Source of the DNA: Seleniivibrio sp.
GTDB taxonomy: Bacteria; Chrysiogenota; Deferribacteres; Deferribacterales; Geovibrionaceae
NCBI RefSeq assembly: GCF_021209385.1
Contig: NZ_JAJOIL010000028.1
Span: forward strand, 1-64,000
Reading direction: 5' to 3'
DNA: 64,000 nucleotides
A program made the position numbers and the translations under genes. The notes below the pieces were generated by a model. The model made no database searches, was not told the origin of the DNA, and saw nothing but the letters and a program-made list of their open reading frames with translations. This document shows, piece after piece, positions 1 to 64,000 of this stretch (its first letter is position 1; every line of letters begins with the position of its first letter).

Positions 1-126
1 TGCGTATCCTTTCTTAGCAAGGATGTTAGTGATTGCTGCTGTCAGTGATGTTTTACCGTGGTCAACGTGGCCGATTGTTCCGACGTTAACGTGAGGTTTT
101 GTTCTTTCAAATTTAGACTTGGCCAT
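1..126 (-). CDS. tuf: Elongation factor Tu, N-terminal part (cut by window edge)
   Basis: The first 42 codons read [20 protein letters not shown] and continue into the P-loop [10 protein letters not shown], the N-terminus and G1 motif of EF-Tu, the GTPase that delivers aminoacyl-tRNA to the ribosome. The motif ends GKTS where many EF-Tu have GKTT, a mild substitution. An AGGAGG ribosome-binding site lies about 12 bases before the ATG. It is the last gene of a minus-strand tRNA-tuf operon, the same order as E. coli thrU-tyrU-glyT-thrT-tufB. The rest lies outside the window. Confidence 0.97.
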
Positions 127-156
127 TGTTAATCTGTCCTCCTGAAAAGAAGATAA

Positions 157-230
157 AGCCCACGACCGGACTCGAACCGGTGATCTCGTCCTTACCAAGG
201 ACGTGCTCTAGCCACCTGAGCCACGTGGGC
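157..230 (-). tRNA. tRNA-Thr (anticodon GGT)
   Basis: A cloverleaf folds with a 7-bp acceptor stem (GCCCACG/CGTGGGC), anticodon stem CGTCC/GGACG and loop TTGGTAA, giving anticodon GGT. The discriminator base is T. No CCA is encoded after it, so the 3' end must be added enzymatically. It lies directly before tuf. Confidence 0.96.
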
Positions 231-234
231 ATAT

Positions 235-267
235 AAAAAAAAACAGACGTAACGGTATCGTCCGTCT
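235..267 (-). terminator. Terminator-like hairpin between two tRNA genes
   Basis: On the minus strand AGACG and CGTCT form a short 5-bp stem around a 13-base loop, followed by G and nine T residues. It lies between tRNA-Gly and tRNA-Thr(GGT), so it could act as a partial terminator or processing signal ahead of tuf. The stem is short, so this is tentative. Confidence 0.35.
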
Positions 268-297
268 TTCATACAGCTTGTTTTCTGAGTAAAAAAA

Positions 298-371
298 AGC
301 GGGTAACGGGATTCGAACCCGTGACCCTCAGCTTGGAAGGCTGATGCTCTAGCCAACTGAGCTACACCCGC
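298..371 (-). tRNA. tRNA-Gly (anticodon TCC)
   Basis: Acceptor stem GCGGGTG/TACCCGC (last pair G-T), D-arm GCTC/GAGC, anticodon stem TCAGC/GCTGA with loop CTTCCAA, giving anticodon TCC, and a T-arm with TTCGAAT. Discriminator T, no encoded CCA. Confidence 0.96.
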
Positions 372-388
372 ATTTTTTCGTCAAAAAG

Positions 389-471
389 TGGGGAGAGAAG
401 GATTCGAACCTTCGAAGTCGTTCGACAACAGATTTACAGTCTGCCCCCTTTGGCCGCTTGGGTATCTCCCC
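389..471 (-). tRNA. tRNA-Tyr (anticodon GTA)
   Basis: A class II tRNA with a long variable arm: acceptor GGGGAGA/TCTCCCC, anticodon stem CAGA/TCTG with loop CTGTAAA (anticodon GTA), and a variable arm containing GTCGAACGAC. Discriminator A, no encoded CCA. Confidence 0.96.
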
Positions 472-518
472 TCACGTGGCAGCTGAGAGCTGCACACAGA
501 GTCCGTGAAACAAAAAAA

Positions 519-591
519 AGCTGGTGAAAGGAATTGAACCCTCAACCTACTGATTACAAGTCAGTTGCTCTACCGATTGAGCTACACCAGC
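519..591 (-). tRNA. tRNA-Thr (anticodon TGT)
   Basis: Acceptor GCTGGTG/CACCAGC, D-arm GCTC/GAGC, anticodon stem CTGA/TCAG with loop CTTGTAA (anticodon TGT). The T-arm contains GGTTCAATT with weak G-T pairs in its stem. Discriminator T, no encoded CCA. It is the first tRNA of the operon. Confidence 0.95.
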
Positions 592-611
592 TTACCGTGA
601 AACGGAGGTGA

Positions 612-640
612 ATATTATCTTTTAACGTTATGGATGTCAA
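612..640 (-). promoter_or_regulatory. Sigma-70-type promoter of the tRNA-tuf operon
   Basis: The minus strand reads TTGACA, a 17-base spacer, then TATTAT-class box TAATAT, about 20 bases before the first tRNA. Both boxes and the spacing are near consensus, as expected for a strong stable-RNA promoter. Confidence 0.85.
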
Positions 641-720
641 GAGTTTTGTTGAAAAAAAATTAAAGTTTTTTAAATTGACCTGAAACGCCGTAACAACAGG
701 ACTTTAAACATAATTATACG

Positions 721-1071
721 TTATCCGGCAGAATGTTCCATAGCTTTTTTTATAAGCACCCGCACTCCTTCGCTCTGGAGAGCATAGAAGACCTGTTTTC
801 CGGATTTTTTCCATGTAACAAGTTTTGAATTGCGGAGAATGCGAAGCTGATGTGAAACGGCAGACTGTGAAACGCCCGCCAGTTCAGCTATATCCGCAAC
901 ACACAGTTCCGACAGCGAAAGCGCGTACAGAATCTTGACTCTGGTATGGTCGCTTAATATTTTAAAGACGTCGGACATATTTAATGTGACGGATTCAGGA
1001 GGCATCCTGTCCTTCATATTAGGGAGCATATCCTCCATCGGTTCCGATAATTGAAAAATGTCGTCAGTCAT
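721..1071 (-). CDS. ArsR/SmtB-family transcriptional repressor
   Basis: A 116-residue winged-helix protein. The core (about residues 33-105) has the ELCVADIAELAG then SQSAVSHQLRILRN recognition-helix sequence typical of SmtB/CadC-type regulators. Cys57 (ELCV) is kept. The alpha-5 zinc site known from SmtB (Asp, His, His, Glu) looks mostly lost: the aligned stretch reads QSEGVRVLIKKAMEH, keeping only one His near the C-terminus. The inducer is therefore uncertain. Its own promoter and a SmtB-like operator lie upstream, and the leader contains an intergenic repeat. No metal transporter is adjacent. The SD AGGAAGG lies 6 bases before ATG. Confidence 0.88.
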   Translation of the reverse strand: MTDDIFQLSEPMEDMLPNMKDRMPPESVTLNMSDVFKILSDHTRVKILYALSLSELCVADIAELAGVSQSAVSHQLRILRNSKLVTWKKSGKQVFYALQSEGVRVLIKKAMEHSAG

Positions 1072-1080
1072 TAGACCTTC

Positions 1081-1168
1081 CTCTCCCCCTTTGACAAAGG
1101 GGGATAAAGGGGGATTTTATCTCTATCATACAAATCCACCCCAGCCCTCCTTTCACTAAAGGAGGGTG
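1081..1168. repeat. Palindromic intergenic repeat, family 1, copy A (inside-out arrangement)
   Basis: Two hairpins, CCCCCTTT/AAAGGGGG (1085-1103) and CCCTCCTTT/AAAGGAGGG (1145-1166), flank the ends GGGGGATTTT and AAATCCACCCC. Copies at 25297 and 35954 carry the same modules with the ATTT ends on the outside; here they meet in the middle. It forms most of the 5' leader of the ArsR gene. Confidence 0.8.
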
Positions 1169-1177
1169 CAAGACATC

Positions 1178-1199
1178 ATATGAGCGTTTATTCAGGTGT
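1178..1199. promoter_or_regulatory. Candidate ArsR/SmtB operator
   Basis: ATATGAGCGTTTATTCAGGT closely resembles the imperfect 12-2-12 operator of cyanobacterial smtB (ATGAAC, AG, TTATTCAG). It starts immediately downstream of the -10 box of the ArsR promoter and covers the expected start of transcription, so autorepression is the simple reading. Confidence 0.6.
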
Positions 1200-1201
1200 G
1201 C

Positions 1202-1231
1202 ATAATAGTATTACATAGGTTATACTGTCAA
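1202..1231 (-). promoter_or_regulatory. Promoter of the ArsR-family gene
   Basis: On the minus strand TTGACA, an 18-base spacer and TATTAT. The candidate operator follows directly. The gene starts about 130 bases downstream, so the mRNA would have a structured leader holding repeat copy A. Confidence 0.7.
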
Positions 1232-1246
1232 TATTTACATTGCATA

Positions 1247-1274
1247 TTGACATAAGCGAATAATATATCATAAT
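1247..1274 (+). promoter_or_regulatory. Promoter of ybaB-recR and downstream genes
   Basis: TTGACA, a 16-base spacer and CATAAT on the plus strand, about 60 bases before the ybaB ATG. It diverges from the ArsR promoter. Confidence 0.6.
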
Positions 1275-1335
1275 GATAAGTTCTTAATTGTTTTTACATT
1301 AACTTACTCAGTCAATAATTTTATGGAGAATATAT

Positions 1336-1650
1336 ATGAACATTCAGCAAATGATGAAACAAGCGCAGAAAATGCAGAAGAAAATGGAAGAGGCGCAGGC
1401 GGAAGCAGCTCTGGAAGTTGTTGAAGCCACTGCCGGCGGCGGTATGATAACCGTCAAAGTTAACGGAAAGCAGGAGATCGTCAGCATAGCCATCGAAAAG
1501 GACGTTGTTGACCCTGAAGACGTTGAAATGCTGCAGGATCTCATTCTTGCGGCAGTTAACGAGGGACTCAAAAAATCTCAGGAAGTTGTTCAGCAAAAGA
1601 TGTCTGCCGTAACGGGCAACCTCGGAATCAATTTTCCCGGCATGTTCTAA
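1336..1650 (+). CDS. ybaB: YbaB/EbfC-family nucleoid-associated protein
   Basis: A 104-residue protein of normal family length. The N-terminal helix is rich in Gln, Met and Lys (QQMMKQAQKMQKKMEEAQ), followed by VEATAGGGMITVKVNGKQEI and a helical C-terminus, the YbaB/EbfC DNA-binding dimer fold. It lies 16 bases before recR, the usual neighbour; the commonly preceding dnaX is not here. GGAG lies upstream of the ATG. In the family it binds DNA as a nucleoid protein, and a role beside RecR in recombination is inferred from conserved order. Confidence 0.95.
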   Translation: MNIQQMMKQAQKMQKKMEEAQAEAALEVVEATAGGGMITVKVNGKQEIVSIAIEKDVVDPEDVEMLQDLILAAVNEGLKKSQEVVQQKMSAVTGNLGINFPGMF

Positions 1651-1666
1651 GCACCCATAATACTAT

Positions 1667-2266
1667 ATGAAGAACAGGATCTTTGAGCGCTGCGTGGGCG
1701 AACTTTCAAGACTGCCCGGCATAGGAAGAAAAACTGCCGTGCGTCTTGCACTCCATCTTCTGAAATCCGACGCCCAGCTTGTCAAAAACCTTGCCGAGAG
1801 TATGACAGAGCTTAAGGAGAAGACCGTTTTCTGCAGAATATGCGGAAATCTCTCCGAAGAGCCGATATGTCACATCTGCCACGACAGCTACCGCCAGAAC
1901 GGTCAGCTTTGCGTCGTTGAAGAGGCTAAGGATATCTTTGTACTCGAAAACACCGGTTTTTTCCGCGGACGCTACCATGTTCTTGGCGGGCGCATCTCGC
2001 CTCTGGACGGTATAGGTCCGCAGGATCTCACCATAGACAGGCTTATTGAACGCATACCTGAAGAAAACATAACAGAGGTAATCATCGCCACGAACCCTGA
2101 CATTGAAGGGGAGACAACGGCAATATACCTTTCAAAAATCCTGAAAAACAAAAACGTCCGTGTTACAAAAATTGCAAGCGGCGTTCCCATCGGAACAAAC
2201 CTTGAATACACGGATGAGCTGACGCTGTTTAAAGCAATGGAACAGCGCACCGAAATCCATGAATAA
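1667..2266 (+). CDS. recR: Recombination mediator protein RecR
   Basis: A 199-residue protein with all RecR parts in order: N-terminal helix-hairpin-helix (LSRLPGIGRKTAVRLALHLL), a four-Cys zinc finger (CRICGNLSEEPICHIC, about residues 57-72), and a Toprim domain with VVEEAKDI, GRYHVLGGRISPLDG and ATNPDIEGETT. RecR works with RecO/RecF to load RecA onto SSB-coated gaps. No strong ribosome-binding site is visible before the ATG, so translation may be coupled to ybaB. Confidence 0.97.
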   Translation: MKNRIFERCVGELSRLPGIGRKTAVRLALHLLKSDAQLVKNLAESMTELKEKTVFCRICGNLSEEPICHICHDSYRQNGQLCVVEEAKDIFVLENTGFFRGRYHVLGGRISPLDGIGPQDLTIDRLIERIPEENITEVIIATNPDIEGETTAIYLSKILKNKNVRVTKIASGVPIGTNLEYTDELTLFKAMEQRTEIHE

Positions 2267-2283
2267 AAACGGAATAAACATAA

Positions 2284-3804
2284 ATGTCCAAAGAAATAAT
2301 AGTAAACTCCACGCTCAGCGAGGCTCGCGTGGCGGTTCTGGAGAACGGAAACCCTGCCGAAATACTGATTGAGCGCGCGCACAACAAGAACGTTGCAGGA
2401 AATATATATAAAGGACGTGTCATAAAAGTACTGCCCGGCATACAGTCGGCATTCGTTGACATAGGTCTTTCAAAGGCGGCATTTCTGCCCGCAGCAGACG
2501 TCTATGTGGAAAACGGGGAGCGCGTCAGCTTTCTGGAGGCTATGGACGGAATGCAGGACGAGGCGGAAGTTGACACAATTGCGCCGGAACCGAAAGAAAT
2601 TCCTCCTATCGAACAGCTCATTAAAGAGGGTCAGGAGATCGTCGTTCAGGTGGCAAAAGAATCCATCGGACAAAAGGGTGCAAGGCTTACCACCCACCTG
2701 ACGGTTCCGGGACGTTACATCGTTCTCATGCCCGGATACGAACATGTCGGGGTTTCACGCAAAATTGAAGAGGAAGAGGAACGGGAACGCCTGCGCCTTA
2801 TCCTTAAAGATATAAAGAAAGAAGGCATGGGGCTTATTGCCCGCACAGTCTCTGCAGGACACGACCGCGAAGAGATAGTAGCCGACCTTGACTATCTGGA
2901 ACGTCTCTGGTCGAAGATAATGGATAACATGGCGGCATCAAAAGCGCCCTGCATGGTTTACGAGGATCACGGACTCATATTCCGCATCCTGCGCGACACC
3001 GCCACAGCGGACGTGAGCCGCATAATCATCGACAATAAGGCTGACTACCTTAAAATTAAATCGTTCCTTCGGGAATACATGCCCGACATGAACATTGAAG
3101 TAACGCTGTATAACAACGACATCCCGATATTCGACTATTACAACATCGAAATAGAGATAGGGCGCATACTTGACAAAAAGGTATGGCTGAAATCCGGCGG
3201 ATACATAGTAATAGATCAGGCGGAAGCCCTCACCGTTATCGACGTTAACACCGGAAAATTTGTCGGCAAAAGAAACTTTGAAGACACTATCCTGAAAACA
3301 AACCTCGAAGCCTCAAAAGAGATAGCATGGCAGCTGCGTCTGCGCAACATAGGCGGCATAATCATCGTCGATTTCATCGATATGGCGAAAGAGGAAAACC
3401 GTCAGAAGGTTCTTAAAACCATGGATCTGGAGCTGAAAAACGACAGAGCCAAAGCAAGCGTTGTGAACATCTCACCGCTGGGACTGGTTGAAATAACCAG
3501 AAAACGCGTTCAGGAGAGCCTTTCCCGTTCGCTTAGCGAACCCTGTCCCTATTGCGAGGGACGCGGAATTGTTAAGAGCAAGCTCACCGTCTGCTATGAC
3601 ATACTGCGCGAAGTGCGCAGGATAGCCCCTTTCTTCCGCGACAAAAAAGTCTATATTGAGGCGCATCCCGATGTGGTTGACCTTCTGCTGGACGACGAAA
3701 AGGAATCGCTGGATGAAATAGAGCTTATGATGAGCATAGAGGTGGAGGTCATGCCTAACGAGACCTTCCACATACACGATTACGAAGTAACACCAATGGA
3801 CTAA
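2284..3804 (+). CDS. rng: Ribonuclease G/E family endoribonuclease
   Basis: A 506-residue protein, the length of RNase G and lacking the long C-terminal scaffold of RNase E. It has an N-terminal S1-like RNA-binding region (KGRVIKVLPGIQSAFVDIG) interrupted by an acidic insert (about residues 90-110), then the catalytic region with the metal-binding aspartates in DVNTGKFVG (Asp320) and IIVDFIDM (Asp363), and the zinc-link CPYCEGRG (Cys421, Cys424). In the family it processes 16S rRNA 5' ends and decays mRNA. It lies 17 bases after recR and 2 bases before rlmE. Confidence 0.95.
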   Translation: MSKEIIVNSTLSEARVAVLENGNPAEILIERAHNKNVAGNIYKGRVIKVLPGIQSAFVDIGLSKAAFLPAADVYVENGERVSFLEAMDGMQDEAEVDTIAPEPKEIPPIEQLIKEGQEIVVQVAKESIGQKGARLTTHLTVPGRYIVLMPGYEHVGVSRKIEEEEERERLRLILKDIKKEGMGLIARTVSAGHDREEIVADLDYLERLWSKIMDNMAASKAPCMVYEDHGLIFRILRDTATADVSRIIIDNKADYLKIKSFLREYMPDMNIEVTLYNNDIPIFDYYNIEIEIGRILDKKVWLKSGGYIVIDQAEALTVIDVNTGKFVGKRNFEDTILKTNLEASKEIAWQLRLRNIGGIIIVDFIDMAKEENRQKVLKTMDLELKNDRAKASVVNISPLGLVEITRKRVQESLSRSLSEPCPYCEGRGIVKSKLTVCYDILREVRRIAPFFRDKKVYIEAHPDVVDLLLDDEKESLDEIELMMSIEVEVMPNETFHIHDYEVTPMD

Positions 3805-3806
3805 TA

Positions 3807-4406
3807 ATGTACAACAGACAGGACGCATTTTACAAAAAGGCAAAGCGCGAAGGCTACCGCAGCCGCGCCGCCTATAAACTTATTGAACTTAACAAGAAAT
3901 ACGAGATATACCGCAACGGTCACAACGTGCTGGACGTTGGCTGTGCGCCCGGCGGATGGACACAGGTCGTTCTGCAAATGTCAAAGACCCGCGTGGTCGG
4001 TGTCGACCTGCTGGAAACCGGCGACATGGAAATGGAACGTTTCAAATTCATTCTCGGCGACATCACAACACAGGAGACTGTGGATGAGGTTCTTGCCGCC
4101 TGCTCCGGTTACGACGCTGTCATTTCGGATGCTGCGCCGAATACATCCGGCTCAAAGCTTCTCGACCATGTGAACTCCATAGAGCTTGTGCGCAAGATAT
4201 TCTATTTCGCCTGCTCGGTGCTGAAACCCGGCGGAAACTTCATCTGTAAAGTATTCGAGGGCGAAGACAGGGATGCTCTTGTGAAAGAGATGAAGGTGCA
4301 TTTCGATTTCTGCAAGCATATACGCCCCGAAGCCACGCGCAAAGGCTCGTTTGAGATGTATATAATCCTTAAAGGTTTCAAAGGACTGCCGAAAAATGAA
4401 CAATGA
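3807..4406 (+). CDS. rlmE: 23S rRNA (uridine-2'-O) methyltransferase RlmE (FtsJ/RrmJ)
   Basis: A 199-residue methyltransferase. SAM-binding motif I is VLDVGCAPGGWTQVVL. The K-D-K-E catalytic set can be placed in AAYKLIELNKKY, VISDAAPNTSG and FICKVFEGED. RlmE methylates the ribose of U2552 in the ribosomal A loop late in 50S assembly. The N-terminus RQDAFYKKAKREGYRSRAAY is characteristic. It follows rng by 2 bases and overlaps larB by 11 bases, so these genes are probably co-transcribed. Confidence 0.96.
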   Translation: MYNRQDAFYKKAKREGYRSRAAYKLIELNKKYEIYRNGHNVLDVGCAPGGWTQVVLQMSKTRVVGVDLLETGDMEMERFKFILGDITTQETVDEVLAACSGYDAVISDAAPNTSGSKLLDHVNSIELVRKIFYFACSVLKPGGNFICKVFEGEDRDALVKEMKVHFDFCKHIRPEATRKGSFEMYIILKGFKGLPKNEQ

Positions 4407-5154
4407 TCTTTTAGAAGTACTCAGGCTCGTTTCCGAAGGATCTATGAACGCTGAACAGGCATTTGAAAAGATTCAGGGATTCACAAACGGAAGCGAATTT
4501 AAAATAGACACCGACAGAAAAAACCGCGTAGGTTTTGAAGAGGTGGTTTACGGACGGGGAAAAACCGTAGCGCAAATAGTTTCCATATCAAAAACATATG
4601 CTGAAAAAGAATTGAACTTAGTCTGCACGGGACTGTCTGATGAAAAGCTGAACGAACTCAGAGAACTATGCCCCGACTGCACTTTCGTTCCGGAAGCCGG
4701 TATCATGAAGCGTTTTCTGAAACCTATTGATGCAAAAGATGGTTCTGTCGCCGTAATAACCGCCGGAACAAGTGACCTGAAAGTAGCGAAAGAGGTGCAG
4801 GAAATTCTGGAGTTTTGCGGGGTTCGTGCTGAACTTTATGCAGACATCGGCGTGGCAGGAATACACAGATTTTTAAGCCACAAAGATGATATATTGAGAG
4901 CGGACGTTATAATCGTTATCGCGGGAATGGAAGGCGCTCTGCCCTCCATCACAGGCGGAATTTTCCCCCAGCCTGTAATCGCGGTTCCAACCTCCGCCGG
5001 ATACGGAACGGCATTAAACGGTTTCACAGCTCTGTTTGCGATGTTGACAAGCTGCGCGGCAGGGCTTACAGTGGTAAACATAGATAATGGCTTCGGTGCC
5101 GCCATGGCGGCTGTGCGGGTTATAAACATTCTGAACCTGCGTAAAAACCGCTAA
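4396..5154 (+). CDS. larB: LarB, nickel-pincer nucleotide cofactor carboxylase
   Basis: A 252-residue protein with an N-terminal helical region and a PurE-like domain: VITAGTSDLKVAKEV, FCGVRAELYADIGVAGIHR, VIAGMEGALPSITGG and VPTSAGYGTALNG. LarB carboxylates and hydrolyses nicotinic acid adenine dinucleotide in the first step toward the nickel-pincer cofactor of lactate racemase and related enzymes. LarC, LarE and LarA are not in the window. It overlaps rlmE by 11 bases. HypA and HypB elsewhere in the window fit a nickel-using organism. Confidence 0.94.
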   Translation: MNNDLLEVLRLVSEGSMNAEQAFEKIQGFTNGSEFKIDTDRKNRVGFEEVVYGRGKTVAQIVSISKTYAEKELNLVCTGLSDEKLNELRELCPDCTFVPEAGIMKRFLKPIDAKDGSVAVITAGTSDLKVAKEVQEILEFCGVRAELYADIGVAGIHRFLSHKDDILRADVIIVIAGMEGALPSITGGIFPQPVIAVPTSAGYGTALNGFTALFAMLTSCAAGLTVVNIDNGFGAAMAAVRVINILNLRKNR

Positions 5155-5235
5155 GAGAGCCTTGCGCCACCTTATTCGCATATTCGGATTTTAATACTTA
5201 GTGTACTTTACACAATTTTCCTATGGCATTTTTTG

Positions 5236-5258
5236 GGACATACTGCTAACTTATGTCC
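5236..5258. promoter_or_regulatory. Perfect inverted repeat upstream of the DUF134 gene
   Basis: GGACATA, nine bases, TATGTCC: a perfect 7-bp dyad, 51 bases before the ATG of a helix-turn-helix gene. This is the position expected of an operator, possibly for the encoded protein itself. No clear promoter box fits around it. Confidence 0.4.
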
Positions 5259-5308
5259 ATTATACAGTGATTCTATTAAAATTTATTTTAAAAAAACGGA
5301 GGAGAAAA

Positions 5309-5695
5309 ATGCCCAGACCATCTAAGCCTAGAGTTATAGGCGCAAAACCCGAGATCTCAAGTTTTAAACCCAGAGGTATAGCCGCAAAAAAACTTAAAGC
5401 GGTAAACCTTACACTGGACGAGTTTGAAGCAATCCGCCTTGCGGACTATCAGGGGCTTTCACATGAGGACGCAGCTGTTCTTATGAACATTTCACGCCCC
5501 ACTTTCTCAAGACTTGTTGAGAAAGCAAGAATTAAAGTTGCATCTTTCATCATCGAAGGTTCCGAGCTGAACATTTCCGGCGGAAACGTACAGTTTCAGG
5601 AAAGAGGATGCAGCGTCTTCAAACAGGATCTGCCTGAAAGCAGAATAGAAAGACGCAAACACTCTGCGGCAGCTTTAGAAAGCAGCTACTGCTGA
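5309..5695 (+). CDS. DUF134-family helix-turn-helix protein
   Basis: A 128-residue protein. The ATG at 5309 is chosen because GGAGGAG lies 4-9 bases ahead and the family begins MPRP; an open frame extends 36 codons further upstream without such a signal. The N-terminus MPRPSKPRVIG and the sigma-region-4-like helix-turn-helix (LTLDEFEAIRLADYQGLSHE, then MNISRPTFSRLVEKARIK) define DUF134 (UPF0251). The function is not established; a DNA-binding role is likely. Cys residues lie in ERGCSVF and at the end (SSYC). A strong terminator follows. Confidence 0.9.
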   Translation: MPRPSKPRVIGAKPEISSFKPRGIAAKKLKAVNLTLDEFEAIRLADYQGLSHEDAAVLMNISRPTFSRLVEKARIKVASFIIEGSELNISGGNVQFQERGCSVFKQDLPESRIERRKHSAAALESSYC

Positions 5696-5710
5696 TAAGC
5701 TAAAAAATTT

Positions 5711-5736
5711 AGGCGACCGAAAGGTCGCCTTTTTTA
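5711..5736 (+). terminator. Rho-independent terminator after the DUF134 gene
   Basis: GGCGACC, loop GAAA, GGTCGCC, then six T residues; 16 bases after the stop codon. Confidence 0.93.
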
Positions 5737-5765
5737 TTCAATTTCAAAATTTTATCCATCCATCC

Positions 5766-5850
5766 GGTCGGCAAAGCCTCCCTTCACTCACGCAAGCGGA
5801 TTTCACCCTGAAACATTCACCGCAGAAATGCGAAGCATATGAGCGACAAC
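5766..5850. repeat. Intergenic repeat, family 2a, copy 1
   Basis: Starts GGTCGGCAAAGCCTCCC and continues TTCACTCACG, with TTTCACCCTGAAAC further on. The same blocks occur at 34146 with few changes. Its end (ATGCGAAGCATAT) also matches part of the family 2b copy at 21934. It lies between two convergent genes. Confidence 0.65.
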
Positions 5851-5852
5851 CA

Positions 5853-6527
5853 TCAATGCTGACGTTCACCTGCAATAATAAGTACAAACGGTTTCTTAAC
5901 CTTATCAGGTATCGCCGCAGCTATCTCTTTTGCGCTGCCGCGATATGTCTTCTCGTCAGGCATACCCAAATTGAAAGACATGCTCATGGGACGGTCTATG
6001 AATGAAACTTCCTCTATAAGCTGGTTTGCGTGGTAAGGTCTTTCAAACAGGACAACCGTATCCTTGTTGTTCATAACTCTATCCATGAATTTCTTACGAA
6101 GAACGCCGTCCTTGGGCGGAAATCCCGCAAAATAGAATCTTTCGGAAAAATATCCTGAAATCGACAGAGCGGCAGTTATAGACGAGGGTCCGGGGACGGA
6201 CACAACGTTAAAGCCTGCTTCCCAAGCCATGTTCACAAAGTCATAGCCTGGGTCTGCGACACAGGGCGTACCTGAATCGCTCATAAGAAGGATATTCTCG
6301 TGTCCCTTGCAGATATCCAGCAAAAATTCCTTATCGCGGTCGAGAGAATGTTCGTTCAGAAGCATCTGCTCCTTGTCGCGAAAGCCTGACGCAGCGAGCA
6401 TCCTGCCCAGATTGCGTTTGTCCTCACCTATTATAAGGGAGCATTTTTCAACCACTTCAAACAGATATGCGGGTGAACCGGCATATTCGCCACTGATGCT
6501 TGTGCCTGCTATATAAAGCGTCTTCAT
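5853..6527 (-). CDS. RsmI-like tetrapyrrole-methylase-family methyltransferase (divergent)
   Basis: A 224-residue SAM-dependent methyltransferase. It matches RsmI, the 16S rRNA C1402 ribose methyltransferase, in [45 protein letters not shown] and FYFAGFPPK. It differs where RsmI is most conserved: the N-terminal loop reads [12 protein letters not shown] in place of LYIVxTPIGNLxD, and the later ELTKxxE stretch reads [12 protein letters not shown]. It is also shorter than the usual 270-290 residues and lacks the C-terminal region. It may be a relative with another substrate. It overlaps serS by 4 bases (ATGA). Confidence 0.75.
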
Positions 6528-7795
6528 GCTTTTATCACTTCCAGCCCGCCCAGATAGGGTCTGAGGGCGTTGGGAACGGTAATGGAACCGTCTTCGTTCT
6601 GATAGTTTTCAAGCACGGCTACAAGGGTTCTGCCCACTGCAAGCCCTGAACCGTTCAGGGTGTGAGCGAACTCAACCTTTTTGCCGTCCTTTCTGCGAAG
6701 GCGGATTGATGCGCGGCGCGCCTGATAGTCCACGAATGTTGAACAGGAGGATATCTCCCTGTATGTGTTTGCGGACGGGAGCCAGACCTCAATGTCATAA
6801 GTCTTGGCAGATGAAAAACCTATATCGCCGGAACAGAGGGTCATAACTCTGTATGGCAATTCCAGCGTGCGCAGTATATTTTCTGCTGAATCAAGCAATT
6901 CCGCAAGTTCATTATCAGAATCTTCGGGAGCTGTTATCTTAACAAGCTCAACTTTGTTGAACTGGTGCTGACGGATAAGTCCGCGAACGTCTTTTCCGTG
7001 TGAACCGGCTTCCCTGCGGAAACATGCGGAGTATGAGCAGTGGCGGATTGGCAGTTCGTTTTCGGGGATTATCTCTCCGCTGTAAAGGTTCGTAACAGAG
7101 ACCTCTGCCGTGGGAATAAGATAAAGTTCATCACGCTCACATTTAAAGAGTTCCTCTTCAAACTTGGGAAGCTGTCCTGTTCCGCGCATTGCGTCCGCGT
7201 TGACAAGATAGGGTGCAAGCACTTCTTTGTATCCGCGCTCTGCGTGGGTGTCCAGCATTAAGTTGATGAGCGCTCTTTCAAGCTTTGCGCCCATACCCAT
7301 ATATGCGGTGAATCTTGATTTCGCGATCTTCGTTCCGCGTTCAAAATCCAGAATTTTAAGGTTTTCGGCAATGTCCCAGTGGGCTTTGGGTTCAAAAGAG
7401 AATTTTTTGGGTTCGCCCCATGTCTTATAAAGCACGTTCTCAGTTTCGTCTTTTCCCACAGGCACTTCGTCTTTGACGAGGTTCGGAAGATTGAGAAGCA
7501 TCTCCTCCATCTTTGTCTGAATCTCGCCGAGGGTCTTGTCATTGGCATCGATCTCGTCGCCGGCAAGGCGCATCTTCTCCTGAATTTCGGAGATGTCGCC
7601 GCCCTCTTTGCGTATTCTGCCTATTTCTTTGCTTACGGTGTTGCGCTCGCTCTTCAGCTCGTCGTTCTTAGCCTGAAGTTTTTTACGCTCCGCATCCAGA
7701 GCCAAAAGTCCGTCAAAGTCAAAATTTGCTCCTCTGTCGGCAGTCTTTTTGCGGGCAATATCCGTATTCGCAATTATATATTTGATGTCAAGCAT
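6524..7795 (-). CDS. serS: Seryl-tRNA synthetase
   Basis: A 423-residue class II synthetase that charges tRNA-Ser and, in the family, tRNA-Sec. The N-terminal tRNA-binding coiled coil (about residues 30-100) has [20 protein letters not shown]. Motif 2 is [20 protein letters not shown], and motif 3 is [16 protein letters not shown]. The ATG at 7795 is chosen because serS proteins begin MLDIKYI and a GGAG precedes it; a longer frame upstream would run into bamD. It starts 4 bases after the bamD-like stop. Confidence 0.97.
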
Positions 7796-7799
7796 TTTG

Positions 7800-8573
7800 T
7801 CAGGCTCCTTTTTTATCCAGTCTCTTCTGTACCTTGTCCAGAAGAACAACAAGCTGTTTCGCAACATCTTTTGCATATTTTGTGTCTGGCTTCTCTTTCA
7901 AAAGCTGGTTGAAATATTTGAGAGCCTCGTTCTCTTTACCGTCCTGTTTCGCATAGTACAAGCCGTATTCGTAAAGAGCGTCTTCGTATGCGTTGGTGTC
8001 TTTATATCTTTCGATGATGTAATCAAGTCTTTTGATGCCCGCCTGCGGCTCCCCTATGCGGATATAGAATTTTCCGACATAAAGTTCTCTGTCTGCCAGC
8101 ATGTTGCGCAGTTCAACTATCTTTTTGGTCAGATCGTATTCCTTTGCAAACGCAGGGTCTTTCTCCCTCAGTGTCGAGAAGCTTTTAAGCGCTCCCTCTG
8201 CGGCGGCCATGTCTCTGTCAACTTTGTCTATCAGAGCATAATGGGAAAGACCGAGTCTGAGCATTGCCGTATTGGCATCTTCCGAAGTACTGTAAACATC
8301 AAGATACTGCTGATAAGCGGGTATCGCTTCGGGGTATCTTTTGCTCATGAAATATGAATCCGCAAGAAAAAGCTGTGCTTTTGCAGCCATATCGGGAGAT
8401 TCAGCCTCCATAATGGAGTTCTCGAACATCGGGATAGCCTCGTCGTAGTTCTTTTTCTGGAAATAAGCGAGACCTTTCTGCATACTCTCATCTGCCGTAA
8501 GATGCGGCTGGGGTTTTGTACAGGAAAAAAGTGCGGCGGCTGCCAGCATGAAAACAAAAAGCTTTTTCATCAT
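7800..8573 (-). CDS. bamD: BamD-like outer-membrane assembly lipoprotein (TPR protein)
   Basis: A 257-residue lipoprotein: [17 protein letters not shown] ends in a lipobox (LFSC, Cys18). At least four tetratricopeptide-like repeats follow, beginning [20 protein letters not shown] and [20 protein letters not shown], with [20 protein letters not shown] typical of BamD (YfiO/ComL). BamD is the essential lipoprotein of the BAM complex that inserts outer-membrane proteins from the periplasm. The length fits the family. It sits in the ribF-rimO-bamD-serS-rsmI run, 1 base after rimO. Confidence 0.85.
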
Positions 8574-8574
8574 A

Positions 8575-9888
8575 TCACCATGTATTGTCAGTTATTTCGC
8601 AATAAATATCGGGATAAACTATCCTTTTAATTCTGCATCTGTAAGGACCGAAGCCTCTGTCGGCAAGCCCGCCTATTATATAGGTGCGCCCGTCGATCTC
8701 CGGAGCCTGAAAAACCGCCCTGCCCTGAAGAATGAATTCCGACTCTTCGCTTTCGCCTTCGACCCACGCGATTATGTCGTCTTTTCTCATTGATTTCAAG
8801 CGGGTATTGGTGTTCTCTTTCTGCAGTTTCTGCAAAACCTTAATGCGTCTGTTCACTTCGCGCTTGCCCACAGGCTGTCCGAGGTTATAAGCGGAAGTTC
8901 CCTTCTCTCTGTAATAAGGGAAAAATCCCGCGAAATCCGGCTTATGTTTTTTCAGAAAAGCGATAAGCTCATCAAAATCCGCCTCCGTCTCCCCTGGAAA
9001 ACCCACTATCATAGTGGTGCGCAGGAAACTTTTCGGGTCTTTTCTGCGTATGGCAGTGAAAACCTTATCTATCATCTCAGGATTCGATTTCCGTTTCATC
9101 GCCTTAAGCATCTTAGCGCTGTAGTGCTGAACCGGAATATCGAAATAGCTTAGTATCTTATCCGAAGAGCAGATAGTATCTATGAGTTCTTCGTCCACTC
9201 CGTCGGGGTTCATGTACATCACTCTGACAGTGAAATCGCCCTCAATGTTCTCTATTTTCTTCAGAAGCGGAACTATCTCTTTACGTCCGTAAAGATCGGT
9301 TCCGTATTTCGTGTTGTCCTGCGAAATGATTATTATCTCTTTAACACCCTGTTTAACAAGGTTTTCAGCCTCTGCAAGAATATCCTCAACGGGACGGCTG
9401 ACGAGCTGTCCGCGGATTCCGGGGATAGCGCAGTAAGAGCATTTATTGTTGCATCCTTCCGATATCTTAAGATACGCAAAATATGGGGTATTAGCTATCA
9501 GGCGCGCGGTACCGTAATTTTTCGGGCGCTCGCCGGTGCCGTTCAGAAAACCTATGACTTTATCGAGTTCGCCCACTCCGGTGAAAAAATCAATCTCCGG
9601 CATCTCTTTGAGCAGTTCCAGCTTATACCGCTCGCTCATGCATCCGGTAACGATAAGTTTCGCATCCTTATGTTTGCGTCTGCTCATCTCAAGTATGTTG
9701 TCGATTGCCTCGGCAACTGCCGGCTCTATAAATCCGCAGGTGTTTACTACAATAGCGTCGGAATCTTCGGGAACGTGGGTTATCTCATAACCTTCGTCCT
9801 TGATGGAACCCATAAGATATTCCAGATCCACCTGATTTTTTGAACAGCCGAGGCTGATGAATGAAATTTTTTTATTTTTGTCTTTCAA
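8575..9888 (-). CDS. rimO: Ribosomal protein S12 methylthiotransferase RimO
   Basis: A 437-residue radical-SAM enzyme. It has the N-terminal MTTase domain with its cluster cysteines (ISLGCSKNQVD, VVNTCGFI, VTGCMSERY), the radical-SAM CxxxCxxC in GCNNKCSYCAIP, and a C-terminal TRAM domain (about residues 370-437). SLGCSKNQVD and GFIEPAVAEAID mark RimO rather than MiaB. It methylthiolates Asp88 of ribosomal protein S12. It overlaps ribF by 17 bases. Confidence 0.96.
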   Translation of the reverse strand: MKDKNKKISFISLGCSKNQVDLEYLMGSIKDEGYEITHVPEDSDAIVVNTCGFIEPAVAEAIDNILEMSRRKHKDAKLIVTGCMSERYKLELLKEMPEIDFFTGVGELDKVIGFLNGTGERPKNYGTARLIANTPYFAYLKISEGCNNKCSYCAIPGIRGQLVSRPVEDILAEAENLVKQGVKEIIIISQDNTKYGTDLYGRKEIVPLLKKIENIEGDFTVRVMYMNPDGVDEELIDTICSSDKILSYFDIPVQHYSAKMLKAMKRKSNPEMIDKVFTAIRRKDPKSFLRTTMIVGFPGETEADFDELIAFLKKHKPDFAGFFPYYREKGTSAYNLGQPVGKREVNRRIKVLQKLQKENTNTRLKSMRKDDIIAWVEGESEESEFILQGRAVFQAPEIDGRTYIIGGLADRGFGPYRCRIKRIVYPDIYCEITDNTW

Positions 9889-10795
9889 AGAACACCTTTA
9901 TGTTGTCACAATCGGTCTTTATCTGAGCCTTAAGCTCGTCCACCGATCCGAATTTTCTGTCGTGACGGATGAAATGCACTATCTCCGCCTCAATATATTT
10001 TCCGTAGAGATTTCCTGAAAAGCCGAACAGGTTCACCTCTACCCTTTTTTTAAGTCCGGAACCAACTGTCGGGCGTTCGCCTATATAAAGCGCGCCGTTG
10101 TAATATGTTCCGTCAATGTTCACTTTTGCGGCATAGATGCCGTTCATGGGGATAAGTTCGTTCAAAGGTTCAATGTTCGCGGTGGGAAAACCTATGCCGG
10201 TTGCGATGCCGTCACCCTTTACAACTGTTCCGCCTATTGCAAAATTACGCCCCAGAAGAGTGTTTGCACAGTCTATCTCTCCTTCTGTGAGACATTTGCG
10301 TACGTTCGTACTGGACGCGGTCATACCGTTTATCTCGACCTTAGGCACCTGAATGGCGGTAAAACCGAGCCTGTTGCTGAGATGCACCAGAAAATCGAAC
10401 GACCCCGTTCTTCCCCGCCCGAAGCGGTAATCATAGCCCACAACGATGAATGATGCACGCATCTTCTTCACCAGAAACTCGCTTACGAATATCTCAGGGT
10501 TGATGCCCGCCAGATGTTCGTCGAAATTCATAAGAAAAAGTTTGTCCGCGCCGAGTTTTTCAAACTCGCGTATCTTCATGTCAAGTGTGGATATAAGACG
10601 TATGTCCGCACCGAAAAATTTCAGCGGGTGCGGCTCAAATGTAACAAGGGCGCTCTCAAGTCCCTTCTCCTTTGCAAGACTCACCGTGCGGCGTATAAGC
10701 TGTGCGTGTCCCTCGTGCACGCCGTCGAAGTTGCCAAGACTGACAACCATATTTCTTTCCGACTGAAAAGAGGATATATTTCTGATTATTTCCAT
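9872..10795 (-). CDS. ribF: Bifunctional riboflavin kinase / FAD synthetase
   Basis: A 307-residue protein with an N-terminal adenylyltransferase domain (VSLGNFDGVHEGHAQLIRRT, then VVGYDYRFGRGRTGSFDFL) and a C-terminal riboflavin kinase domain (GTVVKGDGIATGIGFPTANI, then GVHEGHAQ-distinct NGIYAAKVNIDGTYYNG). It converts riboflavin to FMN and then to FAD. It is the first gene of the minus-strand run down to the rsmI-like gene. I see no convincing promoter upstream. Confidence 0.96.
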   Translation of the reverse strand: MEIIRNISSFQSERNMVVSLGNFDGVHEGHAQLIRRTVSLAKEKGLESALVTFEPHPLKFFGADIRLISTLDMKIREFEKLGADKLFLMNFDEHLAGINPEIFVSEFLVKKMRASFIVVGYDYRFGRGRTGSFDFLVHLSNRLGFTAIQVPKVEINGMTASSTNVRKCLTEGEIDCANTLLGRNFAIGGTVVKGDGIATGIGFPTANIEPLNELIPMNGIYAAKVNIDGTYYNGALYIGERPTVGSGLKKRVEVNLFGFSGNLYGKYIEAEIVHFIRHDRKFGSVDELKAQIKTDCDNIKVFFERQK

Positions 10796-10931
10796 CTATG
10801 TAATATGCCAGACACATTAATTTAATCAATCAGAATTTGACATAAAAACATCAATTCTGCATGGTTTTTTCACCAAATACCGTACATAAAAAAAATATAA
10901 CATTTTGAATCTCTTAAATGTAAGTTTAATA

Positions 10932-10960
10932 TTGACATAATAGTATCTTGTCCATAATAT
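10932..10960 (+). promoter_or_regulatory. Promoter of the ArsR-tolC genes
   Basis: TTGACA, a 17-base spacer and TAATAT, 31 bases before the ArsR start codon, both boxes near consensus. A strong promoter of this kind suits control by a repressor, probably the ArsR protein encoded just downstream. Confidence 0.8.
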
Positions 10961-10991
10961 TCATATATTCATTTTTCGCGGAGGTTTTATT

Positions 10992-11294
10992 ATGGAAGAA
11001 TGGTTCGCACTGTACTCAGAAAAGCTCAAGGCGATCGGACACCCCATCAGACTCAAGCTTATGGTCGGACTGATGAGCAACGAGTGCAACGTTACCAAAA
11101 TCTGCAAAGGGCTTGATATTCCTCAGGCCACAACAAGTCAGCATCTTGCAATACTCAAGAACAAAGGGCTGATCAAAGGTAAAAGGTCCGGAACAAGTAT
11201 TTGCTACAGCATCGCCGACGACGGCATCAAAGCTATGATTAAAGAACTTATGGAGAAGACAGGATGCGTTTCCCCGTGCGAGGGTTCACACTAA
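10992..11294 (+). CDS. ArsR-family regulator of the efflux locus
   Basis: A 100-residue winged-helix protein (LKAIGHPIRLKLMVGLM, then PQATTSQHLAILKNKGLIKG). It has five cysteines: Cys32 and Cys38 in the alpha-3 region, Cys71, and Cys92 and Cys96 near the C-terminus. These could bind a thiophilic metal or form a redox switch, but no canonical sensor site can be assigned. The GGAGG site lies 5-6 bases before ATG. It overlaps tolC by 31 bases, so it very likely controls the efflux genes. Confidence 0.9.
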   Translation: MEEWFALYSEKLKAIGHPIRLKLMVGLMSNECNVTKICKGLDIPQATTSQHLAILKNKGLIKGKRSGTSICYSIADDGIKAMIKELMEKTGCVSPCEGSH

Positions 11295-12592
11295 GCCTTG
11301 CGCTGCTTTTGGCGGCAACACAGGCAAATGCGGCCGCGCTCACCTTTGCAGAGGCAAAGGAGACGGCTCTTAAAAATTCGAACGTCATAAAGTCCTACAG
11401 GGCAGACGAAGAAGCAGCCGGCTATGCAAAAAATCAGGCTGTGGGCAGTTATCTTCCCAATATCAGTCTGCACCAGACGCTCATGAAATCCGACGAACCG
11501 GGCACCGCCGCATTCGCAACAGCGAAGCAGGGCAGGTTCGACAATGCGTATTTTATGAACCAGATGGCAAGCATGGCAAGCCCGGACACCGTTACAACCT
11601 ACACCACACAGGTGCAGGTGATGCAGCCCATATTCATGCAGGGACAGATATATTACGGCATAAAACAGGCTGACAAGGCATATCAGGCAAGCCGTATGCA
11701 GACGGAACGGGCTACGCAGTTCACACTGTATAACCTGCACATGGCGTTTTACGGGCTGGCTCTCGCCGAAAAGGCGCTGGACACCGCAAACCACTCATAC
11801 GAACGCACAAAAAGATACTACAGGAACGCTGCGGATTTCTTTAACAACGGTCTCATCGTTAAAAGCGACCTGATGGTATCCGAAAGCTACCTGCTGATGA
11901 ACGAGCAGGCTGTCAAAGAAGCGGAAAAACAGCACGCGGTTGCCATGAGCAACCTGCAAAGGCTTCTTGACACCGACGAACCTATCAAGGTTGTATGGAC
12001 AACACCTGAACTGGAATTTTCCGAGGATATTTCAAAGTATACCGACACGGGACTGAAAAACAGACAGGATCTCGCCGCAATGCAGAAATATCTGGATTCA
12101 GCGGAACTGGAGACAAAAAAGGCTAAATCAGCCCTTCTGCCCTCTGTATATCTTTTTGCGGACTATCAGAGAAACGACGATAAATTCATGGGCGACAACG
12201 GTGACGGAACAACCTACGGAATTCAGGCGGATCTGAACCTTTTCAAAGGTTTCGGAGACTATAACAAAATCAGCGAAACCAAAAGCAGACAGATAGCACT
12301 TATGCACCAGATCGCAGACAAAAAACTCGAGATCAAATCCGAGATAAAAAACTCTTATTACGGCGTGATAGCCGCTTCTAAACAGATCGAGGCTTCAAAA
12401 AAACGTGTGGAGGCGGCACAAACCGCACTCATAATCACGGAAAACAGATTTAACGAAGGACTCTCAAAGGTTACTGAACTGCTGGACAGGGAAGTCGACC
12501 TCAAACAGGCAGAGCTTTCTCTCTATGTCTCCGAATATCAGGAGATAGTCGAGAAAGCCGGACTTCATCTGGCCGCCGGAGATTTACACTAA
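11264..12592 (+). CDS. tolC: TolC-family outer-membrane efflux protein
   Basis: A 442-residue protein with a Sec signal peptide (FTLSLALLLAATQANAAA). It has the two repeated outer-membrane efflux halves, each with long coiled-coil helices and family motifs: LTFAEAKETALKNSNVIKSY, SYLPNISLHQ, NNGLIVKSDLMVSESYL and NRFNEGLSKVTELLDREVDL. It would be the outer-membrane channel of the RND pump encoded downstream. It overlaps the ArsR gene by 31 bases. A hairpin follows the stop codon. Confidence 0.93.
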   Translation: MRFPVRGFTLSLALLLAATQANAAALTFAEAKETALKNSNVIKSYRADEEAAGYAKNQAVGSYLPNISLHQTLMKSDEPGTAAFATAKQGRFDNAYFMNQMASMASPDTVTTYTTQVQVMQPIFMQGQIYYGIKQADKAYQASRMQTERATQFTLYNLHMAFYGLALAEKALDTANHSYERTKRYYRNAADFFNNGLIVKSDLMVSESYLLMNEQAVKEAEKQHAVAMSNLQRLLDTDEPIKVVWTTPELEFSEDISKYTDTGLKNRQDLAAMQKYLDSAELETKKAKSALLPSVYLFADYQRNDDKFMGDNGDGTTYGIQADLNLFKGFGDYNKISETKSRQIALMHQIADKKLEIKSEIKNSYYGVIAASKQIEASKKRVEAAQTALIITENRFNEGLSKVTELLDREVDLKQAELSLYVSEYQEIVEKAGLHLAAGDLH

Positions 12593-12600
12593 AATTTCAT

Positions 12601-12633
12601 GAGACTGCTTCCCATCAACAGCGAAGCAGTCTC
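12601..12633 (+). terminator. Stem-loop after tolC (also a minimal family-3 repeat)
   Basis: GAGACTGCTTC, an 11-base loop and GAAGCAGTCTC form a perfect 11-bp stem, followed by ATTATCATTTTT. It probably terminates or stabilises the arsR-tolC mRNA. Its arms match the outer ends of the longer repeats at 17071 and 55679. Confidence 0.65.
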
Positions 12634-12657
12634 ATTATCATTTTTAAAACAAACAGC

Positions 12658-12685
12658 TTGAAAACTGCACACTATATATTATAAT
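12658..12685 (+). promoter_or_regulatory. Promoter candidate for the RND fusion protein and pump
   Basis: TTGAAA, a 16-base spacer and TATAAT, 32 bases before the membrane-fusion-protein ATG. With the hairpin after tolC it suggests the pump can be transcribed separately from arsR-tolC. Confidence 0.6.
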
Positions 12686-12717
12686 ATTTGAATATAATAA
12701 AATTAAGAGGATAAAAA

Positions 12718-13854
12718 ATGCTTCGTAAGTTCATTGCCACGGCAGCAATTCTTGCACTTCTGACGGCGTGCGGCGGAAACAAGAAAAGTGACGAAACCGC
12801 CCATGCACCGGAAACAGTTAAAGTTAAGCTCCATACCGTGACAGTTACGGATGCGGATGCCACCCGTGTGTTCACAGCCACAGTGTCCAGCGACAAGACA
12901 GCACTGATAATCCCCAAAGTTACCGGATACGTTGAACAGATACTTGTTGCCCCCGGACAGCAGGTTAAAGCCGGACAGCTTCTCGCCGTTATAAAAAGCG
13001 GAGAGCTTGAGCAGAAAATGGCGTTCGCCGCATCAGGAGAAATGGAAACTAAAAACGCATTCCGCCAGGCGGAGATAGGCTACAAAATGGCTAAGTCCGA
13101 GTTTGAGCTTGCTCAGAAGACCTATGAAAGATACTCAAACCTGATCAAAAACAGCAGCGTAAGCAAACAGGAATTCGATCAGGTGGAATCACAGTACAAT
13201 GTGGCAAAAGAGAACCTCGACCTCGCCGCAGAAAAGGTTCAGCAGGCAAAAATCCGCTCCGGTCAGGCGGGCGCGATGAAAAGCGAAGTGGATACATATC
13301 TTTCATATACACAGCTTAAAGCACCTTTCGACGGTATTGTCCTTGAAAAGGATATGGACGCGGGAAACCTTGCAAACCCCGGCAGTCCGATCCTCAAAAT
13401 CGGCAACAACGTTCCGGTCGTAATAGCCTACATAAGCCAGAACATGATAGAAGAAGTTAAACTCGGCACAAAAGCCCTTGTTTCAATAGATTCACTCGGT
13501 GACGAATTTGAAAGCACTGTGCTTGAGATAAGCCCCGACATAGACCCAGCCACAGGCAACTTTAAAGTAAAACTTTCAGGATGCGAAAAGATGGCTCAGG
13601 GAATGTTTGCCAAAGTACGCTTCATCACAGGAAAAGAAAAAGTAATCGCCGTTCCGGCGTCAGCGATGGTCACACGCGGTCAGCTCACGATGGTCTTTGT
13701 TGACGACAAAGGCAAGGCAGACATGCGCATTGTTAAAACCGGACGCGATTTCGGCGGATTCACAGAGATACTCTCCGGTCTGTCCGCAGGCGAAAAGGTA
13801 GTTACTGAAAATGCCGCAATACTTAAATCAGGCGACATTTTAGAGGCTGAGTGA
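12718..13854 (+). CDS. RND efflux periplasmic adaptor (membrane fusion) lipoprotein
   Basis: A 378-residue protein with a lipoprotein signal (LRKFIATAAILALLTAC, Cys at about residue 17). It has the HlyD/AcrA order: a split biotinyl-lipoyl domain (VTGYVEQILVAPGQQVKAGQ and TQLKAPFDGIVLEKDMDAG), a coiled-coil hairpin between them (about residues 105-190), a beta-barrel domain and a membrane-proximal domain. It links the inner-membrane pump to TolC. AGAGG lies upstream of ATG. The stop codon abuts the start of the pump gene. Confidence 0.94.
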   Translation: MLRKFIATAAILALLTACGGNKKSDETAHAPETVKVKLHTVTVTDADATRVFTATVSSDKTALIIPKVTGYVEQILVAPGQQVKAGQLLAVIKSGELEQKMAFAASGEMETKNAFRQAEIGYKMAKSEFELAQKTYERYSNLIKNSSVSKQEFDQVESQYNVAKENLDLAAEKVQQAKIRSGQAGAMKSEVDTYLSYTQLKAPFDGIVLEKDMDAGNLANPGSPILKIGNNVPVVIAYISQNMIEEVKLGTKALVSIDSLGDEFESTVLEISPDIDPATGNFKVKLSGCEKMAQGMFAKVRFITGKEKVIAVPASAMVTRGQLTMVFVDDKGKADMRIVKTGRDFGGFTEILSGLSAGEKVVTENAAILKSGDILEAE

Positions 13855-16800
13855 TGGAATATCCCGAAAAAAAGAATCTCGCGTCAAAAATAGCCTCGGC
13901 GTTCATAACGTCAAAGATAACGCCCCTTCTGGTCATTGCCACCCTGTTCATCGGCATGGTGTCTATCATCATGACACCGAAAGAGGAGGAACCGCAGATA
14001 GTTGTTCCCATGGTGGATATCCTTGTTCCATATCCGGGCGCAACGGCAAAGGACGTTGAAAAATCCGTAACGGAGCCGCTGGAAGACATCATCTGGGAGA
14101 TCCCCGGCGTTGAATACGTCTACAGCACCAGCATGAACGACATGAGCATGGTGATAGTCCGCTTTAAAGTCGGACAGGATGAGGAAAAATCCATCACCAA
14201 GCTGAAAGACAAAATAGATTACAACATGGACAGGATGCCACACGGCGTGGAGCCTCCGCTTATAAAGAAACAGTCCATCGATGACGTTCCCCAGATGGCG
14301 TTCACCTTCTGGTCGGACAAATATGATTCATACCAGTTGAGGCGTATCGTTTCCGAGGTTGAAAAGAACCTTAAGGAAGTGGATAACGTTTCAAAAACAG
14401 AGATAATCGGCGGCTATAAGCGCATGGTGCGCATCGAGCCGAACATAGAGAAACTGAAAAGTTACAACCTCGACCTGTTCAGGCTGTTCAAAGCTGTCGA
14501 AATGAGCAATATGTCGCTCAACACAGGCGAGATAACCAAGAATAATAAAGTTCTGTATGTCAGCGCAGGTGGATTTTACAAAGATGCAGACGCTGTGCGG
14601 AACATGGTTGTGGGCGTGGCACAGGGCAAAGCCGTCTATATGAAGGACGTTGCAGCCGTCACCGACGGCCCCGAAATTCCCGATCATTTCCTCCTCATGG
14701 GCTTTAAAGCATCGAAAGATATGGAACGCTACCCCGCAGTCACCCTTTCCATCTCAAAAAGACAGGGAAGCGATTCGGTTGTGGTTTCGGATGCCGTGCT
14801 TCACAAACTCGACGCTATGAAAGGATATATAATCCCGTCTGATGTGAACGTCGAAGTGACAAGAAACTACGGAGAGACCGCATTCGTTAAGGTAATGACA
14901 CTCATCGAGCACCTTGTGGGCGCTATCATAGCCGTTATTCTCGTAATGAGCATAACAATGGGCTGGCGTGCGGGTGCCGTTGTTTTCGTGGCACTGCCGG
15001 TAACGTTCGCACTCACCTTTTTCGTATATTTCATGTTCGACTACACACTAAACAGGGTCACTCTGTTCGCCCTGATATTTGTTGCGGGACTTGTGGTTGA
15101 CGACGCCATCATCGTTGTTGAAAACATGGAACGTCACTTCCGGCTGGGTGCAAAGAATCTGCTGCAAAAAGCGATTTACGCCGTCGGCGAGGTGGGCAAC
15201 CCCACAATACTTGCAACTGTGACAGTTATAGTCGCTATCTTCCCCATGGCGTTCGTCCGGGGACTTATGGGTCCCTACATGAAACCCATGCCAATAGGCG
15301 CGTCGCTGGCAATGATATTCTCGCTCTTCGTGGCGCTTATCATCACCCCATGGCTGGCTTATAAACTGCTGGCTAGACACGCCGCTAAAAGTAACGAAGC
15401 GCCCATTGAGGACGAAGCGGCATACGTTAAGACAACAAAACTTTACAGAATATATAATAAAACCTTTTCCGCTCTTATAGACAGCGCGCGCAACCGTATA
15501 ATCTTTGCAGTGGTGATGCTTTCTCTGTTCTTCGGCGCATTCGTCTTTATCCCCACGAACCTCGTGGTAATGAAGATGCTTCCGTTCGACAACAAGAATG
15601 AAGTGCAGATAGTCATAGACATGCCGGAGGGGACACCTCTGGAGAGGACAAACCTTGTGGCATCCGATGTGGGAAAATACCTCGCCACTGTGGCTGAGGT
15701 CAAAGACTATCAGATATATACAGGCATAGCGTCCCCCTACAACTTCAACGGACTGGTTCGCCATTATTTCATGAGGCGCGGACACAACGTGGCGGACATT
15801 CAGGTCAACTTCGTTGATAAGAGCGAGCGAAAGCTGGACAGCCACGAGATGGCGAAAAAGCTTCGCGGTCCCGTTCAAGAGATAGGTGCAAAATATAAAG
15901 CAAATATCAAGATAGCGGAGGTTCCGCCCGGCCCCCCCGTTCTCTCGACACTGGTTGCAGAAATCTACGGACCTGATGAAAAGACCCGTGCAGATATATC
16001 AAGGCAGGTGCTTGACGTTTTCAAAAGTACAAAAGGCGTCGTTGACATAGATACTTACGAAGAGGACGACATGATGCAGTACGACCTTCAGGTTGATAAA
16101 CAGAAGGCGGCTGTGATGGGCATCTCTTCGGAAATGGTTTCAAAGACCCTTTATATGGCTCTGCAAGGGGCTAAGGTGGGCATACTCCACACCGAAGAGG
16201 ACAGAGAACCTGTCGATATAGTGGTAAAACTGCCTGAGGACAGGCGGAACGTGATAGAGACCCTTCAGGAGATAAACATAATCTCCATGAGCGGTCAGCC
16301 CGTTAGCCTCGGAGAGCTTGTGACCGTGAGGCAGAAGCTTAAAGACAAAGCGATTTATCATAAAAACATGAAACCTGTGACATACGTCGTGGCAGATGTT
16401 GCAGGTGAGGTTGAAAGCCCTGTTTATGCGATTCTGGCGATGAAAGACAGAATGTCGCAGATAAAATGGCACGGTCTGGACGTGAAGCAATACTGGACAG
16501 GACAGCCGGATACTTACGACCTGCCCTCTGTGAAATGGGACGGTGAGTGGCAGATAACCTATGAAGTATTCCGCGACCTCGGTCTGGCTTTTGCGGCTGT
16601 GCTGGTGCTGATGTACTTCGTTCTGGTGGGTTGGTTCCGCTCGTTCGTGACACCACTCATCATGATGGTGCCGATACCTCTGTCACTGCTGGGTATCATC
16701 CCCGGACACTTCATATTCGGGCAGTTCTTCACCGCCACCAGTATGATAGGCTTCATAGCTCTGGCGGGTATAATGGTGCGTAACGCCGTACTGCTGATAG

Positions 16801-17069
16801 ATTTCATCGAACATGCGCTGGCAAACGGCAGAACACTGCGCGAGGCGGTAATAGAATCAGGCGCTATCAGAACGCGTCCCGTTGTTCTCACCACCGTCGC
16901 AGTCATAACAGGCGCGCTGTTCATGCTCCCCGACCCGATATTTGCGGGGCTTGGCGTATCGCTCATAACAGGTGCCGTGGTGTCCACAGTGCTGACACTG
17001 CTCATAATACCTCTTATGTATTTCTTCCATAAGAGGTTTTGGGATAAAGAACATAAAGAATCAAACTAA
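13854..17069 (+). CDS. RND-family efflux permease (AcrB/HAE-like)
   Basis: A 1071-residue inner-membrane pump. It has an N-terminal TM1 (PLLVIATLFIGMVSIIM), two large periplasmic loops and two sets of six TM helices. The TM4 proton-relay aspartates are present in GLVVDDAIIVVENMERH, the drug-exporter (HAE) pattern, not the heavy-metal (HME) pattern. MVRNAVLLIDFIEHA is the symmetric TM10 region. The ATG at 13854 overlaps the previous stop by one base; a GTG one codon earlier is possible. The substrate cannot be told from sequence, although the cysteine-rich ArsR suggests a metal or thiol-reactive inducer. Confidence 0.95.
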   Translation: MEYPEKKNLASKIASAFITSKITPLLVIATLFIGMVSIIMTPKEEEPQIVVPMVDILVPYPGATAKDVEKSVTEPLEDIIWEIPGVEYVYSTSMNDMSMVIVRFKVGQDEEKSITKLKDKIDYNMDRMPHGVEPPLIKKQSIDDVPQMAFTFWSDKYDSYQLRRIVSEVEKNLKEVDNVSKTEIIGGYKRMVRIEPNIEKLKSYNLDLFRLFKAVEMSNMSLNTGEITKNNKVLYVSAGGFYKDADAVRNMVVGVAQGKAVYMKDVAAVTDGPEIPDHFLLMGFKASKDMERYPAVTLSISKRQGSDSVVVSDAVLHKLDAMKGYIIPSDVNVEVTRNYGETAFVKVMTLIEHLVGAIIAVILVMSITMGWRAGAVVFVALPVTFALTFFVYFMFDYTLNRVTLFALIFVAGLVVDDAIIVVENMERHFRLGAKNLLQKAIYAVGEVGNPTILATVTVIVAIFPMAFVRGLMGPYMKPMPIGASLAMIFSLFVALIITPWLAYKLLARHAAKSNEAPIEDEAAYVKTTKLYRIYNKTFSALIDSARNRIIFAVVMLSLFFGAFVFIPTNLVVMKMLPFDNKNEVQIVIDMPEGTPLERTNLVASDVGKYLATVAEVKDYQIYTGIASPYNFNGLVRHYFMRRGHNVADIQVNFVDKSERKLDSHEMAKKLRGPVQEIGAKYKANIKIAEVPPGPPVLSTLVAEIYGPDEKTRADISRQVLDVFKSTKGVVDIDTYEEDDMMQYDLQVDKQKAAVMGISSEMVSKTLYMALQGAKVGILHTEEDREPVDIVVKLPEDRRNVIETLQEINIISMSGQPVSLGELVTVRQKLKDKAIYHKNMKPVTYVVADVAGEVESPVYAILAMKDRMSQIKWHGLDVKQYWTGQPDTYDLPSVKWDGEWQITYEVFRDLGLAFAAVLVLMYFVLVGWFRSFVTPLIMMVPIPLSLLGIIPGHFIFGQFFTATSMIGFIALAGIMVRNAVLLIDFIEHALANGRTLREAVIESGAIRTRPVVLTTVAVITGALFMLPDPIFAGLGVSLITGAVVSTVLTLLIIPLMYFFHKRFWDKEHKESN

Positions 17070-17070
17070 T

Positions 17071-17140
17071 GAGACTGCTTCGTCGTACCACTCCTCGCAG
17101 AGACGTCTTCGCGAGGAGCGTGAGCGACGCGGCGGTCTGA
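17071..17140. repeat. Palindromic repeat, family 3, copy 1
   Basis: Outer arms GAGACTGCTTCGTCG and CGACGCGGCGGTCTG pair imperfectly, and inner arms CTCCTCGC (17091) and GCGAGGAG (17111) pair perfectly. It resembles the widespread bacterial repeat with CTCCTCGC...GCGAGGAGC cores and GAAGCAATC-type ends. It lies between the RND pump and a small membrane-protein gene. Confidence 0.7.
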
Positions 17141-17155
17141 CTTCGGAGGAACATA

Positions 17156-17350
17156 ATGTCCATTAAAGATATTTTAAGACTTGTACCAGGAATATTCATA
17201 CTGGTCAGCGTTGGGCTGACCGTTGCCACTGACAACAAATGGTGGCTTCTGCTGGCAGCGTTCGTGGGGCTCAACCTGCTCCAATCAGCTTTTACAAAGT
17301 GGTGTCTGCTTGAAGATATACTGCGCAAAATGGGTATCCGCGAGGTCTGA
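17156..17350 (+). CDS. DUF2892-family small membrane protein
   Basis: A 64-residue protein. Two hydrophobic segments (about residues 9-25 and 28-43) are followed by the motif FTKWCLLEDILRKMGI, the pattern of DUF2892 (YgaP-like inner-membrane proteins), where a Cys follows the second helix. GGAGG lies 6-8 bases before ATG. The function is unknown; in other proteins the domain is fused to rhodanese. Confidence 0.85.
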   Translation: MSIKDILRLVPGIFILVSVGLTVATDNKWWLLLAAFVGLNLLQSAFTKWCLLEDILRKMGIREV

Positions 17351-17358
17351 TGAAAACG

Positions 17359-17393
17359 AGCCCGACAGTTTCTCTGTCGGGCTTAACTTTTTT
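17359..17393 (+). terminator. Rho-independent terminator
   Basis: AGCCCGACAG, a 5-base loop and CTGTCGGGCT form a 10-bp stem followed by TAACTTTTTT, just after the DUF2892 gene. Confidence 0.9.
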
Positions 17394-17410
17394 GTGCTAT
17401 ATATTGCTTC

Positions 17411-18442
17411 ATGAGCATCATCAAACTTGAGATAAACTACAAAAACCTGCTGATAGCTGCCGTAGGCGTCGGTGTGATAGTTCTGCTTTTCAAACTGCAG
17501 ACCATAATAACCGTATTCGCAATCTCCTTTTTCATCGCATACATGTTCGACCCGCTGGTGGATATTTTCGAGGCTCGCAAAATCCCCAGATATCTGACCA
17601 TTCTGGTCATGATGGCTATTGCTGCGGCGCTCATTGCTCTCTTTCTGGCATGGCTCATACCCGTTGCCGCATCGGAGATACAATATCTTGCAAACAACTC
17701 ACAGAACTATATAAATGCGGCGTTCGGATTCGTACAGCACTCGGCAGCAATGCTTAACATCCAGCTTGACGTTGAAGCGGTTAAAGAACACCTTGCTTCC
17801 CGCAGTACGGACTATATCAGAGAGATATTCTCCAGCATGTCCTCAATAATGTCTTCCTTCACAAAGGTTACGGGGGTTATTCTGAACGTGGCTCTGATAC
17901 CCATCCTAGTTTTTTACTTTCTCAAGGATTTCGACAAGATACTGGCGCGTGCGCTGGAGTTTCTGAATCATAAATTTAAAATGGACTTCAAAGGTTACTA
18001 CACCGAATTTGACAGCATCCTCTCCAAATATTTCAGGGGACAGATAATCGTAGCAATGATACTTGGAGTGCTTTATACGGCTGTTCTCCTCATATCCGGT
18101 GTAAAGCCGGCAGTTATAATCGGGGCGATTTCCGGCATACTGAGCATCGTCCCCTATCTCGGATTCATCGTCGGTTTCGGCACTTCCGTTATTCTCGCCG
18201 CTCTTCAATACGGTGACATGCTCCATCCGCTGATGGTCATCATCGGTTTTTCAATCGTACAATTCCTTGAAGGCAATTTCATAACCCCCCGTATCATAGG
18301 AGGCTCTCTGGGTCTACATCCCACCGCTGTAATTTTTGCTCTGATGGCTGGCGGTTCGTTATTCGGAATAGGCGGAATGATAATCGCCCTTCCTGTGGCG
18401 GCTTTCATTCGCGTTCTTATAAGCGAACGTTCTTCAGACTAA
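17411..18442 (+). CDS. AI-2E family (YdiK/PerM/TqsA-like) membrane protein
   Basis: A 343-residue polytopic membrane protein. Hydrophobic helices cluster at the N-terminus (about residues 10-90) and in the C-terminal half. The family signature is seen in VLIPILVFYFLKDFDKI, YFRGQIIVAMILGVLYTAVL, SIVPYLGFIVGF and FLEGNFITPRIIGGSLGLHP. Family members are ascribed roles in autoinducer-2 or small-solute export; the substrate here is unknown. It starts 18 bases after a terminator, so it needs its own promoter, which I could not identify. Confidence 0.92.
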   Translation: MSIIKLEINYKNLLIAAVGVGVIVLLFKLQTIITVFAISFFIAYMFDPLVDIFEARKIPRYLTILVMMAIAAALIALFLAWLIPVAASEIQYLANNSQNYINAAFGFVQHSAAMLNIQLDVEAVKEHLASRSTDYIREIFSSMSSIMSSFTKVTGVILNVALIPILVFYFLKDFDKILARALEFLNHKFKMDFKGYYTEFDSILSKYFRGQIIVAMILGVLYTAVLLISGVKPAVIIGAISGILSIVPYLGFIVGFGTSVILAALQYGDMLHPLMVIIGFSIVQFLEGNFITPRIIGGSLGLHPTAVIFALMAGGSLFGIGGMIIALPVAAFIRVLISERSSD

Positions 18443-18480
18443 GACGACTGATTTTATCCTGACATTTTCTCTTGCAAGTT

Positions 18481-18504
18481 CGTTATGTTCTGTGTTACAT
18501 AACG
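18481..18504. promoter_or_regulatory. ModE-box-like inverted repeat before modE
   Basis: CGTTATGT, eight bases, ACATAACG: a perfect 8-bp dyad ending 3 bases before the modE ATG. It matches the general ModE-site pattern of CGnTATAT-type half-sites. A possible promoter (TTGCAA, 18 bases, TACATA) overlaps it, so molybdate-dependent autorepression is plausible. Confidence 0.55.
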
Positions 18505-18507
18505 CTT

Positions 18508-19200
18508 ATGAAAATAGACGGTAAACTTTGGATAGATATCAACGGAAACGGGATCGCAGGACACGGCAGAATTAAACTGCTGGAACTGGTGCAGGCGACT
18601 GGTTCCATTAAAAAAGCGGCGGAGAGCATCAAGATGAGCTACAAAGCCGCATGGGACAGCATAAACCTGCTTAACGAGATTTACGGTACGCCGCTTGTGG
18701 AGAGGCAAACCGGAGGTAAAGGGGGCGGAGGAACCACCCTTACCAAATCCGGACTTGAACTGATTAAAACCTACAACCACTTAAGCCGGCTGCACATGAT
18801 GTATCTCGGAACACTCACGGAATCAAACAAGCTTGGCGGCGTTATAAAATCCATCGCCGACACCTATGCGCTTGTTGAAACCGACAACGGCGATACCATC
18901 GCCGGAACAATGCTTGACCCGGATCTCAAACCGGGCGAAACAGTATCCATTTTCATCAACCCCAAGGACATCATTCTGGTGGACAGTGACAAGCTTAAAA
19001 CCAGCGCCAGAAACATTCTGAAAACCCAGACAGAAAAGATTTTACCCGAAAAGGACATGACGGAAGTCATTTTGAAGACGGCATCCGGCACCGTGCTGAA
19101 ACTCAGCATCACAACCGCAAGCTCTGAAAAACTCGGTATTAAACCGGGTATGGAGATTTTTGCACTTTTCAAAACCGCTTCCGCTTTAATAATGAGGTGA
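18508..19200 (+). CDS. modE: ModE-family molybdate-responsive regulator
   Basis: A 230-residue protein. The N-terminal LysR-type winged helix is ModE-like (LLELVQATGSIKKAAESIKM, then SYKAAWDSIN and QTGGKGGGGTTLTKSG). Two TOBE/Mop molybdate-binding domains follow (GVIKSIADTYALVETDNGD and MTEVILKTASGTVLKLSITT). The ATG at 18508 fits the family start MKIDGKLWID; no ribosome-binding site precedes it, and the ModE-like box ends just before it, so a leaderless mRNA is possible. It heads the molybdate uptake locus, 4 bases before modA. Confidence 0.92.
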   Translation: MKIDGKLWIDINGNGIAGHGRIKLLELVQATGSIKKAAESIKMSYKAAWDSINLLNEIYGTPLVERQTGGKGGGGTTLTKSGLELIKTYNHLSRLHMMYLGTLTESNKLGGVIKSIADTYALVETDNGDTIAGTMLDPDLKPGETVSIFINPKDIILVDSDKLKTSARNILKTQTEKILPEKDMTEVILKTASGTVLKLSITTASSEKLGIKPGMEIFALFKTASALIMR

Positions 19201-19204
19201 AAAT

Positions 19205-19936
19205 ATGAAAAAGCTTCTGATCCTTGCCCTTGCACTGGCGCTTTCAACAACCGCCTTTGCAAAAGAACTCAACATCTCCGCAGCAGCTAACCTTCAGTTC
19301 GCGCTGGAAGAGGTAGGAAAAGCCTACAAAGCTGAAACAGGTACCGAAGTGAAAGCCGTTTACGGCGCATCCGGCAAACTTGTCGCACAGATACTTAACG
19401 GTGCAAAATTCGACATCTTCCTTGCCGCCGACATGGGTTTTGCACAAAAAGCATACGAAGCAGGTCTTACAACCGACAAACCCGTTATGTACGCTCAGGG
19501 TCTTCTTGTCCTCTGGTCTAAAAAATACGATATCAAAACCATCGCAGACCTTAAAGACGCCAAATATCAGAAGATAGCCATAGCTAACCCCAACACTGCA
19601 CCCTACGGCAGAGCAGCTGTTGAAGCCATGAAAAACTCCGGCGTTTACGATGCTGTTTCAGGTAAAATTGTTCAGGGCGAAAGCATCTCCACTATGGACA
19701 CTTACATTCAGACAGGCGCTGCAGAAGCTGCTTTTGCTGCTAAATCCCACCTTGCAAGCGGCAAAGTGAAAGACGCAGGCGCATGGTTTGACGTTGACAG
19801 AAAACTCTACTCACCCATCGAACAGGGCGGTGTAATACTTAAAGCAGGCGACGTTGCCGAATCTCAGAAATTCATGGAATTCCTGACTAAAGGCAAAGGC
19901 GCAGATATCATGAAAAAATACGGCTACGCAAAATGA
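19205..19936 (+). CDS. modA: Molybdate ABC transporter, periplasmic binding protein
   Basis: A 243-residue protein with a signal peptide (LLILALALALSTTAFA). The ModA motifs are present: ISAAANLQFALEEVGKAY, YGASGKLVAQILNGAKFDIF, LAADMGFAQKAYEAG and ANPNTAPYGRAAVEAM. These loops carry the serines, alanine and tyrosine that hold the oxyanion. AGGTG lies before ATG. It shares the operon with modB and modC and overlaps the next gene by 4 bases (ATGA). Confidence 0.95.
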   Translation: MKKLLILALALALSTTAFAKELNISAAANLQFALEEVGKAYKAETGTEVKAVYGASGKLVAQILNGAKFDIFLAADMGFAQKAYEAGLTTDKPVMYAQGLLVLWSKKYDIKTIADLKDAKYQKIAIANPNTAPYGRAAVEAMKNSGVYDAVSGKIVQGESISTMDTYIQTGAAEAAFAAKSHLASGKVKDAGAWFDVDRKLYSPIEQGGVILKAGDVAESQKFMEFLTKGKGADIMKKYGYAK

Positions 19937-20334
19937 ATCAGCTAGAGGCAAAGGTTCTTCATTACCGCACCTCCGGTCAGATTATTCTCTGCGAACTCGA
20001 ATCTTTCGGGGCGCAGGTCACGGCGGTTATTCTTGACAGCCCCGGCGAACTTGAATATCTGAAAGAGGGAAATGCTCTGAACATTCTGTTCAAAGAGACG
20101 GAGGTCATCATCGCCACGGGCGAGATAGGACAGCTCAGTCTTAATAACAGGTTCCGCGCAAAAATAACGGCGATGGAGAAAGGTGATATCTTCACCAGCC
20201 TTGCCATTGACTTCGGCACAGGCATGACATCAGTGATAACAACAAAGTCCGCTGAAAGGCTCGGACTTGCGGTCGGAACTGAGGTTACAGCCCTTGTGAA
20301 GGCAAACGAGATTGCAATAGGCAGGAGAGACTAG
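19933..20334 (+). CDS. Two-domain Mop (TOBE) molybdate-binding protein
   Basis: A 133-residue protein made almost wholly of two TOBE/Mop modules: residues 1-62 (KVLHYRTSGQIILCELESFG ... ETEVIIATGEI) and 70-133 (FRAKITAMEKGDIFTSLAID, then SAERLGLAVGTEVTALVKAN and EIAIG). Such di-Mop proteins bind oxyanions of molybdenum or tungsten, as in ModG-type molbindins. Its place between modA and modB with a 4-base overlap, directly followed by modB, suggests buffering of imported molybdate. It has no signal peptide, so it is cytoplasmic. Confidence 0.85.
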   Translation: MNQLEAKVLHYRTSGQIILCELESFGAQVTAVILDSPGELEYLKEGNALNILFKETEVIIATGEIGQLSLNNRFRAKITAMEKGDIFTSLAIDFGTGMTSVITTKSAERLGLAVGTEVTALVKANEIAIGRRD

Positions 20335-21006
20335 ATGCAAGAGCTTCTTTCTCCGCTTATCCTTACTTTTGAACTGGCGGCTGTGACAACCATTATTTTG
20401 GCTGTCACAGCCATTCCTTTTGCATACTGGCTTGCATCTGCAAATTTCAGAGGAAAATCCATTGTCGAATCCATAACGGGACTGCCAATCGTTCTGCCCC
20501 CTTCGGTTCTCGGTTTTTACCTTCTTGTTTTTATGGGTCCTCACGGCGCTTTGGGAAGTATTCTGGCACAGTTTAATATCAGGCTGGTCTTCACTTTTGA
20601 AGGGCTTGTCCTCGGTTCTGTCATATACAGTCTGCCATTCATGGTTCAGCCTGTTCAGGCAGGGTTTGAAGCGCTGCCTGTCTCTCTTAAAGAAGCATCG
20701 TATACACTTGGAAAATCAAAATTCCAGACATTTTTCCGTGTGGTTCTGCCCAATATTAAACCGTCGCTGATCACAGGCATCGTCCTAAGTTTCGCGCACA
20801 CAGTTGGCGAGTTCGGCGTAGTGCTTATGATAGGCGGCAGTATACCGGATCAGACAAGAGTTGCTTCAATAGCCATTTATGATCAGGTGGAGGCTCTGAA
20901 CTACAGCACGGCACACTTCTATTCTGCGGTGCTTTTTGTGCTTGCGTTCACTGTCCTTGTCACAGTTAATATGGTCAACAGAAAGATAAGCGGAAAAATA
21001 ATATGA
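20335..21006 (+). CDS. modB: Molybdate ABC transporter permease
   Basis: A 223-residue membrane protein with about five TM helices. The binding-protein-dependent permease EAA loop is EALPVSLKEASYTLGKSKFQ, and ModB-typical stretches are PIVLPPSVLGFYLLVF and AHTVGEFGVVLMIGGSIPDQ. The ATG directly follows the stop codon of the di-Mop gene. It overlaps modC by 4 bases. Confidence 0.95.
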   Translation: MQELLSPLILTFELAAVTTIILAVTAIPFAYWLASANFRGKSIVESITGLPIVLPPSVLGFYLLVFMGPHGALGSILAQFNIRLVFTFEGLVLGSVIYSLPFMVQPVQAGFEALPVSLKEASYTLGKSKFQTFFRVVLPNIKPSLITGIVLSFAHTVGEFGVVLMIGGSIPDQTRVASIAIYDQVEALNYSTAHFYSAVLFVLAFTVLVTVNMVNRKISGKII

Positions 21007-21866
21007 TTGAAATAGATGTTGTAAAACGTATCAAGACCGCCTCCGGAGAGGTCGATATGCATGTCAAAGTGGATATTGAAAAGGGCGGCTTCTGTTCCCT
21101 GTTCGGAAAATCAGGCGCCGGGAAAACAACTATAATGCGGCTCCTGGCGGGTCTCACGGAACCTGACGACGGCGTCATCAGAATAGACGGCAAAACATGG
21201 TACGATAAGAAAAACAAAATAAACGTCCCTGTAAACAAACGAAAATGCGGATTTGTCTTTCAGGATTATGCGCTCTTTCCTAACATGACGGTGCGCAGAA
21301 ACATAGAATACGCTTCCGTTAACAAGTCGAATGTGGACATGCTTATCGACATGGTGGGCATGCACGAGCTGAAAGACAGAAAACCTGCAAATCTTTCGGG
21401 CGGTCAGCGCCAGAGGGTTGCCCTTGCGAGAGCGCTTGCGGCAGAACCTGCAATACTGCTTCTGGACGAACCTTTTGCAGCTCTTGATGCCGACATGCGC
21501 GATACACTTCAAAACGAACTCAAAATTATACATAACAAGCTTGGGGTCACGACCATCCTCGTCAGCCACGACAAAGGCGAGGTATTCAAGCTGGCAAACA
21601 AGGTGTATGCCATGGACGACGGCGTAATTACTAAGATAGGCACGCCGGAAGAGGTCTTCACTGACAGCACCATAAGCGGAAAGTTTAAATTCACCGGACG
21701 GGTTTTAAAAGTTGAAAGAGCGGACTGCCTTTATGTTTTAACCCTGTCTATAGGAACCGAGGTGGGACATGTGGTCGCAACCCACTCGGAAGCCCGCGAT
21801 ATATCCATCGGCGACAGGGTACTGGTCTACACAAAGGCATTCAACCCATCGGTTAAAAAGATATGA
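21003..21866 (+). CDS. modC: Molybdate ABC transporter ATP-binding protein
   Basis: A 287-residue ATPase. Walker A is GKSGAGKTT (about residue 37), the signature is LSGGQRQRVALARAL, Walker B is LLLDEPFAALD and the switch His is in LVSHD. The C-terminal 65 residues form a single TOBE-like region (FTGRVLKVERADCLYVLTLS), shorter than the di-TOBE end of E. coli ModC. It powers molybdate import with ModAB. A terminator follows immediately. Confidence 0.94.
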   Translation: MIEIDVVKRIKTASGEVDMHVKVDIEKGGFCSLFGKSGAGKTTIMRLLAGLTEPDDGVIRIDGKTWYDKKNKINVPVNKRKCGFVFQDYALFPNMTVRRNIEYASVNKSNVDMLIDMVGMHELKDRKPANLSGGQRQRVALARALAAEPAILLLDEPFAALDADMRDTLQNELKIIHNKLGVTTILVSHDKGEVFKLANKVYAMDDGVITKIGTPEEVFTDSTISGKFKFTGRVLKVERADCLYVLTLSIGTEVGHVVATHSEARDISIGDRVLVYTKAFNPSVKKI

Positions 21867-21869
21867 AAA

Positions 21870-21895
21870 AGGCACGGTTTCCCGTGCCTTTTTAG
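21870..21895 (+). terminator. Rho-independent terminator of the mod operon
   Basis: GGCACGG, a 4-base loop and CCGTGCC, then TTTTTAGTTTTT, 5 bases after the modC stop. Confidence 0.93.
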
Positions 21896-21933
21896 TTTTT
21901 ATATTGTGTTGTTATGGATAGACTGTAAATAAC

Positions 21934-22030
21934 CGCTGCTCAGAGGCGAGCAAAAGCATACGTTTGTGTATGTGTTGCGAGCGAGGAAAAACTGACGCCG
22001 TAATGCGAAGCATATAAGCTGCGTAAGCGA
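21934..22030. repeat. Intergenic repeat, family 2b, copy 1
   Basis: Contains GCATACGTTTGTGTATGTG (a small palindrome) and CTGACGCCGTAATGCGAAGC, both recurring in the same order at 34321-34415. It fills the space between the convergent modC and mop genes. Confidence 0.65.
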
Positions 22031-22240
22031 TTAGTCTACTGCTACTATGATAGAGGATGCCTTAACAATTGCGCAAACGCTTTTGCCTTTAGCAAGTGCA
22101 AGGTTTTCGCATGACGCTTTTGTAATGACAGATACAATCTCCTGCCCGCCGGGAAGCTCAATAACAACCTCTGCGTTGATGGCTCCTTCTTTGATCTCTT
22201 TAACTTTTCCTTCGAGTACGTTTCTGGCGCTGAATTTCAT
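22031..22240 (-). CDS. mop: Molbindin (single Mop domain)
   Basis: A 69-residue single-domain Mop protein: MKFSARNVLEGKVKEIKEGA, then INAEVVIELPGGQEIVSVIT and KASSIIVAVD. Family members form hexamers that bind molybdate or tungstate in the cytoplasm. The ATG at 22240 has an ideal AGGAGG 7 bases ahead; longer upstream frames lack one. It converges with modC but has its own promoter and a palindromic site upstream, so it belongs functionally to the molybdate locus. Confidence 0.94.
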   Translation of the reverse strand: MKFSARNVLEGKVKEIKEGAINAEVVIELPGGQEIVSVITKASCENLALAKGKSVCAIVKASSIIVAVD

Positions 22241-22271
22241 AACGAACCTCCTGAATCGAATTTGATACCAA

Positions 22272-22300
22272 AATATAATCCCGCAACCATCCATCGTCAA
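22272..22300 (-). promoter_or_regulatory. Promoter of mop
   Basis: On the minus strand TTGACG, a 17-base spacer and TATATT, about 30 bases before the mop ATG. Confidence 0.7.
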
Positions 22301-22324
22301 TAAAGTTTTTTCTTGTTTATCAAT

Positions 22325-22357
22325 AGAATAACGCAAAAAGCGTTATTCTGATAACGC
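22325..22357. promoter_or_regulatory. Overlapping palindromes upstream of the mop promoter
   Basis: Three alternating half-sites, ATAACGC, GCGTTAT and ATAACGC, make two overlapping dyads (AGAATAACGC-5-GCGTTATTCT and GCGTTAT-4-ATAACGC). They start 25 bases upstream of the mop -35 box. The CGTTAT/ATAACG core is the same as in the box before modE, but the spacing differs (4 or 5 bases against 12), so ModE binding is a guess. Confidence 0.45.
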
Positions 22358-22415
22358 TAAGATGCTGGCATCGAAACATAAAATATTTATTAAGAATAAC
22401 TATGAAATAACGGGT

Positions 22416-23150
22416 CTATTTCAACGGAAAATTGAAATAGTTGTCTTTGAAAGGTTCGTTTTTCAGCGTATAGTGCCACCACTCCTTGCTGTAGTTATAA
22501 AAACCCTGCTTTTCCATGGCGTTTTTAAGAATATATCTGTTCTTTCTCTGTTGTTTTGTTATCTCCGGGTTGTCCGTAGCTGACAAAGGGCTGAAACAAT
22601 CGAAACCTGTTCCCATATCAAGAGAATTATCCCCAAAGCGTTTTTCTGCGGGCGCATCGCAGCGTCGCAGGTTCCTGAAAGGTATAAAATTCTCTTTCGG
22701 TTTGCTGTTAAGCGGGATAACGGTCAGATCAACGGTACTTCCTCTGGAATGTCCAGACTTGTGGGCGATGAATCCGCGCACAAAAAGGGTCTCTTTAGGC
22801 TCATCAGGATAGAATTCAGCTTTTGTTTTCGTATCCTGCAAGTCTTCCGCCCAGCGTGCGAAATGATCAACAGCAGATTGCGGACGGTAGCAGTCGTAGA
22901 CCTTGAGGCTTAAACCTTTAGCCACAAGTTCAGCTTGCACTTTCTTAAGTGCCTGTGCCGCCTGAACAGTAAGCACACATTCCGGTTCTTCATATCCGTC
23001 AACATTCGCACCGACAAAGTTGTGATATCCGAAATATCTGATATCGTGTGCCACGTCCGGCGCTATGTCCCGCAGATACACAAAACCGTCAGGCAGAGCA
23101 AAGCATACGGATGCGGAGAGAATCAGCAGAGCAGAAAGTATCAGTCTCAT
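22416..23150 (-). CDS. Secreted D-alanyl-D-alanine dipeptidase (VanX family)
   Basis: A 244-residue protein with a signal peptide (LILSALLILSASVCFA). The M15D zinc-dipeptidase motifs are present: YDCYRPQSAVDHFARWA (catalytic Arg), SGHSRGSTVDLT (zinc His and Asp) and EWWHYT (catalytic Glu, zinc His). VanX-type enzymes split D-Ala-D-Ala; chromosomal periplasmic relatives such as DdpX recycle peptidoglycan D-Ala-D-Ala. No vanH or vanA ligase is nearby, so recycling is more likely than glycopeptide resistance. It overlaps pcrA by 4 bases. Confidence 0.9.
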   Translation of the reverse strand: MRLILSALLILSASVCFALPDGFVYLRDIAPDVAHDIRYFGYHNFVGANVDGYEEPECVLTVQAAQALKKVQAELVAKGLSLKVYDCYRPQSAVDHFARWAEDLQDTKTKAEFYPDEPKETLFVRGFIAHKSGHSRGSTVDLTVIPLNSKPKENFIPFRNLRRCDAPAEKRFGDNSLDMGTGFDCFSPLSATDNPEITKQQRKNRYILKNAMEKQGFYNYSKEWWHYTLKNEPFKDNYFNFPLK

Positions 23151-25273
23151 AATGGCCTCAGAAATCCTATACGAATCTTTTTGAGTCCGCCTGCACCTTT
23201 AAAAAAGACGTCGGCGTTTGCTGTGTCGCCGGTGCCTGAAATGGCAACAACCATCCCTTCACCGAATTTTTCATGGAAAACCTTGCCGCCGCTTCTGATT
23301 CCATTAACCTCTTTCGCCGCCGCGGAGGCTTTGCGTTCCTCTTTGATATAATTAGGCGCAGGTCTTTTGGGTGCTGCCGCTTTCATACCCACTATACCCA
23401 TCTCGTCCAGAAAAGTTGAACGGCGCTGAGGCATGCGGTTTCCGTATACCATTCTGGTGGAAGCATATGTCATATGCAGATTCTGCTTTGCGCGGGTTAC
23501 GCCCACATAACAGAGTCTGCGCTCTTCCTCAAGCTGTGCCGGTTCGTCCAGACTGCCCTGAAGAGGAAAGAGACCGTTTTCAAGCCCTGTCAGGAACACA
23601 CTTTCAAACTCAAGTCCCTTTGCCGAGTGGATGGTCATCAGCTTAACGGCGGGCGCGGTATCAGACTCATCAACGGAGGTCGTGATAGCCGTTGCCGCAA
23701 GGAAATCGGATATGGTTCCGTCGGTCAGTGCCTGTTCAAACATAACCGCCGCGTTGTAAAGTTCGTTTATGTTTTCGATGCGCTTTTCGGCTTCGTGTTC
23801 GTCTTCATATCTTTTAATGAACGCCTCATAGTCGGTCATGGTGATTACCAGCTTAACCATATCGCTGATCTTCGGAGTAACAGAGAGTTCCTCGAAAATC
23901 ATCAGATAGGGTTCCATACCCCGTCTCTGGGCGCCGCGCATCTGCGGGAGAAATCTTTTTGAAGCTTCTATAAGGTTTATGCCCTCTTCGGAGGCATAAG
24001 CGGTTATCCCGTCAACTGCGGTTTCGCCGACGCCTCTGGGAGGCGCCTTCAGACTTCTGGCGAATGAAACGGAATCATAAGGATTATCGTAAAGTCTCAG
24101 ATAACTGAGAATATCTTTAATTTCTTTTCTCTGATAGAAACTTATACCGCCAACTACTTTATAGGACAGGTTTAATCTGTTAAGAAAAACCTCAAAGTTA
24201 CGGGACTGGGCGTTTGTTCTGTAAAGAACTGCTATTTCGTCCGCAGGAACTCCTTTGTCGATATATTCCTGAATGTTGCTCACTACAAATTCCGCTTCGG
24301 AGGTTTCGTTTGACACTGGCATAACCTGCACCATGCCGCCCTCTTCCCTGAACGCTTTCAGGTCTTTGCCCTTACGCATACTGTTGTTGCGGATGAGCTC
24401 GTTCGCCGCAGTCAGAATGACTGGGCGGCTTCTGTAGTTCTCCACAAGACGGACTATTTTCGCCGTGGGATAGACGCTGTCGAACTCAAGTATGTTGCGG
24501 ATATCGGCACCGCGCCAGCCGTATATAGACTGGTCGTCGTCACCCACCACACATATGTTGCCATCGGTGCCTGAGAGGATATTAAGGAACATAAACTGGA
24601 TATCGTTCGTATCCTGATACTCATCCACAAGAATATATTTGAACATGTTTCTGTAATACTGGGCAACGTCCGGGTTTTCTCTGAACATCCTGATAGTCAG
24701 AGCCAGCATATCATCGAAATCTATAAAATTCTGTTCTTTAAGTTTCTGCTGATAGACCTTGAACACATCATCCATCATATGGAAAGGATCAGTTCCCGGT
24801 TTCAGGTTGTCAACATAGGCGCGGGTGTTCTTAAAGTTGCTGATGCGCCACATATATTGCTTCGGCGGGTATTTTTTGACGTCGATATTGAAGCCTTTAA
24901 CTATATCGCGGACAACGGAAAGCCTGTCGTCCTGATCCAGAATACCGAAGCCCGCACCCAGACCGATTAGATGTCCGTCCCTGCGCAGAAGGCGCAGACA
25001 GATGGAGTGGAAAGTACCTATCCATATGTCGGAATCCCTTCTGTCCACAAGTTTCAGGATACGTTCCTTCATCTCGCCCGCCGCCTTGTTTGTGAAGGTG
25101 ACGGCAAGTATGTTCTGGGGAGCAACACCGAGATTGTTTATAAGATGCGCGATGCGGTAGGTAATAACCCTTGTTTTTCCGGTTCCGGCTCCTGCCAGAA
25201 CGAGAAGAGGACCTTCCGTCTGTTCCACCGCCGCATATTGTTCACTGTTAAGTTCTTTTGAATAATCAGGCAT
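23147..25273 (-). CDS. uvrD: UvrD/PcrA-type superfamily 1 DNA helicase
   Basis: A 708-residue 3'-5' helicase with the SF1A motifs in order: Q motif LNSEQYAAV, I AGAGTGKT, Ia AVTFTNKAAGEMKER, II LVDEYQDTN, III VVGDDDQSIYGWRGAD, IV VRLVENYRS, V TIHSAKGLEFESVFL and VI LCYVGVTRAK. The C-terminal end (about 660-708) has the VFHEKFGEGMVVAI module found in PcrA. Whether it acts as UvrD or PcrA cannot be told. Repeat family 1 copy B lies 23 bases upstream of the ATG. Confidence 0.95.
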   Translation of the reverse strand: MPDYSKELNSEQYAAVEQTEGPLLVLAGAGTGKTRVITYRIAHLINNLGVAPQNILAVTFTNKAAGEMKERILKLVDRRDSDIWIGTFHSICLRLLRRDGHLIGLGAGFGILDQDDRLSVVRDIVKGFNIDVKKYPPKQYMWRISNFKNTRAYVDNLKPGTDPFHMMDDVFKVYQQKLKEQNFIDFDDMLALTIRMFRENPDVAQYYRNMFKYILVDEYQDTNDIQFMFLNILSGTDGNICVVGDDDQSIYGWRGADIRNILEFDSVYPTAKIVRLVENYRSRPVILTAANELIRNNSMRKGKDLKAFREEGGMVQVMPVSNETSEAEFVVSNIQEYIDKGVPADEIAVLYRTNAQSRNFEVFLNRLNLSYKVVGGISFYQRKEIKDILSYLRLYDNPYDSVSFARSLKAPPRGVGETAVDGITAYASEEGINLIEASKRFLPQMRGAQRRGMEPYLMIFEELSVTPKISDMVKLVITMTDYEAFIKRYEDEHEAEKRIENINELYNAAVMFEQALTDGTISDFLAATAITTSVDESDTAPAVKLMTIHSAKGLEFESVFLTGLENGLFPLQGSLDEPAQLEEERRLCYVGVTRAKQNLHMTYASTRMVYGNRMPQRRSTFLDEMGIVGMKAAAPKRPAPNYIKEERKASAAAKEVNGIRSGGKVFHEKFGEGMVVAISGTGDTANADVFFKGAGGLKKIRIGFLRPL

Positions 25274-25296
25274 GTATATCCTCAGAGGATTAATGT

Positions 25297-25366
25297 AAAT
25301 CCCCCTTAATCCCCCTTTGTCAAAGGGGGAGACACCTCTTATAAAAGGGAGGTCGGGAGGGATTTT
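25297..25366. repeat. Palindromic intergenic repeat, family 1, copy B
   Basis: Begins AAATCCCCCTTAATCCCCCT, contains the hairpin CCCCCTTT/AAAGGGGG and a weaker one around CCTCTTATAAAAGGGAGG, and ends GGGAGGGATTTT. It is about 70 bases long and is the reverse complement of copy C in layout. It lies between the Nudix gene and the helicase gene. Confidence 0.8.
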
Positions 25367-25382
25367 ATCTGAAATTTGTTAA

Positions 25383-25919
25383 TCAATATCCTTTTGCCCT
25401 GAAAACGCCGTACGCCGCAAGAGGGATGCTGTGTGCGATCCTCCCGTCGGCTATCATGGCATCCAGTTCCTGTCTTGTCACCTCGACAGGCTCTATATCC
25501 TCGAAAGGGTCAAGGTTCAGTTCCTTCACCTTTTCGCAGTCACTGGCAACATAAGCATAGCAGAAATTGTCCATAAAAGCCGGATTAGGGCGTATCTTTG
25601 ACAAAAGCGTCAGACCGCCTGCAAATCCTGTCTCCTCCGTCAGCTCGCGAAGGGCGCCTGTATCGGCATCCTCACCCGCTTCCAGAGCGCCGCCCGGAAA
25701 TTCGTATGTGACCTCTCCGGTGGCGATGCGGAACTGTTTTACAAGGATAAACTTCCCCTCTTTCGTGATGGGGATGATCACAGCCCAGTCCTTCATGCTG
25801 ACAACGGTGAAAGTCCCCGTCTGTCCGTTCTTTGAAAAGTGATAGTCGCGATGCTCTATCTTAAGAACGACGTCTTTGAACTTCTCACGTCTGTCTTTCA
25901 GGGTCCAGTGCTGTTTCAT
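25383..25919 (-). CDS. Nudix hydrolase, ADP-ribose-pyrophosphatase-like
   Basis: A 178-residue protein with a complete Nudix box, GALEAGEDADTGALRELTEETGF (the stretch GX5EX7REUXEEXGU split here at residues about 88-110 of the chain). The following pattern, a proline about 15 residues after the box (IRPNPAFMDN), is seen in ADP-ribose and related NDP-sugar hydrolases. The N-terminus WTLKDRREKFKDVVLKIEHR is also typical. The substrate is inferred, not shown. It starts 1 base after the stop codon of the upstream gene, so the two share a transcript. Confidence 0.85.
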   Translation of the reverse strand: MKQHWTLKDRREKFKDVVLKIEHRDYHFSKNGQTGTFTVVSMKDWAVIIPITKEGKFILVKQFRIATGEVTYEFPGGALEAGEDADTGALRELTEETGFAGGLTLLSKIRPNPAFMDNFCYAYVASDCEKVKELNLDPFEDIEPVEVTRQELDAMIADGRIAHSIPLAAYGVFRAKGY

Positions 25920-25920
25920 A

Positions 25921-26250
25921 TCAGAGTATAAGTCCGCTGTCTGATGAACCGCCGCCGAAACCGCCGAGGTTTCCTGCTATTTTGATGTTTGATTTTGTTT
26001 CAACATATTTGTTCGCAAGGTCTGCGGGAGTATCTTTATATTCGTATACAACATGGTCAAGTCTGATGCTGCCGCGCACTTCGTCTTCAAAGGGAAAACC
26101 GAAAGGTACGATGGCTATCTGAAGCGAGCCTGTATGCGTGGGCATAGCCTGAACAAGAACAACGTCTTTGCAAACGCCTGCCTCTTCGTCTTTGATACCT
26201 ATTATGGTCTCGCCTGAAACCAGTTTTGCAAACATTATATTATCAACCAT
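25921..26250 (-). CDS. Conserved small protein of unknown function, possibly Sm-like fold
   Basis: A 109-residue protein I do not recognise with certainty. Its beta-rich N-terminal part (MFAKLVSGETIIGIKDEE, then VCKDVVLVQAMPTHTG) resembles small Sm/Hfq-like beta-barrel proteins found in phages and bacteria. The C-terminal tail is glycine-rich (GNLGGFGGGSSDSG), as in disordered linkers. There is no signal peptide. GGAG lies 8 bases before ATG. It is co-transcribed with the Nudix hydrolase. Confidence 0.65.
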   Translation of the reverse strand: MVDNIMFAKLVSGETIIGIKDEEAGVCKDVVLVQAMPTHTGSLQIAIVPFGFPFEDEVRGSIRLDHVVYEYKDTPADLANKYVETKSNIKIAGNLGGFGGGSSDSGLIL

Positions 26251-26406
26251 TGCTATTCTCCTTTTTTGCCTTTCAAATGGAGAAATACTGTATCACATCA
26301 AAAAAAAATATTCAGCATAAAATATCTCAAAACACTGGAAAATATGATAAAAAGCCTTATATTTTCTGAAAATGGTTTTCAATAGGCGGACATGGACTTT
26401 TTCTTA

Positions 26407-26435
26407 TTGACAATAGCCTGCTTACACCTTATTAA
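26407..26435 (+). promoter_or_regulatory. Promoter of the ferredoxin gene
   Basis: TTGACA, a 17-base spacer and TATTAA, 30 bases before the ferredoxin ATG. Confidence 0.75.
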
Positions 26436-26443
26436 AGCCTTAG

Positions 26444-26632
<189 letters not shown>

Positions 26633-26659
26633 TTAACGGCAAAAAACGAATTTTCATAT

Positions 26660-26687
26660 AGCCCTGTGTAACGCAGGGCTTTATTTT
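26660..26687 (+). terminator. Rho-independent terminator of the ferredoxin gene
   Basis: GCCCTG, a 7-base loop and CAGGGC, followed by TTTATTTT. Confidence 0.88.
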
Positions 26688-26716
26688 AAATATAAATACT
26701 ACAGGACAGCTAGGAT

Positions 26717-27382
26717 ATGGGAATAATAGGAACGGTCAGAGAAGAGATACAAACTGTTTTTGAACGCGATCCGGCGGCAAAGAGCAAGATAGAAATTCTG
26801 CTCTGCTATCCCGGACTTCACGCCATGATATTTTACAGGGCGGCGCACTGGTTCTGGATGCGGAAAATGTTCCTCATAGGAAGAGTATTATCACACACCG
26901 GAAGATTTTTCACCGGAATTGAGATACACCCGGGCGCAACCATTGGAAAAAGGTTTTTCATAGACCACGGAATGGGCGTTGTAATAGGCGAAACGGCAGA
27001 GGTCGGCAACGACGTAACAATATATCAGGGAGTGACACTCGGCGGGGTAAGCCTTGAAAAAAAGAAGCGCCACCCCACCGTGGAAGACAATGTTGTCATC
27101 GGTTCAGGTGCAAAGATTCTGGGTTCCTTCACAGTACATAAAAACGCAAAGATAGGATCAAACTCCGTTGTGGTAAAGGAAGTCCCCGAAGACGCCACAG
27201 TTGTCGGCATCCCGGGCAAGATCGTCACCAACGGAAAAGAGCAGTCCGCAAAGTTCGACCACAACCTTCTGCCCGACCCGGTGGCAAGAACAATAACAGA
27301 TATGGCGACAAGAATGTGCCATATGGAATCCGAGATAAACAATCTCAAAAAAAAGCTGGAACTGTATGAAAATAACGACTAA
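26717..27382 (+). CDS. cysE: Serine O-acetyltransferase
   Basis: A 221-residue left-handed beta-helix acetyltransferase. The N-terminal helical part ([22 protein letters not shown]) leads into hexapeptide repeats: [40 protein letters not shown] and TLGG. The His of IDHGMG is the catalytic base in CysE. It makes O-acetylserine from serine and acetyl-CoA, the first step of cysteine synthesis. The C-terminus runs on as a short coiled coil ([14 protein letters not shown]). It overlaps the Rrf2 gene by 17 bases. Confidence 0.94.
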
Positions 27383-27797
27383 AAGCAGGTATGCAATCCG
27401 CTCCATATTTGCGCTGGTACTGCTCGGCGGCGACGAAAGACCCGTCACCCTGACACAGATAGCAGAACACGAGGATATCTCGCGCAAATATCTGGAACAG
27501 ATATTCATAAAGCTCAAAAAGAGCGGCATTGTTGAAGGCTCAAGGGGCGCACAGGGAGGATATATCCTCGCGAAACCGGCAAAAATGATCACTCTCAAGG
27601 AGGTCATATACGCCATGGACGGTCCCGTTTCGGTATCCGACTGCACCAACGAAAGCGTATGCTGCAATTTCGACAACTGCGGCATAAACTGGCTTTGGAG
27701 CGGGCTGAAAAAAACTGTGGACAATTACCTTGAGAATATTACTATATATGACCTAAAGAGACAGGCAACAGGAGGGAATAATGTCAATTTATCTTGA
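27366..27797 (+). CDS. Rrf2-family regulator (IscR/CymR-like)
   Basis: A 143-residue Rrf2 protein. Its winged helix reads [39 protein letters not shown] and [14 protein letters not shown]. The effector loop has cysteines at [14 protein letters not shown], spaced much like the three cluster ligands of IscR, so it may sense an Fe-S cluster. CymR-type Rrf2 proteins, which control cysteine metabolism, lack such cysteines. It lies between cysE and a cysteine desulfurase, overlapping both by 17 bases, so regulation of this operon is likely. Confidence 0.88.
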
Positions 27798-28935
27798 CTA
27801 CAGCGCAACCACGCCGATAGACCCGCGGGTCTTTGAAGCGATGATCCCATATTTCAAAGAAAAATTCGCCAACCCTTCCAGCATCCACTCGCTCGGACGC
27901 ATCGTCCGCGAGGATGTGGACAAAGCCCGCGCCACAATAGCAAGATCCATCGGTGCGGAACCCCATGAAATTATCTTCACCGCCAGCGGTTCCTCTTCGG
28001 ACAACATGGCGATCAGAAGCATAGCGGAGAAATTCGCAGACAGGGGCAAGCACATAATCACATGCGCGATAGAGCACAAAGCAGTTCTTCAAACCTGCAA
28101 GTATCTGGAAAAACACGGATATGAAGTGACCTATCTTCCTGTGGATAAGGATGGTTTGGTGAGTGTTGAGGATTTCAAAAGTGCCATCAGACGCGACACT
28201 ATCCTCGTTTCAATTATGCTTGTAAACAACGAGATCGGCTCAGTTCAGCCAATCCGTGAGATATCCGAAATAGCCAAAAAACACCAGATATTCGTCCACA
28301 CCGACGCCGTTCAGGCGATGGGTAAGATGAAAATCGACGTCGGCGAACTCGGAGTAGACCTGCTCACCTTTTCCGGACACAAAATATGCGCACCCAAAGG
28401 CATCGGCGTTCTTTATGTAGACGAAAACCTGAAAGACGACATGATCCCCCTTGTTTTCGGCGGAAGTCAGGAATTCGGACTGAGAGCCGGAACAGAAAAC
28501 GTACCGAATATCATCGGTCTTGCAAAAGCCTGTGAAATAGTCACCGAGGAACTTGACGAAGAAGCGGCACGCATCAGACATCTGCGCGACCTTTTTGAGA
28601 ACAGGATACTCAGCGAAATTCCACAGACATATGTGAACGGCAGCAGAGAAAAGAGAGTTTGCAGCGTTTCAAATATCGCTTTTAAATTCATAGAGGCGGA
28701 AGCGCTCATGATATATGCTGACGAGATATGCTGTTCCACAGGAAGCGCGTGTACGTCCGAAAGCGTGGACGCGTCCCACGTTCTTTACGCCATCGGAGTC
28801 GATCCGGTCGATCTCCACGGTTCCATCCGTTTCAGCTTCGGCAGATTCAATACCGAAGAAGAGGTTAACCGTGCGGTGGACATGATAAAGGACAGCGTGG
28901 TAAAACTGCGCGCCATGTCTCCCCTTGCTCAATAA
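27781..28935 (+). CDS. Cysteine desulfurase (NifS/IscS family)
   Basis: A 384-residue PLP enzyme. It has [34 protein letters not shown] (His at the PLP ring), VHTDAVQAMGKM, the PLP lysine in FSGHKICAPKGIGVLYV, and the catalytic-Cys loop CCSTGSACTSESVDASHVL. The short loop with the active Cys resembles class I NifS/IscS. It turns cysteine into alanine and a persulfide for Fe-S assembly. No iscU or nifU scaffold follows. It overlaps the Rrf2 gene by 17 bases and the MFS gene by 11 bases. Confidence 0.93.
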   Translation: MSIYLDYSATTPIDPRVFEAMIPYFKEKFANPSSIHSLGRIVREDVDKARATIARSIGAEPHEIIFTASGSSSDNMAIRSIAEKFADRGKHIITCAIEHKAVLQTCKYLEKHGYEVTYLPVDKDGLVSVEDFKSAIRRDTILVSIMLVNNEIGSVQPIREISEIAKKHQIFVHTDAVQAMGKMKIDVGELGVDLLTFSGHKICAPKGIGVLYVDENLKDDMIPLVFGGSQEFGLRAGTENVPNIIGLAKACEIVTEELDEEAARIRHLRDLFENRILSEIPQTYVNGSREKRVCSVSNIAFKFIEAEALMIYADEICCSTGSACTSESVDASHVLYAIGVDPVDLHGSIRFSFGRFNTEEEVNRAVDMIKDSVVKLRAMSPLAQ

Positions 28936-30106
28936 CGATTCCACAGATAAAGCGGCGGCGCGGGACAGATATCTGATACCCGTGCTTGCCGCGTATTATT
29001 TTCTTCACTACAGCACTCTGGGGATAATCTATCCCTATTTCGGATTCTATTTCAAACAAATGGGTTACACAGGAACGGAAATCGGAATCTTCCTGTCCAT
29101 TCTTCCTGTTGTCTCTTTCACCTGCACAAGCCTCTGGGCGGACATTTTCACAAGGGTTAAACGGCGCAGGCTCTTCATGGTGACAGGCATACTGGTTTCC
29201 TCCTTCGCACTTGTACCCATATACTTTATCCACAGCAAGCCGCTGACGGCAGTCCTTCTGGCGGTCTTTGCCTTTGCCCGCACAGGAATACTTCCGGTTA
29301 TAGACAGTTTCGCATCGTCACTTAACGACCGTATGCCATACGGCAGGGTTCGCATTTACGGGTCTGCCGGATTTATACTGACTTCAACTGCGACAGGCTT
29401 CTTTTTCGACAGCTTCGGCGCGGGTGCTTTCATACTGCTTTATACTTTTTTCAGTCTTCTTTCGGTTTTTCCCGCACTGCTTGCGGATTATGACACAAGC
29501 CTTTTCAAACCGAGGGAAAGGAGTGAAAAACGCCTCAGTCCTGAATTAAAAATATTCTTCGCAGGCGTCACCATATATCTGTCGTCATACGCTTTTTTAA
29601 GCAATTTCTTCAACATAAAGGTCGCAGAGGCAGGATTCGGTCAGACCTATGCGGGATATATGTGGACGGTGGGCGTTCTTGCTGAAATGTTCTTCATGTA
29701 CAATCAGGAACGTGTGCTGAAAGTCATGCGCGTGGAATACATCATGATAATCTCCATGCTTCTGGGCGGCGTTCGATATTTCGCAACGGCAATGACCGAT
29801 TCGCTTTTCCTTCTGTTCATCTTCTCCGCTTTCCACGGGTTCGCTTACGGAACCTTCCACATAAGCATCATGAAATTTTTCCGCACAAAACTGCCGGAAG
29901 GGTTGAGACTTAAGGCGCAGACAATTTACTCCGGCGTGGGCTACGGGCTTGGAACTGTCATCGGGTCGTTCATATCCGGCATGGTATATGATCACATGGG
30001 ATTGAAACCTGTTTTCTTCACCGCATTTTTCTTTTGTATCGCCGGTGCATCTGTAATATATTGGTACATGGGCATAGAGGAGAAAAATGGCAGCAAACAA
30101 GGTTGA
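28925..30106 (+). CDS. Major facilitator superfamily transporter (MFS_1-like, LacY/HcaT-type)
   Basis: A 393-residue protein with about twelve TM helices. Helix 1 reads LIPVLAAYYFLHYSTLGIIY, followed by FYFKQMGYTGTEIGIFLS, the start seen in the LacY/NupG/HcaT-like MFS branch. The first charged loop is LWADIFTRVKRRR. The apparent start is TTG at 28925, inside the end of the desulfurase gene; no ATG is available before helix 1. The substrate is unknown. Its position after cysE-iscR-iscS might mean a sulfur compound or amino acid, but that is only context. Confidence 0.88.
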   Translation: MLNNDSTDKAAARDRYLIPVLAAYYFLHYSTLGIIYPYFGFYFKQMGYTGTEIGIFLSILPVVSFTCTSLWADIFTRVKRRRLFMVTGILVSSFALVPIYFIHSKPLTAVLLAVFAFARTGILPVIDSFASSLNDRMPYGRVRIYGSAGFILTSTATGFFFDSFGAGAFILLYTFFSLLSVFPALLADYDTSLFKPRERSEKRLSPELKIFFAGVTIYLSSYAFLSNFFNIKVAEAGFGQTYAGYMWTVGVLAEMFFMYNQERVLKVMRVEYIMIISMLLGGVRYFATAMTDSLFLLFIFSAFHGFAYGTFHISIMKFFRTKLPEGLRLKAQTIYSGVGYGLGTVIGSFISGMVYDHMGLKPVFFTAFFFCIAGASVIYWYMGIEEKNGSKQG

Positions 30107-30344
30107 TACGCTCCTTGCGGAGCTTGAAACACTGGCACAGCAGCTTGGCATACGCCTTCGGTACGAATCCACCAGGGCAAAGGGCGGACTCTGTCAGGTT
30201 GACGGAAAATTTCAGTTCATTCTGGACAGAAAGGCGGCGAAGGATTTTCGACTGCTTATGCTGGCGCGCGCCATAAAAACTTTCGATCTTTCAAACATGT
30301 ACATAAGCCCGAAACTGCGGGAGTATCTTGATGAAGAGGTCTGA
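30087..30344 (+). CDS. Conserved small protein of unknown function
   Basis: An 85-residue soluble protein: a helical start (KVDTLLAELETLAQQLGIRL), a beta-hairpin with GGLCQVDGKFQFILDRKA, then helices ending SPKLREYLDEEV. I do not recognise a named domain. Its ATG has GGAG ahead and lies 20 bases inside the MFS gene. It overlaps nth by 14 bases, so it is translated as part of the operon. The strict overlap on both sides supports it as real. Confidence 0.75.
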   Translation: MAANKVDTLLAELETLAQQLGIRLRYESTRAKGGLCQVDGKFQFILDRKAAKDFRLLMLARAIKTFDLSNMYISPKLREYLDEEV

Positions 30345-30990
30345 CATAAAGGCGGTATACGACCTTCTGGAAAAAGCGTATATCGAGATGGACGAACCCT
30401 CCGTTACAAAAATATCCAAACAGACGAAACGTGACCCGTTTCGGGTTCTGGTGAGCTGTCTCATCAGCCTGCGCACAAAGGATGAAGTGACGCTGGCATC
30501 ATCGGAAAAACTTTTCGCAAAGGCGGACAACCCCGCAGATATGATTAAACTTTCTGAAGAGGAAATAGCAAAACTGATCTATCCGGCAGGGTTTTACAAA
30601 ACAAAAGCAAAAACAATTATAAACATTTGTCATATATTAATAAACGAGTTCAATTCAAAAGTTCCTGACGATATAGACACCCTTGTCACCCTGAAAGGCG
30701 TGGGCAGAAAAACCGCAAATCTTGTAATCGTAGAGGGTTACGGCGAACCGGCAGTGTGTGTTGATACTCATGTTCACCGTATTTTTAACCGATTAGGGTA
30801 TGTGAAGACAAAAACGCCCGAAAAAACGGAAACCGAACTGCGCAAATATCTCCCGAAAGAGTACTGGATACGCATAAACGAGATACTTGTGGCATACGGA
30901 CGGGAGATATGCAGACCCGTGTCGCCCCGTTGTTCCGCTTGCGGGCTTGACAGCTTTTGTGATAAGAACGGCGTAACAACACGGAGGTAG
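30331..30990 (+). CDS. nth: Endonuclease III
   Basis: A 219-residue DNA glycosylase/AP lyase. It has the helix-hairpin-helix LKGVGRKTANLVI, the catalytic Asp loop VCVDTHVHRIFNRLG and the C-terminal [4Fe-4S] motif C-X6-C-X2-C-X5-C (CRPVSPRCSACGLDSFC). The Lys of the active site falls in TLKGVGRKTAN. It removes oxidised pyrimidines. The ATG at 30331 is preferred to the adjacent TTG. Confidence 0.95.
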   Translation: MKRSDIKAVYDLLEKAYIEMDEPSVTKISKQTKRDPFRVLVSCLISLRTKDEVTLASSEKLFAKADNPADMIKLSEEEIAKLIYPAGFYKTKAKTIINICHILINEFNSKVPDDIDTLVTLKGVGRKTANLVIVEGYGEPAVCVDTHVHRIFNRLGYVKTKTPEKTETELRKYLPKEYWIRINEILVAYGREICRPVSPRCSACGLDSFCDKNGVTTRR

Positions 30991-30991
30991 T

Positions 30992-31450
30992 ATGCGTCAG
31001 CACAATATAGATGAAACAGACAAGCTGATACTGAACATGCTTGTGAAGAATGCCAGAACATCTTATGCGGACATTGCAAAAGCGGCGGATATGAAATCGC
31101 CGTCCGTCATAGACAGGATAAAAAGGCTTGAAACACTTGGCATAGTGAGAAATTACACTGTCGATATCGACTATAAACAGCTCGGTTACGACGTTATCGC
31201 CTTCATAGGCATCTCCATTGACAATGCGAAACACATCGACGATTTCGAGATAACCATACAGAATCTGGACGAAGATATTCTCGGCTGTCACCATGTCACA
31301 GGCGACTTCACCTTCCTTCTGCACGTTGTTACAAAAAATACGGATTCCCTCTCCCGCCTTATAAAAAAGATACGCAACGTTCAGGGCGTGGACAAGACAA
31401 ACACAATTCTGGTGTTCTCCACCAAGCTCGATAAAAAGAGACCCGTATGA
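30992..31450 (+). CDS. Lrp/AsnC-family transcriptional regulator
   Basis: A 152-residue protein with an N-terminal helix-turn-helix (LVKNARTSYADIAKAADMKS, PSVIDRIKRLETLGIV) and a RAM ligand-binding domain (VIAFIGISIDNAKHIDDFEI, then CHHVTGDFTFLLHVVTKNTD). Lrp-family proteins respond to amino acids. It starts 1 base after nth and overlaps the next gene by 4 bases. GGAGG lies before ATG. Confidence 0.94.
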   Translation: MRQHNIDETDKLILNMLVKNARTSYADIAKAADMKSPSVIDRIKRLETLGIVRNYTVDIDYKQLGYDVIAFIGISIDNAKHIDDFEITIQNLDEDILGCHHVTGDFTFLLHVVTKNTDSLSRLIKKIRNVQGVDKTNTILVFSTKLDKKRPV

Positions 31451-32211
31451 GATTCAGTGTCGTCATCCCCGTTTACAACAGAACAGACACGCTACGCACG
31501 GCGATTGAATCCGTTCTTTGTCAGACGTTCAAAGACTATGAAATAATAGTTGTGGATGACGGTTCCGACCTTTCCGTTGCACATTGTCTCAGACCGTATA
31601 TGGGACTGATAAACTACATCAGACACGACAGAAATCAGGGTGTCAGCGCCGCACGCAACACAGGAATCCGCGCCGCAAAGGGAGACTACATAGCGTTTCT
31701 GGACTCCGACGACGTATGGCTGCCCACAAAACTGCAAAAGCAGAACGACATTTTCGACAAAGGCTGGCTGTTCTGCTTCACAGACGAGTTCTGGTACAAA
31801 ACCGACAGGTTCGTGAACCAGACTGACAAGCACGCGAAATACGGCGGTCAGGTTTTTTCAAAACTTCTGGACATGTGCCGCATGAGCCCGTCGTCAACAG
31901 CGATGCACAGAAGTGTGTTTATGTCGTGCGGTTTTTTCGACAGCAATATGCGCGTCTGTGAAGATTATGACCTCTGGCTGCGCATCTCCGCAAAGCATCA
32001 CATCCACTTCATTCAGGAAAAACTGATAATCCGCAGAGCCGTAACTGACGATCAGTTAAGCAAAAATATAATGTTTATAGAATCCATCAGACTGGTTTCT
32101 CTCGCCAGACTTGTGCGGTGCAAAAAACTGACACTGGCTCAGAAAAAAGCCGCGATGAATGAAATAAGCAGAAAATTCGATATAGTGCAGAGCGGTATAA
32201 AACGGTTTTAA
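31447..32211 (+). CDS. Family 2 glycosyltransferase
   Basis: A 254-residue GT-A fold enzyme: FSVVIPVYNRTDTLRTAIES, IIVVDDGSDLS (nucleotide binding), NQGVSAARNTGIRAAKGDYI and the DXD-type motif FLDSDDVWLP. CEDYDLWLRI resembles the acceptor-side ED motif. It could act in surface polysaccharide or LPS synthesis; sugar and acceptor are unknown. It ends the overlapping run that begins with cysE, and is far from the polysaccharide cluster. Confidence 0.9.
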   Translation: MRFSVVIPVYNRTDTLRTAIESVLCQTFKDYEIIVVDDGSDLSVAHCLRPYMGLINYIRHDRNQGVSAARNTGIRAAKGDYIAFLDSDDVWLPTKLQKQNDIFDKGWLFCFTDEFWYKTDRFVNQTDKHAKYGGQVFSKLLDMCRMSPSSTAMHRSVFMSCGFFDSNMRVCEDYDLWLRISAKHHIHFIQEKLIIRRAVTDDQLSKNIMFIESIRLVSLARLVRCKKLTLAQKKAAMNEISRKFDIVQSGIKRF

Positions 32212-32274
32212 TTCTTGCAATATAGGGGGTTTATATGTATGCTGAAATATTCACTACAATAAAAAGGCAGCCCT

Positions 32275-34098
32275 ATGAATAAATATATAGTTTTAGTCCT
32301 ATCACTGTTCGCATTCGCGGCATGTGCGCCGCTTACACCCCGTCCCGCAGGTTCCGACGATCTTTCTTCCTCCACAGCAAAATCAACAAAAGTCCAGGAT
32401 GAACCACTTTTCCTCAATCAGCCAGAGGAAACTGCACCCGACGGCTTTGACAAATACAGCGTTCCGGCTTTCCTTGATGACATAAATACCAGAGAACTCG
32501 TTATTTACGATGTTCTTAAGAAACAAACAGATTTCCACCTCGACCAGAGCGATTCGGAATACGGAAAATACGACACCATACCCCTTGTTGAAGAGGACAG
32601 ATTCAATTCATACGTTACGCTCTTCACCGACAGATACGCCACTACATTTCAGAAATGGCTTAACCGCTCTAATCAGTATATATACATCGTCCGCGACATC
32701 TTCCGCAGAGAGGGTGTGCCGGATGACCTGACATACCTGCCCTTCACAGAGAGCGGGTTCAACCCCTCCATAACATCCCATGCAGGCGCATGCGGTATGT
32801 GGCAGTTCATGAAGGGAACAGGCAAAATGTACGGTCTGGACACAAATTTCTGGGTTGACGAGCGAAGAGACTTCGAGAAAGCGACGAGAGCCGCCGCACG
32901 CCACCTGAAAGACCTTTACAACAGCCTTGGCGACTGGTATCTGGCTCTTGCCGCATATAACGCAGGACAGGGCAAGATAACAACAGCTATAAAACGTTAC
33001 GGTACAAACGATTTCTATGAACTCTCCTCCAGAGAGAAAACATATCTCAGACCAGAAACAAAGGACTACGTTCCGAAATTTCTGGCACTGCGCTACCTTG
33101 CGCGCAACTATCAGGAGTTCGGATTTGAAACGCCAAACGGTCTGCCCATGCTATATGAAAAGGTCACTCTGTACAGCCAGTCTAACCTGTATGTAATCGC
33201 TGACCTTCTTGAAACAGATATAGAAACACTGCGGGAGCTTAACCCCGAACTTATGACACCAATGACTCCCCCCGTCAGCGAATACGTTCTGCGTGTTCCT
33301 TACGGCAAGCGGATTGAACTTGAAAGCAAACTTGAACATGTTACAGACGAGGAACTTGCGCAGTTTTACGTCGTGAAGGCGAAGGCGGGCGAAAGCCTCG
33401 ACGCCATCGCTTCCGAATACGGTCTCAACTCCGCAGAGCTTAAAAAAGCCAACGGATTCACACTTAACCGTGTGATGAAAGATACATATGTTTTCGTTCC
33501 AATCCCCGATGTGTACGACGAGGAACTGAACTCCGACTTTGCAGGGGAGCTTAAGAGATACAACCCGAAAATCCACATCGTGCGCAAAGGCGAAACTTTC
33601 TACGGCATCGCGGCAAGATACGGTCTCTCTGCTGACGAACTCTCCGCCATGAACAACGATATGTCTCCCAGACGACTTCGCCGCGGACAGTCCCTTGTTA
33701 TCTCAGATACATACTACAGCGACAAAGATAAACGCATCGCCATTACAAAACCCCTTAAATCTCAATCAGAAAGAGCAAACACATCAGTAAGCTATAAAGT
33801 AAGATCAGGCGATAACCTGTTCCGCATCGCCAAGAAATTCGGAACAACAGTTGCCGACATCAGAGACGCCAACGGCATCAGAGGCAACAATATAATGGTC
33901 GGTCAGACCCTTTCAGTTCCCGCAACATCAGGCAAGGCAAGACAGGCATCGTCTGCTAAATCCACAAAATACAAAGTCAGAAGCGGTGACAACCTCTGGG
34001 CAATCGCCAAGAAATTCGGCACAACTGTTGACGATATCAAAAGAATCAACGGCGTGGGTAAAGGAATCCGCCCCGGTATGGTACTGAGAATAGACTGA
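32275..34098 (+). CDS. mltD: MltD-like membrane-bound lytic transglycosylase with LysM domains
   Basis: A 607-residue lipoprotein: VLVLSLFAFAAC ends in the lipidated Cys. The SLT domain (about residues 140-260) has the catalytic Glu in PFTESGFNPSITSHAGACGM and later LALAAYNAGQGKI. Four LysM modules follow, starting about FYVVKAKAGESLDAIA, IHIVRKGETFYGIAARYG, YKVRSGDNLFRIAKKFGTTV and YKVRSGDNLWAIAKKFGTTV, with a weaker LysM-like segment before them. The last two are near-identical, suggesting recent duplication. It cleaves peptidoglycan glycan strands from the outer membrane. Confidence 0.93.
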   Translation: MNKYIVLVLSLFAFAACAPLTPRPAGSDDLSSSTAKSTKVQDEPLFLNQPEETAPDGFDKYSVPAFLDDINTRELVIYDVLKKQTDFHLDQSDSEYGKYDTIPLVEEDRFNSYVTLFTDRYATTFQKWLNRSNQYIYIVRDIFRREGVPDDLTYLPFTESGFNPSITSHAGACGMWQFMKGTGKMYGLDTNFWVDERRDFEKATRAAARHLKDLYNSLGDWYLALAAYNAGQGKITTAIKRYGTNDFYELSSREKTYLRPETKDYVPKFLALRYLARNYQEFGFETPNGLPMLYEKVTLYSQSNLYVIADLLETDIETLRELNPELMTPMTPPVSEYVLRVPYGKRIELESKLEHVTDEELAQFYVVKAKAGESLDAIASEYGLNSAELKKANGFTLNRVMKDTYVFVPIPDVYDEELNSDFAGELKRYNPKIHIVRKGETFYGIAARYGLSADELSAMNNDMSPRRLRRGQSLVISDTYYSDKDKRIAITKPLKSQSERANTSVSYKVRSGDNLFRIAKKFGTTVADIRDANGIRGNNIMVGQTLSVPATSGKARQASSAKSTKYKVRSGDNLWAIAKKFGTTVDDIKRINGVGKGIRPGMVLRID

Positions 34099-34105
34099 TT
34101 ATACG

Positions 34106-34136
34106 CATGAATTCCTCCATCCATGGAGAATTCATG
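34106..34136. repeat. Long hairpin after mltD
   Basis: CATGAATTC and GAATTCATG pair fully; with a one-base bulge the stem extends through TCCAT/ATGGA. No T-run follows. It may protect the mltD mRNA 3' end. Confidence 0.55.
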
Positions 34137-34145
34137 AAACGCGCT

Positions 34146-34240
34146 GGTCGGCAAAGCCTCCCGTCGCTCACGTTTCAATCGTTCAGCAAACAAGTCTGCT
34201 GAACTCGTTTCACGAGGTTTCATCCTGAAACCTCAGACGA
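34146..34240. repeat. Intergenic repeat, family 2a, copy 2
   Basis: Begins GGTCGGCAAAGCCTCCCGTC and has TTTCATCCTGAAAC near the end, matching the copy at 5766. Inside it, GTTCAGCAAAC and GTCTGCTGAAC form another small inverted repeat. Confidence 0.65.
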
Positions 34241-34251
34241 CATAATATACA

Positions 34252-34285
34252 AAGCCGCGTTCCGAAAGGTTCGCGGCTTTTTTTA
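34252..34285 (+). terminator. Rho-independent terminator downstream of mltD
   Basis: AGCCGCG, a 12-base loop that can close further on CC/GG around GAAA, and CGCGGCT, followed by seven T residues. It lies 154 bases after the mltD stop. Confidence 0.85.
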
Positions 34286-34300
34286 TTTCACGTGCCTTTA

Positions 34301-34423
34301 ATTGACTGGTAGGTTCGAGCAGTACAAGGAAGATGTGATGAGAGGGCTGCGAGCATACATATTAGTATGTGAGCAGTTCCGAAGAGCAGCTGACGCCGTA
34401 ATGCGACGAATATAACAGTCAAT
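34301..34423. repeat. Intergenic repeat, family 2b, copy 2, with terminal inverted repeats
   Basis: Bounded by ATTGACTG and CAGTCAAT (perfect 8-bp inverted ends). Inside are GCATACATATTAGTATGTG and CTGACGCCGTAATGCGACG, matching the copy at 21934 in order. The 123-base size and ends recall a small non-autonomous mobile element, but no flanking duplication is clear. Confidence 0.6.
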
Positions 34424-34426
34424 CAG

Positions 34427-35203
34427 CTAGATGCGTTTGTCGCGGGTGATAATGGCATATGCCGAATGATTGTGTATACTCTCCATATTCTCGCTTGAAA
34501 CCTCAAACCAAACAACACGATCTTCAGCCATCAACTTCGTTGCGGCATTGCGCACCACGTCCTCAACAAAGGTGGGGTTTTCGTATGACTGTTCAGTGAC
34601 GTATTTCTCGTCCTCTCTTTTAAGGAGCGGAAACACGGGGGAGGATGCCGAGGATTCGGCTATCTCTATTATCTCTTCAATCCACATGAGTTTTTTCATG
34701 CGGACGGATATTGTTATGTAACCGCGCTGATTGTGCGCGCCGTATTTGCTTATCTCTTTTGAACAGGGGCAAAGGGTCATTACTGGAACGCGTACTGAAA
34801 TCAGAGCGTCGCGACCTTCGGGACCTGACGAACCGAAATATTCGCAGTAATAATCCATCATGGCTTCCTGTCCTGAAACGGGAGCTTTTTTCATAAGGAA
34901 ATAGCTGAATGAAAGCTCGATGAAAGCCTCTTCGCTGTCCAGACGTTCCTTCATCTCGTCCAGAATATGCCCGACAGAATAAAGGTTTATGTCGTCCGAA
35001 TGGCGGCTTAGAATCTCGACGAATCTGGACATGTGCGTGCCTTTGAAGTTGTGGGGAAGGCGCACATACATATTAATACGGGCTACAGTGCTCTGTTTGC
35101 CCTTGTCGCGGTCTGAGAGAACAACGGGATACCTGATATCTTTGATGCCGACTCTGTCAACATCAAGGTTTCTGTGATCCCTCTGGCTTTGAATATCTTT
35201 CAA
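34427..35203 (-). CDS. folE2: GTP cyclohydrolase I, type IB (FolE2)
   Basis: A 258-residue protein with the FolE2 signatures IQSQRDHRNLDVDRVGIKDI, THMSRFVEIL, PVMTLCPCSKEISKYGAHNQ (metal-binding Cys) and ENPTFVEDVVRN. It makes 7,8-dihydroneopterin triphosphate from GTP for folate or queuosine synthesis, and as a type IB enzyme can use metals other than zinc. The start is taken as TTG at 35203, because AGAAGG lies 7 bases ahead and homologues begin at KDIQSQ; longer frames overlap the upstream gene. It begins 2 bases after that gene's stop. Confidence 0.93.
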   Translation of the reverse strand: MKDIQSQRDHRNLDVDRVGIKDIRYPVVLSDRDKGKQSTVARINMYVRLPHNFKGTHMSRFVEILSRHSDDINLYSVGHILDEMKERLDSEEAFIELSFSYFLMKKAPVSGQEAMMDYYCEYFGSSGPEGRDALISVRVPVMTLCPCSKEISKYGAHNQRGYITISVRMKKLMWIEEIIEIAESSASSPVFPLLKREDEKYVTEQSYENPTFVEDVVRNAATKLMAEDRVVWFEVSSENMESIHNHSAYAIITRDKRI

Positions 35204-35205
35204 TA

Positions 35206-35931
35206 TTACCTTCTCTTGCCCATACGCTGGTTGGCAAGAAACTGCTGATAAGGTTTTGCACCCTGAGGCATTTTTGCGCCGAGGTGCATCTGGAGCCACA
35301 GGTTTCCGTAGTTCTGCATTTTCAGTTTTTTACCGTTTTTAACAGCTTCCATAGCTGATTGCAGTCTTTCGTCCAGAGGGTTCTTGTCCGCACCCTTGGA
35401 AAGGATCACCACTGCCTTGTCGTTGTCGCCCTTTTCCATAAGGAAATGAGCGTAAAGGCTGTATAAAAAGCCCTGTTTAGGAGAGCCTTTGATAGCTTTG
35501 TCCATAATCTTGCAACAGTCTTCAAATCTGCCCTGTTTGAATCTGAGGGCGGCAAGCATACCCATAGACATCCAGTTTTTAGTGAAACCGTTGTTCAGAT
35601 AGGGTTCCGCTTCATCAAATTTCTGATTTGTATAAAGGATAATACCTATCTGGGCATCTATCTGCTCTTTAACGAAGAACTGCCATTTGCCGAAGGGATA
35701 CGCTTCTTTAAGTCTTTCGATAGCCTTGTCGGCGCGTCCTGCGGTAAGATCTTTTTCGACCAGTTTAAAGTGTTCTGTGAGCTTGTTCATGAATTTTTTG
35801 CCCACAAAAAAGTTGATACCCAAAACGCACACAACAAACAGGAATATCGGCCAGAAGATGCTGTATGTCAGAAAGTAGAGTATGAGAGAGATAACTGTTG
35901 ATATTGCAACCGAAACTGCCAGTGTGTACAT
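35206..35931 (-). CDS. Membrane-anchored tetratricopeptide-repeat protein
   Basis: A 241-residue protein. Two adjacent N-terminal TM helices (about residues 3-45, TVISLILYFLTYSIFWPIFL and VVCVLGINFFVG) are followed by TPR-type helices: KDLTAGRADKAIERLKEAYP, ILYTNQKFDEAEPYLNNG and LMEKGDNDKAVVILSKGADK. The C-terminus is basic (NQRMGKRR). It probably scaffolds a complex on the cytoplasmic face; the specific role is unknown. ATG 35931 is preferred because GGAG sits 8 bases ahead; a TTG 5 codons earlier is possible. Confidence 0.8.
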   Translation of the reverse strand: MYTLAVSVAISTVISLILYFLTYSIFWPIFLFVVCVLGINFFVGKKFMNKLTEHFKLVEKDLTAGRADKAIERLKEAYPFGKWQFFVKEQIDAQIGIILYTNQKFDEAEPYLNNGFTKNWMSMGMLAALRFKQGRFEDCCKIMDKAIKGSPKQGFLYSLYAHFLMEKGDNDKAVVILSKGADKNPLDERLQSAMEAVKNGKKLKMQNYGNLWLQMHLGAKMPQGAKPYQQFLANQRMGKRR

Positions 35932-35953
35932 ATTGAGATTCTCCAAATTATTA

Positions 35954-36032
35954 TAAATCCACCCCAGCCCTCCTTTTATAAATGAGGGAGCTTTGTCTCC
36001 CCCTTTAACAAAGGGGGATTAAGGGGGATTTT
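35954..36032. repeat. Palindromic intergenic repeat, family 1, copy C
   Basis: Runs from AAATCCACCCCAGCCCTCCT through a hairpin ending TGAGGG to the hairpin CCCCCTTTAACAAAGGGGG and the end GGGGGATTTT. The outer ends form an imperfect inverted repeat. It lies 22 bases upstream of the TPR gene start. Confidence 0.8.
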
Positions 36033-36109
36033 CTTAATCCATTTAATGTAGTTCTATAAAAGGTGTAGGATTATATCATCAAGACCCGAATTTTCAAGCA
36101 CAAATGCCG

Positions 36110-36460
36110 TCAGACACCGAACGCATTCTTAATATGTGTGATTTCCCCATTGTCTATGGATATCACGTCAAATCTCGCGGGCATCGGCTTTTTTCCCACC
36201 ATATAGGTCTGCGCCGTGAGCAGAAGTTTTTCCTGCTTCTTTTTAGTTACGGATTCAAAGCCCATGCCGTATCCGCCGCTGCTTCTGGTCTTCACTTCCA
36301 CAAAAATAAGAACGCCTTCCTTTGCGGCAATTATATCTATCTCGCCGAATTTACAGCGGTAGTTTTTATCAAGCACTTCGTAACCGTTCGCCAGCAGATA
36401 TTTTTCCGCTTTTTTCTCGCCGCTCTGTCCCAGACCCAAAATCATATGAAGTTTCCGCAA
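36110..36460 (-). CDS. yraN: YraN/UPF0102-family nuclease-like protein
   Basis: A 116-residue protein with the family motifs GLGQSGEKKAEKYLLANGYE, DKNYRCKFGEIDIIA and LIFVEVKTRSSG, a restriction-endonuclease-like fold with conserved E-D-EVK residues. Function unproven; it is often encoded beside rnhB, as here, which suggests a role in nucleic acid processing. ATG at 36460 is used; an ATG five codons in (36445) that overlaps the rnhB stop (ATGA) is equally likely. Confidence 0.9.
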   Translation of the reverse strand: MRKLHMILGLGQSGEKKAEKYLLANGYEVLDKNYRCKFGEIDIIAAKEGVLIFVEVKTRSSGGYGMGFESVTKKKQEKLLLTAQTYMVGKKPMPARFDVISIDNGEITHIKNAFGV

Positions 36461-36993
36461 AAGCTGATTCTGTGCAGAGGCGTCAGCCCGAATTTCCTGA
36501 TTGCATCGGTATGCTTCTTCGTGCCGTATCCCTTGTTTGAATACCAGTCATAGTCGGGATATTCTATGTGCATCTTTGTCATGAGCGCATCGCGGAACAC
36601 CTTCGCAACTATGGAAGCCGCGGCGACACACTGAAACTTGTCCTCCGCCTTGAAAGGATGTTCCATAGGCACTTTCACACCCTCAAGATTCACCGCATCC
36701 ACGATAACCTTATGGTATTCAACAGTTATCTGCCCCAAAGCATCCATCATGGCGCGCTTTGTGGAGTTCAGTATATTTATTTCGTCGATGGTGGAGTTAT
36801 CCACCAGACCGATGCCGATTGCAACCGCATTGGCACGGATAACACCGTCAAGAAGTCTGCGCTGTTTCTCCGGAATCTTTTTGGAATCAATCAGCCGTTC
36901 ATCAGAAAAATTTTCAGGCAGAATGACGCAGGCGGCAACCACAGGCCCAGCCAGACATCCCCTGCCAACTTCGTCTATGCCGACAGTGAGCAT
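36442..36993 (-). CDS. rnhB: Ribonuclease HII
   Basis: A 183-residue protein. The catalytic DEDD residues can be placed in VGIDEVGRGCLAGPVVAACV (Asp, Glu), in IVDAVNL and in the later ASIVAKVFRDALM. The C-terminal GYGTKKHTDAIRKFGLTPLH is typical of RNase HII. It removes ribonucleotides embedded in DNA and RNA-DNA hybrids. It starts 1 base after the hypB stop. Confidence 0.95.
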   Translation of the reverse strand: MLTVGIDEVGRGCLAGPVVAACVILPENFSDERLIDSKKIPEKQRRLLDGVIRANAVAIGIGLVDNSTIDEINILNSTKRAMMDALGQITVEYHKVIVDAVNLEGVKVPMEHPFKAEDKFQCVAAASIVAKVFRDALMTKMHIEYPDYDWYSNKGYGTKKHTDAIRKFGLTPLHRISFCGNFI

Positions 36994-36994
36994 G

Positions 36995-37645
36995 TTACGC
37001 TTTCTTCGCCTTTATCATTCTCTCAATGTAGTCAGCCACCTTATCAAGTCCCTCGCCCGTTCTGCATGAAGTGGTGAAAAACTCAAGCTCCGGCTGTATG
37101 CCCTTTGCGTATGCAATGCATTTTTCAACGCTGAAATCCACATAGGGGAGCAGGTCTATCTTATTGATGATATACGCAGAACCTGCGCGTGTCATAACTG
37201 GATATTTAGCCGGCTTATCGTCCCCTTCTGTAACGGAAAGCAGAACAACCTTCGCGTCTTCACCTAGGTCGTATTCCGCCGGACAGACAAGGTTTCCCAC
37301 GTTTTCGATTATCAGCAGGTCAAGGTCATAGCCCAGCGTATTAAGCGCCCTTTCGATGTCGATCGCTTCAAGGTGGCATGCGTTTCCGGTGTTCACCTGA
37401 AATGCCTGAACACCTGTGGCGTTTATTCTGTCCGCGTCGTGGGTTGTCTGCTGGTCGCCCTCAACAACGGCTATTTTGTATTTATCTTTCAGCATCACCA
37501 GCACTTTTTCAAGAGTGGACGTTTTTCCGCTCCCGGGGGATGAAACAAAGTTAAGAACCGCAACATTCTTAAGCTTTTCGCGCATTTCCGCCGCTTTCAT
37601 CTCGTTTTTGGTGAGTATCTTTTCCTGAATATTAACCGTTTTCAT
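36995..37645 (-). CDS. hypB: Hydrogenase/urease nickel-insertion GTPase HypB
   Basis: A 216-residue SIMIBI GTPase. The P-loop is SSPGSGKTSTLEK, followed by VVEGDQQTTHDADRI, NACHLEAIDIE (the Cys-His metal site of the G-domain), IENVGNLVCPAEYDLGED and NKIDLLPY. There is no histidine-rich N-terminus. It works with HypA to load nickel into [NiFe]-hydrogenase. It overlaps hypA at TAATG. No hydrogenase structural gene lies in the window. Confidence 0.96.
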   Translation of the reverse strand: MKTVNIQEKILTKNEMKAAEMREKLKNVAVLNFVSSPGSGKTSTLEKVLVMLKDKYKIAVVEGDQQTTHDADRINATGVQAFQVNTGNACHLEAIDIERALNTLGYDLDLLIIENVGNLVCPAEYDLGEDAKVVLLSVTEGDDKPAKYPVMTRAGSAYIINKIDLLPYVDFSVEKCIAYAKGIQPELEFFTTSCRTGEGLDKVADYIERMIKAKKA

Positions 37646-37989
37646 TAATCTACCTCAATTTCTGAAACTGTAAGTTCTTCGCCCGTAATGAGTTCAACCT
37701 CGTAAGACCCGCATTTCGAGCAGGCAAAGAACATCTCGTCATATGTATCCGTGGCTCCGCATTTGTTGCATTTCCCTGTAACGGGGACGCTGTCGATTAT
37801 CAGAACGGATTCCGCGATAAGCGGGTATTCCTCTTTGATGGCATCGAAAGCAAATTTAAGAGCCTCGCCGTCAACGGCGGAAAGTCTGCCTATCTTCGCG
37901 GTCACGCTGCGGACAACCTTTGCGCCGTTGGCGTTTGCGGTGTCCAGCACAATCTCGATAAGGCTGCTTGCTATCCCAAGTTCGTGCAT
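37645..37989 (-). CDS. hypA: Nickel metallochaperone HypA
   Basis: A 114-residue protein. The start MHELGIASSLIEIVL carries the His2 nickel ligand, which fixes the ATG at 37989; a longer frame upstream overlaps coaE further. The zinc site is CNKCGAT and CSKCGSYEVE. It hands nickel to hydrogenase with HypB, encoded directly downstream. Confidence 0.96.
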   Translation of the reverse strand: MHELGIASSLIEIVLDTANANGAKVVRSVTAKIGRLSAVDGEALKFAFDAIKEEYPLIAESVLIIDSVPVTGKCNKCGATDTYDEMFFACSKCGSYEVELITGEELTVSEIEVD

Positions 37990-38615
37990 ACCCTCTCCCG
38001 TCTGCTTTTTGTACATTTTCCAATGAGTTTAATGAGTTCAATCACCCGCCTGACCTCGCGTTCCAGTCTGTCTATGTCTGCGGAATTATCTATAATAAAG
38101 TTTGCATATTTCAGTTTTTCCTCTATGGGCATCTGTGCGTCGATTATCTTTTTCGCCTGTTCCTGAGTGATGCTGTCGCGTTTCATTACCCTTTGAAGCT
38201 GAACCTTAGGATCCGTATAGACCACCACAAGCCAGTCGAACCGTTTGTAACTGCCGGATTCCACCGTCAGCGCCGCCTGAGTAATGATTATAGCCTTGTC
38301 GTCCTTGCCCTTTATCCTGCCCACGGCTTTGGTTTCATATTCCAGAATGGCGGGGTGAACTATGCCTTCGAGTATTTTACGTTTTTCGGGGTCATTGAAC
38401 ACAATATTGCGTATCTTCGCTCTGTCAAGGGTCTCGTCCTCACGCACAACATCACGCCCGAACGCTTCCACCACGCCGAGATACGCTTTTTCACCGGGAC
38501 TCATAACGATACGGCTTATTTCGTCCGTGTCGATACAGTAACAGCCGTGTTTTTCAAAGAACATCGCCGCCGTACTTTTCCCGCTGGCTATGTTGCCTGT
38601 GAGACCAAGATACAT
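37971..38615 (-). CDS. coaE: Dephospho-CoA kinase
   Basis: A 214-residue P-loop kinase: YLGLTGNIASGKSTAAMFF (Walker A), IDTDEISRIV (substrate Asp), VHPAILEYE and VVVYTDPKVQLQRVMKRDSI. It performs the last step of coenzyme A synthesis. The C-terminus is basic. It overlaps hypA by 19 bases; YkgJ-like gene ends one base before its ATG. Confidence 0.95.
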   Translation of the reverse strand: MYLGLTGNIASGKSTAAMFFEKHGCYCIDTDEISRIVMSPGEKAYLGVVEAFGRDVVREDETLDRAKIRNIVFNDPEKRKILEGIVHPAILEYETKAVGRIKGKDDKAIIITQAALTVESGSYKRFDWLVVVYTDPKVQLQRVMKRDSITQEQAKKIIDAQMPIEEKLKYANFIIDNSADIDRLEREVRRVIELIKLIGKCTKSRRERVCTNLG

Positions 38616-38855
38616 CTATACCCCGTAAATATTTCTGTAGACCGCGACCTTTTCTTCGTCTTTCAGGGTGCTGACAAGAACACACAGCTCATCAGGCTTG
38701 TACCCTTTACAGCCCCACGGTCTCTTTTCGTATATGGTGCAGAGGTTTTCAGGCGACAGATATTTGCACCTTTCCCCCGCTTTCTTCTCTATCTCTTTAA
38801 TATCGAATGCCGTACAGCAGGTGCCGCACAAAAGGCAGTCTATCTTATTTTCCAT
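38616..38855 (-). CDS. YkgJ-type cysteine-cluster protein
   Basis: A 79-residue protein with the pattern [13 protein letters not shown], then [20 protein letters not shown], the signature of the YkgJ/CxxCxxCC family of putative Zn/Fe-binding proteins. It carries nine cysteines in 79 residues. Function unknown. It ends at the coaE start and overlaps the FAH-family gene by 11 bases. Confidence 0.85.
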
Positions 38856-39609
38856 CTTTCACTATTCTGTTGGTCAGCTTTCCGATGCCGTCTATCTCAA
38901 CGTCAACCGTGTCGCCGATTTTAACACTGCCAACTCCGGCGGGAGTTCCTGTGGCAATGATGTCACCCGGCAGAAGGGTCATTATCTCGCTCATGAACTC
39001 TATCAGAGCGGGAACATCGTTTATCATCAGGTCGGCGGTGCCGTCCTGTTTCAATTCGCCGTTCACAAACGTTTTTATGCGCGCTTTGCGCCAGTCAAAA
39101 TCAGTCTCTATGACGGGACCGATGGGTGCAAAGGTATCAAAACCTTTGGCGCGTGCAAATTTGCCGTCAAGCTTCTGCAGATCTCTCGCTGTGTAATCGT
39201 TTATACAGGTGTAGCCGAAGATAACGCTCTCTGCCTGTTCCCGTTTGACCTTTCTGCATTTCTGACCGATCACAACCGCAAGCTCACCTTCATAGTCCAC
39301 ATGCTGGCTGGTGCGCGGGAAGAAAACTTCGCCGCCCTGACCTGTTACAGCAGTGGAGGGCTTTATGAATATCATAGGCACTTCGGGAACCTCGTTGCCC
39401 AGTTCTTTCGCGTGTTCTGTGTAGTTGCGTGCAACGCAGACCAGTTTTGAAGGGTAAACAGGCGGCAGATATTGTGCTGTCTTCGCGTCGCGCACTCTGT
39501 CGGTCACCACATATTCGCCGAAGAATGAACCCTCTATCTCGCGGATGAGGTCTCCGTCAACTATCCCTTTCTTCTCTGCAAGCCCGTCCAGAAATCTGCA
39601 AAATTTCAT
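38845..39609 (-). CDS. Fumarylacetoacetate hydrolase family protein
   Basis: A 254-residue FAH-fold protein. The divalent-metal site is visible in [13 protein letters not shown] (E-x-E pattern) and [11 protein letters not shown], and the C-terminal [20 protein letters not shown] is characteristic. The N-terminal [20 protein letters not shown] domain is short. Members hydrolyse, decarboxylate or tautomerise beta-keto acids, for example oxaloacetate or acylpyruvates. The substrate is unknown. Confidence 0.9.
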
Positions 39610-39617
39610 AATAGCCT

Positions 39618-40754
39618 CTATAAATACTTATCTTTAATATATTTTTCTGCACACTCAAGGGTCATAAGTTCCCGCGAGGCAAGCTTAGGGCGAACGTCTG
39701 CGATTATCTCGCCCATGAGCTTTCCCGCAGGTACACCCATAGCCATCAGCAGACCGCCGTTTATCTTCATGGGCGTTTCAAAGTCCACATAGCCCATCTC
39801 TATCATAACACGGTGAACGTAAGTTTCAATATCCCAAACTTCTGTGCCTTTTTGTGCGGCAAGAAGACCGTATATCTGCAGCGCGTCCCGAACCTCGTCA
39901 GGGTATTCGTATATAAGCCTTCGCAGAACGAACGTGTCGCCTGCTGTGCTGCTATCTGCAAGTTTACCTGCCAGTTCCGCCGTTCGCAGAACGTTTTTGA
40001 GAGCGCGTGTCGAAAGCCCTGCCGAGTTCACAAAATCTCTGGCGGCAGGCTGGTCAGCAACCATCGCCGCGAAGAAGAACTCCGCACCATAGGAAAGTTT
40101 CGCCGCCTCAACCGTCATGGCTGTCAGTTTTATTCCTTTGAAAACCTCTGGAAAAAGCCCGCATTCGTTCATGGCGGCAACGGCAATCCCCGCGTACTGA
40201 CCGCAAAGAAGTTTTGAAAGCTCCTGCAGTATCCTTTCGGATGCGGAACGCTCTATCATGCGTTTTTCTGCGGCAACCTTGGTCATGGTTTCGTCGGCTA
40301 TGACGAACCCCAGCTGAGCCTGAAAACGGAACGCCCTGAGCATCCGCAACGGGTCGTCGGAAAAAGTACGCTCCGAGACGTGACGTATCACCCCCGCATA
40401 AACGTCCGCAGGGTCGCCTATAATATTCCCCTCAAAATCCATCGCAAGATTATTGACTGTGAAGTCCCGCATCAGCAGGTCTTCCTCTATGGTTTCGCCT
40501 CTCGGCTTTGAAATGTCAAACTCTGTGTTCGGACATACAAGACGGATATTGTCTTTAAACTCCACCCATGCGGAGGGCAAAAGAACACGGATTGCTGATG
40601 CAAAGTCTTTGTAGTCATGCGAAAAGCACACCAGATCGACATCGGCAACCGGTCTTTGCAAAATGACATCGCGGACACATCCGCCAACCAGATATGCCCT
40701 GAAACCGCCCTCGTTCACCAATGCCCTAAGCTCTGAAAAGAAAGGTATGCTCAT
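39618..40754 (-). CDS. tRNA CCA-adding / poly(A) polymerase family nucleotidyltransferase
   Basis: A 378-residue class II nucleotidyltransferase. The active site reads [20 protein letters not shown] followed by VDLVC, and [29 protein letters not shown] and [18 protein letters not shown] follow as in CCA/PcnB proteins. It could be the CCA-adding enzyme, an A-adding enzyme or poly(A) polymerase. Since all four tRNA genes at the left edge lack CCA, the organism must have the activity, though this gene need not supply it. Confidence 0.88.
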
Positions 40755-40810
40755 CCCTTATCCCAAAATAATATATAAATAGTTAAGCGGTATCATAAAT
40801 CTTTTATGTG

Positions 40811-40839
40811 TTGACAACAACATTTTTCAAAGAGATATT
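40811..40839 (+). promoter_or_regulatory. Promoter candidate for the phosphoesterase gene
   Basis: TTGACA, a 17-base spacer and GATATT, 6 bases before the ATG-leading ACCAA; the -10 box is weak and the leader would be very short. Confidence 0.4.
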
Positions 40840-40845
40840 TACCAA

Positions 40846-41328
40846 ATGAAGATACTCATCATATCAGATACGCACACCGATTCAATAGCAAAACTTCCTC
40901 AGGCTGTGCTTGAAGAAGCAAAACAGTGCGACGCGATCATCCATGCGGGAGACATAGTGAGCCTTCAGCTTATAAACGAACTTATGACCGCCTGTCCGCT
41001 TGTGTATGCGGTTAAGGGAAACATGGATCCTTATTACAACGATGAACGTCTGCCCGAAAAACGGATGCTTGAGTTTGACGGTGTAAAGATAGGGATATCC
41101 CACGGTTCCGGCAACCCTGCGGGCATAGAGAACAGACTTCTGTACACATTTCCCGATGCGGATATCATAGTGTTCGGACACACTCACAAGCCCTTCTGGG
41201 GCGAGATAGGCGGGGTCTGGTTTCTGAATCCGGGAAGTCCCACAAACAAGAGAACTGAACCCTTTCACACCTACGGGGTTCTAACTATAGACAACGGCGA
41301 ATTCAGCGCCGAGATAAAAAGGATTTAA
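40846..41328 (+). CDS. YfcE/MJ0936-type metallophosphoesterase
   Basis: A 160-residue calcineurin-like phosphoesterase: ILIISDTHTDSIAKLP, IHAGDIVSLQLIN, AVKGNMDPYYNDE, GISHGSGNPAGIE and VFGHTHKPFWGE are the metal-binding motifs in order. FLNPGSPTNKR closes the site. Relatives act on phosphodiesters such as bis-pNPP and small cyclic compounds; the physiological substrate is unknown. It ends 2 bases before the next gene. Confidence 0.92.
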   Translation: MKILIISDTHTDSIAKLPQAVLEEAKQCDAIIHAGDIVSLQLINELMTACPLVYAVKGNMDPYYNDERLPEKRMLEFDGVKIGISHGSGNPAGIENRLLYTFPDADIIVFGHTHKPFWGEIGGVWFLNPGSPTNKRTEPFHTYGVLTIDNGEFSAEIKRI

Positions 41329-41330
41329 TT

Positions 41331-42683
41331 ATGAAAATAGCTATAATCGGAGCGGGCAGCGCAGGCATGACCGCCGCATATAATTTTATGAAACATCCCG
41401 ATATCCACGCGGACATATATGAAAAAGGCAAGGATATCGAACAGCGCAACAGAAACGAGGTGATGGAAGGATTCGGCGGCGCAGGAGCCTATTCGGACGG
41501 AAAGCTGACGCTCACCACCGAGTACGGTGGCTGGCTGACGGATTACATGCCGGACGACGTTCTGGAAAAATACATCGACGAAGCGGACGACATGTGGAAG
41601 ACCATCAGCGGTGTGCTTGAAACAGACTCCGGTTTCGATTATGAAACCACAAAAGACCTGCAATATCAGTGCAGCAGGCATAAGCTGAAACTCATCCCCG
41701 CGAAAATACGACACCTCGGCACCGACAACTGCCTTCTGTTCATCAAACGCATAAACGAAATGATAAAGCAGTCGGAAAACATCAACCTTTACTGCGAAAC
41801 ACCCGTCACTGACCTTATAGTTGAAAACGGCGAAGTCAAAGGCATAGTGGCTGTTGAAAACGGTGCGGAAGTCCGCAAATACTATGATAAGGTTATTCTT
41901 GGTGTCGGACGTTCCGGAAACGAATGGATGCAGGAGATAGTACGCAAACACGGCATAGAGAACGGCATCAACCCCGTAGATATCGGCATCCGCGTTGAAG
42001 TTCCCCGTTCAGTCACCGATAGATTCACAGATAACCTTTATGAGTTTAAAATAAAATATTTCACCAGCGAGTTCGAGGACGAGGTACGCACATTCTGCGT
42101 TAATCCAGGCGGATTCATCTCCGTTGAAAAGAATACAGGCGGACTGCTCACTGTGAACGGGCACAGCTATAAAAATAAAAAGAGCGATAACACCAACTTC
42201 GCCCTGCTGGTATCCACAAAATTCACCGAGCCTTTCGACGAGCCGATACAGTACGGAAGATACATAGCGAATCTTGCGAACCTTCTCAGCGGCAACAATG
42301 TCATAGTTCAGAGATACGGCGACTTCATCCGCGGCAGACGCTCCACAGAGAGCCGCATACGCAAAAATTTCGTTGTGCCGACACTTAAAACGGCTCTGCC
42401 CGGCGACCTGTCGTTCGTTCTGCCCTACAGATATCTGCACAACCTGAAAGAAACCATAGAACAGCTCGATAAGGTCATGCCCGGCATGGCGGATCCGAAT
42501 ACGCTTATGTACGGCGTTGAGGTGAAATTCTATTCCGTGCGCATTAAAGTTGATGCTAAAATGAAATGTCACAGCCTTGAAAACCTCTATTGCACAGGGG
42601 ACGGAGCGGGTATCACAAGAGGTATCATACAGGCTTCTGTTTCCGGGCTTATCGCGGCAAAAGATATAATTGAAAATAAATAA
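41331..42683 (+). CDS. FAD-dependent dehydrogenase (COG2509 type)
   Basis: A 450-residue flavoprotein. The Rossmann motif is IAIIGAGSAGMTAAYNFMKH with a downstream acidic residue in DIYEKGKDIEQRNR. GFGGAGAYSDGKLTL, IGIRVEVPRSVTDRF, GRRSTESRIRKNFVVPT and CTGDGAGITRGIIQASVSGL are typical of uncharacterised FAD-dependent dehydrogenases of this family. The substrate is unknown. It is co-directional with a cupin 11 bases downstream. Confidence 0.88.
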   Translation: MKIAIIGAGSAGMTAAYNFMKHPDIHADIYEKGKDIEQRNRNEVMEGFGGAGAYSDGKLTLTTEYGGWLTDYMPDDVLEKYIDEADDMWKTISGVLETDSGFDYETTKDLQYQCSRHKLKLIPAKIRHLGTDNCLLFIKRINEMIKQSENINLYCETPVTDLIVENGEVKGIVAVENGAEVRKYYDKVILGVGRSGNEWMQEIVRKHGIENGINPVDIGIRVEVPRSVTDRFTDNLYEFKIKYFTSEFEDEVRTFCVNPGGFISVEKNTGGLLTVNGHSYKNKKSDNTNFALLVSTKFTEPFDEPIQYGRYIANLANLLSGNNVIVQRYGDFIRGRRSTESRIRKNFVVPTLKTALPGDLSFVLPYRYLHNLKETIEQLDKVMPGMADPNTLMYGVEVKFYSVRIKVDAKMKCHSLENLYCTGDGAGITRGIIQASVSGLIAAKDIIENK

Positions 42684-42694
42684 GGAGACTATAG

Positions 42695-43042
42695 ATGATA
42701 GTTAAAGTTGAAGGACTTGAAGCAACCACAATGGAAAAACCCAGAGGCGGAAAGGGCAGCGCGCTCAGACTGGCATACGAAGCCGCCTGCGGATTTAAAG
42801 GTGAAGTGACGAACTTTGCGATGATGTCCCTCCAGCCTAACAGCTCAATAGGTATGCATCAGCATCAGGGCGACATGGAAATCTATCTTATTCTGGACGG
42901 CAAAGCAAAAACCATCGACAACGGACAGGAGATGGAGGTTGTTTCAGGCGATATGATGATAACAAAAGACGGCGAGGAACACTGCCTTGTGAACGACGGC
43001 GACACCCCCGTAACATTTCTGGCAGTTATAATTAAGCATTAA
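42695..43042 (+). CDS. Small cupin-domain protein
   Basis: A 115-residue single cupin. Motif 1 is SSIGMHQHQGDMEIYLILDG, with two His and a Glu as metal ligands; motif 2 is VSGDMMITKDGEEHCLVNDG with a third His. Such proteins can be isomerases, dioxygenases or sugar-binding sensors; the activity is not predictable. GGAG lies before ATG. A terminator follows. Confidence 0.9.
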   Translation: MIVKVEGLEATTMEKPRGGKGSALRLAYEAACGFKGEVTNFAMMSLQPNSSIGMHQHQGDMEIYLILDGKAKTIDNGQEMEVVSGDMMITKDGEEHCLVNDGDTPVTFLAVIIKH

Positions 43043-43046
43043 TAAT

Positions 43047-43076
43047 TCAGGCAGGCTCCGACCTGCCTTTTATTTT
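43047..43076 (+). terminator. Rho-independent terminator after the cupin gene
   Basis: AGGCAGG, loop CTCCGA and CCTGCCT, then TTTATTTT on the plus strand. The last bases overlap the stop codon of the convergent glycosyltransferase gene; in that direction no T-run follows. Confidence 0.88.
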
Positions 43077-43909
43077 GAGAATACTCTTCTTAATATCAGA
43101 TATGTTTTAAGTATAATATTGAAAACAAAAGGAATACGTATTCCGCACCTTTTCTGCTGCCTCACAGCGGCGCGAAACTGTGCAAAAACATCTCTTAAAT
43201 TTTTAAGCTTTGAAAACATATATCTAATATCTGTTTTCTGCGTGCCTATAGTGTTTCTTTCATGCTGGCGGTATAAGATGGTTGCCTTGTCCAGATAAAC
43301 TACCTTACCTCCGTACGCCAGTGCTGTCAGCCCTGCCCACCAGTCATGCACAATCGCTTCTTCCGGCATGTCTGTCAGTTTCTCCGCCAGTGAATGATTC
43401 ATCATCACCGTACATCCGGTGACAGTATTTTCCAGTGAAAGTTTTATAATATTATAGTTATTACTGACTTTTATCTTTTGAAATCTTATCATAGAATCCG
43501 AGATAACACTGAGATCACTTCCAACAACTTTCAAATCAGTATGAACCAGTATTGGTACATGCGGAAACAATTCTTCCGACTCTGTCATTTTCGCAAGAGT
43601 TGACTCAATTTTATCCTCCAGCCACACATCGTCCTGATCGCAGAACATGTAATAGTCAGATTTTCCTATGCAAAACTGAAGCAGGTGAGCGAAGTTTTCT
43701 TTTGCTCCGCCGCATTTGATGCCATCTTTAAGAATAATAATTCTTTCATCTTTGTACTCTTTTAGAATACATAAAGTTTCGTCCGATGAATCGTCGTCAT
43801 GAATATACATCTTAAAATCGGTAAAAGACTGGGAAAGCAGCGAATCTATCTGTTGAGAAATAAACTTACTTCCATTGTATGTCGCAAGAAGAACTGAAAC
43901 CGAACTCAT
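43070..43909 (-). CDS. Family 2 glycosyltransferase, rhamnosyltransferase-like
   Basis: A 279-residue GT-A protein: VSVLLATYNGSKFISQQIDS, MYIHDDDSSDETLCILKEY, FCDQDDVWLEDKIE (DXD) and NTVTGCTVMMNHSLAEKL then IVHDWWAGLTAL (acceptor-side motif). The sequence FCDQDDVW with HDWW is common in rhamnosyltransferases of O-antigen clusters. It is the last gene of the minus-strand polysaccharide operon, 6 bases after the next GT. Confidence 0.9.
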   Translation of the reverse strand: MSSVSVLLATYNGSKFISQQIDSLLSQSFTDFKMYIHDDDSSDETLCILKEYKDERIIILKDGIKCGGAKENFAHLLQFCIGKSDYYMFCDQDDVWLEDKIESTLAKMTESEELFPHVPILVHTDLKVVGSDLSVISDSMIRFQKIKVSNNYNIIKLSLENTVTGCTVMMNHSLAEKLTDMPEEAIVHDWWAGLTALAYGGKVVYLDKATILYRQHERNTIGTQKTDIRYMFSKLKNLRDVFAQFRAAVRQQKRCGIRIPFVFNIILKTYLILRRVFSK

Positions 43910-43915
43910 TAACTA

Positions 43916-44869
43916 TTATTCCTTGATACAGCTTAGAATTTTTTCACGCATCTTGACATCATCTAGGTAAATTTCCTCAGGAGCAATAACACCTCTCTGT
44001 CTGAGGGCGTTTATTTGCCAATAAAGAGCAAAAAACGTTTTTTCGTTTCCCTGAAAGTTAAAAGAATTAATGAGTTTCACTGCACTCTCGGCAATACTAT
44101 CTGAATCGTAAGATGTCATGATCATATCGGCAAATCTGTCGATATTTGCTGCAATTACCCAACAAATCTCAAAAAGCATCCATTTTTTATTAGTGGATAT
44201 CGTGTTAGTACCGTGTATTCTGTAATTAACAAGCGCTTCTTCGACATTTATACATCTGTATTTTGAACAAACACGTAGAAGGAAATCCCAATCATGAGCA
44301 AATCGAAGATTGCGCATTCCTCCTATTGTTTCGTAAACCTCTTTTCTAAAAATCATATTGCTGGTAGTTGATACAAAGTTAGACATAATGGCGTGAAGAG
44401 CATATTTGTTTTTATCGGCAAATGTTAAACCTTTATTGAATTCCCATGGCAACATGTTTTCCCATGCTTTTTTGACACCTTTCTTTTTACTGTCAGCATC
44501 AATAACGTTTATCCATGTTGAAACCAGTCCTGCATCTGGATTTTTTTCCATCACTTCAAGACATTTTTTTAATCTATGGGGATCAAATTCATCATCTGAG
44601 TTTAAAATGGCAAAAAAATCACCCTGTGCTATCTTCAACCCTCTGTTGATTGCATTATGGGCGCCTGCATTTTCTTGTCTTATATATTTTATTCTTTTGT
44701 CAGTGTATGCAGATATAATCCTATCAGAATCATCTTTAGACCCATCATCAATAATAATAAGCTCGAAATCACCTAAACTCTGGTTAAGGACACTATCGAT
44801 GCAACGTTTTATATACTTCTCATGGTTATAGCTTGGTATGACAATGCTGTATTTCATATCATTTTCCAT
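43916..44869 (-). CDS. Family 2 glycosyltransferase
   Basis: A 317-residue GT-A protein: YSIVIPSYNHEKYIKRCIDS, IIIDDGSKDDSDRII, NAGAHNAINRGLKIAQGDFF and AILNSDDEFDP (DXD). MRNLRFAHDWDFLLRVCSKY is the acceptor-side motif. The gene is visibly AT-rich compared with flanking regions. It overlaps the upstream SDR gene by 11 bases. Probable role in assembly of the exported polysaccharide. Confidence 0.9.
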   Translation of the reverse strand: MENDMKYSIVIPSYNHEKYIKRCIDSVLNQSLGDFELIIIDDGSKDDSDRIISAYTDKRIKYIRQENAGAHNAINRGLKIAQGDFFAILNSDDEFDPHRLKKCLEVMEKNPDAGLVSTWINVIDADSKKKGVKKAWENMLPWEFNKGLTFADKNKYALHAIMSNFVSTTSNMIFRKEVYETIGGMRNLRFAHDWDFLLRVCSKYRCINVEEALVNYRIHGTNTISTNKKWMLFEICWVIAANIDRFADMIMTSYDSDSIAESAVKLINSFNFQGNEKTFFALYWQINALRQRGVIAPEEIYLDDVKMREKILSCIKE

Positions 44870-45545
44870 AATATTTTTTTAAAAGCCTTTCAATGTATGT
44901 TTCGTCAAAAACTATGCCAAGATTTTTACATATCTCAAGGACATCTTTATCAACAACATCTCTATAAGGCTCTTCTAAAGAAGAAACAAAATCTTTTTCA
45001 ATTTTTAAACCCAGAATCGTTTCAAAAGCATCAACAATATCTGAAACACTGTGGCTCACAGGTTCGGCAAAACTAACTATATTGTTTGCGTATAGTCCTT
45101 TCTCTAGGATATAACTGACAAACAGCGTCACATCGTCAATATCAAGAAGATTCCTTTTAGCATTTTTAAAAATATTAACCTTTTCTCCGGCACTTATTTT
45201 AGAATGCAAATAGTTTGTTAATGTATGTATGTTACCACATTTTCCAACGACTTGCGGAAGTCTAAAAATCGTATAGTTTTCAAAGTTTTCAGCAACCAGC
45301 AGCTCCATGTTTTTTTTATGCCTGTAATAAAGTTGTTTTGTATAATTATCAAAATTAACAAAATAACTACTGAAATATATGAGCTTGTTTGCAGTACATT
45401 TAAAGCTCATAAGGAGATTCTCTTCTCTAAGAAAGTTGTTTTTGTCCGTTTCCGAAGAATTTGATACGCCGCTACAAAAAAAGATAGTGTCGCCTCTGTC
45501 GATACTTTTCATTGCATTAGCAAAAAGTCCTTTACCGACTATCAT
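44859..45545 (-). CDS. Short NAD-dependent epimerase/dehydratase-like protein
   Basis: A 228-residue extended-SDR relative, shorter than the usual 300 or more. A reduced Rossmann start (MIVGKGLFANAM) leads to DTIFFCSGVSNSSE, LIYFSSYFVN and a YxxxK catalytic pair (YYRHKK). FRLPQVVG and LLDIDDVTLFVSYIL follow as in WcaG-type enzymes. The short N-terminus appears natural for a small family in polysaccharide clusters, not a truncation, since it overlaps the upstream gene by 4 bases. It may modify a nucleotide sugar. Confidence 0.7.
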   Translation of the reverse strand: MIVGKGLFANAMKSIDRGDTIFFCSGVSNSSETDKNNFLREENLLMSFKCTANKLIYFSSYFVNFDNYTKQLYYRHKKNMELLVAENFENYTIFRLPQVVGKCGNIHTLTNYLHSKISAGEKVNIFKNAKRNLLDIDDVTLFVSYILEKGLYANNIVSFAEPVSHSVSDIVDAFETILGLKIEKDFVSSLEEPYRDVVDKDVLEICKNLGIVFDETYIERLLKKYYGK

Positions 45546-48448
45546 TTCCCCGTGTTCCTCAGATGTATAAGCGCCTTATTAAAGCATTGCACATACTGCA
45601 AAGAGATTTTTTCAGTACAAAAATCTTCTGCTATTCTATGCTTGTTCATCTCAGCATTCTTTTTGATATAAGCATAGTTGGCAATAAATTTGGTAAAGGA
45701 GTCCAAGTAACTATCGATTTCACCTGTTTTTTCAAAACAGACTCCGTTTTTATATTTTTCAAATACAAGCATGGTATCCCCTACATTGGTGGAAATCCCA
45801 GGAGTTCCAACGGAGAGAGCTTCAAGAAGAGCTATCGACAGTCCTTCGTAAAGAGATGTAAAAACTATTGCTTCTGCAATGGAACTAAGTTCAAAGGTAT
45901 TCTGTACGAACTCGAATCTAATAATGTAATCACTAAGTTCTTGCTCATTTATTAATTCGTCGACAGCCGCATTCAGTTCTCCGTTACCAGCCATGATAAA
46001 TCTGTAGTCATCTCCAAATTTTTCTTTAATCTTCGCAGATAACAAAACAATATCCAAGGGAGCTTTCTGTGCAGTTAACCTACCGATAAAAACAAAATAT
46101 TTATAAGCTGGATCCAATCCAAGTTTGTTACATTTTTCCTCGCGTGAAAGCTCAAGAGCGGAAGATCTTTTTTCCATGGCAAGAACAGAATATATCAGAT
46201 CTACATCTTCTTCCTTTATCCCGCATGAGATAAAAGTCTCTCTTATTTTTGAATTTATGGCTATATACCTGTCAAAAGAAAATAACCCTTTATCTCTCCT
46301 TTTATAAAGCTGAACCCATCCTGCTTCGGTATCGTAAACCTGCTGATCAACCACAGCACTATCAGAAAAAAGTTGTCTTAGAGTTACCGTATTTTCTGCA
46401 AGCCATGGACAGCCGTTACATATCCAGACTATCTGAGGTTTATATATGTCTTTAAGCATTTTCAAAACAGTAATGAAATTTTCTCTTTGTGCCAGTTCCC
46501 AAATATCAAAAACACCATCACAAAGCTGTTCAAAAACTCTGTGAAGACTACCTTGTTCAGGGCGATGATTTTCAAATGTTATAGCTATAAAATTATATCT
46601 GTCTTTTAATGTACTTACTATTTCAGCGGTATTTCGCTCAACCCCACCAACTGCCAAAATTGAAGGGATAACAAATACAGTTGGCTTCTCTCTTTTCACA
46701 GGAAATGACAATGGTAGCGGCAACAGTTTTTTCTTATTTATACCAACAGAAAAGCCATGCTCGTCGACAGTTGCATAATTGGCAGATGTCCCGTCTCTCT
46801 GTTCGGAAAACAATCGTAACACTTTAAAGGATTTAATGGTATCATCTGTGTTATAGACAATATCTACCTCGCCGCCTATCGTGCCTGTTTCTTTGAAACT
46901 TCCCAGACCTCTGGATAAGATAATACGACCAACACTAGCACCTGACCCAATAAAGACGAGTAGTTGCATAATTGATAATCTGCTGATTTCAAAACCTATA
47001 CGTGGGCTGTAAACATAGCCAGTCCCACAAACATCCCCGAAAACCAACACTCCGGGCAAACCGCTATATACTTTTCTAAGTTCATTCAGATAGATATCAT
47101 CCTTTGACGAAATATAGAGCCTTACGCCAACAATTTCTGCATATGCTCCCACTACAGAATCAAAAGCAGCAGAAGGCGCAAAAGAATTTATAAATGCAAG
47201 GGCAGATATGATATCGTTCAAATATCTTTCCGCAAAAATGAATGAAAGGACTTTATCGTCAGGATTTATCTCCTTTGAAACGACACCTTTTTCATAGAAA
47301 AACCTGAATAGTGTCCTGTATATTACACTGAGATGCTCTTCTAACTCATTGCCTTTTACACCGCTGTCCTCAACGTGCTGACACACAGCGATGATATCTT
47401 CAATATTCAGGTTTGTTGGTCTGAAATGATTTAAATATTTTTTCCATTTATGGACAATGGAATCTGTACAAACCAAATATTCCACTTCATTATGCAGCTT
47501 CTTGAAGACAAGCGCCATTTCACCAGCGACTTCCTGTCTGGTACAGAATTTTCTAACATCCCTGTAGGAATGATGGTGCTCCCCGCAAGCTTCAGGATAA
47601 AAATAAATCTGCATTCCCTTTTTCGCCAGTCTGTAACCCAGTTCTATGTCTTCAAAATTATATTTATAGAATCTCTCATCAAAAATAATATCTTCAGAAA
47701 GCAAAAAATCTCTGTCTATACTTATGTTGCAAGTATAAAAATGTCTGAAATCAACATATCCATGTTCTTTCAGTGAAGAGAAGCTAAACTGTTCCTGACC
47801 TATTTCAGTGATGTGTTTCATAAGAACGTTAGGTGTTATATCCTTATGCCATATAATGTTGCCAAGAACAGCTTTACACACTGGCAACTCTTTCAGTTTT
47901 CTGTAATGTTGATTTATTATCTGGGGATTTGGAAAAATATCGTCACCGATGATCAACAGTTTCTCACCCCTAGCGACTGAGATGGCATTGTTCCTGGCCT
48001 TTGCCGCTCCGCCATGCTCATTCTGAAGAACTACCAGCGGCAGATCTATTACATTTTTAAGGACAGCAACAGTATCATCCGAGGAACCATCGTCGGAAAA
48101 AATGATTTCATATCTGTATTCCGTTGCTTTATGTACCTCACGCAGACACTCTATGAGCGGAAGAAGGAGTACGGATCTGTTATATGTTGGAATTATTACA
48201 CTGACATCCAACTCGTATTCCCGATTTTCTCTTGAATACTCAGACCCTGATATATCAAATATCCTACTAAGCATATATTCACTTTTTATTCTGTAATAAA
48301 TCGAATAAGAAGTATAAAAAAAGCCGTCTTCACGTAATTTGCGCAATAAATTAATTCCGTGTTGGTAAAACCTGTATGTTGACTTTACTAACGGGATTTT
48401 TTTGGCAAAACTGCGTATTTTGTGGTTAAAGACGATTTTTTGTATCAT
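45542..48448 (-). CDS. Two-domain glycosyltransferase (GT2 fused to GT4)
   Basis: A 968-residue protein with two catalytic domains. Residues about 80-330 are GT2: DVSVIIPTYNRSVLLLPLIE, IIFSDDGSSDD, GGAAKARNNAISVARGEKLL, IIGDDIFPNP and YNFEDIELGYRLAKKG. Residues about 590-960 are GT4 (GT-B fold): VIPSILAVGGVERNTAEIV, FVFIGRLTAQKAP, FIMAGNGEL and the EX7E stretch VFTSLYEGLSIALLEALSVG. The 250 residues between contain a region ending SPRIGFEISR with no clear family. It would add two different sugar linkages. It overlaps both neighbours by 4 bases. Confidence 0.88.
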   Translation of the reverse strand: MIQKIVFNHKIRSFAKKIPLVKSTYRFYQHGINLLRKLREDGFFYTSYSIYYRIKSEYMLSRIFDISGSEYSRENREYELDVSVIIPTYNRSVLLLPLIECLREVHKATEYRYEIIFSDDGSSDDTVAVLKNVIDLPLVVLQNEHGGAAKARNNAISVARGEKLLIIGDDIFPNPQIINQHYRKLKELPVCKAVLGNIIWHKDITPNVLMKHITEIGQEQFSFSSLKEHGYVDFRHFYTCNISIDRDFLLSEDIIFDERFYKYNFEDIELGYRLAKKGMQIYFYPEACGEHHHSYRDVRKFCTRQEVAGEMALVFKKLHNEVEYLVCTDSIVHKWKKYLNHFRPTNLNIEDIIAVCQHVEDSGVKGNELEEHLSVIYRTLFRFFYEKGVVSKEINPDDKVLSFIFAERYLNDIISALAFINSFAPSAAFDSVVGAYAEIVGVRLYISSKDDIYLNELRKVYSGLPGVLVFGDVCGTGYVYSPRIGFEISRLSIMQLLVFIGSGASVGRIILSRGLGSFKETGTIGGEVDIVYNTDDTIKSFKVLRLFSEQRDGTSANYATVDEHGFSVGINKKKLLPLPLSFPVKREKPTVFVIPSILAVGGVERNTAEIVSTLKDRYNFIAITFENHRPEQGSLHRVFEQLCDGVFDIWELAQRENFITVLKMLKDIYKPQIVWICNGCPWLAENTVTLRQLFSDSAVVDQQVYDTEAGWVQLYKRRDKGLFSFDRYIAINSKIRETFISCGIKEEDVDLIYSVLAMEKRSSALELSREEKCNKLGLDPAYKYFVFIGRLTAQKAPLDIVLLSAKIKEKFGDDYRFIMAGNGELNAAVDELINEQELSDYIIRFEFVQNTFELSSIAEAIVFTSLYEGLSIALLEALSVGTPGISTNVGDTMLVFEKYKNGVCFEKTGEIDSYLDSFTKFIANYAYIKKNAEMNKHRIAEDFCTEKISLQYVQCFNKALIHLRNTGK

Positions 48449-49566
48449 TTAGTCCTCTTAATAATCTTGGCAACATTTTCTGATGCTAATAAAAATTTGC
48501 CGGATATAGATGACGCCAGATTCTTTTTCAGAGTTTTACACTCATCTCTGAGTTCATTAATTATTTCAGTATCGTCTTTTCTGCGTTTTAAAATGCTCTG
48601 TGCCGAAGCCTCGTGTCCGAATTCAATATAATCAATGCTGATTTCGACACTTTTCACATAAGTGCTTTCCCTTAGTGTGGTATAAATCTGTGGATCATCA
48701 ACTTCAAAATAGTATACCCCACTGTCATAAGAGGTTGAGTTTGAATAAGAGTGGTCAAGTTCAATCGTTTTTGAATCTGTTTCTACAAAAAAATGAATAT
48801 CCTTTACTACACAGGGGACATTCATCGGGTCAAAACGGAGATCTTTGACTTCTTCTCCTATTTCAAATCTGAAGATTCTCACTCCTTTTTCATATTCAAT
48901 TTCAATTATCCTGGATTCTTCTTCACGAAAATCAACGTCGTCACTTTTAAAGAAAAGCTGCCCATAAACAGGTAACGGTTTATCCTTAACAAGAAATGAA
49001 TAATTACTTCTGATATCTCTTTGCCCCTGTTTAATACCATAAAAATAAAGGTCAAAGGACATTGAATTAATTCCGAACTCATACATAGAAAATGAAGATT
49101 CAATATCAAGCACATCCCTGATATCTTGCTCTTCCAGATTCTTATAATAATCAGCCCATTCGTTTATATCCTGGAGAAAAGGGGCATCTTCAGGAGTAGT
49201 TCTTCTGGTACCATGTTCAGGTCTACCTGTGGTTGCACAGGTAAAAAGTAACAATCCGCCTTTTTTCAACATTCTATAACAATTCAATATTGTTTCTGCA
49301 TAATATCTATCATGTTCAAAACATTCAGTAGAAATAATAACATCAAATGTCTCATCGGGAAATTTGAGTTCATGTCCTTTTGAAACAATATCAACATTTC
49401 TACCAGCACGGATATCTACTCCTAAATACCCGCAGTTTTCAAAAAGGTACTGGTTGTTTCCGTTTATATCAAGAGAGCCTATATCCAGAACGAGCCCGTT
49501 TTTGAAATATCCGTTAAGTTTTGATTTTATATCGAGACAGTACTGTTTTTGTTGTGGATGAGCCAT
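48445..49566 (-). CDS. SAM-dependent methyltransferase with C-terminal beta and coiled-coil regions
   Basis: A 373-residue protein. Residues about 20-130 form a class I methyltransferase: LVLDIGSLDINGNNQYLF (motif I), YLGVDIRAGRNVDIV, LKFPDETFDVIISTECFEHD and MLKKGGLLLFTCAT. Residues about 190-310 are beta-strand rich, and 315-373 form a charged helix (LKRRKDDTEIINELRDECKT). In ABC-exported O-antigens, methyltransferases with coiled-coil tails (WbdD type) cap the chain; its place beside wzt makes that role plausible here. It ends 4 bases inside the GT2-GT4 gene. Confidence 0.8.
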   Translation of the reverse strand: MAHPQQKQYCLDIKSKLNGYFKNGLVLDIGSLDINGNNQYLFENCGYLGVDIRAGRNVDIVSKGHELKFPDETFDVIISTECFEHDRYYAETILNCYRMLKKGGLLLFTCATTGRPEHGTRRTTPEDAPFLQDINEWADYYKNLEEQDIRDVLDIESSFSMYEFGINSMSFDLYFYGIKQGQRDIRSNYSFLVKDKPLPVYGQLFFKSDDVDFREEESRIIEIEYEKGVRIFRFEIGEEVKDLRFDPMNVPCVVKDIHFFVETDSKTIELDHSYSNSTSYDSGVYYFEVDDPQIYTTLRESTYVKSVEISIDYIEFGHEASAQSILKRRKDDTEIINELRDECKTLKKNLASSISGKFLLASENVAKIIKRTK

Positions 49567-49584
49567 ATATCCTCATTGCTTATT

Positions 49585-50850
49585 TCAAGATTCTTTCAAA
49601 TCAATTTCACACCCTACATCACGAATAAGCTGCCCAAGTGTAGCTTTAACATCGCAGGATGTGATTCGGAACATAAAAACATCATGAATCCAGTGGTGTT
49701 GGATATGTATCTCCTGCGTTCCTTCTGCAACGGCAACGGAGAGACTAAACAAGCCATTGCACAGTAAAGGCATAACAAAACGATATTCAACAGTATACTC
49801 CTTTCCTTTTCCAAAGTCAGGTCGCAAATCAGAATGGGCATAAGTGTTTGCACCAAATATCGGATTACCGAGGTTGTCATTGACAACAAAGCCGCAAATG
49901 ACACTATCGACATTCTCCGCAGCCAGCATAACAACTTTCAGAACAACCTTTTCTCCTCCTTCAAAAGTTGTCTGAGAAACTAATTCACTATTGCCCAGAA
50001 AAACACGTTCAATAATGATTTTCTTATCTCCGAAAGAATCAAATTGTTCTGTGCTTATCCAGTTCAAATTACTGTTTTTTCGTTCCGTTTCTGTACCTTT
50101 ATCTGTATTCTTATCATATGCCATTGCCGCCAGATATCTTTTACAAACTATGTCCGGCGTGCCTTCATCATGCTTTCTTCCACCGTGTATCCATATAACC
50201 TGAGAACAGAAATTTATGACCGTTCCTGTGTCGTGGGTAACGAAAAGCACCGTAGTACCCGCCTCTTTCAAATCGCGAAACTTTCTGTAACATTTCTGCT
50301 GGAAACGTACATCTCCGACACTGAGAGCTTCGTCAACAATAAGTATTTCAGGGTCAACATTTATGGCAACGGCGAACGCCAAACGTGCGAACATACCGCT
50401 GGAATACATCTTTACAGGTTGATAAACGAACTCTCCGATATCGGCAAACTCCAGAATAGAATCAATCCTCTTATCCATCTCCGCCTGAGAATAGCCCATG
50501 ATCGTACCATTCATGTATACATTTTCTACACCTGTCATTTCCGGATTGAATCCGGCACCAAGCTCCAGAAGGGACGATATCCTGCCTTTGACATCTACAA
50601 TACCTGATGAGGGACTAACAACACCTGTCAGTATTTTAAGCAGAGTAGACTTCCCTGCTCCGTTCTTGCCGATGATACCAACAGTTTCACCACGTTTTAT
50701 GTCGAAACTGACATCTGTCAGTGCATAAAAATCTCTGTGATATTTTTTGCGCAAAGGATGGAATATCTCCTTCATCATATCCAGCGGACGATCATACAGG
50801 TTGTATTTCTTGGTCAGATTTCTGACGCTAATGATAATGTCGTCTGTCAT
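49585..50850 (-). CDS. wzt: Polysaccharide ABC exporter ATPase, Wzt-type
   Basis: A 421-residue protein. The ATPase domain (residues 1-250) has Walker A GIIGKNGAGKST, signature VKMYSSGMFARLAFAVAI, Walker B ILIVDEALSVGD and VTHDTGTVINF. Residues about 280-421 form the beta-rich C-terminal domain (ERVFLGNSELVS ... FGANTYAHSDLRPDFG ... IQHHWIHDVFMF), which in Wzt binds the modified end of the polysaccharide. ATG 50850 overlaps the wzm stop by 4 bases; a longer TTG frame would run into wzm. Confidence 0.94.
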   Translation of the reverse strand: MTDDIIISVRNLTKKYNLYDRPLDMMKEIFHPLRKKYHRDFYALTDVSFDIKRGETVGIIGKNGAGKSTLLKILTGVVSPSSGIVDVKGRISSLLELGAGFNPEMTGVENVYMNGTIMGYSQAEMDKRIDSILEFADIGEFVYQPVKMYSSGMFARLAFAVAINVDPEILIVDEALSVGDVRFQQKCYRKFRDLKEAGTTVLFVTHDTGTVINFCSQVIWIHGGRKHDEGTPDIVCKRYLAAMAYDKNTDKGTETERKNSNLNWISTEQFDSFGDKKIIIERVFLGNSELVSQTTFEGGEKVVLKVVMLAAENVDSVICGFVVNDNLGNPIFGANTYAHSDLRPDFGKGKEYTVEYRFVMPLLCNGLFSLSVAVAEGTQEIHIQHHWIHDVFMFRITSCDVKATLGQLIRDVGCEIDLKES

Positions 50851-51659
50851 ATCACATCCGCAAAATGAGGGCGTAGTTTTCTGAAAACTGTTGCTCCGGC
50901 TAAAAGTATAATAACGGTAACCACCCAAAAATAAACCGTAAGCCAACCATGTTCCCAGAACCAGACTCTATAAAGCAGAGCCTCTCGAAACCCTTCGGTT
51001 ATATGGTAAATCGGATTGAGTTTGAGATATATTTGATAACGTTCAGGAATTATATGTATTGACCAAAAAATGGGCGTTCCCCAAAAACCGAACTGTATAA
51101 ACATATTGATCAGCTGACCAACATCTTTCATAAATACAACCAGAGCTGATGTCAGAAGTGAAAGCCCAAGCATAAGCACCAAAAGTGCAAATATATAATA
51201 AATTATCTGAATATTATAAATGGAAAAACCAGTGTGGTATATCAGCATGAACAGCAATATCACAAGCAGGAAGAAAAGATGTATCACAAACGAAGACATA
51301 ATCTTCATGAGAGGAAGTAGACTGACACGAAATACCACTTTATTCACAAGGTACTTGTATTCTATTATCGAGTTGGTGGCATTCCCCCACCCTTCGGCAA
51401 AGAAAAACCATGGAACCATACCCGTAAGAAGCCACAAGAGAAACGGAACATTACCAACCGGTTTTGATTTGAAACCAACTTCAAAGACAAACCAGAATAT
51501 CAGGATAGTGACGGCAGGCTGAACAAAAGCCCAGAGAAGCCCTAGATGAGACCCCAGGTATTTTGATCTAAAATCTCTTTTTGCAAACTGCACAAGCAAA
51601 TTTCTCGACCTGTACACATCGGCAATGAAAAAGAATAATGACAATACGGTCTTCAACAT
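50847..51659 (-). CDS. wzm: Polysaccharide ABC exporter permease, Wzm-type
   Basis: A 270-residue ABC-2 membrane protein with about six TM helices. LLVQFAKRDFRSKYLGSHLG, LLWAFVQPAVTILIFWFVF and LNPIYHITEGFREALLY are the family hallmarks. It forms with Wzt the channel that moves undecaprenyl-linked polysaccharide across the inner membrane. The ATG at 51659 has a GGAA upstream; one further TTG codon is possible. Confidence 0.94.
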   Translation of the reverse strand: MLKTVLSLFFFIADVYRSRNLLVQFAKRDFRSKYLGSHLGLLWAFVQPAVTILIFWFVFEVGFKSKPVGNVPFLLWLLTGMVPWFFFAEGWGNATNSIIEYKYLVNKVVFRVSLLPLMKIMSSFVIHLFFLLVILLFMLIYHTGFSIYNIQIIYYIFALLVLMLGLSLLTSALVVFMKDVGQLINMFIQFGFWGTPIFWSIHIIPERYQIYLKLNPIYHITEGFREALLYRVWFWEHGWLTVYFWVVTVIILLAGATVFRKLRPHFADVI

Positions 51660-51677
51660 CAACAGTTCCTGCGTCCT

Positions 51678-52502
51678 TTATATTGCAAGTATTTTTCTGA
51701 GACTACTGTTTATGTTACGGCGTTCCCTGTCAAAAAGCCAGCCCCATTTATTGAAATATTTAATAGCCGATGAGATATGTATCATTCTCTGGCGCATATA
51801 TTTATAAGAGCCGCGTCCTCTGTGATGATAAATAAAGATTGAAGGGACATAATAGCTGCCTTCAAAACTGTTGAATCGTCTGGAGAAATCGACATCTTCC
51901 ATGAAGACGAAAAACCTTTCGTCAAAATATCCTGCTTTTTTAATGGCAGTTTTTCTGAGAAACATGAAACAACCGGAAAGATTTGCAGTTCTTATGCTTT
52001 CATCTTTGTCATATGACTGGAGTTCATAACGTTTATTATACCTGTTTACAAGTTTTTCAGGCAGATATTGATGAAACATTCTTATGATCAGGTCAAACGG
52101 TGTCGGCAGAAGCTTTGCGGCATATTGATTTTCACCGTTGACAGACAGAACCTTCGGAACGATAAGTCCTGCTTCCGGGTGTCTGTCCATATATTCAGCA
52201 AGTTGCTCAGGCACATCATGTTCAAAATACACGTCAGGATTACATATGATGTGATATTCGGAGATAATATCGTATCTATCTCTGATTACAATATTATGCC
52301 CGCCTCCAAATCCAATATTCCTTTCGGTGTTTATGATTTCGATGCGTTCGTTTTCACTGTAATCATGAAGATCAGTGTCAGAATTATTTATTATATATAT
52401 TTTGGATATACACTCTCTGTTCAGCAGGCTCCTCATGGTGTCAGCAAAAACACTGAGATCAGTATCATAGTATACAATTAAAACTGTAATATTATATTTC
52501 AT
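51678..52502 (-). CDS. Family 2 glycosyltransferase, WbbL/rhamnosyltransferase-like
   Basis: A 274-residue GT2 protein: NITVLIVYYDTDLSVFADTM, IYIINNSDTDLHDY, RNIGFGGGHNIVI, HIICNPDVYFEHDVPEQLA and RFFVFMEDVDFSRRFNSFEG. NIGFGGGHN with CNPDV and FMEDVDFSRR is the WbbL-type rhamnosyltransferase pattern. It is the first gene of the polysaccharide operon, so may add an early sugar. No convincing promoter is seen in the 143 bases upstream. Confidence 0.9.
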   Translation of the reverse strand: MKYNITVLIVYYDTDLSVFADTMRSLLNRECISKIYIINNSDTDLHDYSENERIEIINTERNIGFGGGHNIVIRDRYDIISEYHIICNPDVYFEHDVPEQLAEYMDRHPEAGLIVPKVLSVNGENQYAAKLLPTPFDLIIRMFHQYLPEKLVNRYNKRYELQSYDKDESIRTANLSGCFMFLRKTAIKKAGYFDERFFVFMEDVDFSRRFNSFEGSYYVPSIFIYHHRGRGSYKYMRQRMIHISSAIKYFNKWGWLFDRERRNINSSLRKILAI

Positions 52503-52645
52503 TAAACAACCCGCCGCAAAACAACCGTGTATAATTACGTATATTCATAAATTATTCAACTCAAAAGACTGCATTTGCTCAAAAACATACTATTTATATC
52601 AAAGCTATAACAAGGAATCGCTTTTAATGGAAAAGTTCATCAGTT

Positions 52646-53107
52646 TTATTGGAGAAATGATGTAATTTCTTTGCGCAAATTGTCTACAAATATAGGCATA
52701 CCTGCTTCAACCTGCGGGGTCAGGGTCATATCCATCTCTATGGAACCGGTCTGTATGCCGTAAAGCACAACCTCTTTCGGTCGCACACCCATCAGTTCAG
52801 CTGTTGCCAGCATATCTTTCATACCCATCTGGTGCGCGGAGAGTCTGTTCTCAAAAACTGCGTCAATATCATCACCGTTGACTTTCACAACAGTCCCAGG
52901 CTCAAGACCGAAATCCACGGCATCAGCTATGACAAGCTTGTCGGCCCATTCGATATATACGAGAAGATCAAGTCCAAGCGTCCCGCCATCCATAACCCTC
53001 AAAGTGTCGGTTGAAGGAAACTCCTTCATGAGCTCCTGCGCAGCAAGGACACCCACGGCATCGTCGTTCATCACAAGATTACCTATACCAAGCACCAGCA
53101 GTTTCAT
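52646..53107 (-). CDS. Hydrogenase-type maturation protease (HyaD/HybD/HycI family)
   Basis: A 153-residue peptidase of family M52: LLVLGIGNLVMNDDAVGVLA (nickel-binding Asp), VMDGGTLGLDLLVYIEWADK (second Asp) and RLSAHQMGMKDMLATAELMG (His). These are the nickel-sensing residues of the endopeptidases that clip the large subunit of [NiFe]-hydrogenase after metal insertion. No hydrogenase subunit is nearby. The ATG at 53107 has AAGGAGTG ahead. It begins 2 bases after the ispF stop. Confidence 0.92.
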   Translation of the reverse strand: MKLLVLGIGNLVMNDDAVGVLAAQELMKEFPSTDTLRVMDGGTLGLDLLVYIEWADKLVIADAVDFGLEPGTVVKVNGDDIDAVFENRLSAHQMGMKDMLATAELMGVRPKEVVLYGIQTGSIEMDMTLTPQVEAGMPIFVDNLRKEITSFLQ

Positions 53108-53109
53108 GG

Positions 53110-53589
53110 TCACTCCTTAATAACTATAGCGGTTGCGAGAGCCGCAATGCCCTCTTCCCTGCCTGTAAAGCCCATTTTTTCGGTGGTGGTTGCCTTAATG
53201 GTCACATCCTCCAAGCTCAACCCCATAACACCCGCTATGGTTTCACGCATCAGCGGAATATGCGGTGCCATCTTCGGTTTCTGCGCAATTATCTCCGCAT
53301 CCACATTAGATATATCAAACCCTGCCAGCCGTATCATTTCAACTGCTTTTGCAAGGAGTATTTTAGAATCTATGCCTTTGTACGCCCCATCGGTATCCGG
53401 AAACAGATTGCCTATGTCTTTGCCAAGCGCAGGTCCGGCGACTGCATCAACAATAGCGTGTATCAGAACATCCGCGTCGCTGTGACCGTCCAGTCCGAGA
53501 TCAAAATCTATCTCAACTCCGCCGATGACGAGTTTACGCCCCCTTGCAAACCTGTGCGCATCAAAACCGATTCCGCTTTTTATCTTCAT
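53110..53589 (-). CDS. ispF: 2-C-methyl-D-erythritol 2,4-cyclodiphosphate synthase
   Basis: A 159-residue trimeric enzyme of the MEP isoprenoid pathway: GIGFDAHRFARGRKLVIGGV with the zinc Asp and His, GLDGHSDADVLIHAIVDAVA, GNLFPDTDGAYKGIDSKILL and the C-terminal TEKMGFTGREEGIAALATA. It cyclises CDP-methylerythritol 2-phosphate. It is the first gene of a two-gene run with the maturation protease. Confidence 0.97.
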   Translation of the reverse strand: MKIKSGIGFDAHRFARGRKLVIGGVEIDFDLGLDGHSDADVLIHAIVDAVAGPALGKDIGNLFPDTDGAYKGIDSKILLAKAVEMIRLAGFDISNVDAEIIAQKPKMAPHIPLMRETIAGVMGLSLEDVTIKATTTEKMGFTGREEGIAALATAIVIKE

Positions 53590-53644
53590 TCTCAGTCTCC
53601 TGTAACATTCTATACATTTTGTCAGAATTTTAAAACATTTTATG

Positions 53645-53672
53645 TTGATTTAGAATTTCACATAGATAATAT
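53645..53672 (+). promoter_or_regulatory. Promoter of the antiporter gene
   Basis: TTGATT, a 16-base spacer and TAATAT, 21 bases before the antiporter ATG, with GGGGG as ribosome-binding site between. Confidence 0.6.
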
Positions 53673-53692
53673 TGGTCATCGGGGGATAATTT

Positions 53693-55666
53693 ATGCAGAT
53701 ACCTATTTTAGCTGATATCACAACCATTTTTCTGTTTGCGGCTGTGGCGCTCTTTATTTGCGGGAAACTGAAAATACCTGAAATCATGGGGTATCTTCTC
53801 GCGGGCGTACTTGTGGGTCCCAACGGTCTGGGACTGATTCACGCTGTCAAACAGGTTGATATGATGGCGGAGATAGGCGTTGTCCTGCTCCTCTTCACAA
53901 TAGGGATCGAATTTTCACTTTCAACGCTTCTCTCTCTTAAGCGTCCGGCGCTCATAGGCGGAAGCTTACAGGTTGCCGGATGCGTTGCCGCCTTTACGGG
54001 TGCAGCATATCTCGGCGGATACAAACTTAACACCGCAATAGTAATGGGCATGATGGCTGCAGTTTCAGGTACGGCGATCATGCTTAAAGTTTTTGCCGCC
54101 AGAGGCGAGGTGGACGCGCTTCACGGACGGATTTCGCTTGCGGTGTCTATATTTCAGGATATCGCTGTAATTCCCATGATGCTCCTTGTTCCTCTCCTTG
54201 CTGGACAGGGCGGTAACATATCCGATGTCGGTATCATCCTTGGCAAAGCGGTTGTCGTTGTCGTACTGCTTTTCACATTCGCCAGATTTCTGGTTCCCAA
54301 GCTCCTTTATCAGGTTGCGGCGACCAGAAGCCGCGAGCTTTTCATGATAACCGTAGTTCTTGTCTGTCTGCTCGTTGCGTGGATGACATCTAAAACCGGG
54401 CTGTCACTGGCTCTTGGTGCTTTTCTCGCAGGCATAGTGGTCAGCGAATCCGGATACGGTCAGCAGGCTCTCGGGGACATAATTCCTTTCAAGGACGTCT
54501 TCGCAGGGTTCTTCTTTGTGTCTATAGGCATGCTGCTTGACCCGTCGGTTGTCATAAATAACCCTGTAATGACAATCTCAAGCCTTGTGCTTCTTACACT
54601 TATAAAATTTGCCGTAACAGGCTTTGTTGTGAACGTAATAGGTTATCCGGTGCGGACATCCGTGCTTGCGGGTCTTTCACTGGCACAGGTGAGCGAATTT
54701 TCATTTATTCTGGGTGCAGTCGGCGCTACGTCCGGTCTGCTCACATCCGATCAGTATTCGTTCTTAATAGCCGTCACAGTGCTTTCAATGGCATCCACAC
54801 CGTTCCTTATAATAGCAGCGCCCCATGTGGCTGAAATGATTGTAAAGCTGCCGATGCCGCAGGCTTTCCGCGGCGGGTATCTCTCCGAAGAGCAGAAAGA
54901 ACCTGAAAAGGAACTCATAGACCACATTATCATTGCGGGCTTCGGAATGAACGGACGCAACACTGCCAGAGCCGCAAGGGAAGTCGATATAGAATACGTT
55001 GTTATCGAGATGAACCCTGACACCGTAAAGAAAGAAAAACACAACGGAACTCCGATATTCTTCGGCGATGCTTCCCAGACAGCCGTTCTTGAACACGCAT
55101 GTCTTAAGACAGCGCGGGTTATGGTTATAACACTTCCCGACCCAGTGGGCGTGCGTAAAATAGTGGAAACGGCGAGACGGGAAAACCCGACGATATACAT
55201 AATCGCACGCACAAGGTACCTCACGGAGTACACAGCCCTCAAATCTCTGGGTGCCAATGAAATAGTTGTTGAAGAATATGAAACATCCATAGAAACTTTC
55301 TCGCGTGTTCTGAAAAAATACAGAATACCGCGCGAACAGATAGAGGACATAGCGAACAATATCCGTACGGAGATAATGGGCAAACCGAGGGAAATGATAA
55401 CAGGCGGGCTGGACGGCTCCATAAGCATAGCCAACATGAGCGTCAACAACGTAACAATTCCGGTCGGCTCGCACATTGCCGGAAAGACCGTCCGCGAGGT
55501 GGATATCAGATTCCGATACAAGCTGAACCTGCTGGCTGTTAACCGCGGACTGGATACCATATCAAACCCCGGAAGTGATTTTGTTCTTAATGAAAGGGAC
55601 GAACTTATGCTGATGGGTGAAGAGAAGGACGCGGATAATTTTAAGCAGAGTATAGGTCAGGCATAA
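53693..55666 (+). CDS. KefB/KefC-type cation:proton antiporter with RCK domains
   Basis: A 657-residue CPA2 protein. The membrane domain (about 1-385, 12-13 TM helices) reads ADITTIFLFAAVALFICGKL, IGVVLLLFTIGIEFSLSTLL and VSIFQDIAVIPMMLLVPLL. The RCK_N domain (about 405-520) has HIIIAGFGMNGRNTARAARE and VVIEMNPDTVKKEKHNGTPI then FFGDA, and an RCK_C domain (about 570-655) follows. It exports K+ or Na+ in exchange for protons under nucleotide control. The two-domain tail resembles potassium-efflux systems such as YjbQ/KefB. Confidence 0.92.
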   Translation: MQIPILADITTIFLFAAVALFICGKLKIPEIMGYLLAGVLVGPNGLGLIHAVKQVDMMAEIGVVLLLFTIGIEFSLSTLLSLKRPALIGGSLQVAGCVAAFTGAAYLGGYKLNTAIVMGMMAAVSGTAIMLKVFAARGEVDALHGRISLAVSIFQDIAVIPMMLLVPLLAGQGGNISDVGIILGKAVVVVVLLFTFARFLVPKLLYQVAATRSRELFMITVVLVCLLVAWMTSKTGLSLALGAFLAGIVVSESGYGQQALGDIIPFKDVFAGFFFVSIGMLLDPSVVINNPVMTISSLVLLTLIKFAVTGFVVNVIGYPVRTSVLAGLSLAQVSEFSFILGAVGATSGLLTSDQYSFLIAVTVLSMASTPFLIIAAPHVAEMIVKLPMPQAFRGGYLSEEQKEPEKELIDHIIIAGFGMNGRNTARAAREVDIEYVVIEMNPDTVKKEKHNGTPIFFGDASQTAVLEHACLKTARVMVITLPDPVGVRKIVETARRENPTIYIIARTRYLTEYTALKSLGANEIVVEEYETSIETFSRVLKKYRIPREQIEDIANNIRTEIMGKPREMITGGLDGSISIANMSVNNVTIPVGSHIAGKTVREVDIRFRYKLNLLAVNRGLDTISNPGSDFVLNERDELMLMGEEKDADNFKQSIGQA

Positions 55667-55678
55667 CTCGGTATGCCG

Positions 55679-55762
55679 GAGGAGCGGATCGCGTCGTCGC
55701 ATGTGCTCCTCGCGAAGACAAAAAACCTGTCTCTGCGAGGGCTTTAGCCCGAAGCAGTCTAA
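55679..55762. repeat. Palindromic repeat, family 3, copy 2
   Basis: GCTCCTCGCGAAGACA and TGTCTCTGCGAGGGC pair imperfectly. The ends GGATCGCGTCGTCG and CGAAGCAGTCT correspond to those of the copy at 17071. It lies between the antiporter and csrA, which converge. Confidence 0.65.
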
Positions 55763-55810
55763 TGGTTTTGTATGAATATGTAGTTTGTCAACAACCTGAA
55801 TAATAGAATA

Positions 55811-56041
55811 TTATTTATTGTGCTGTTTGAAGAAATCCACAAGGGAGACGAGGTTCTCTTTTTTGACAGCCTGAAGGTTCTCTTCCTTAATGGCTTCGTA
55901 GACCTCTTTTCTATGCACACTTACATCTTTGGGCGCTTCTATGCCTATCTTGACATTTCGCCCTGCGACCTCGACAATGGTTACTTCGATATTGTCGCCG
56001 ATGATTATGCTTTCGTTTATCTTCCTTGATAATACAAGCAT
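55811..56041 (-). CDS. csrA: Carbon storage regulator CsrA
   Basis: A 76-residue RNA-binding dimer: [40 protein letters not shown] and [11 protein letters not shown] are the beta-strands and the GxxxPKxxxVxR surface that binds GGA motifs. The C-terminal extension (about 20 residues more than E. coli CsrA) is typical of species with FliW, which binds there. It represses translation of flagellin-type mRNAs. Its leader has AGGAAGG just before ATG, which could itself bind CsrA. It follows fliW by 15 bases. Confidence 0.96.
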
Positions 56042-56056
56042 CTGCCTTCCTGCGGT

Positions 56057-56527
56057 TTATTTATTGAACATCGGTGTCTTGATCTGCCACTTATCTTCTT
56101 CCAGAATGACCTGCTTTGCAAGTTTTTTCTCAGAGTTCATTACCAGCGGCGCCCTGAGGTTCATTGTGGCGTTTTTAGGCTGGTCGGGAACAACGACGAT
56201 ACAGAACAGTTTCAGCTTGCTTTCATCCTCTGCTCCGAGAATTTTAAGCTCGCGTTTGTTCAGTCTGGGTGTGTACTCCTGAACAAAAAGTTCCGGTTCC
56301 ACAAGGATAAAACAGATATCCTTGTCCTGAACCGACTGGAACCAAAGGAAAGGATAAGACTTTTCGTTCGATATAAGAATAAAATCGTTCAGATCGGGAA
56401 AACCCAGCATAGGGGACGACAAAGTGATTATGTCGTTCTCCGTGAAGGAAATTTCTCCCAGTTTACCGGATACTATCTTTCTGGTTTCCATTGTATCCTC
56501 ACATATATTGACAGAATTTGCACCCAT
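56057..56527 (-). CDS. fliW: Flagellar assembly factor FliW
   Basis: A 156-residue protein. TRKIVSGKLGEISFTENDII, GFPDLNDFILISNEKSYPFL and WFQSVQDKDICFILVEPELF match FliW, followed by VPDQPKNATMNLRAPLVMNS. FliW sequesters CsrA and is itself held by flagellin, making a partner switch. ATG 56527 has AGGAGA ahead; ATG 12 codons in (56491, with GAGGA ahead) would give the more usual family N-terminus METRKI. It lies between flgL and csrA. Confidence 0.94.
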   Translation of the reverse strand: MGANSVNICEDTMETRKIVSGKLGEISFTENDIITLSSPMLGFPDLNDFILISNEKSYPFLWFQSVQDKDICFILVEPELFVQEYTPRLNKRELKILGAEDESKLKLFCIVVVPDQPKNATMNLRAPLVMNSEKKLAKQVILEEDKWQIKTPMFNK

Positions 56528-56561
56528 GAAATTCTCCTGTATTCCGTTAGCATCGTATATC

Positions 56562-56569
56562 TAATCGGC
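56562..56569 (-). promoter_or_regulatory. Possible sigma-28 -10 element before fliW
   Basis: GCCGATTA on the minus strand, 7 of 8 bases to the FliA -10 consensus GCCGATAA, 35 bases before the fliW ATG. No good -35 TAAA box lies 11 bases upstream, so activity is doubtful. Confidence 0.3.
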
Positions 56570-56574
56570 ACTTT

Positions 56575-59500
56575 TTACAGATAATCAAGCAGACTTACAT
56601 TTAAAAGCAGCGATGTTGATTTCAGCGCATACTGGTAAGCCGTTTCGGCAACTGTAAGATCCGCCGAAGCCTGTGTCTGGTCTATGAGTGTCGATCCTGT
56701 ATATTTCGCTTTCAGCTCCTCTGTTGTGAGCTGAAGCGACTGATTGAACGTTATTGCGGATTCCGCTTTACTGGTACTGTTACCAACGGTAGTAAGCGCG
56801 GAAAGAACCTGAGATTCCGCCTGTTCCAGCACGTCCAGTTCATATTCGATACCGGAACCGACAGCAGCAGTGAAAGAATCCGTGGCATAAAGATATCCGG
56901 CGTCATAATACTGATAAACGCCATCCGCCACATAATATTTCTCGCCTGCGGTATCCATCGAATATGTATTTATAAGTTCGCCGTCGTCTCCTGTGACCTT
57001 TATCTTAACAGAATCGCCCGCCTTGGCAAATCCAAGCGTGCTTTCGTAGTCACCGGAAACGGCAGTACCTGTTACGCCATTGAACACGAAGCCTATTCCG
57101 TTTGTCCCTGTCAGTTCAGCCTGAACAACGCCGCTGATACCGGCATCGGATAGCTTTTCGTTTATATTTGCGATCATGTCTTCATATGTCATGAAGTTTT
57201 CCGCATCAACCTCAATGCTCACAGTGTGGTCGGTACCGTCGTTGTATGAAAAGGTCAAAGTTCTCTGTTCCGAGTTCTTCTCGCTGAGATCCATTGTTAC
57301 CGCGGATCTGTTAACGACAGTATCGGCTCCGACTTTGTTCTGAAAGCCGAGGGCGCCTGTTTCATCACCTGAAACTATAATATCGGATGTAGGACCGGAA
57401 AATGAAATTAAATTTCCGGCATCAAGCGAAACACTGACTCCGGCAGGAAGCTGAGGCGTTATGACAGCCAGCAGCGCCGAGCTGTCCGCATAATCCACAT
57501 TCGGTACGGTTACTGTGGTGTTCTGCCATGCTGCACCGTCATAGTAGTCTATATTCAGCGTTACCGGATTGTCCAGATTGCTGAGAGCAAGCTCGGCAGT
57601 GGTCTCGGCTCTTGCCGGATATGCATCGTCCATGCCCATCACATAGGCGGACAGGTCATCGTCATAATTTACGTCAATCTCCATTGCGCCTGAGTTTGTA
57701 TCAATGCGGAGCTGTCCGTTATCGTTATAAGCTCTCACACCCATCTGCTGAAGATCGTAATCGGAATTTATCTGCGTAACAAAATCGTCAAGTTTATCTG
57801 CCGCCGTGGCTGCTGATGACGAGAAGTTTCTTGTCACTTTACCGTCTTCGGTGTTCAGAACAAGTTCAAAACCAACCGTACCGACGTTCAGGTCTTTAAA
57901 GGTGGATGAAGTCCATTCCTGTTTTTTCTGGAGATAGAAATCACTCTGGGAATCGTTATACTGAACTTCAAAGTTGAATATCTCGTTATAGTTTCCGCGG
58001 AACTCACCGTCCAGATAAGGAACGGCAGAAGAACCGAGATCCTCTTTAGACCATGAACTAGGTGCGCCGATACCTGAATCGGGGATGTTCATCTCAAGGG
58101 CAAAATAGAGGTTCTCGAGGGATTTGAAAACGTTGACGTTCTCACCCTTTTCCGTGATGTTCAGATCGCCGAAGCTGAGGTTTGAGTTGGCTGTCAGCTC
58201 AAGCTCGAACGATGTTGTAATAGGTGTTGCGGAATTGGCGATATCGCCGAGCTGTATCTTAACCCCGTTGCCTATCTCTATTTCTCCGCCGTTATAAGAT
58301 GCTTTTGAAATGGGGCTTGCGGAGTTGTCATAAACAAGATTTCCGAGTTTGTCGGTAACCTGAATAGTGATATCGGTTGCGCCGACGTTCACGGTAACGT
58401 TCCAGTTGTCGTCCTTTTTGGAACTGTAATAACCGGAGAGCATTATATCGGAAGAGTTTTGTGCATAACCGATACCTGAGTTGTTCTCGTCGATGGCAAA
58501 TGTCATTTTGCTTGTGCCGCTTCTGAGATCTTTAACCTGAAGCTTGCCGTCAACAAGGGTTGCGTCCACAGCATTTCCGTAAAGGTTTTCAATATATGAA
58601 AGCATATCGCTTATACGTTTTTCATCATCAATGGGATAGTCGCTGCCCCTTGGCGTATCGAACTGATAATCGGTTCCGACCTTTGTGGCAAGATATGTTT
58701 CATCGGTATATTCACAGTTCATCAGTTCAAATTTGATGTCATATTGTCCGGGCGTTGCCGCATCAGTAACGTTTGCGTATACGTCAAAACCCATTCCGTT
58801 GTCCATCAGCGCCTGATTGAGCGCGGACTGGATGTCGGCAGCAGAACCGGATGCCGGAGTAAAACCGATTGTCTGACCGTTCACGGATACTTCCGTGTAA
58901 ACTCCACCTGTTATCGGAACATCGGTATGTGTTGTAGAAACGGGACCGACATAGTTGTCATACGCAAGTTCAAAGGTTGTATCCATACCGTTTGCTGTAA
59001 CAGGGAGGTCTTTGAATCCCAGCCTGTTGTTTTCGGAACCTGTGACGGATAACTGCACACCCTCGCCTGTTCTGTTGGATATGAACATGAGCCTGTCGCC
59101 GTCGCTTACAGCGGACATTTCTCCGCCCAAACCCAGATTTTCAAGGCTTCTGTTGATGTCGAAAATAACCTCGTCCATATCTGAATAACCTTTCTGGGAA
59201 AGTGTTATGTCATAGTCTCTGTTACCGTATGTAACAGTTATGGTTCTTTCCTCTTCGGAAGCTTCAGACATATCAAGGTTAACGTTTCCGGGAGATGAGA
59301 CTCTTGCCGTACCGATGGCATAGCCGTTATGGTCTGTTCCGGAAAACTTCATAGAATCCGCGGTGCTGACGTTAGCGCCGTCTATCTGCGAGAATTTTGT
59401 CGTATTAGTAATGCCTATTCCGTTAACGGTGTTTCTGGTGGTGCCTTTCGTGGTTCTGTAGGTCTCCATAAAGGTATCCTGACCGCTCACGTTTATAACA

Positions 59501-60360
59501 ACTTCCTGGTTGGAAGCTATTTTTGATGTTATCTGCCCGTCGTCGCCCACATATGTGATATCGTCGCCGGGAGTATAGTAAAACTGCATCTTGATACTCT
59601 GACCGTTAGGTATATCGTCAGGAAGCTTTATACCGACACCGACACCGGTGTTGATAACGCCTTCTCCGTTATATGCCGCTACAAGAGTATTGGTGGTAAT
59701 GTTGCCTGTGGTTGTGGTCTCGTCCGAACCGTTGCTGTCCAGAAGAACGGATTTGCCCAGAGAATCGGTCATTGTCACATATGAAACGCCGTCCATAACG
59801 CTAACGTTAACGGTGTATGCGCCCTCTGACAGCTCCGGCATGTCGCCGAAAAGTTTTTTGGATATCGCTTCTGTACCTGAATATGAAGAAACCACAGCGG
59901 AAACTTCTCTGTCACCGGAAACGAATGGCTGTGTCTGTGTTTCATATCCGCCGAAAACATATCTGCCGAGATACTGTGAGTTGCCGATATCCTTCATCGC
60001 ATTCAGTATTGAAAGAACATCACCCGCAAGAGCTTTACGGCTTTCCGCGTTCTGGCTGTCATTTCGTCCGGCTACGGCGAGTTCGTTGCGCGCCTTTGCA
60101 AGATAATCATAGGCTGTCTGGAGAAGATTGTCCTCGTTGTCAAGCCATGTCACAGCGTTGTCGGCATTTCTGCCGTACTGGGTCGCCTCGTTTGACATAA
60201 TCTGCATATTATATGCCGTAACATAATATGTGGGATCGTCTTCAGGATTGAGCATGTTTCTTCCTGCTGCGACCCTTTCATTGGCATCCAGAAGGTTAGA
60301 AAGACTTCTGGCATTACCGGAAGTGTAATTCATATGTATCATATTTGTAGTGATTCTCAT
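56575..60360 (-). CDS. flgL: Giant flagellar hook-filament junction protein FlgL
   Basis: A 1261-residue protein; FlgL is usually 290-420. The ends are standard: an N-terminal flagellin-type helix region (MRITTNMIHMNYTSGNARSL through NADNAVTWLDNEDNLLQTAY, residues 1-140) and a C-terminal one (QASADLTVAETAYQYALKST, about 1170-1261). The central 1000 residues are beta-rich, with duplicated modules: residues about 362-450, 923-1007 and 1023-1112 each end in an LGF motif and resemble Flagellin_IN; residues about 181-261 and 652-722 resemble each other. It lies 12 bases after flgK, and would form a junction ring with large surface-exposed domains. Confidence 0.93.
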   Translation of the reverse strand: MRITTNMIHMNYTSGNARSLSNLLDANERVAAGRNMLNPEDDPTYYVTAYNMQIMSNEATQYGRNADNAVTWLDNEDNLLQTAYDYLAKARNELAVAGRNDSQNAESRKALAGDVLSILNAMKDIGNSQYLGRYVFGGYETQTQPFVSGDREVSAVVSSYSGTEAISKKLFGDMPELSEGAYTVNVSVMDGVSYVTMTDSLGKSVLLDSNGSDETTTTGNITTNTLVAAYNGEGVINTGVGVGIKLPDDIPNGQSIKMQFYYTPGDDITYVGDDGQITSKIASNQEVVINVSGQDTFMETYRTTKGTTRNTVNGIGITNTTKFSQIDGANVSTADSMKFSGTDHNGYAIGTARVSSPGNVNLDMSEASEEERTITVTYGNRDYDITLSQKGYSDMDEVIFDINRSLENLGLGGEMSAVSDGDRLMFISNRTGEGVQLSVTGSENNRLGFKDLPVTANGMDTTFELAYDNYVGPVSTTHTDVPITGGVYTEVSVNGQTIGFTPASGSAADIQSALNQALMDNGMGFDVYANVTDAATPGQYDIKFELMNCEYTDETYLATKVGTDYQFDTPRGSDYPIDDEKRISDMLSYIENLYGNAVDATLVDGKLQVKDLRSGTSKMTFAIDENNSGIGYAQNSSDIMLSGYYSSKKDDNWNVTVNVGATDITIQVTDKLGNLVYDNSASPISKASYNGGEIEIGNGVKIQLGDIANSATPITTSFELELTANSNLSFGDLNITEKGENVNVFKSLENLYFALEMNIPDSGIGAPSSWSKEDLGSSAVPYLDGEFRGNYNEIFNFEVQYNDSQSDFYLQKKQEWTSSTFKDLNVGTVGFELVLNTEDGKVTRNFSSSAATAADKLDDFVTQINSDYDLQQMGVRAYNDNGQLRIDTNSGAMEIDVNYDDDLSAYVMGMDDAYPARAETTAELALSNLDNPVTLNIDYYDGAAWQNTTVTVPNVDYADSSALLAVITPQLPAGVSVSLDAGNLISFSGPTSDIIVSGDETGALGFQNKVGADTVVNRSAVTMDLSEKNSEQRTLTFSYNDGTDHTVSIEVDAENFMTYEDMIANINEKLSDAGISGVVQAELTGTNGIGFVFNGVTGTAVSGDYESTLGFAKAGDSVKIKVTGDDGELINTYSMDTAGEKYYVADGVYQYYDAGYLYATDSFTAAVGSGIEYELDVLEQAESQVLSALTTVGNSTSKAESAITFNQSLQLTTEELKAKYTGSTLIDQTQASADLTVAETAYQYALKSTSLLLNVSLLDYL

Positions 60361-60372
60361 GTCAGCCCCCTC

Positions 60373-62124
60373 TTATCTGCCGCCGGTACCGAGACCGTTA
60401 ACTATCTTGTCGATCATCTCATCGACAACGTTGATGAATCTTGCACTCGCCTCATAGGCTCTCTGAAAACGGATGATATCCGCCATCTCCTCGTCGAGCG
60501 AAACGCCTTTGATACTCTCCAGTTTCAGAGAATATTCATCCACAAGGTTCTCTTTTGTGGTGGCATAGGTGTCTGCAGTAGATTTGTCGGTTGCTATTGT
60601 TCCGATGAACAGTGAATAAAACTCGTCCAGAGTTACATTATGGTCGAGCAGGTCTGTGTTCTTAAGGTCTGCAATAGCCGCCGCGTTGGTGTTATCGCCG
60701 ACAGCTCCCGACTGGGATGTGGCAAGATAGCCGATGTTCTCTTTGATCAGAGTGGAAACATCGATGTTAGACGCATCCTGACCGGAGAAGAAACCGTAGG
60801 TTCCGGAAGCAACGAGAAAACCGGACGTATCCTCAGCAAAGGAGAACGTATATCCGGATTCAGAAGTTATTTTAAGTGTGTTGCTCTGTGAAAGGGAAGC
60901 CTGTATCAGACCGCCGTTGGGGTTGCCGTCAGCGTAAGATATCTTTGATATTACAGAGTTGAGAGAGTCTTTTGAAGGATCTATCTCTATGTCGAGATTC
61001 TGCACCAGATTGCCCTCAGTATCGTAAACCGCAATACGGAGAACTCCTTCATTAACAGCCGAAGGCAATGCACCGGCAGTTTCACCAAGGGGGTATGACG
61101 GGTTTTTGACACCGCTTGAGGATGTTATCTGGGTAAGTCTGTCAGAACCCTGACCCAGAGCGTGCAGTTTATTTGTAGAAGTTATAAGCGAAGCCGCGAG
61201 ATCATCAAGCTGATCCATGTAATTCTGCGACAGATTGTCGCGCACTTCAAGTTCGCCGCCTATTTTTCCGGAATTGAATGCGGATGTGATATTCACACTC
61301 TCTTCACCGGTGGTCTTTGAACCCCAGTAGATGCTTACGTCAGTATCGCTGCCGGATGTCTGGGCTGCCGTAAGGGTGAAATAGTTCCCCTCGTCAACCA
61401 GTGCGTTTCCGTTCACATAAACGGCAACCTGACCGGAAGAACGTTCCACAACAGATATGTTGGTAAGCTCGGAAAGGTCGTTCAGCAGAAGTTCCCTCTG
61501 GTCGCGGAGATCATTCGCCATAGAACCTGTCGCCTCAATTAAAGCTATCTGTCCGTTCAGATAGGAGATGTTCTGGGAAATGGAATTTATTTCGGAAACA
61601 TAATCTTTGATATTTTTGTTCGATTGTTCCTGCATACCTTCGAGTGCAGAATAACTTGCGCGTATCTTCTCCGCCAGAACGGATGCTTTTTCAACAACAG
61701 TCTGCTTTTTGATAAGCGCTTCGTCGGATTCGTCGGTTGCTGTGTTCGCAAGGTCGCTCCATGCATCAAAATATTCCGCCATCGCTTCGCCAAGCCCCGA
61801 ACCGTCTTCAAGTTCGTTGAAATATATCTCAATGTTGGTAAGGGTATCCTGAAGTGTTGTGTAATACGCAAGATCTGAAGTCTCATTCCTTATGGTAGAC
61901 GCAAGAACAGAGTCGTATACCTGTACAACATTCTCTACGGATACACCTCGTCCGAAAACTCCGTAGCTTGTGGTCTGTGAGTTTGATGTCACAAGGCTCA
62001 CTCTCTGTCTGGAGTATCCAGGGGTGTCTACGTTTGTAATGTTGTTACCGGCAACGTCAATTTGCGCCTGTGAAGCAAAAAGTCCCGATACGCCTGTGGA
62101 TAATATTCCTAATATGTTTCCCAT
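60373..62124 (-). CDS. flgK: Flagellar hook-associated protein FlgK
   Basis: A 583-residue HAP1. The N-terminal ILSTGVSGLFASQAQIDVAG with NNITNVDTPGYSRQRV and the C-terminal SLDEEMADIIRFQRAYEASA with RFINVVDEMIDKIVNG are the flagellar rod/hook family motifs. Length is normal. It joins hook to filament together with FlgL, encoded just downstream. FlgN, its export chaperone, is encoded upstream. Confidence 0.97.
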   Translation of the reverse strand: MGNILGILSTGVSGLFASQAQIDVAGNNITNVDTPGYSRQRVSLVTSNSQTTSYGVFGRGVSVENVVQVYDSVLASTIRNETSDLAYYTTLQDTLTNIEIYFNELEDGSGLGEAMAEYFDAWSDLANTATDESDEALIKKQTVVEKASVLAEKIRASYSALEGMQEQSNKNIKDYVSEINSISQNISYLNGQIALIEATGSMANDLRDQRELLLNDLSELTNISVVERSSGQVAVYVNGNALVDEGNYFTLTAAQTSGSDTDVSIYWGSKTTGEESVNITSAFNSGKIGGELEVRDNLSQNYMDQLDDLAASLITSTNKLHALGQGSDRLTQITSSSGVKNPSYPLGETAGALPSAVNEGVLRIAVYDTEGNLVQNLDIEIDPSKDSLNSVISKISYADGNPNGGLIQASLSQSNTLKITSESGYTFSFAEDTSGFLVASGTYGFFSGQDASNIDVSTLIKENIGYLATSQSGAVGDNTNAAAIADLKNTDLLDHNVTLDEFYSLFIGTIATDKSTADTYATTKENLVDEYSLKLESIKGVSLDEEMADIIRFQRAYEASARFINVVDEMIDKIVNGLGTGGR

Positions 62125-62153
62125 GTCCCTCTCCCGCCTTCTTTCGGGCGAAC

Positions 62154-62633
62154 TTAGCCTGTCTGACAGATAGTTGACGTTTTAACAGACTTATACTGCT
62201 TTGAAATGCCGTATGTGTTTCTGCCTGCTATGCCGAGCTTCTGGAAAAGCCCGTCAATAAGCGTCATATTTGTCTTGAAGAGAATTTTGAGTGAAGTGTT
62301 CGCGTCGTTCACTTTTTTTGTAAGGGTGACAAGCTCATTGCGGACTGCCATCAGCTCTGAGGAATGTTCCCCTGCAAGTTCACGCGCGATGATCTCAACA
62401 CGAAGCCCTTCGCGCTCGTGCTGTTTTTCGATCTTTTTGATACAGTTGATAAAAGCCTCATTGATAACCTTTTCTTTATAAGCGAGGGTATCCTTGATCT
62501 TCGCCAGCTCGTTTGTACGGGCGGCGTTCCACTTCATTGCGGCTTCTTTTTCCTGTTGAAGAATGGACAGCATCTCAGTGTAAACTTTTTTCTGAGAGTC
62601 CATTATCTCAAGCAATGCTTTGATGTTCTCCAT
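62154..62633 (-). CDS. flgN: Flagellar export chaperone FlgN
   Basis: A 159-residue helical protein: MENIKALLEIMDSQKKVYTE, MLSILQQEKEAAMKWNAART, then LVTLTKKVNDANTSLKILFK and FQKLGIAGRNTYGISKQYKS. FlgN proteins share this coiled-coil pattern; sequence identity across the family is low, so position between flgM and flgK counts heavily. ATG 62633 is chosen because GGAGG lies 7 bases ahead; a longer frame reaches 62669. Confidence 0.85.
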   Translation of the reverse strand: MENIKALLEIMDSQKKVYTEMLSILQQEKEAAMKWNAARTNELAKIKDTLAYKEKVINEAFINCIKKIEKQHEREGLRVEIIARELAGEHSSELMAVRNELVTLTKKVNDANTSLKILFKTNMTLIDGLFQKLGIAGRNTYGISKQYKSVKTSTICQTG

Positions 62634-62701
62634 CTCATACCTCCGAATGATTCGGCAGTTATGAGACACAGGTCAGAACGGGAATTTTGACTAAAGTTTT
62701 T

Positions 62702-63001
62702 TTAGAAGAGGTCTTCCACAGACGTCTGAACTATTTTTTCAGCAACCTGGCGTCCGGAAACATCATATGTTCCGTTTTCGATCCTGCTTTTAAGATCGGC
62801 CACCAGATCGGTTCTGACATCGGGAGACGATGCAAGGGTATTTTTCATTCCTGCCAGCACTTTAGCACTGTCAGAAAGTGAAACCGAATCAGAGCCGGAT
62901 GTCGATGAGGCAGACTCCGCAGATGAAGCAGAGGTCTTCTTCTTTGAAGCCGCTTCGTTCGCCTTGTTCAGGTCGAATCTCATTTTGTCGTCTATTCTCA
63001 T
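62702..63001 (-). CDS. flgM: Anti-sigma-28 factor FlgM
   Basis: A 99-residue protein. A Ser/Ala-rich, probably disordered N-terminal half (KKKTSASSAESASSTSGSDS) precedes the conserved C-terminal sigma-binding region VSLSDSAKVLAGMK, VRTDLVADLKSRIENGTYDV and SGRQVAEKIVQ. It holds FliA inactive until the hook is complete. A sigma-28-type promoter lies directly upstream, giving the usual feedback loop. Confidence 0.95.
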   Translation of the reverse strand: MRIDDKMRFDLNKANEAASKKKTSASSAESASSTSGSDSVSLSDSAKVLAGMKNTLASSPDVRTDLVADLKSRIENGTYDVSGRQVAEKIVQTSVEDLF

Positions 63002-63024
63002 TGTGAGCCTCCGGTACTAGTCTC

Positions 63025-63051
63025 TAATCGGACTACCCTATAAAAACTTTA
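63025..63051 (-). promoter_or_regulatory. Sigma-28 (FliA) promoter of flgM
   Basis: On the minus strand TAAAGTTT, an 11-base spacer and TCCGATTA, against the FliA consensus TAAAGTTT-N11-GCCGATAA. The -35 box and spacing are exact; the -10 box is 6 of 8. Confidence 0.75.
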
Positions 63052-63118
63052 GCAGTTTTGCTCCGGTTATTCCAGTAAAAAAAACTGTTACCCGTTTCCT
63101 GCTCTCATATCGTGTCAG

Positions 63119-63511
63119 TTATCTGACTGACATATCAGAAGCAACATCCGTGCCACTTAATTGCTGCCTTAATTTGACTATATCGTCCCCGGCAGAGGCT
63201 GTTTTTTCCTGTGCGGGGAAATTATTTCCTTTATCATCTGCTGTGTATTTTCCCAGTGAATCATAAAGCATTTTCGCAAGCCCCATCCCGCCGCCTTTAA
63301 CGGATTCCTGAGCAACCTCGGAATCGAGCATAGAGGTGAATATCTCCTCTCCGCGGCTTTTTTCGATAAGCCCGCCTTCAATCTCGGACTTACGCATTGT
63401 CTCGAACATTTTTGAAACGAAAAGCGCCTCAAAATCCTCACAGGCCTTTTTAAGCTTTTCGTCTTTATCTCTGGCATAGTTTACTGAACTGTCTACAAGA
63501 TCTATGTTCAT
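63119..63511 (-). CDS. flgJ: Flagellar rod-binding protein, FlgJ N-terminal domain only
   Basis: A 130-residue protein matching only the rod-binding domain of FlgJ: KLKKACEDFEALFVSKMFET, then MRKSEIEGGLIEKSRGEEIF, MLDSEVAQESVKGGGMGLAK and MLYDSL. The muramidase domain fused in E. coli FlgJ is absent, as in many other phyla, so a separate enzyme must open the cell wall for the rod. Its ATG overlaps the flgI stop by one base (TAATG). Confidence 0.92.
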   Translation of the reverse strand: MNIDLVDSSVNYARDKDEKLKKACEDFEALFVSKMFETMRKSEIEGGLIEKSRGEEIFTSMLDSEVAQESVKGGGMGLAKMLYDSLGKYTADDKGNNFPAQEKTASAGDDIVKLRQQLSGTDVASDMSVR

Positions 63512-64000
63512 TACATCACCTGCAATTCGCCGTGGAGAGCGCCGGCAGATTTTATAGCCTGAAGGATTGATATCAGGTCTCTGGGGGTTACGCCGATGGA
63601 GTTAAGCGCTTTCACAAGGTCGCTGATGGCTACGCCTTCGGGAACGACCATGAGTTTGGCATTCTCCTCTGTAACAGTTATCTGCTGTTGCTGCTGTCCC
63701 TGCTGATTATTGTTGTTAGGACCGCCCTGATTATTTCCTATGAAGTTCTGATTCTGGTTCACTTCAACAGTGGAATTGATATTTATGGTCAGGTTGCCGT
63801 GGGAAACCGCAACCGTGTTTATGCGTACGTCCGCACCCATGACTATTGTTCCGGTGCGCTCGTCCACGACAACTTTCGCGAGGTTTGTAGGCTCAATTTC
63901 AGCCGACAGAACGTTATCCATAAAGACATAGAAATTGTCCATCTGGGAGCGGGGAACTATCACCTCAAGTGTGGAAGGTGAAGTTATCTTTGCAACGTTT
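63511..64000 (-). CDS. flgI: Flagellar P-ring protein FlgI, C-terminal part (cut by window edge)
   Basis: The last 162 codons of FlgI. NFYVFMDNVLSAEIEPTNLA, VVVDERTGTIVMGADVRINT and VAVSHGNLTININSTVEVNQ match the periplasmic P-ring protein. An Asn/Gln-rich stretch (GGPNNNNQQGQQQQQ) is inserted before ITVTEENAKLMVVPEGVAIS; the end GVTPRDLISILQAIKSAGAL is conserved. The N-terminal part is beyond the window. Confidence 0.96.
   Translation of the reverse strand, partial: NVAKITSPSTLEVIVPRSQMDNFYVFMDNVLSAEIEPTNLAKVVVDERTGTIVMGADVRINTVAVSHGNLTININSTVEVNQNQNFIGNNQGGPNNNNQQGQQQQQITVTEENAKLMVVPEGVAISDLVKALNSIGVTPRDLISILQAIKSAGALHGELQVM

Follow-up and report, generated by a model that had tools for sequence, protein, structure and literature searches.

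A giant FlgL in Deferribacterota: Flagellin_IN modules and three predicted insertions in the D1 core

Introduction

What kind of protein is encoded by an flgL gene of about four times the ordinary length, how has it grown, and what may the added mass do at the flagellar junction? The gene in question lies on the reverse strand at 56575..60360 of the window, by which we mean the whole stretch of 64,000 nucleotides analysed here, from Seleniivibrio sp. (contig NZ_JAJOIL010000028.1). The FlgL ring of Salmonella and Campylobacter has 11 subunits and supports the cap, and mechanical stress is buffered at the junction (PMC12221982). Outer-domain growth is well described for flagellins, but two flagellin surveys sorted FlgL out, and we found no paper on giant FlgL.

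Results and Discussion

Identity of the Gene and Its Locus

The gene is an intact open reading frame of 1261 codons plus the stop. Its product scored 146.2 bits with the NCBIfam model of FlgL, TIGR02550, against a cut-off of 127.2. Directly upstream lies flgK (60373..62124, reverse strand), which codes for 583 aa, an ordinary length, and was found upstream of flgL in 40 of 40 relatives. It is preceded by flgN (62154..62669, reverse strand; PF05130), coding for the export chaperone of FlgK and FlgL. The downstream gene, fliW (56057..56527, reverse strand; PF02623), adjoins flgL in 34 of the 40. The whole order, flgI, flgJ-like, flgM, flgN, flgK, flgL and fliW, is close to the surroundings of ordinary flgL genes. 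The score above the curated cut-off and the flgK neighbour within a flagellar operon place the protein in FlgL. It does not behave as a flagellin (FliC), for Flagellin_N matched with 40 bits and Flagellin_C was unlisted, compared with 147 and 88 bits in a flagellin of the same genome. The closest named records are 85% identical across the entire protein.

The original prediction took the flagellin-like ends for intact and named a frameshift merging two genes as one finding that would speak against it. Both ends are indeed in place, with Flagellin_N at residues 3-141 and D1 alpha4 plus the C-terminal part of D0 from residue 1170. A merger or frameshift is ruled out by the uninterrupted frame and by 40 orthologues from other genomes, collinear from end to end except for one that stops at a contig edge. 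The D0 and D1 helices, the S3 hairpin, alpha3 and alpha4 are present in order, as judged by sequence profile and not by structure. The best explanation is that the product is the functional FlgL of this genome, which by analogy with other FlgLs would form the upper ring of the hook-filament junction, on the side of the filament.

Near the flagellar operon, at 43070-52502, the window also carries glycosyltransferases, a methyltransferase and an ABC-type polysaccharide exporter pair, possibly a glycan cluster.

Three Insertion Sites in D1

An HMM built from seven ordinary FlgLs matched the giant FlgLs in collinear pieces, the middle two being weak in each protein alone, and the core pieces were placed by profile-profile comparison over 60-residue windows (all coordinates below are on the reverse strand). 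The N-terminal part of D0 with D1 alpha1-alpha2, residues 1-150 (59911..60360), includes the Flagellin_N match and reached an iE of 1.8e-33 with the HMM. The S3 beta hairpin was placed at residues 266-298 (59467..59565; E 2e-7 to ordinary FlgLs, next best elsewhere 0.008), and alpha3 at residues 743-761 (58078..58134; E 1.9e-5, next best elsewhere 0.013), a placement that depends on 19 residues. The last piece, D1 alpha4 and the C-terminal part of D0, residues 1170-1261 with the stop (56575..56853), was placed with E 1e-6 and matches C. jejuni FlgL 661-750.

Because the hairpin, alpha3 and alpha4 fall at these places, the inserts are set at about residues 151-265, 299-742 and 762-1169, and on these profile placements the D1 core appears to be interrupted at three sites. 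The first insert, I1 (59566..59910), is missing from those solved FlgLs, C. jejuni included, that can be aligned in this region; in them the hairpin comes directly after the first ~150 residues. The second, I2 (58135..59466), corresponds to the usual D2 site (PMC6155364). The third, I3 (56854..58077), occupies the alpha3-alpha4 interval according to the placement of its flanking core pieces. The extra mass of about 1000 residues between the ends, which the original prediction had pointed out, is therefore there, but it does not form a single block, since it encloses the core pieces 266-298 and 743-761. That prediction did not include the three sites, the assignment of the modules to Flagellin_IN or the conservation throughout the phylum.

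Repeat Modules in the Inserts

Three stretches had been aligned by eye and two others paired by a common pattern. The first three, modules A (residues 358-452, 59005..59289, Flagellin_IN type), B (920-1010, 57331..57603) and C (1018-1114, 57019..57309), are similar to each other far above chance. Profiles of 41 orthologues gave E 1.8e-21 (A-C), 1.6e-18 (B-C) and 5e-13 (A-B), and none of the 406 pairs of column-shuffled controls rose above 8.6% probability. The single-sequence test gave z = 10.3 (A-C), 5.1 (A-B) and 4.6 (B-C). Module A keeps the same place in the orthologues. The pair X (181-264, 59569..59820) and Y (652-722, 58195..58407) is also real and weaker, with z = 3.4 and a profile-profile E of 6.1e-6.

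More copies are present than had been noticed. Module D (~478-570, 58651..58929), a distant relative of A and C, gave E 3.2e-5 to A and 3.3e-5 to flagellins of the phylum. Module F (~822-905, 57646..57897), a distant relative of B and C with the same predicted topology, gave E 1e-7 to B and 2.1e-6 to C. Segment E (575-645, 58426..58638) has E 1.6e-5 to F and carries a motif common to C. jejuni FlgL 265-321 (i-Evalue 6.5e-5).

To which family do these modules belong? Among full-length family members, PF07196 (Flagellin_IN) matched 11 of 28, the best with 2.1e-8; among single modules it matched 9 of 17, the best with 3.2e-5. It was unlisted in the Pfam search of the window's own FlgL, whose modules are assigned to the family because they are homologous to those other members. 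By profile homology, then, the repeats belong to Flagellin_IN; three copies are clear and at least two more (D and F) are distant. Their relation to flagellins of the same genome is clear for D only and the similarity to FliD is weak; a recent common origin with the same-genome flagellins was rejected, as only D is clearly similar.

The AlphaFold2 models rest on three close sequences. For residues 815-1120 (pLDDT 57.9, pTM 0.33), the predicted order strand-strand-helix-strand-strand-strand is identical in F, B and C, and in the full-length model A and D have a like order at low overall confidence (pLDDT 39.7). A Foldseek search with the 815-1120 model gave H. pylori FliD (6iwy) as the best match, with E 5.2e-5 and low TM-scores, followed by a Vibrio filament; the search with the full-length model was, like the model itself, uninformative overall.

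Growth History of the Modules

Were the homologous modules gained at once or stepwise? In the module tree, A (100/99) and B (99/97) each form a clade that extends over several families and into another order of the class. Module C, with few columns available, did not come out as a single clade. Modules A and C are common to the whole class and B is missing in families f2-f5. The two related genera g3 and g4 carry an additional module nested in the B clade (100/98), and from its position in the tree it is read as a lineage-specific tandem duplication. With B missing from four families and doubled in tandem in two genera, the modules were gained stepwise. The growth by internal duplication that had been proposed for this gene thus agrees with the homology of the modules, the A and B clades and the lineage-specific tandem B. 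No direct DNA repeats longer than 15 nt were found within flgL, and the duplications are therefore old; this lack of long repeats and the module tree rule out a recent duplication of A, B and C.

Distribution and Conservation in the Phylum

Fifty-one Deferribacterota genomes were surveyed, and no phylum-specificity is claimed. The open frames of FlgL ranged from 1142 to 1544 aa in 42 tabulated cases, so the large size, for which a length comparison had been proposed, is kept wherever an open frame was measurable. One FlgL of 3226 aa (genome G021) proved to be spurious, owing to a masked stretch of N, and an apparent shortening in family f8 was rejected, as the gene ends at a contig edge. A scan of viral contigs found no relatives of giant FlgL. 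Two near-complete genomes of one genus (G026 and G028) had no match for FlgL, FliD or flagellin and are presumably non-flagellate through an apparent loss of flagella; a third genome of this genus has all three proteins.

Among 41 sequences, the lengths of core and linkers (32, 60, 18, 61, 56 and 91 residues) differ little or not at all and I1 varies only from 113 to 123, while length changes mostly in modules A, D, F and B. In ten genomes the identity was 0.415 at the ends of FlgL, 0.38-0.475 in I1, the hairpin and three linkers, and 0.23-0.34 in modules A, B, C, D and F. The flagellins of the same genomes had 0.645 at the ends and 0.373 in the centre. The linkers and I1 thus show roughly the conservation of the core and are not hypervariable, and the modules change quickly.

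These observations bear on two possible explanations of the inserts. Fast module evolution and the different copy number among lineages would agree with neutral growth, in which modules were kept since the extension of an exposed 11-copy ring costs little and brings no specific benefit. We hold this to be improbable, because every lineage in which FlgL could be measured has kept the large size and the linkers of the inserts are conserved like the core. Outer flagellar domains bind surfaces in some bacteria, and the variable module sequences would also suit adhesion, a role put forward in the original prediction, to surfaces or other cells. Yet no adhesin, lectin or enzyme domain appeared above the cut-off, the scaffold is conserved throughout the phylum and constrained, with its linkers, to the degree of the core, and the 11 copies expected per flagellum are few in comparison with flagellin. 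An adhesive role therefore seems very improbable.

Partner Proteins at the Junction

How large are the neighbours of this FlgL? FlgK is ordinary (~588 aa) in the genomes with giant FlgL, and the flagellins reach ~800 aa and FliD ~900 aa. FlgE-like proteins are also large, with frames of 829-966 aa, their identification resting on hook-family matches. FliD measures 870-1020 aa in most of the phylum, and the family medians of FlgL and FliD correlate (n = 9, rho 0.81, without phylogenetic correction). The coupling of FlgL with the cap is loose, because two families fit poorly: f8 (G049, G050) has FliD of 511-513 aa beside a giant-type, contig-cut FlgL, and f9 (G015, G016), with genomes of ~1.3 Mb, has FliD frames of 1336-1349 aa and a mid-sized FlgL. 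These f9 frames are the largest caps among the surveyed genomes.

In the genome of the window itself, outside the window (G000:C14:20065-20957), the C-terminal region of FliD runs across two frames (789 and 119 aa), in contrast to 11 relatives in the family with a single frame of 880-940 aa; the split is either an assembly error or a real frameshift. Several flagellin genes lie on contigs C10, C20, C29 and C37 of this genome, some at contig ends, probably because the copies are nearly identical and interrupted the assembly. In related genomes at least three flagellins of ~800 aa occur.

The main rival to the role that we favour below is a stiffening clamp against torque, in which the inserts would interlock between neighbouring FlgL subunits, or with outer domains of FlgE and flagellin, instead of matching a diameter or seating the cap. 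The near-fixed length of the linkers and I1 and their core-like conservation suggest contacts, and in Salmonella filaments are lost to shear more readily when the FlgK/FlgL interface is mutated (PMC12221982). However, the modules vary in sequence and number, unlike a tight interface, and FlgK, which FlgL meets at the joint, is of ordinary size. We consider this explanation rather unlikely.

Possible Role of the Inserts

A junction ring with bulky exposed domains, as originally suggested, may fairly be drawn from the solved FlgLs (PMC6155364, PMC12221982), and a mechanical or assembly role of the inserts is plausible. We lean slightly towards a widened junction collar matched to the bulky filament and cap. 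D0 and D1 would do the usual job, with 11 copies forming the ring between FlgK and the first flagellins. The added mass sits in three inserts, of which I1 precedes the S3 hairpin, I2 takes the D2 site ahead of alpha3, and I3 separates alpha3 from alpha4. These inserts, consisting largely of Flagellin_IN copies and the X/Y pair on linkers of nearly fixed length, would probably project outward as a thick collar. Such a collar could fit the diameter of a filament made from ~800-residue flagellins, seat the enlarged FliD cap (~900 residues) at the start of filament growth and, as a mechanical benefit, keep the joint stable under torque.

A wider proposal is more tentative, and we give it somewhat less than even chances: that this is a phylum-wide form of the junction, with three D1 insertions, two of them at sites unused in the solved FlgLs compared, and that the large module-built collar co-evolved with the FliD cap and the outer domains of flagellin while FlgK stayed ordinary. 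The interest of the case lies in a protein of presumably 11 copies that remains some four times longer than usual throughout a phylum, while its scaffold is conserved and its module gains can be counted. The natural series (A and C; A, B and C; A, doubled B and C) could be used to ask what a junction must match, be it filament diameter, cap size or torque.

Comparison with Known Systems

The giant FlgL does not represent a new kind of system; it is an unusual variant of FlgL assembled from modules of a known type. The closest known system is C. jejuni FlgL (750 aa, PDB 9GSX), together with the long model NF006265/PRK08412 (827 positions). C. jejuni also has a long FlgL, whose bulky D2 lies beside the D4 domain of an enlarged FliD in the junction-cap structure (PMC12221982). 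The giant-FlgL profile matches it in order: the N-terminal 149 residues, the hairpin, the I2 motif at 265-321 and the C-terminal 90. However, it is 500 residues shorter and its hairpin follows straight after residue 149, so it lacks I1. The long model matches only the N-terminal part and one further short stretch.

In Xanthomonas campestris FlgL (D1-D2 structure, PMC6155364), the D2 domain is a beta domain in the S3 segment that splits alpha3, which is the site of I2, but this D2 is single and small and there are no counterparts of I1 and I3. Giant flagellins (PMC6248924) offer the likeness in mode of growth, as their outer domains were enlarged stepwise by internal duplication and insertion, and Deferribacteres are listed among them; they differ in that the filament subunit is concerned, FlgL having been sorted out of that survey. 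Finally, FliD D2-D4 and flagellin D2 (Flagellin_IN, PF07196) are alike in module sequence family and, as far as the low-confidence models show, in predicted fold, but here the Flagellin_IN modules, in their three clear and at least two distant copies, sit in FlgL.
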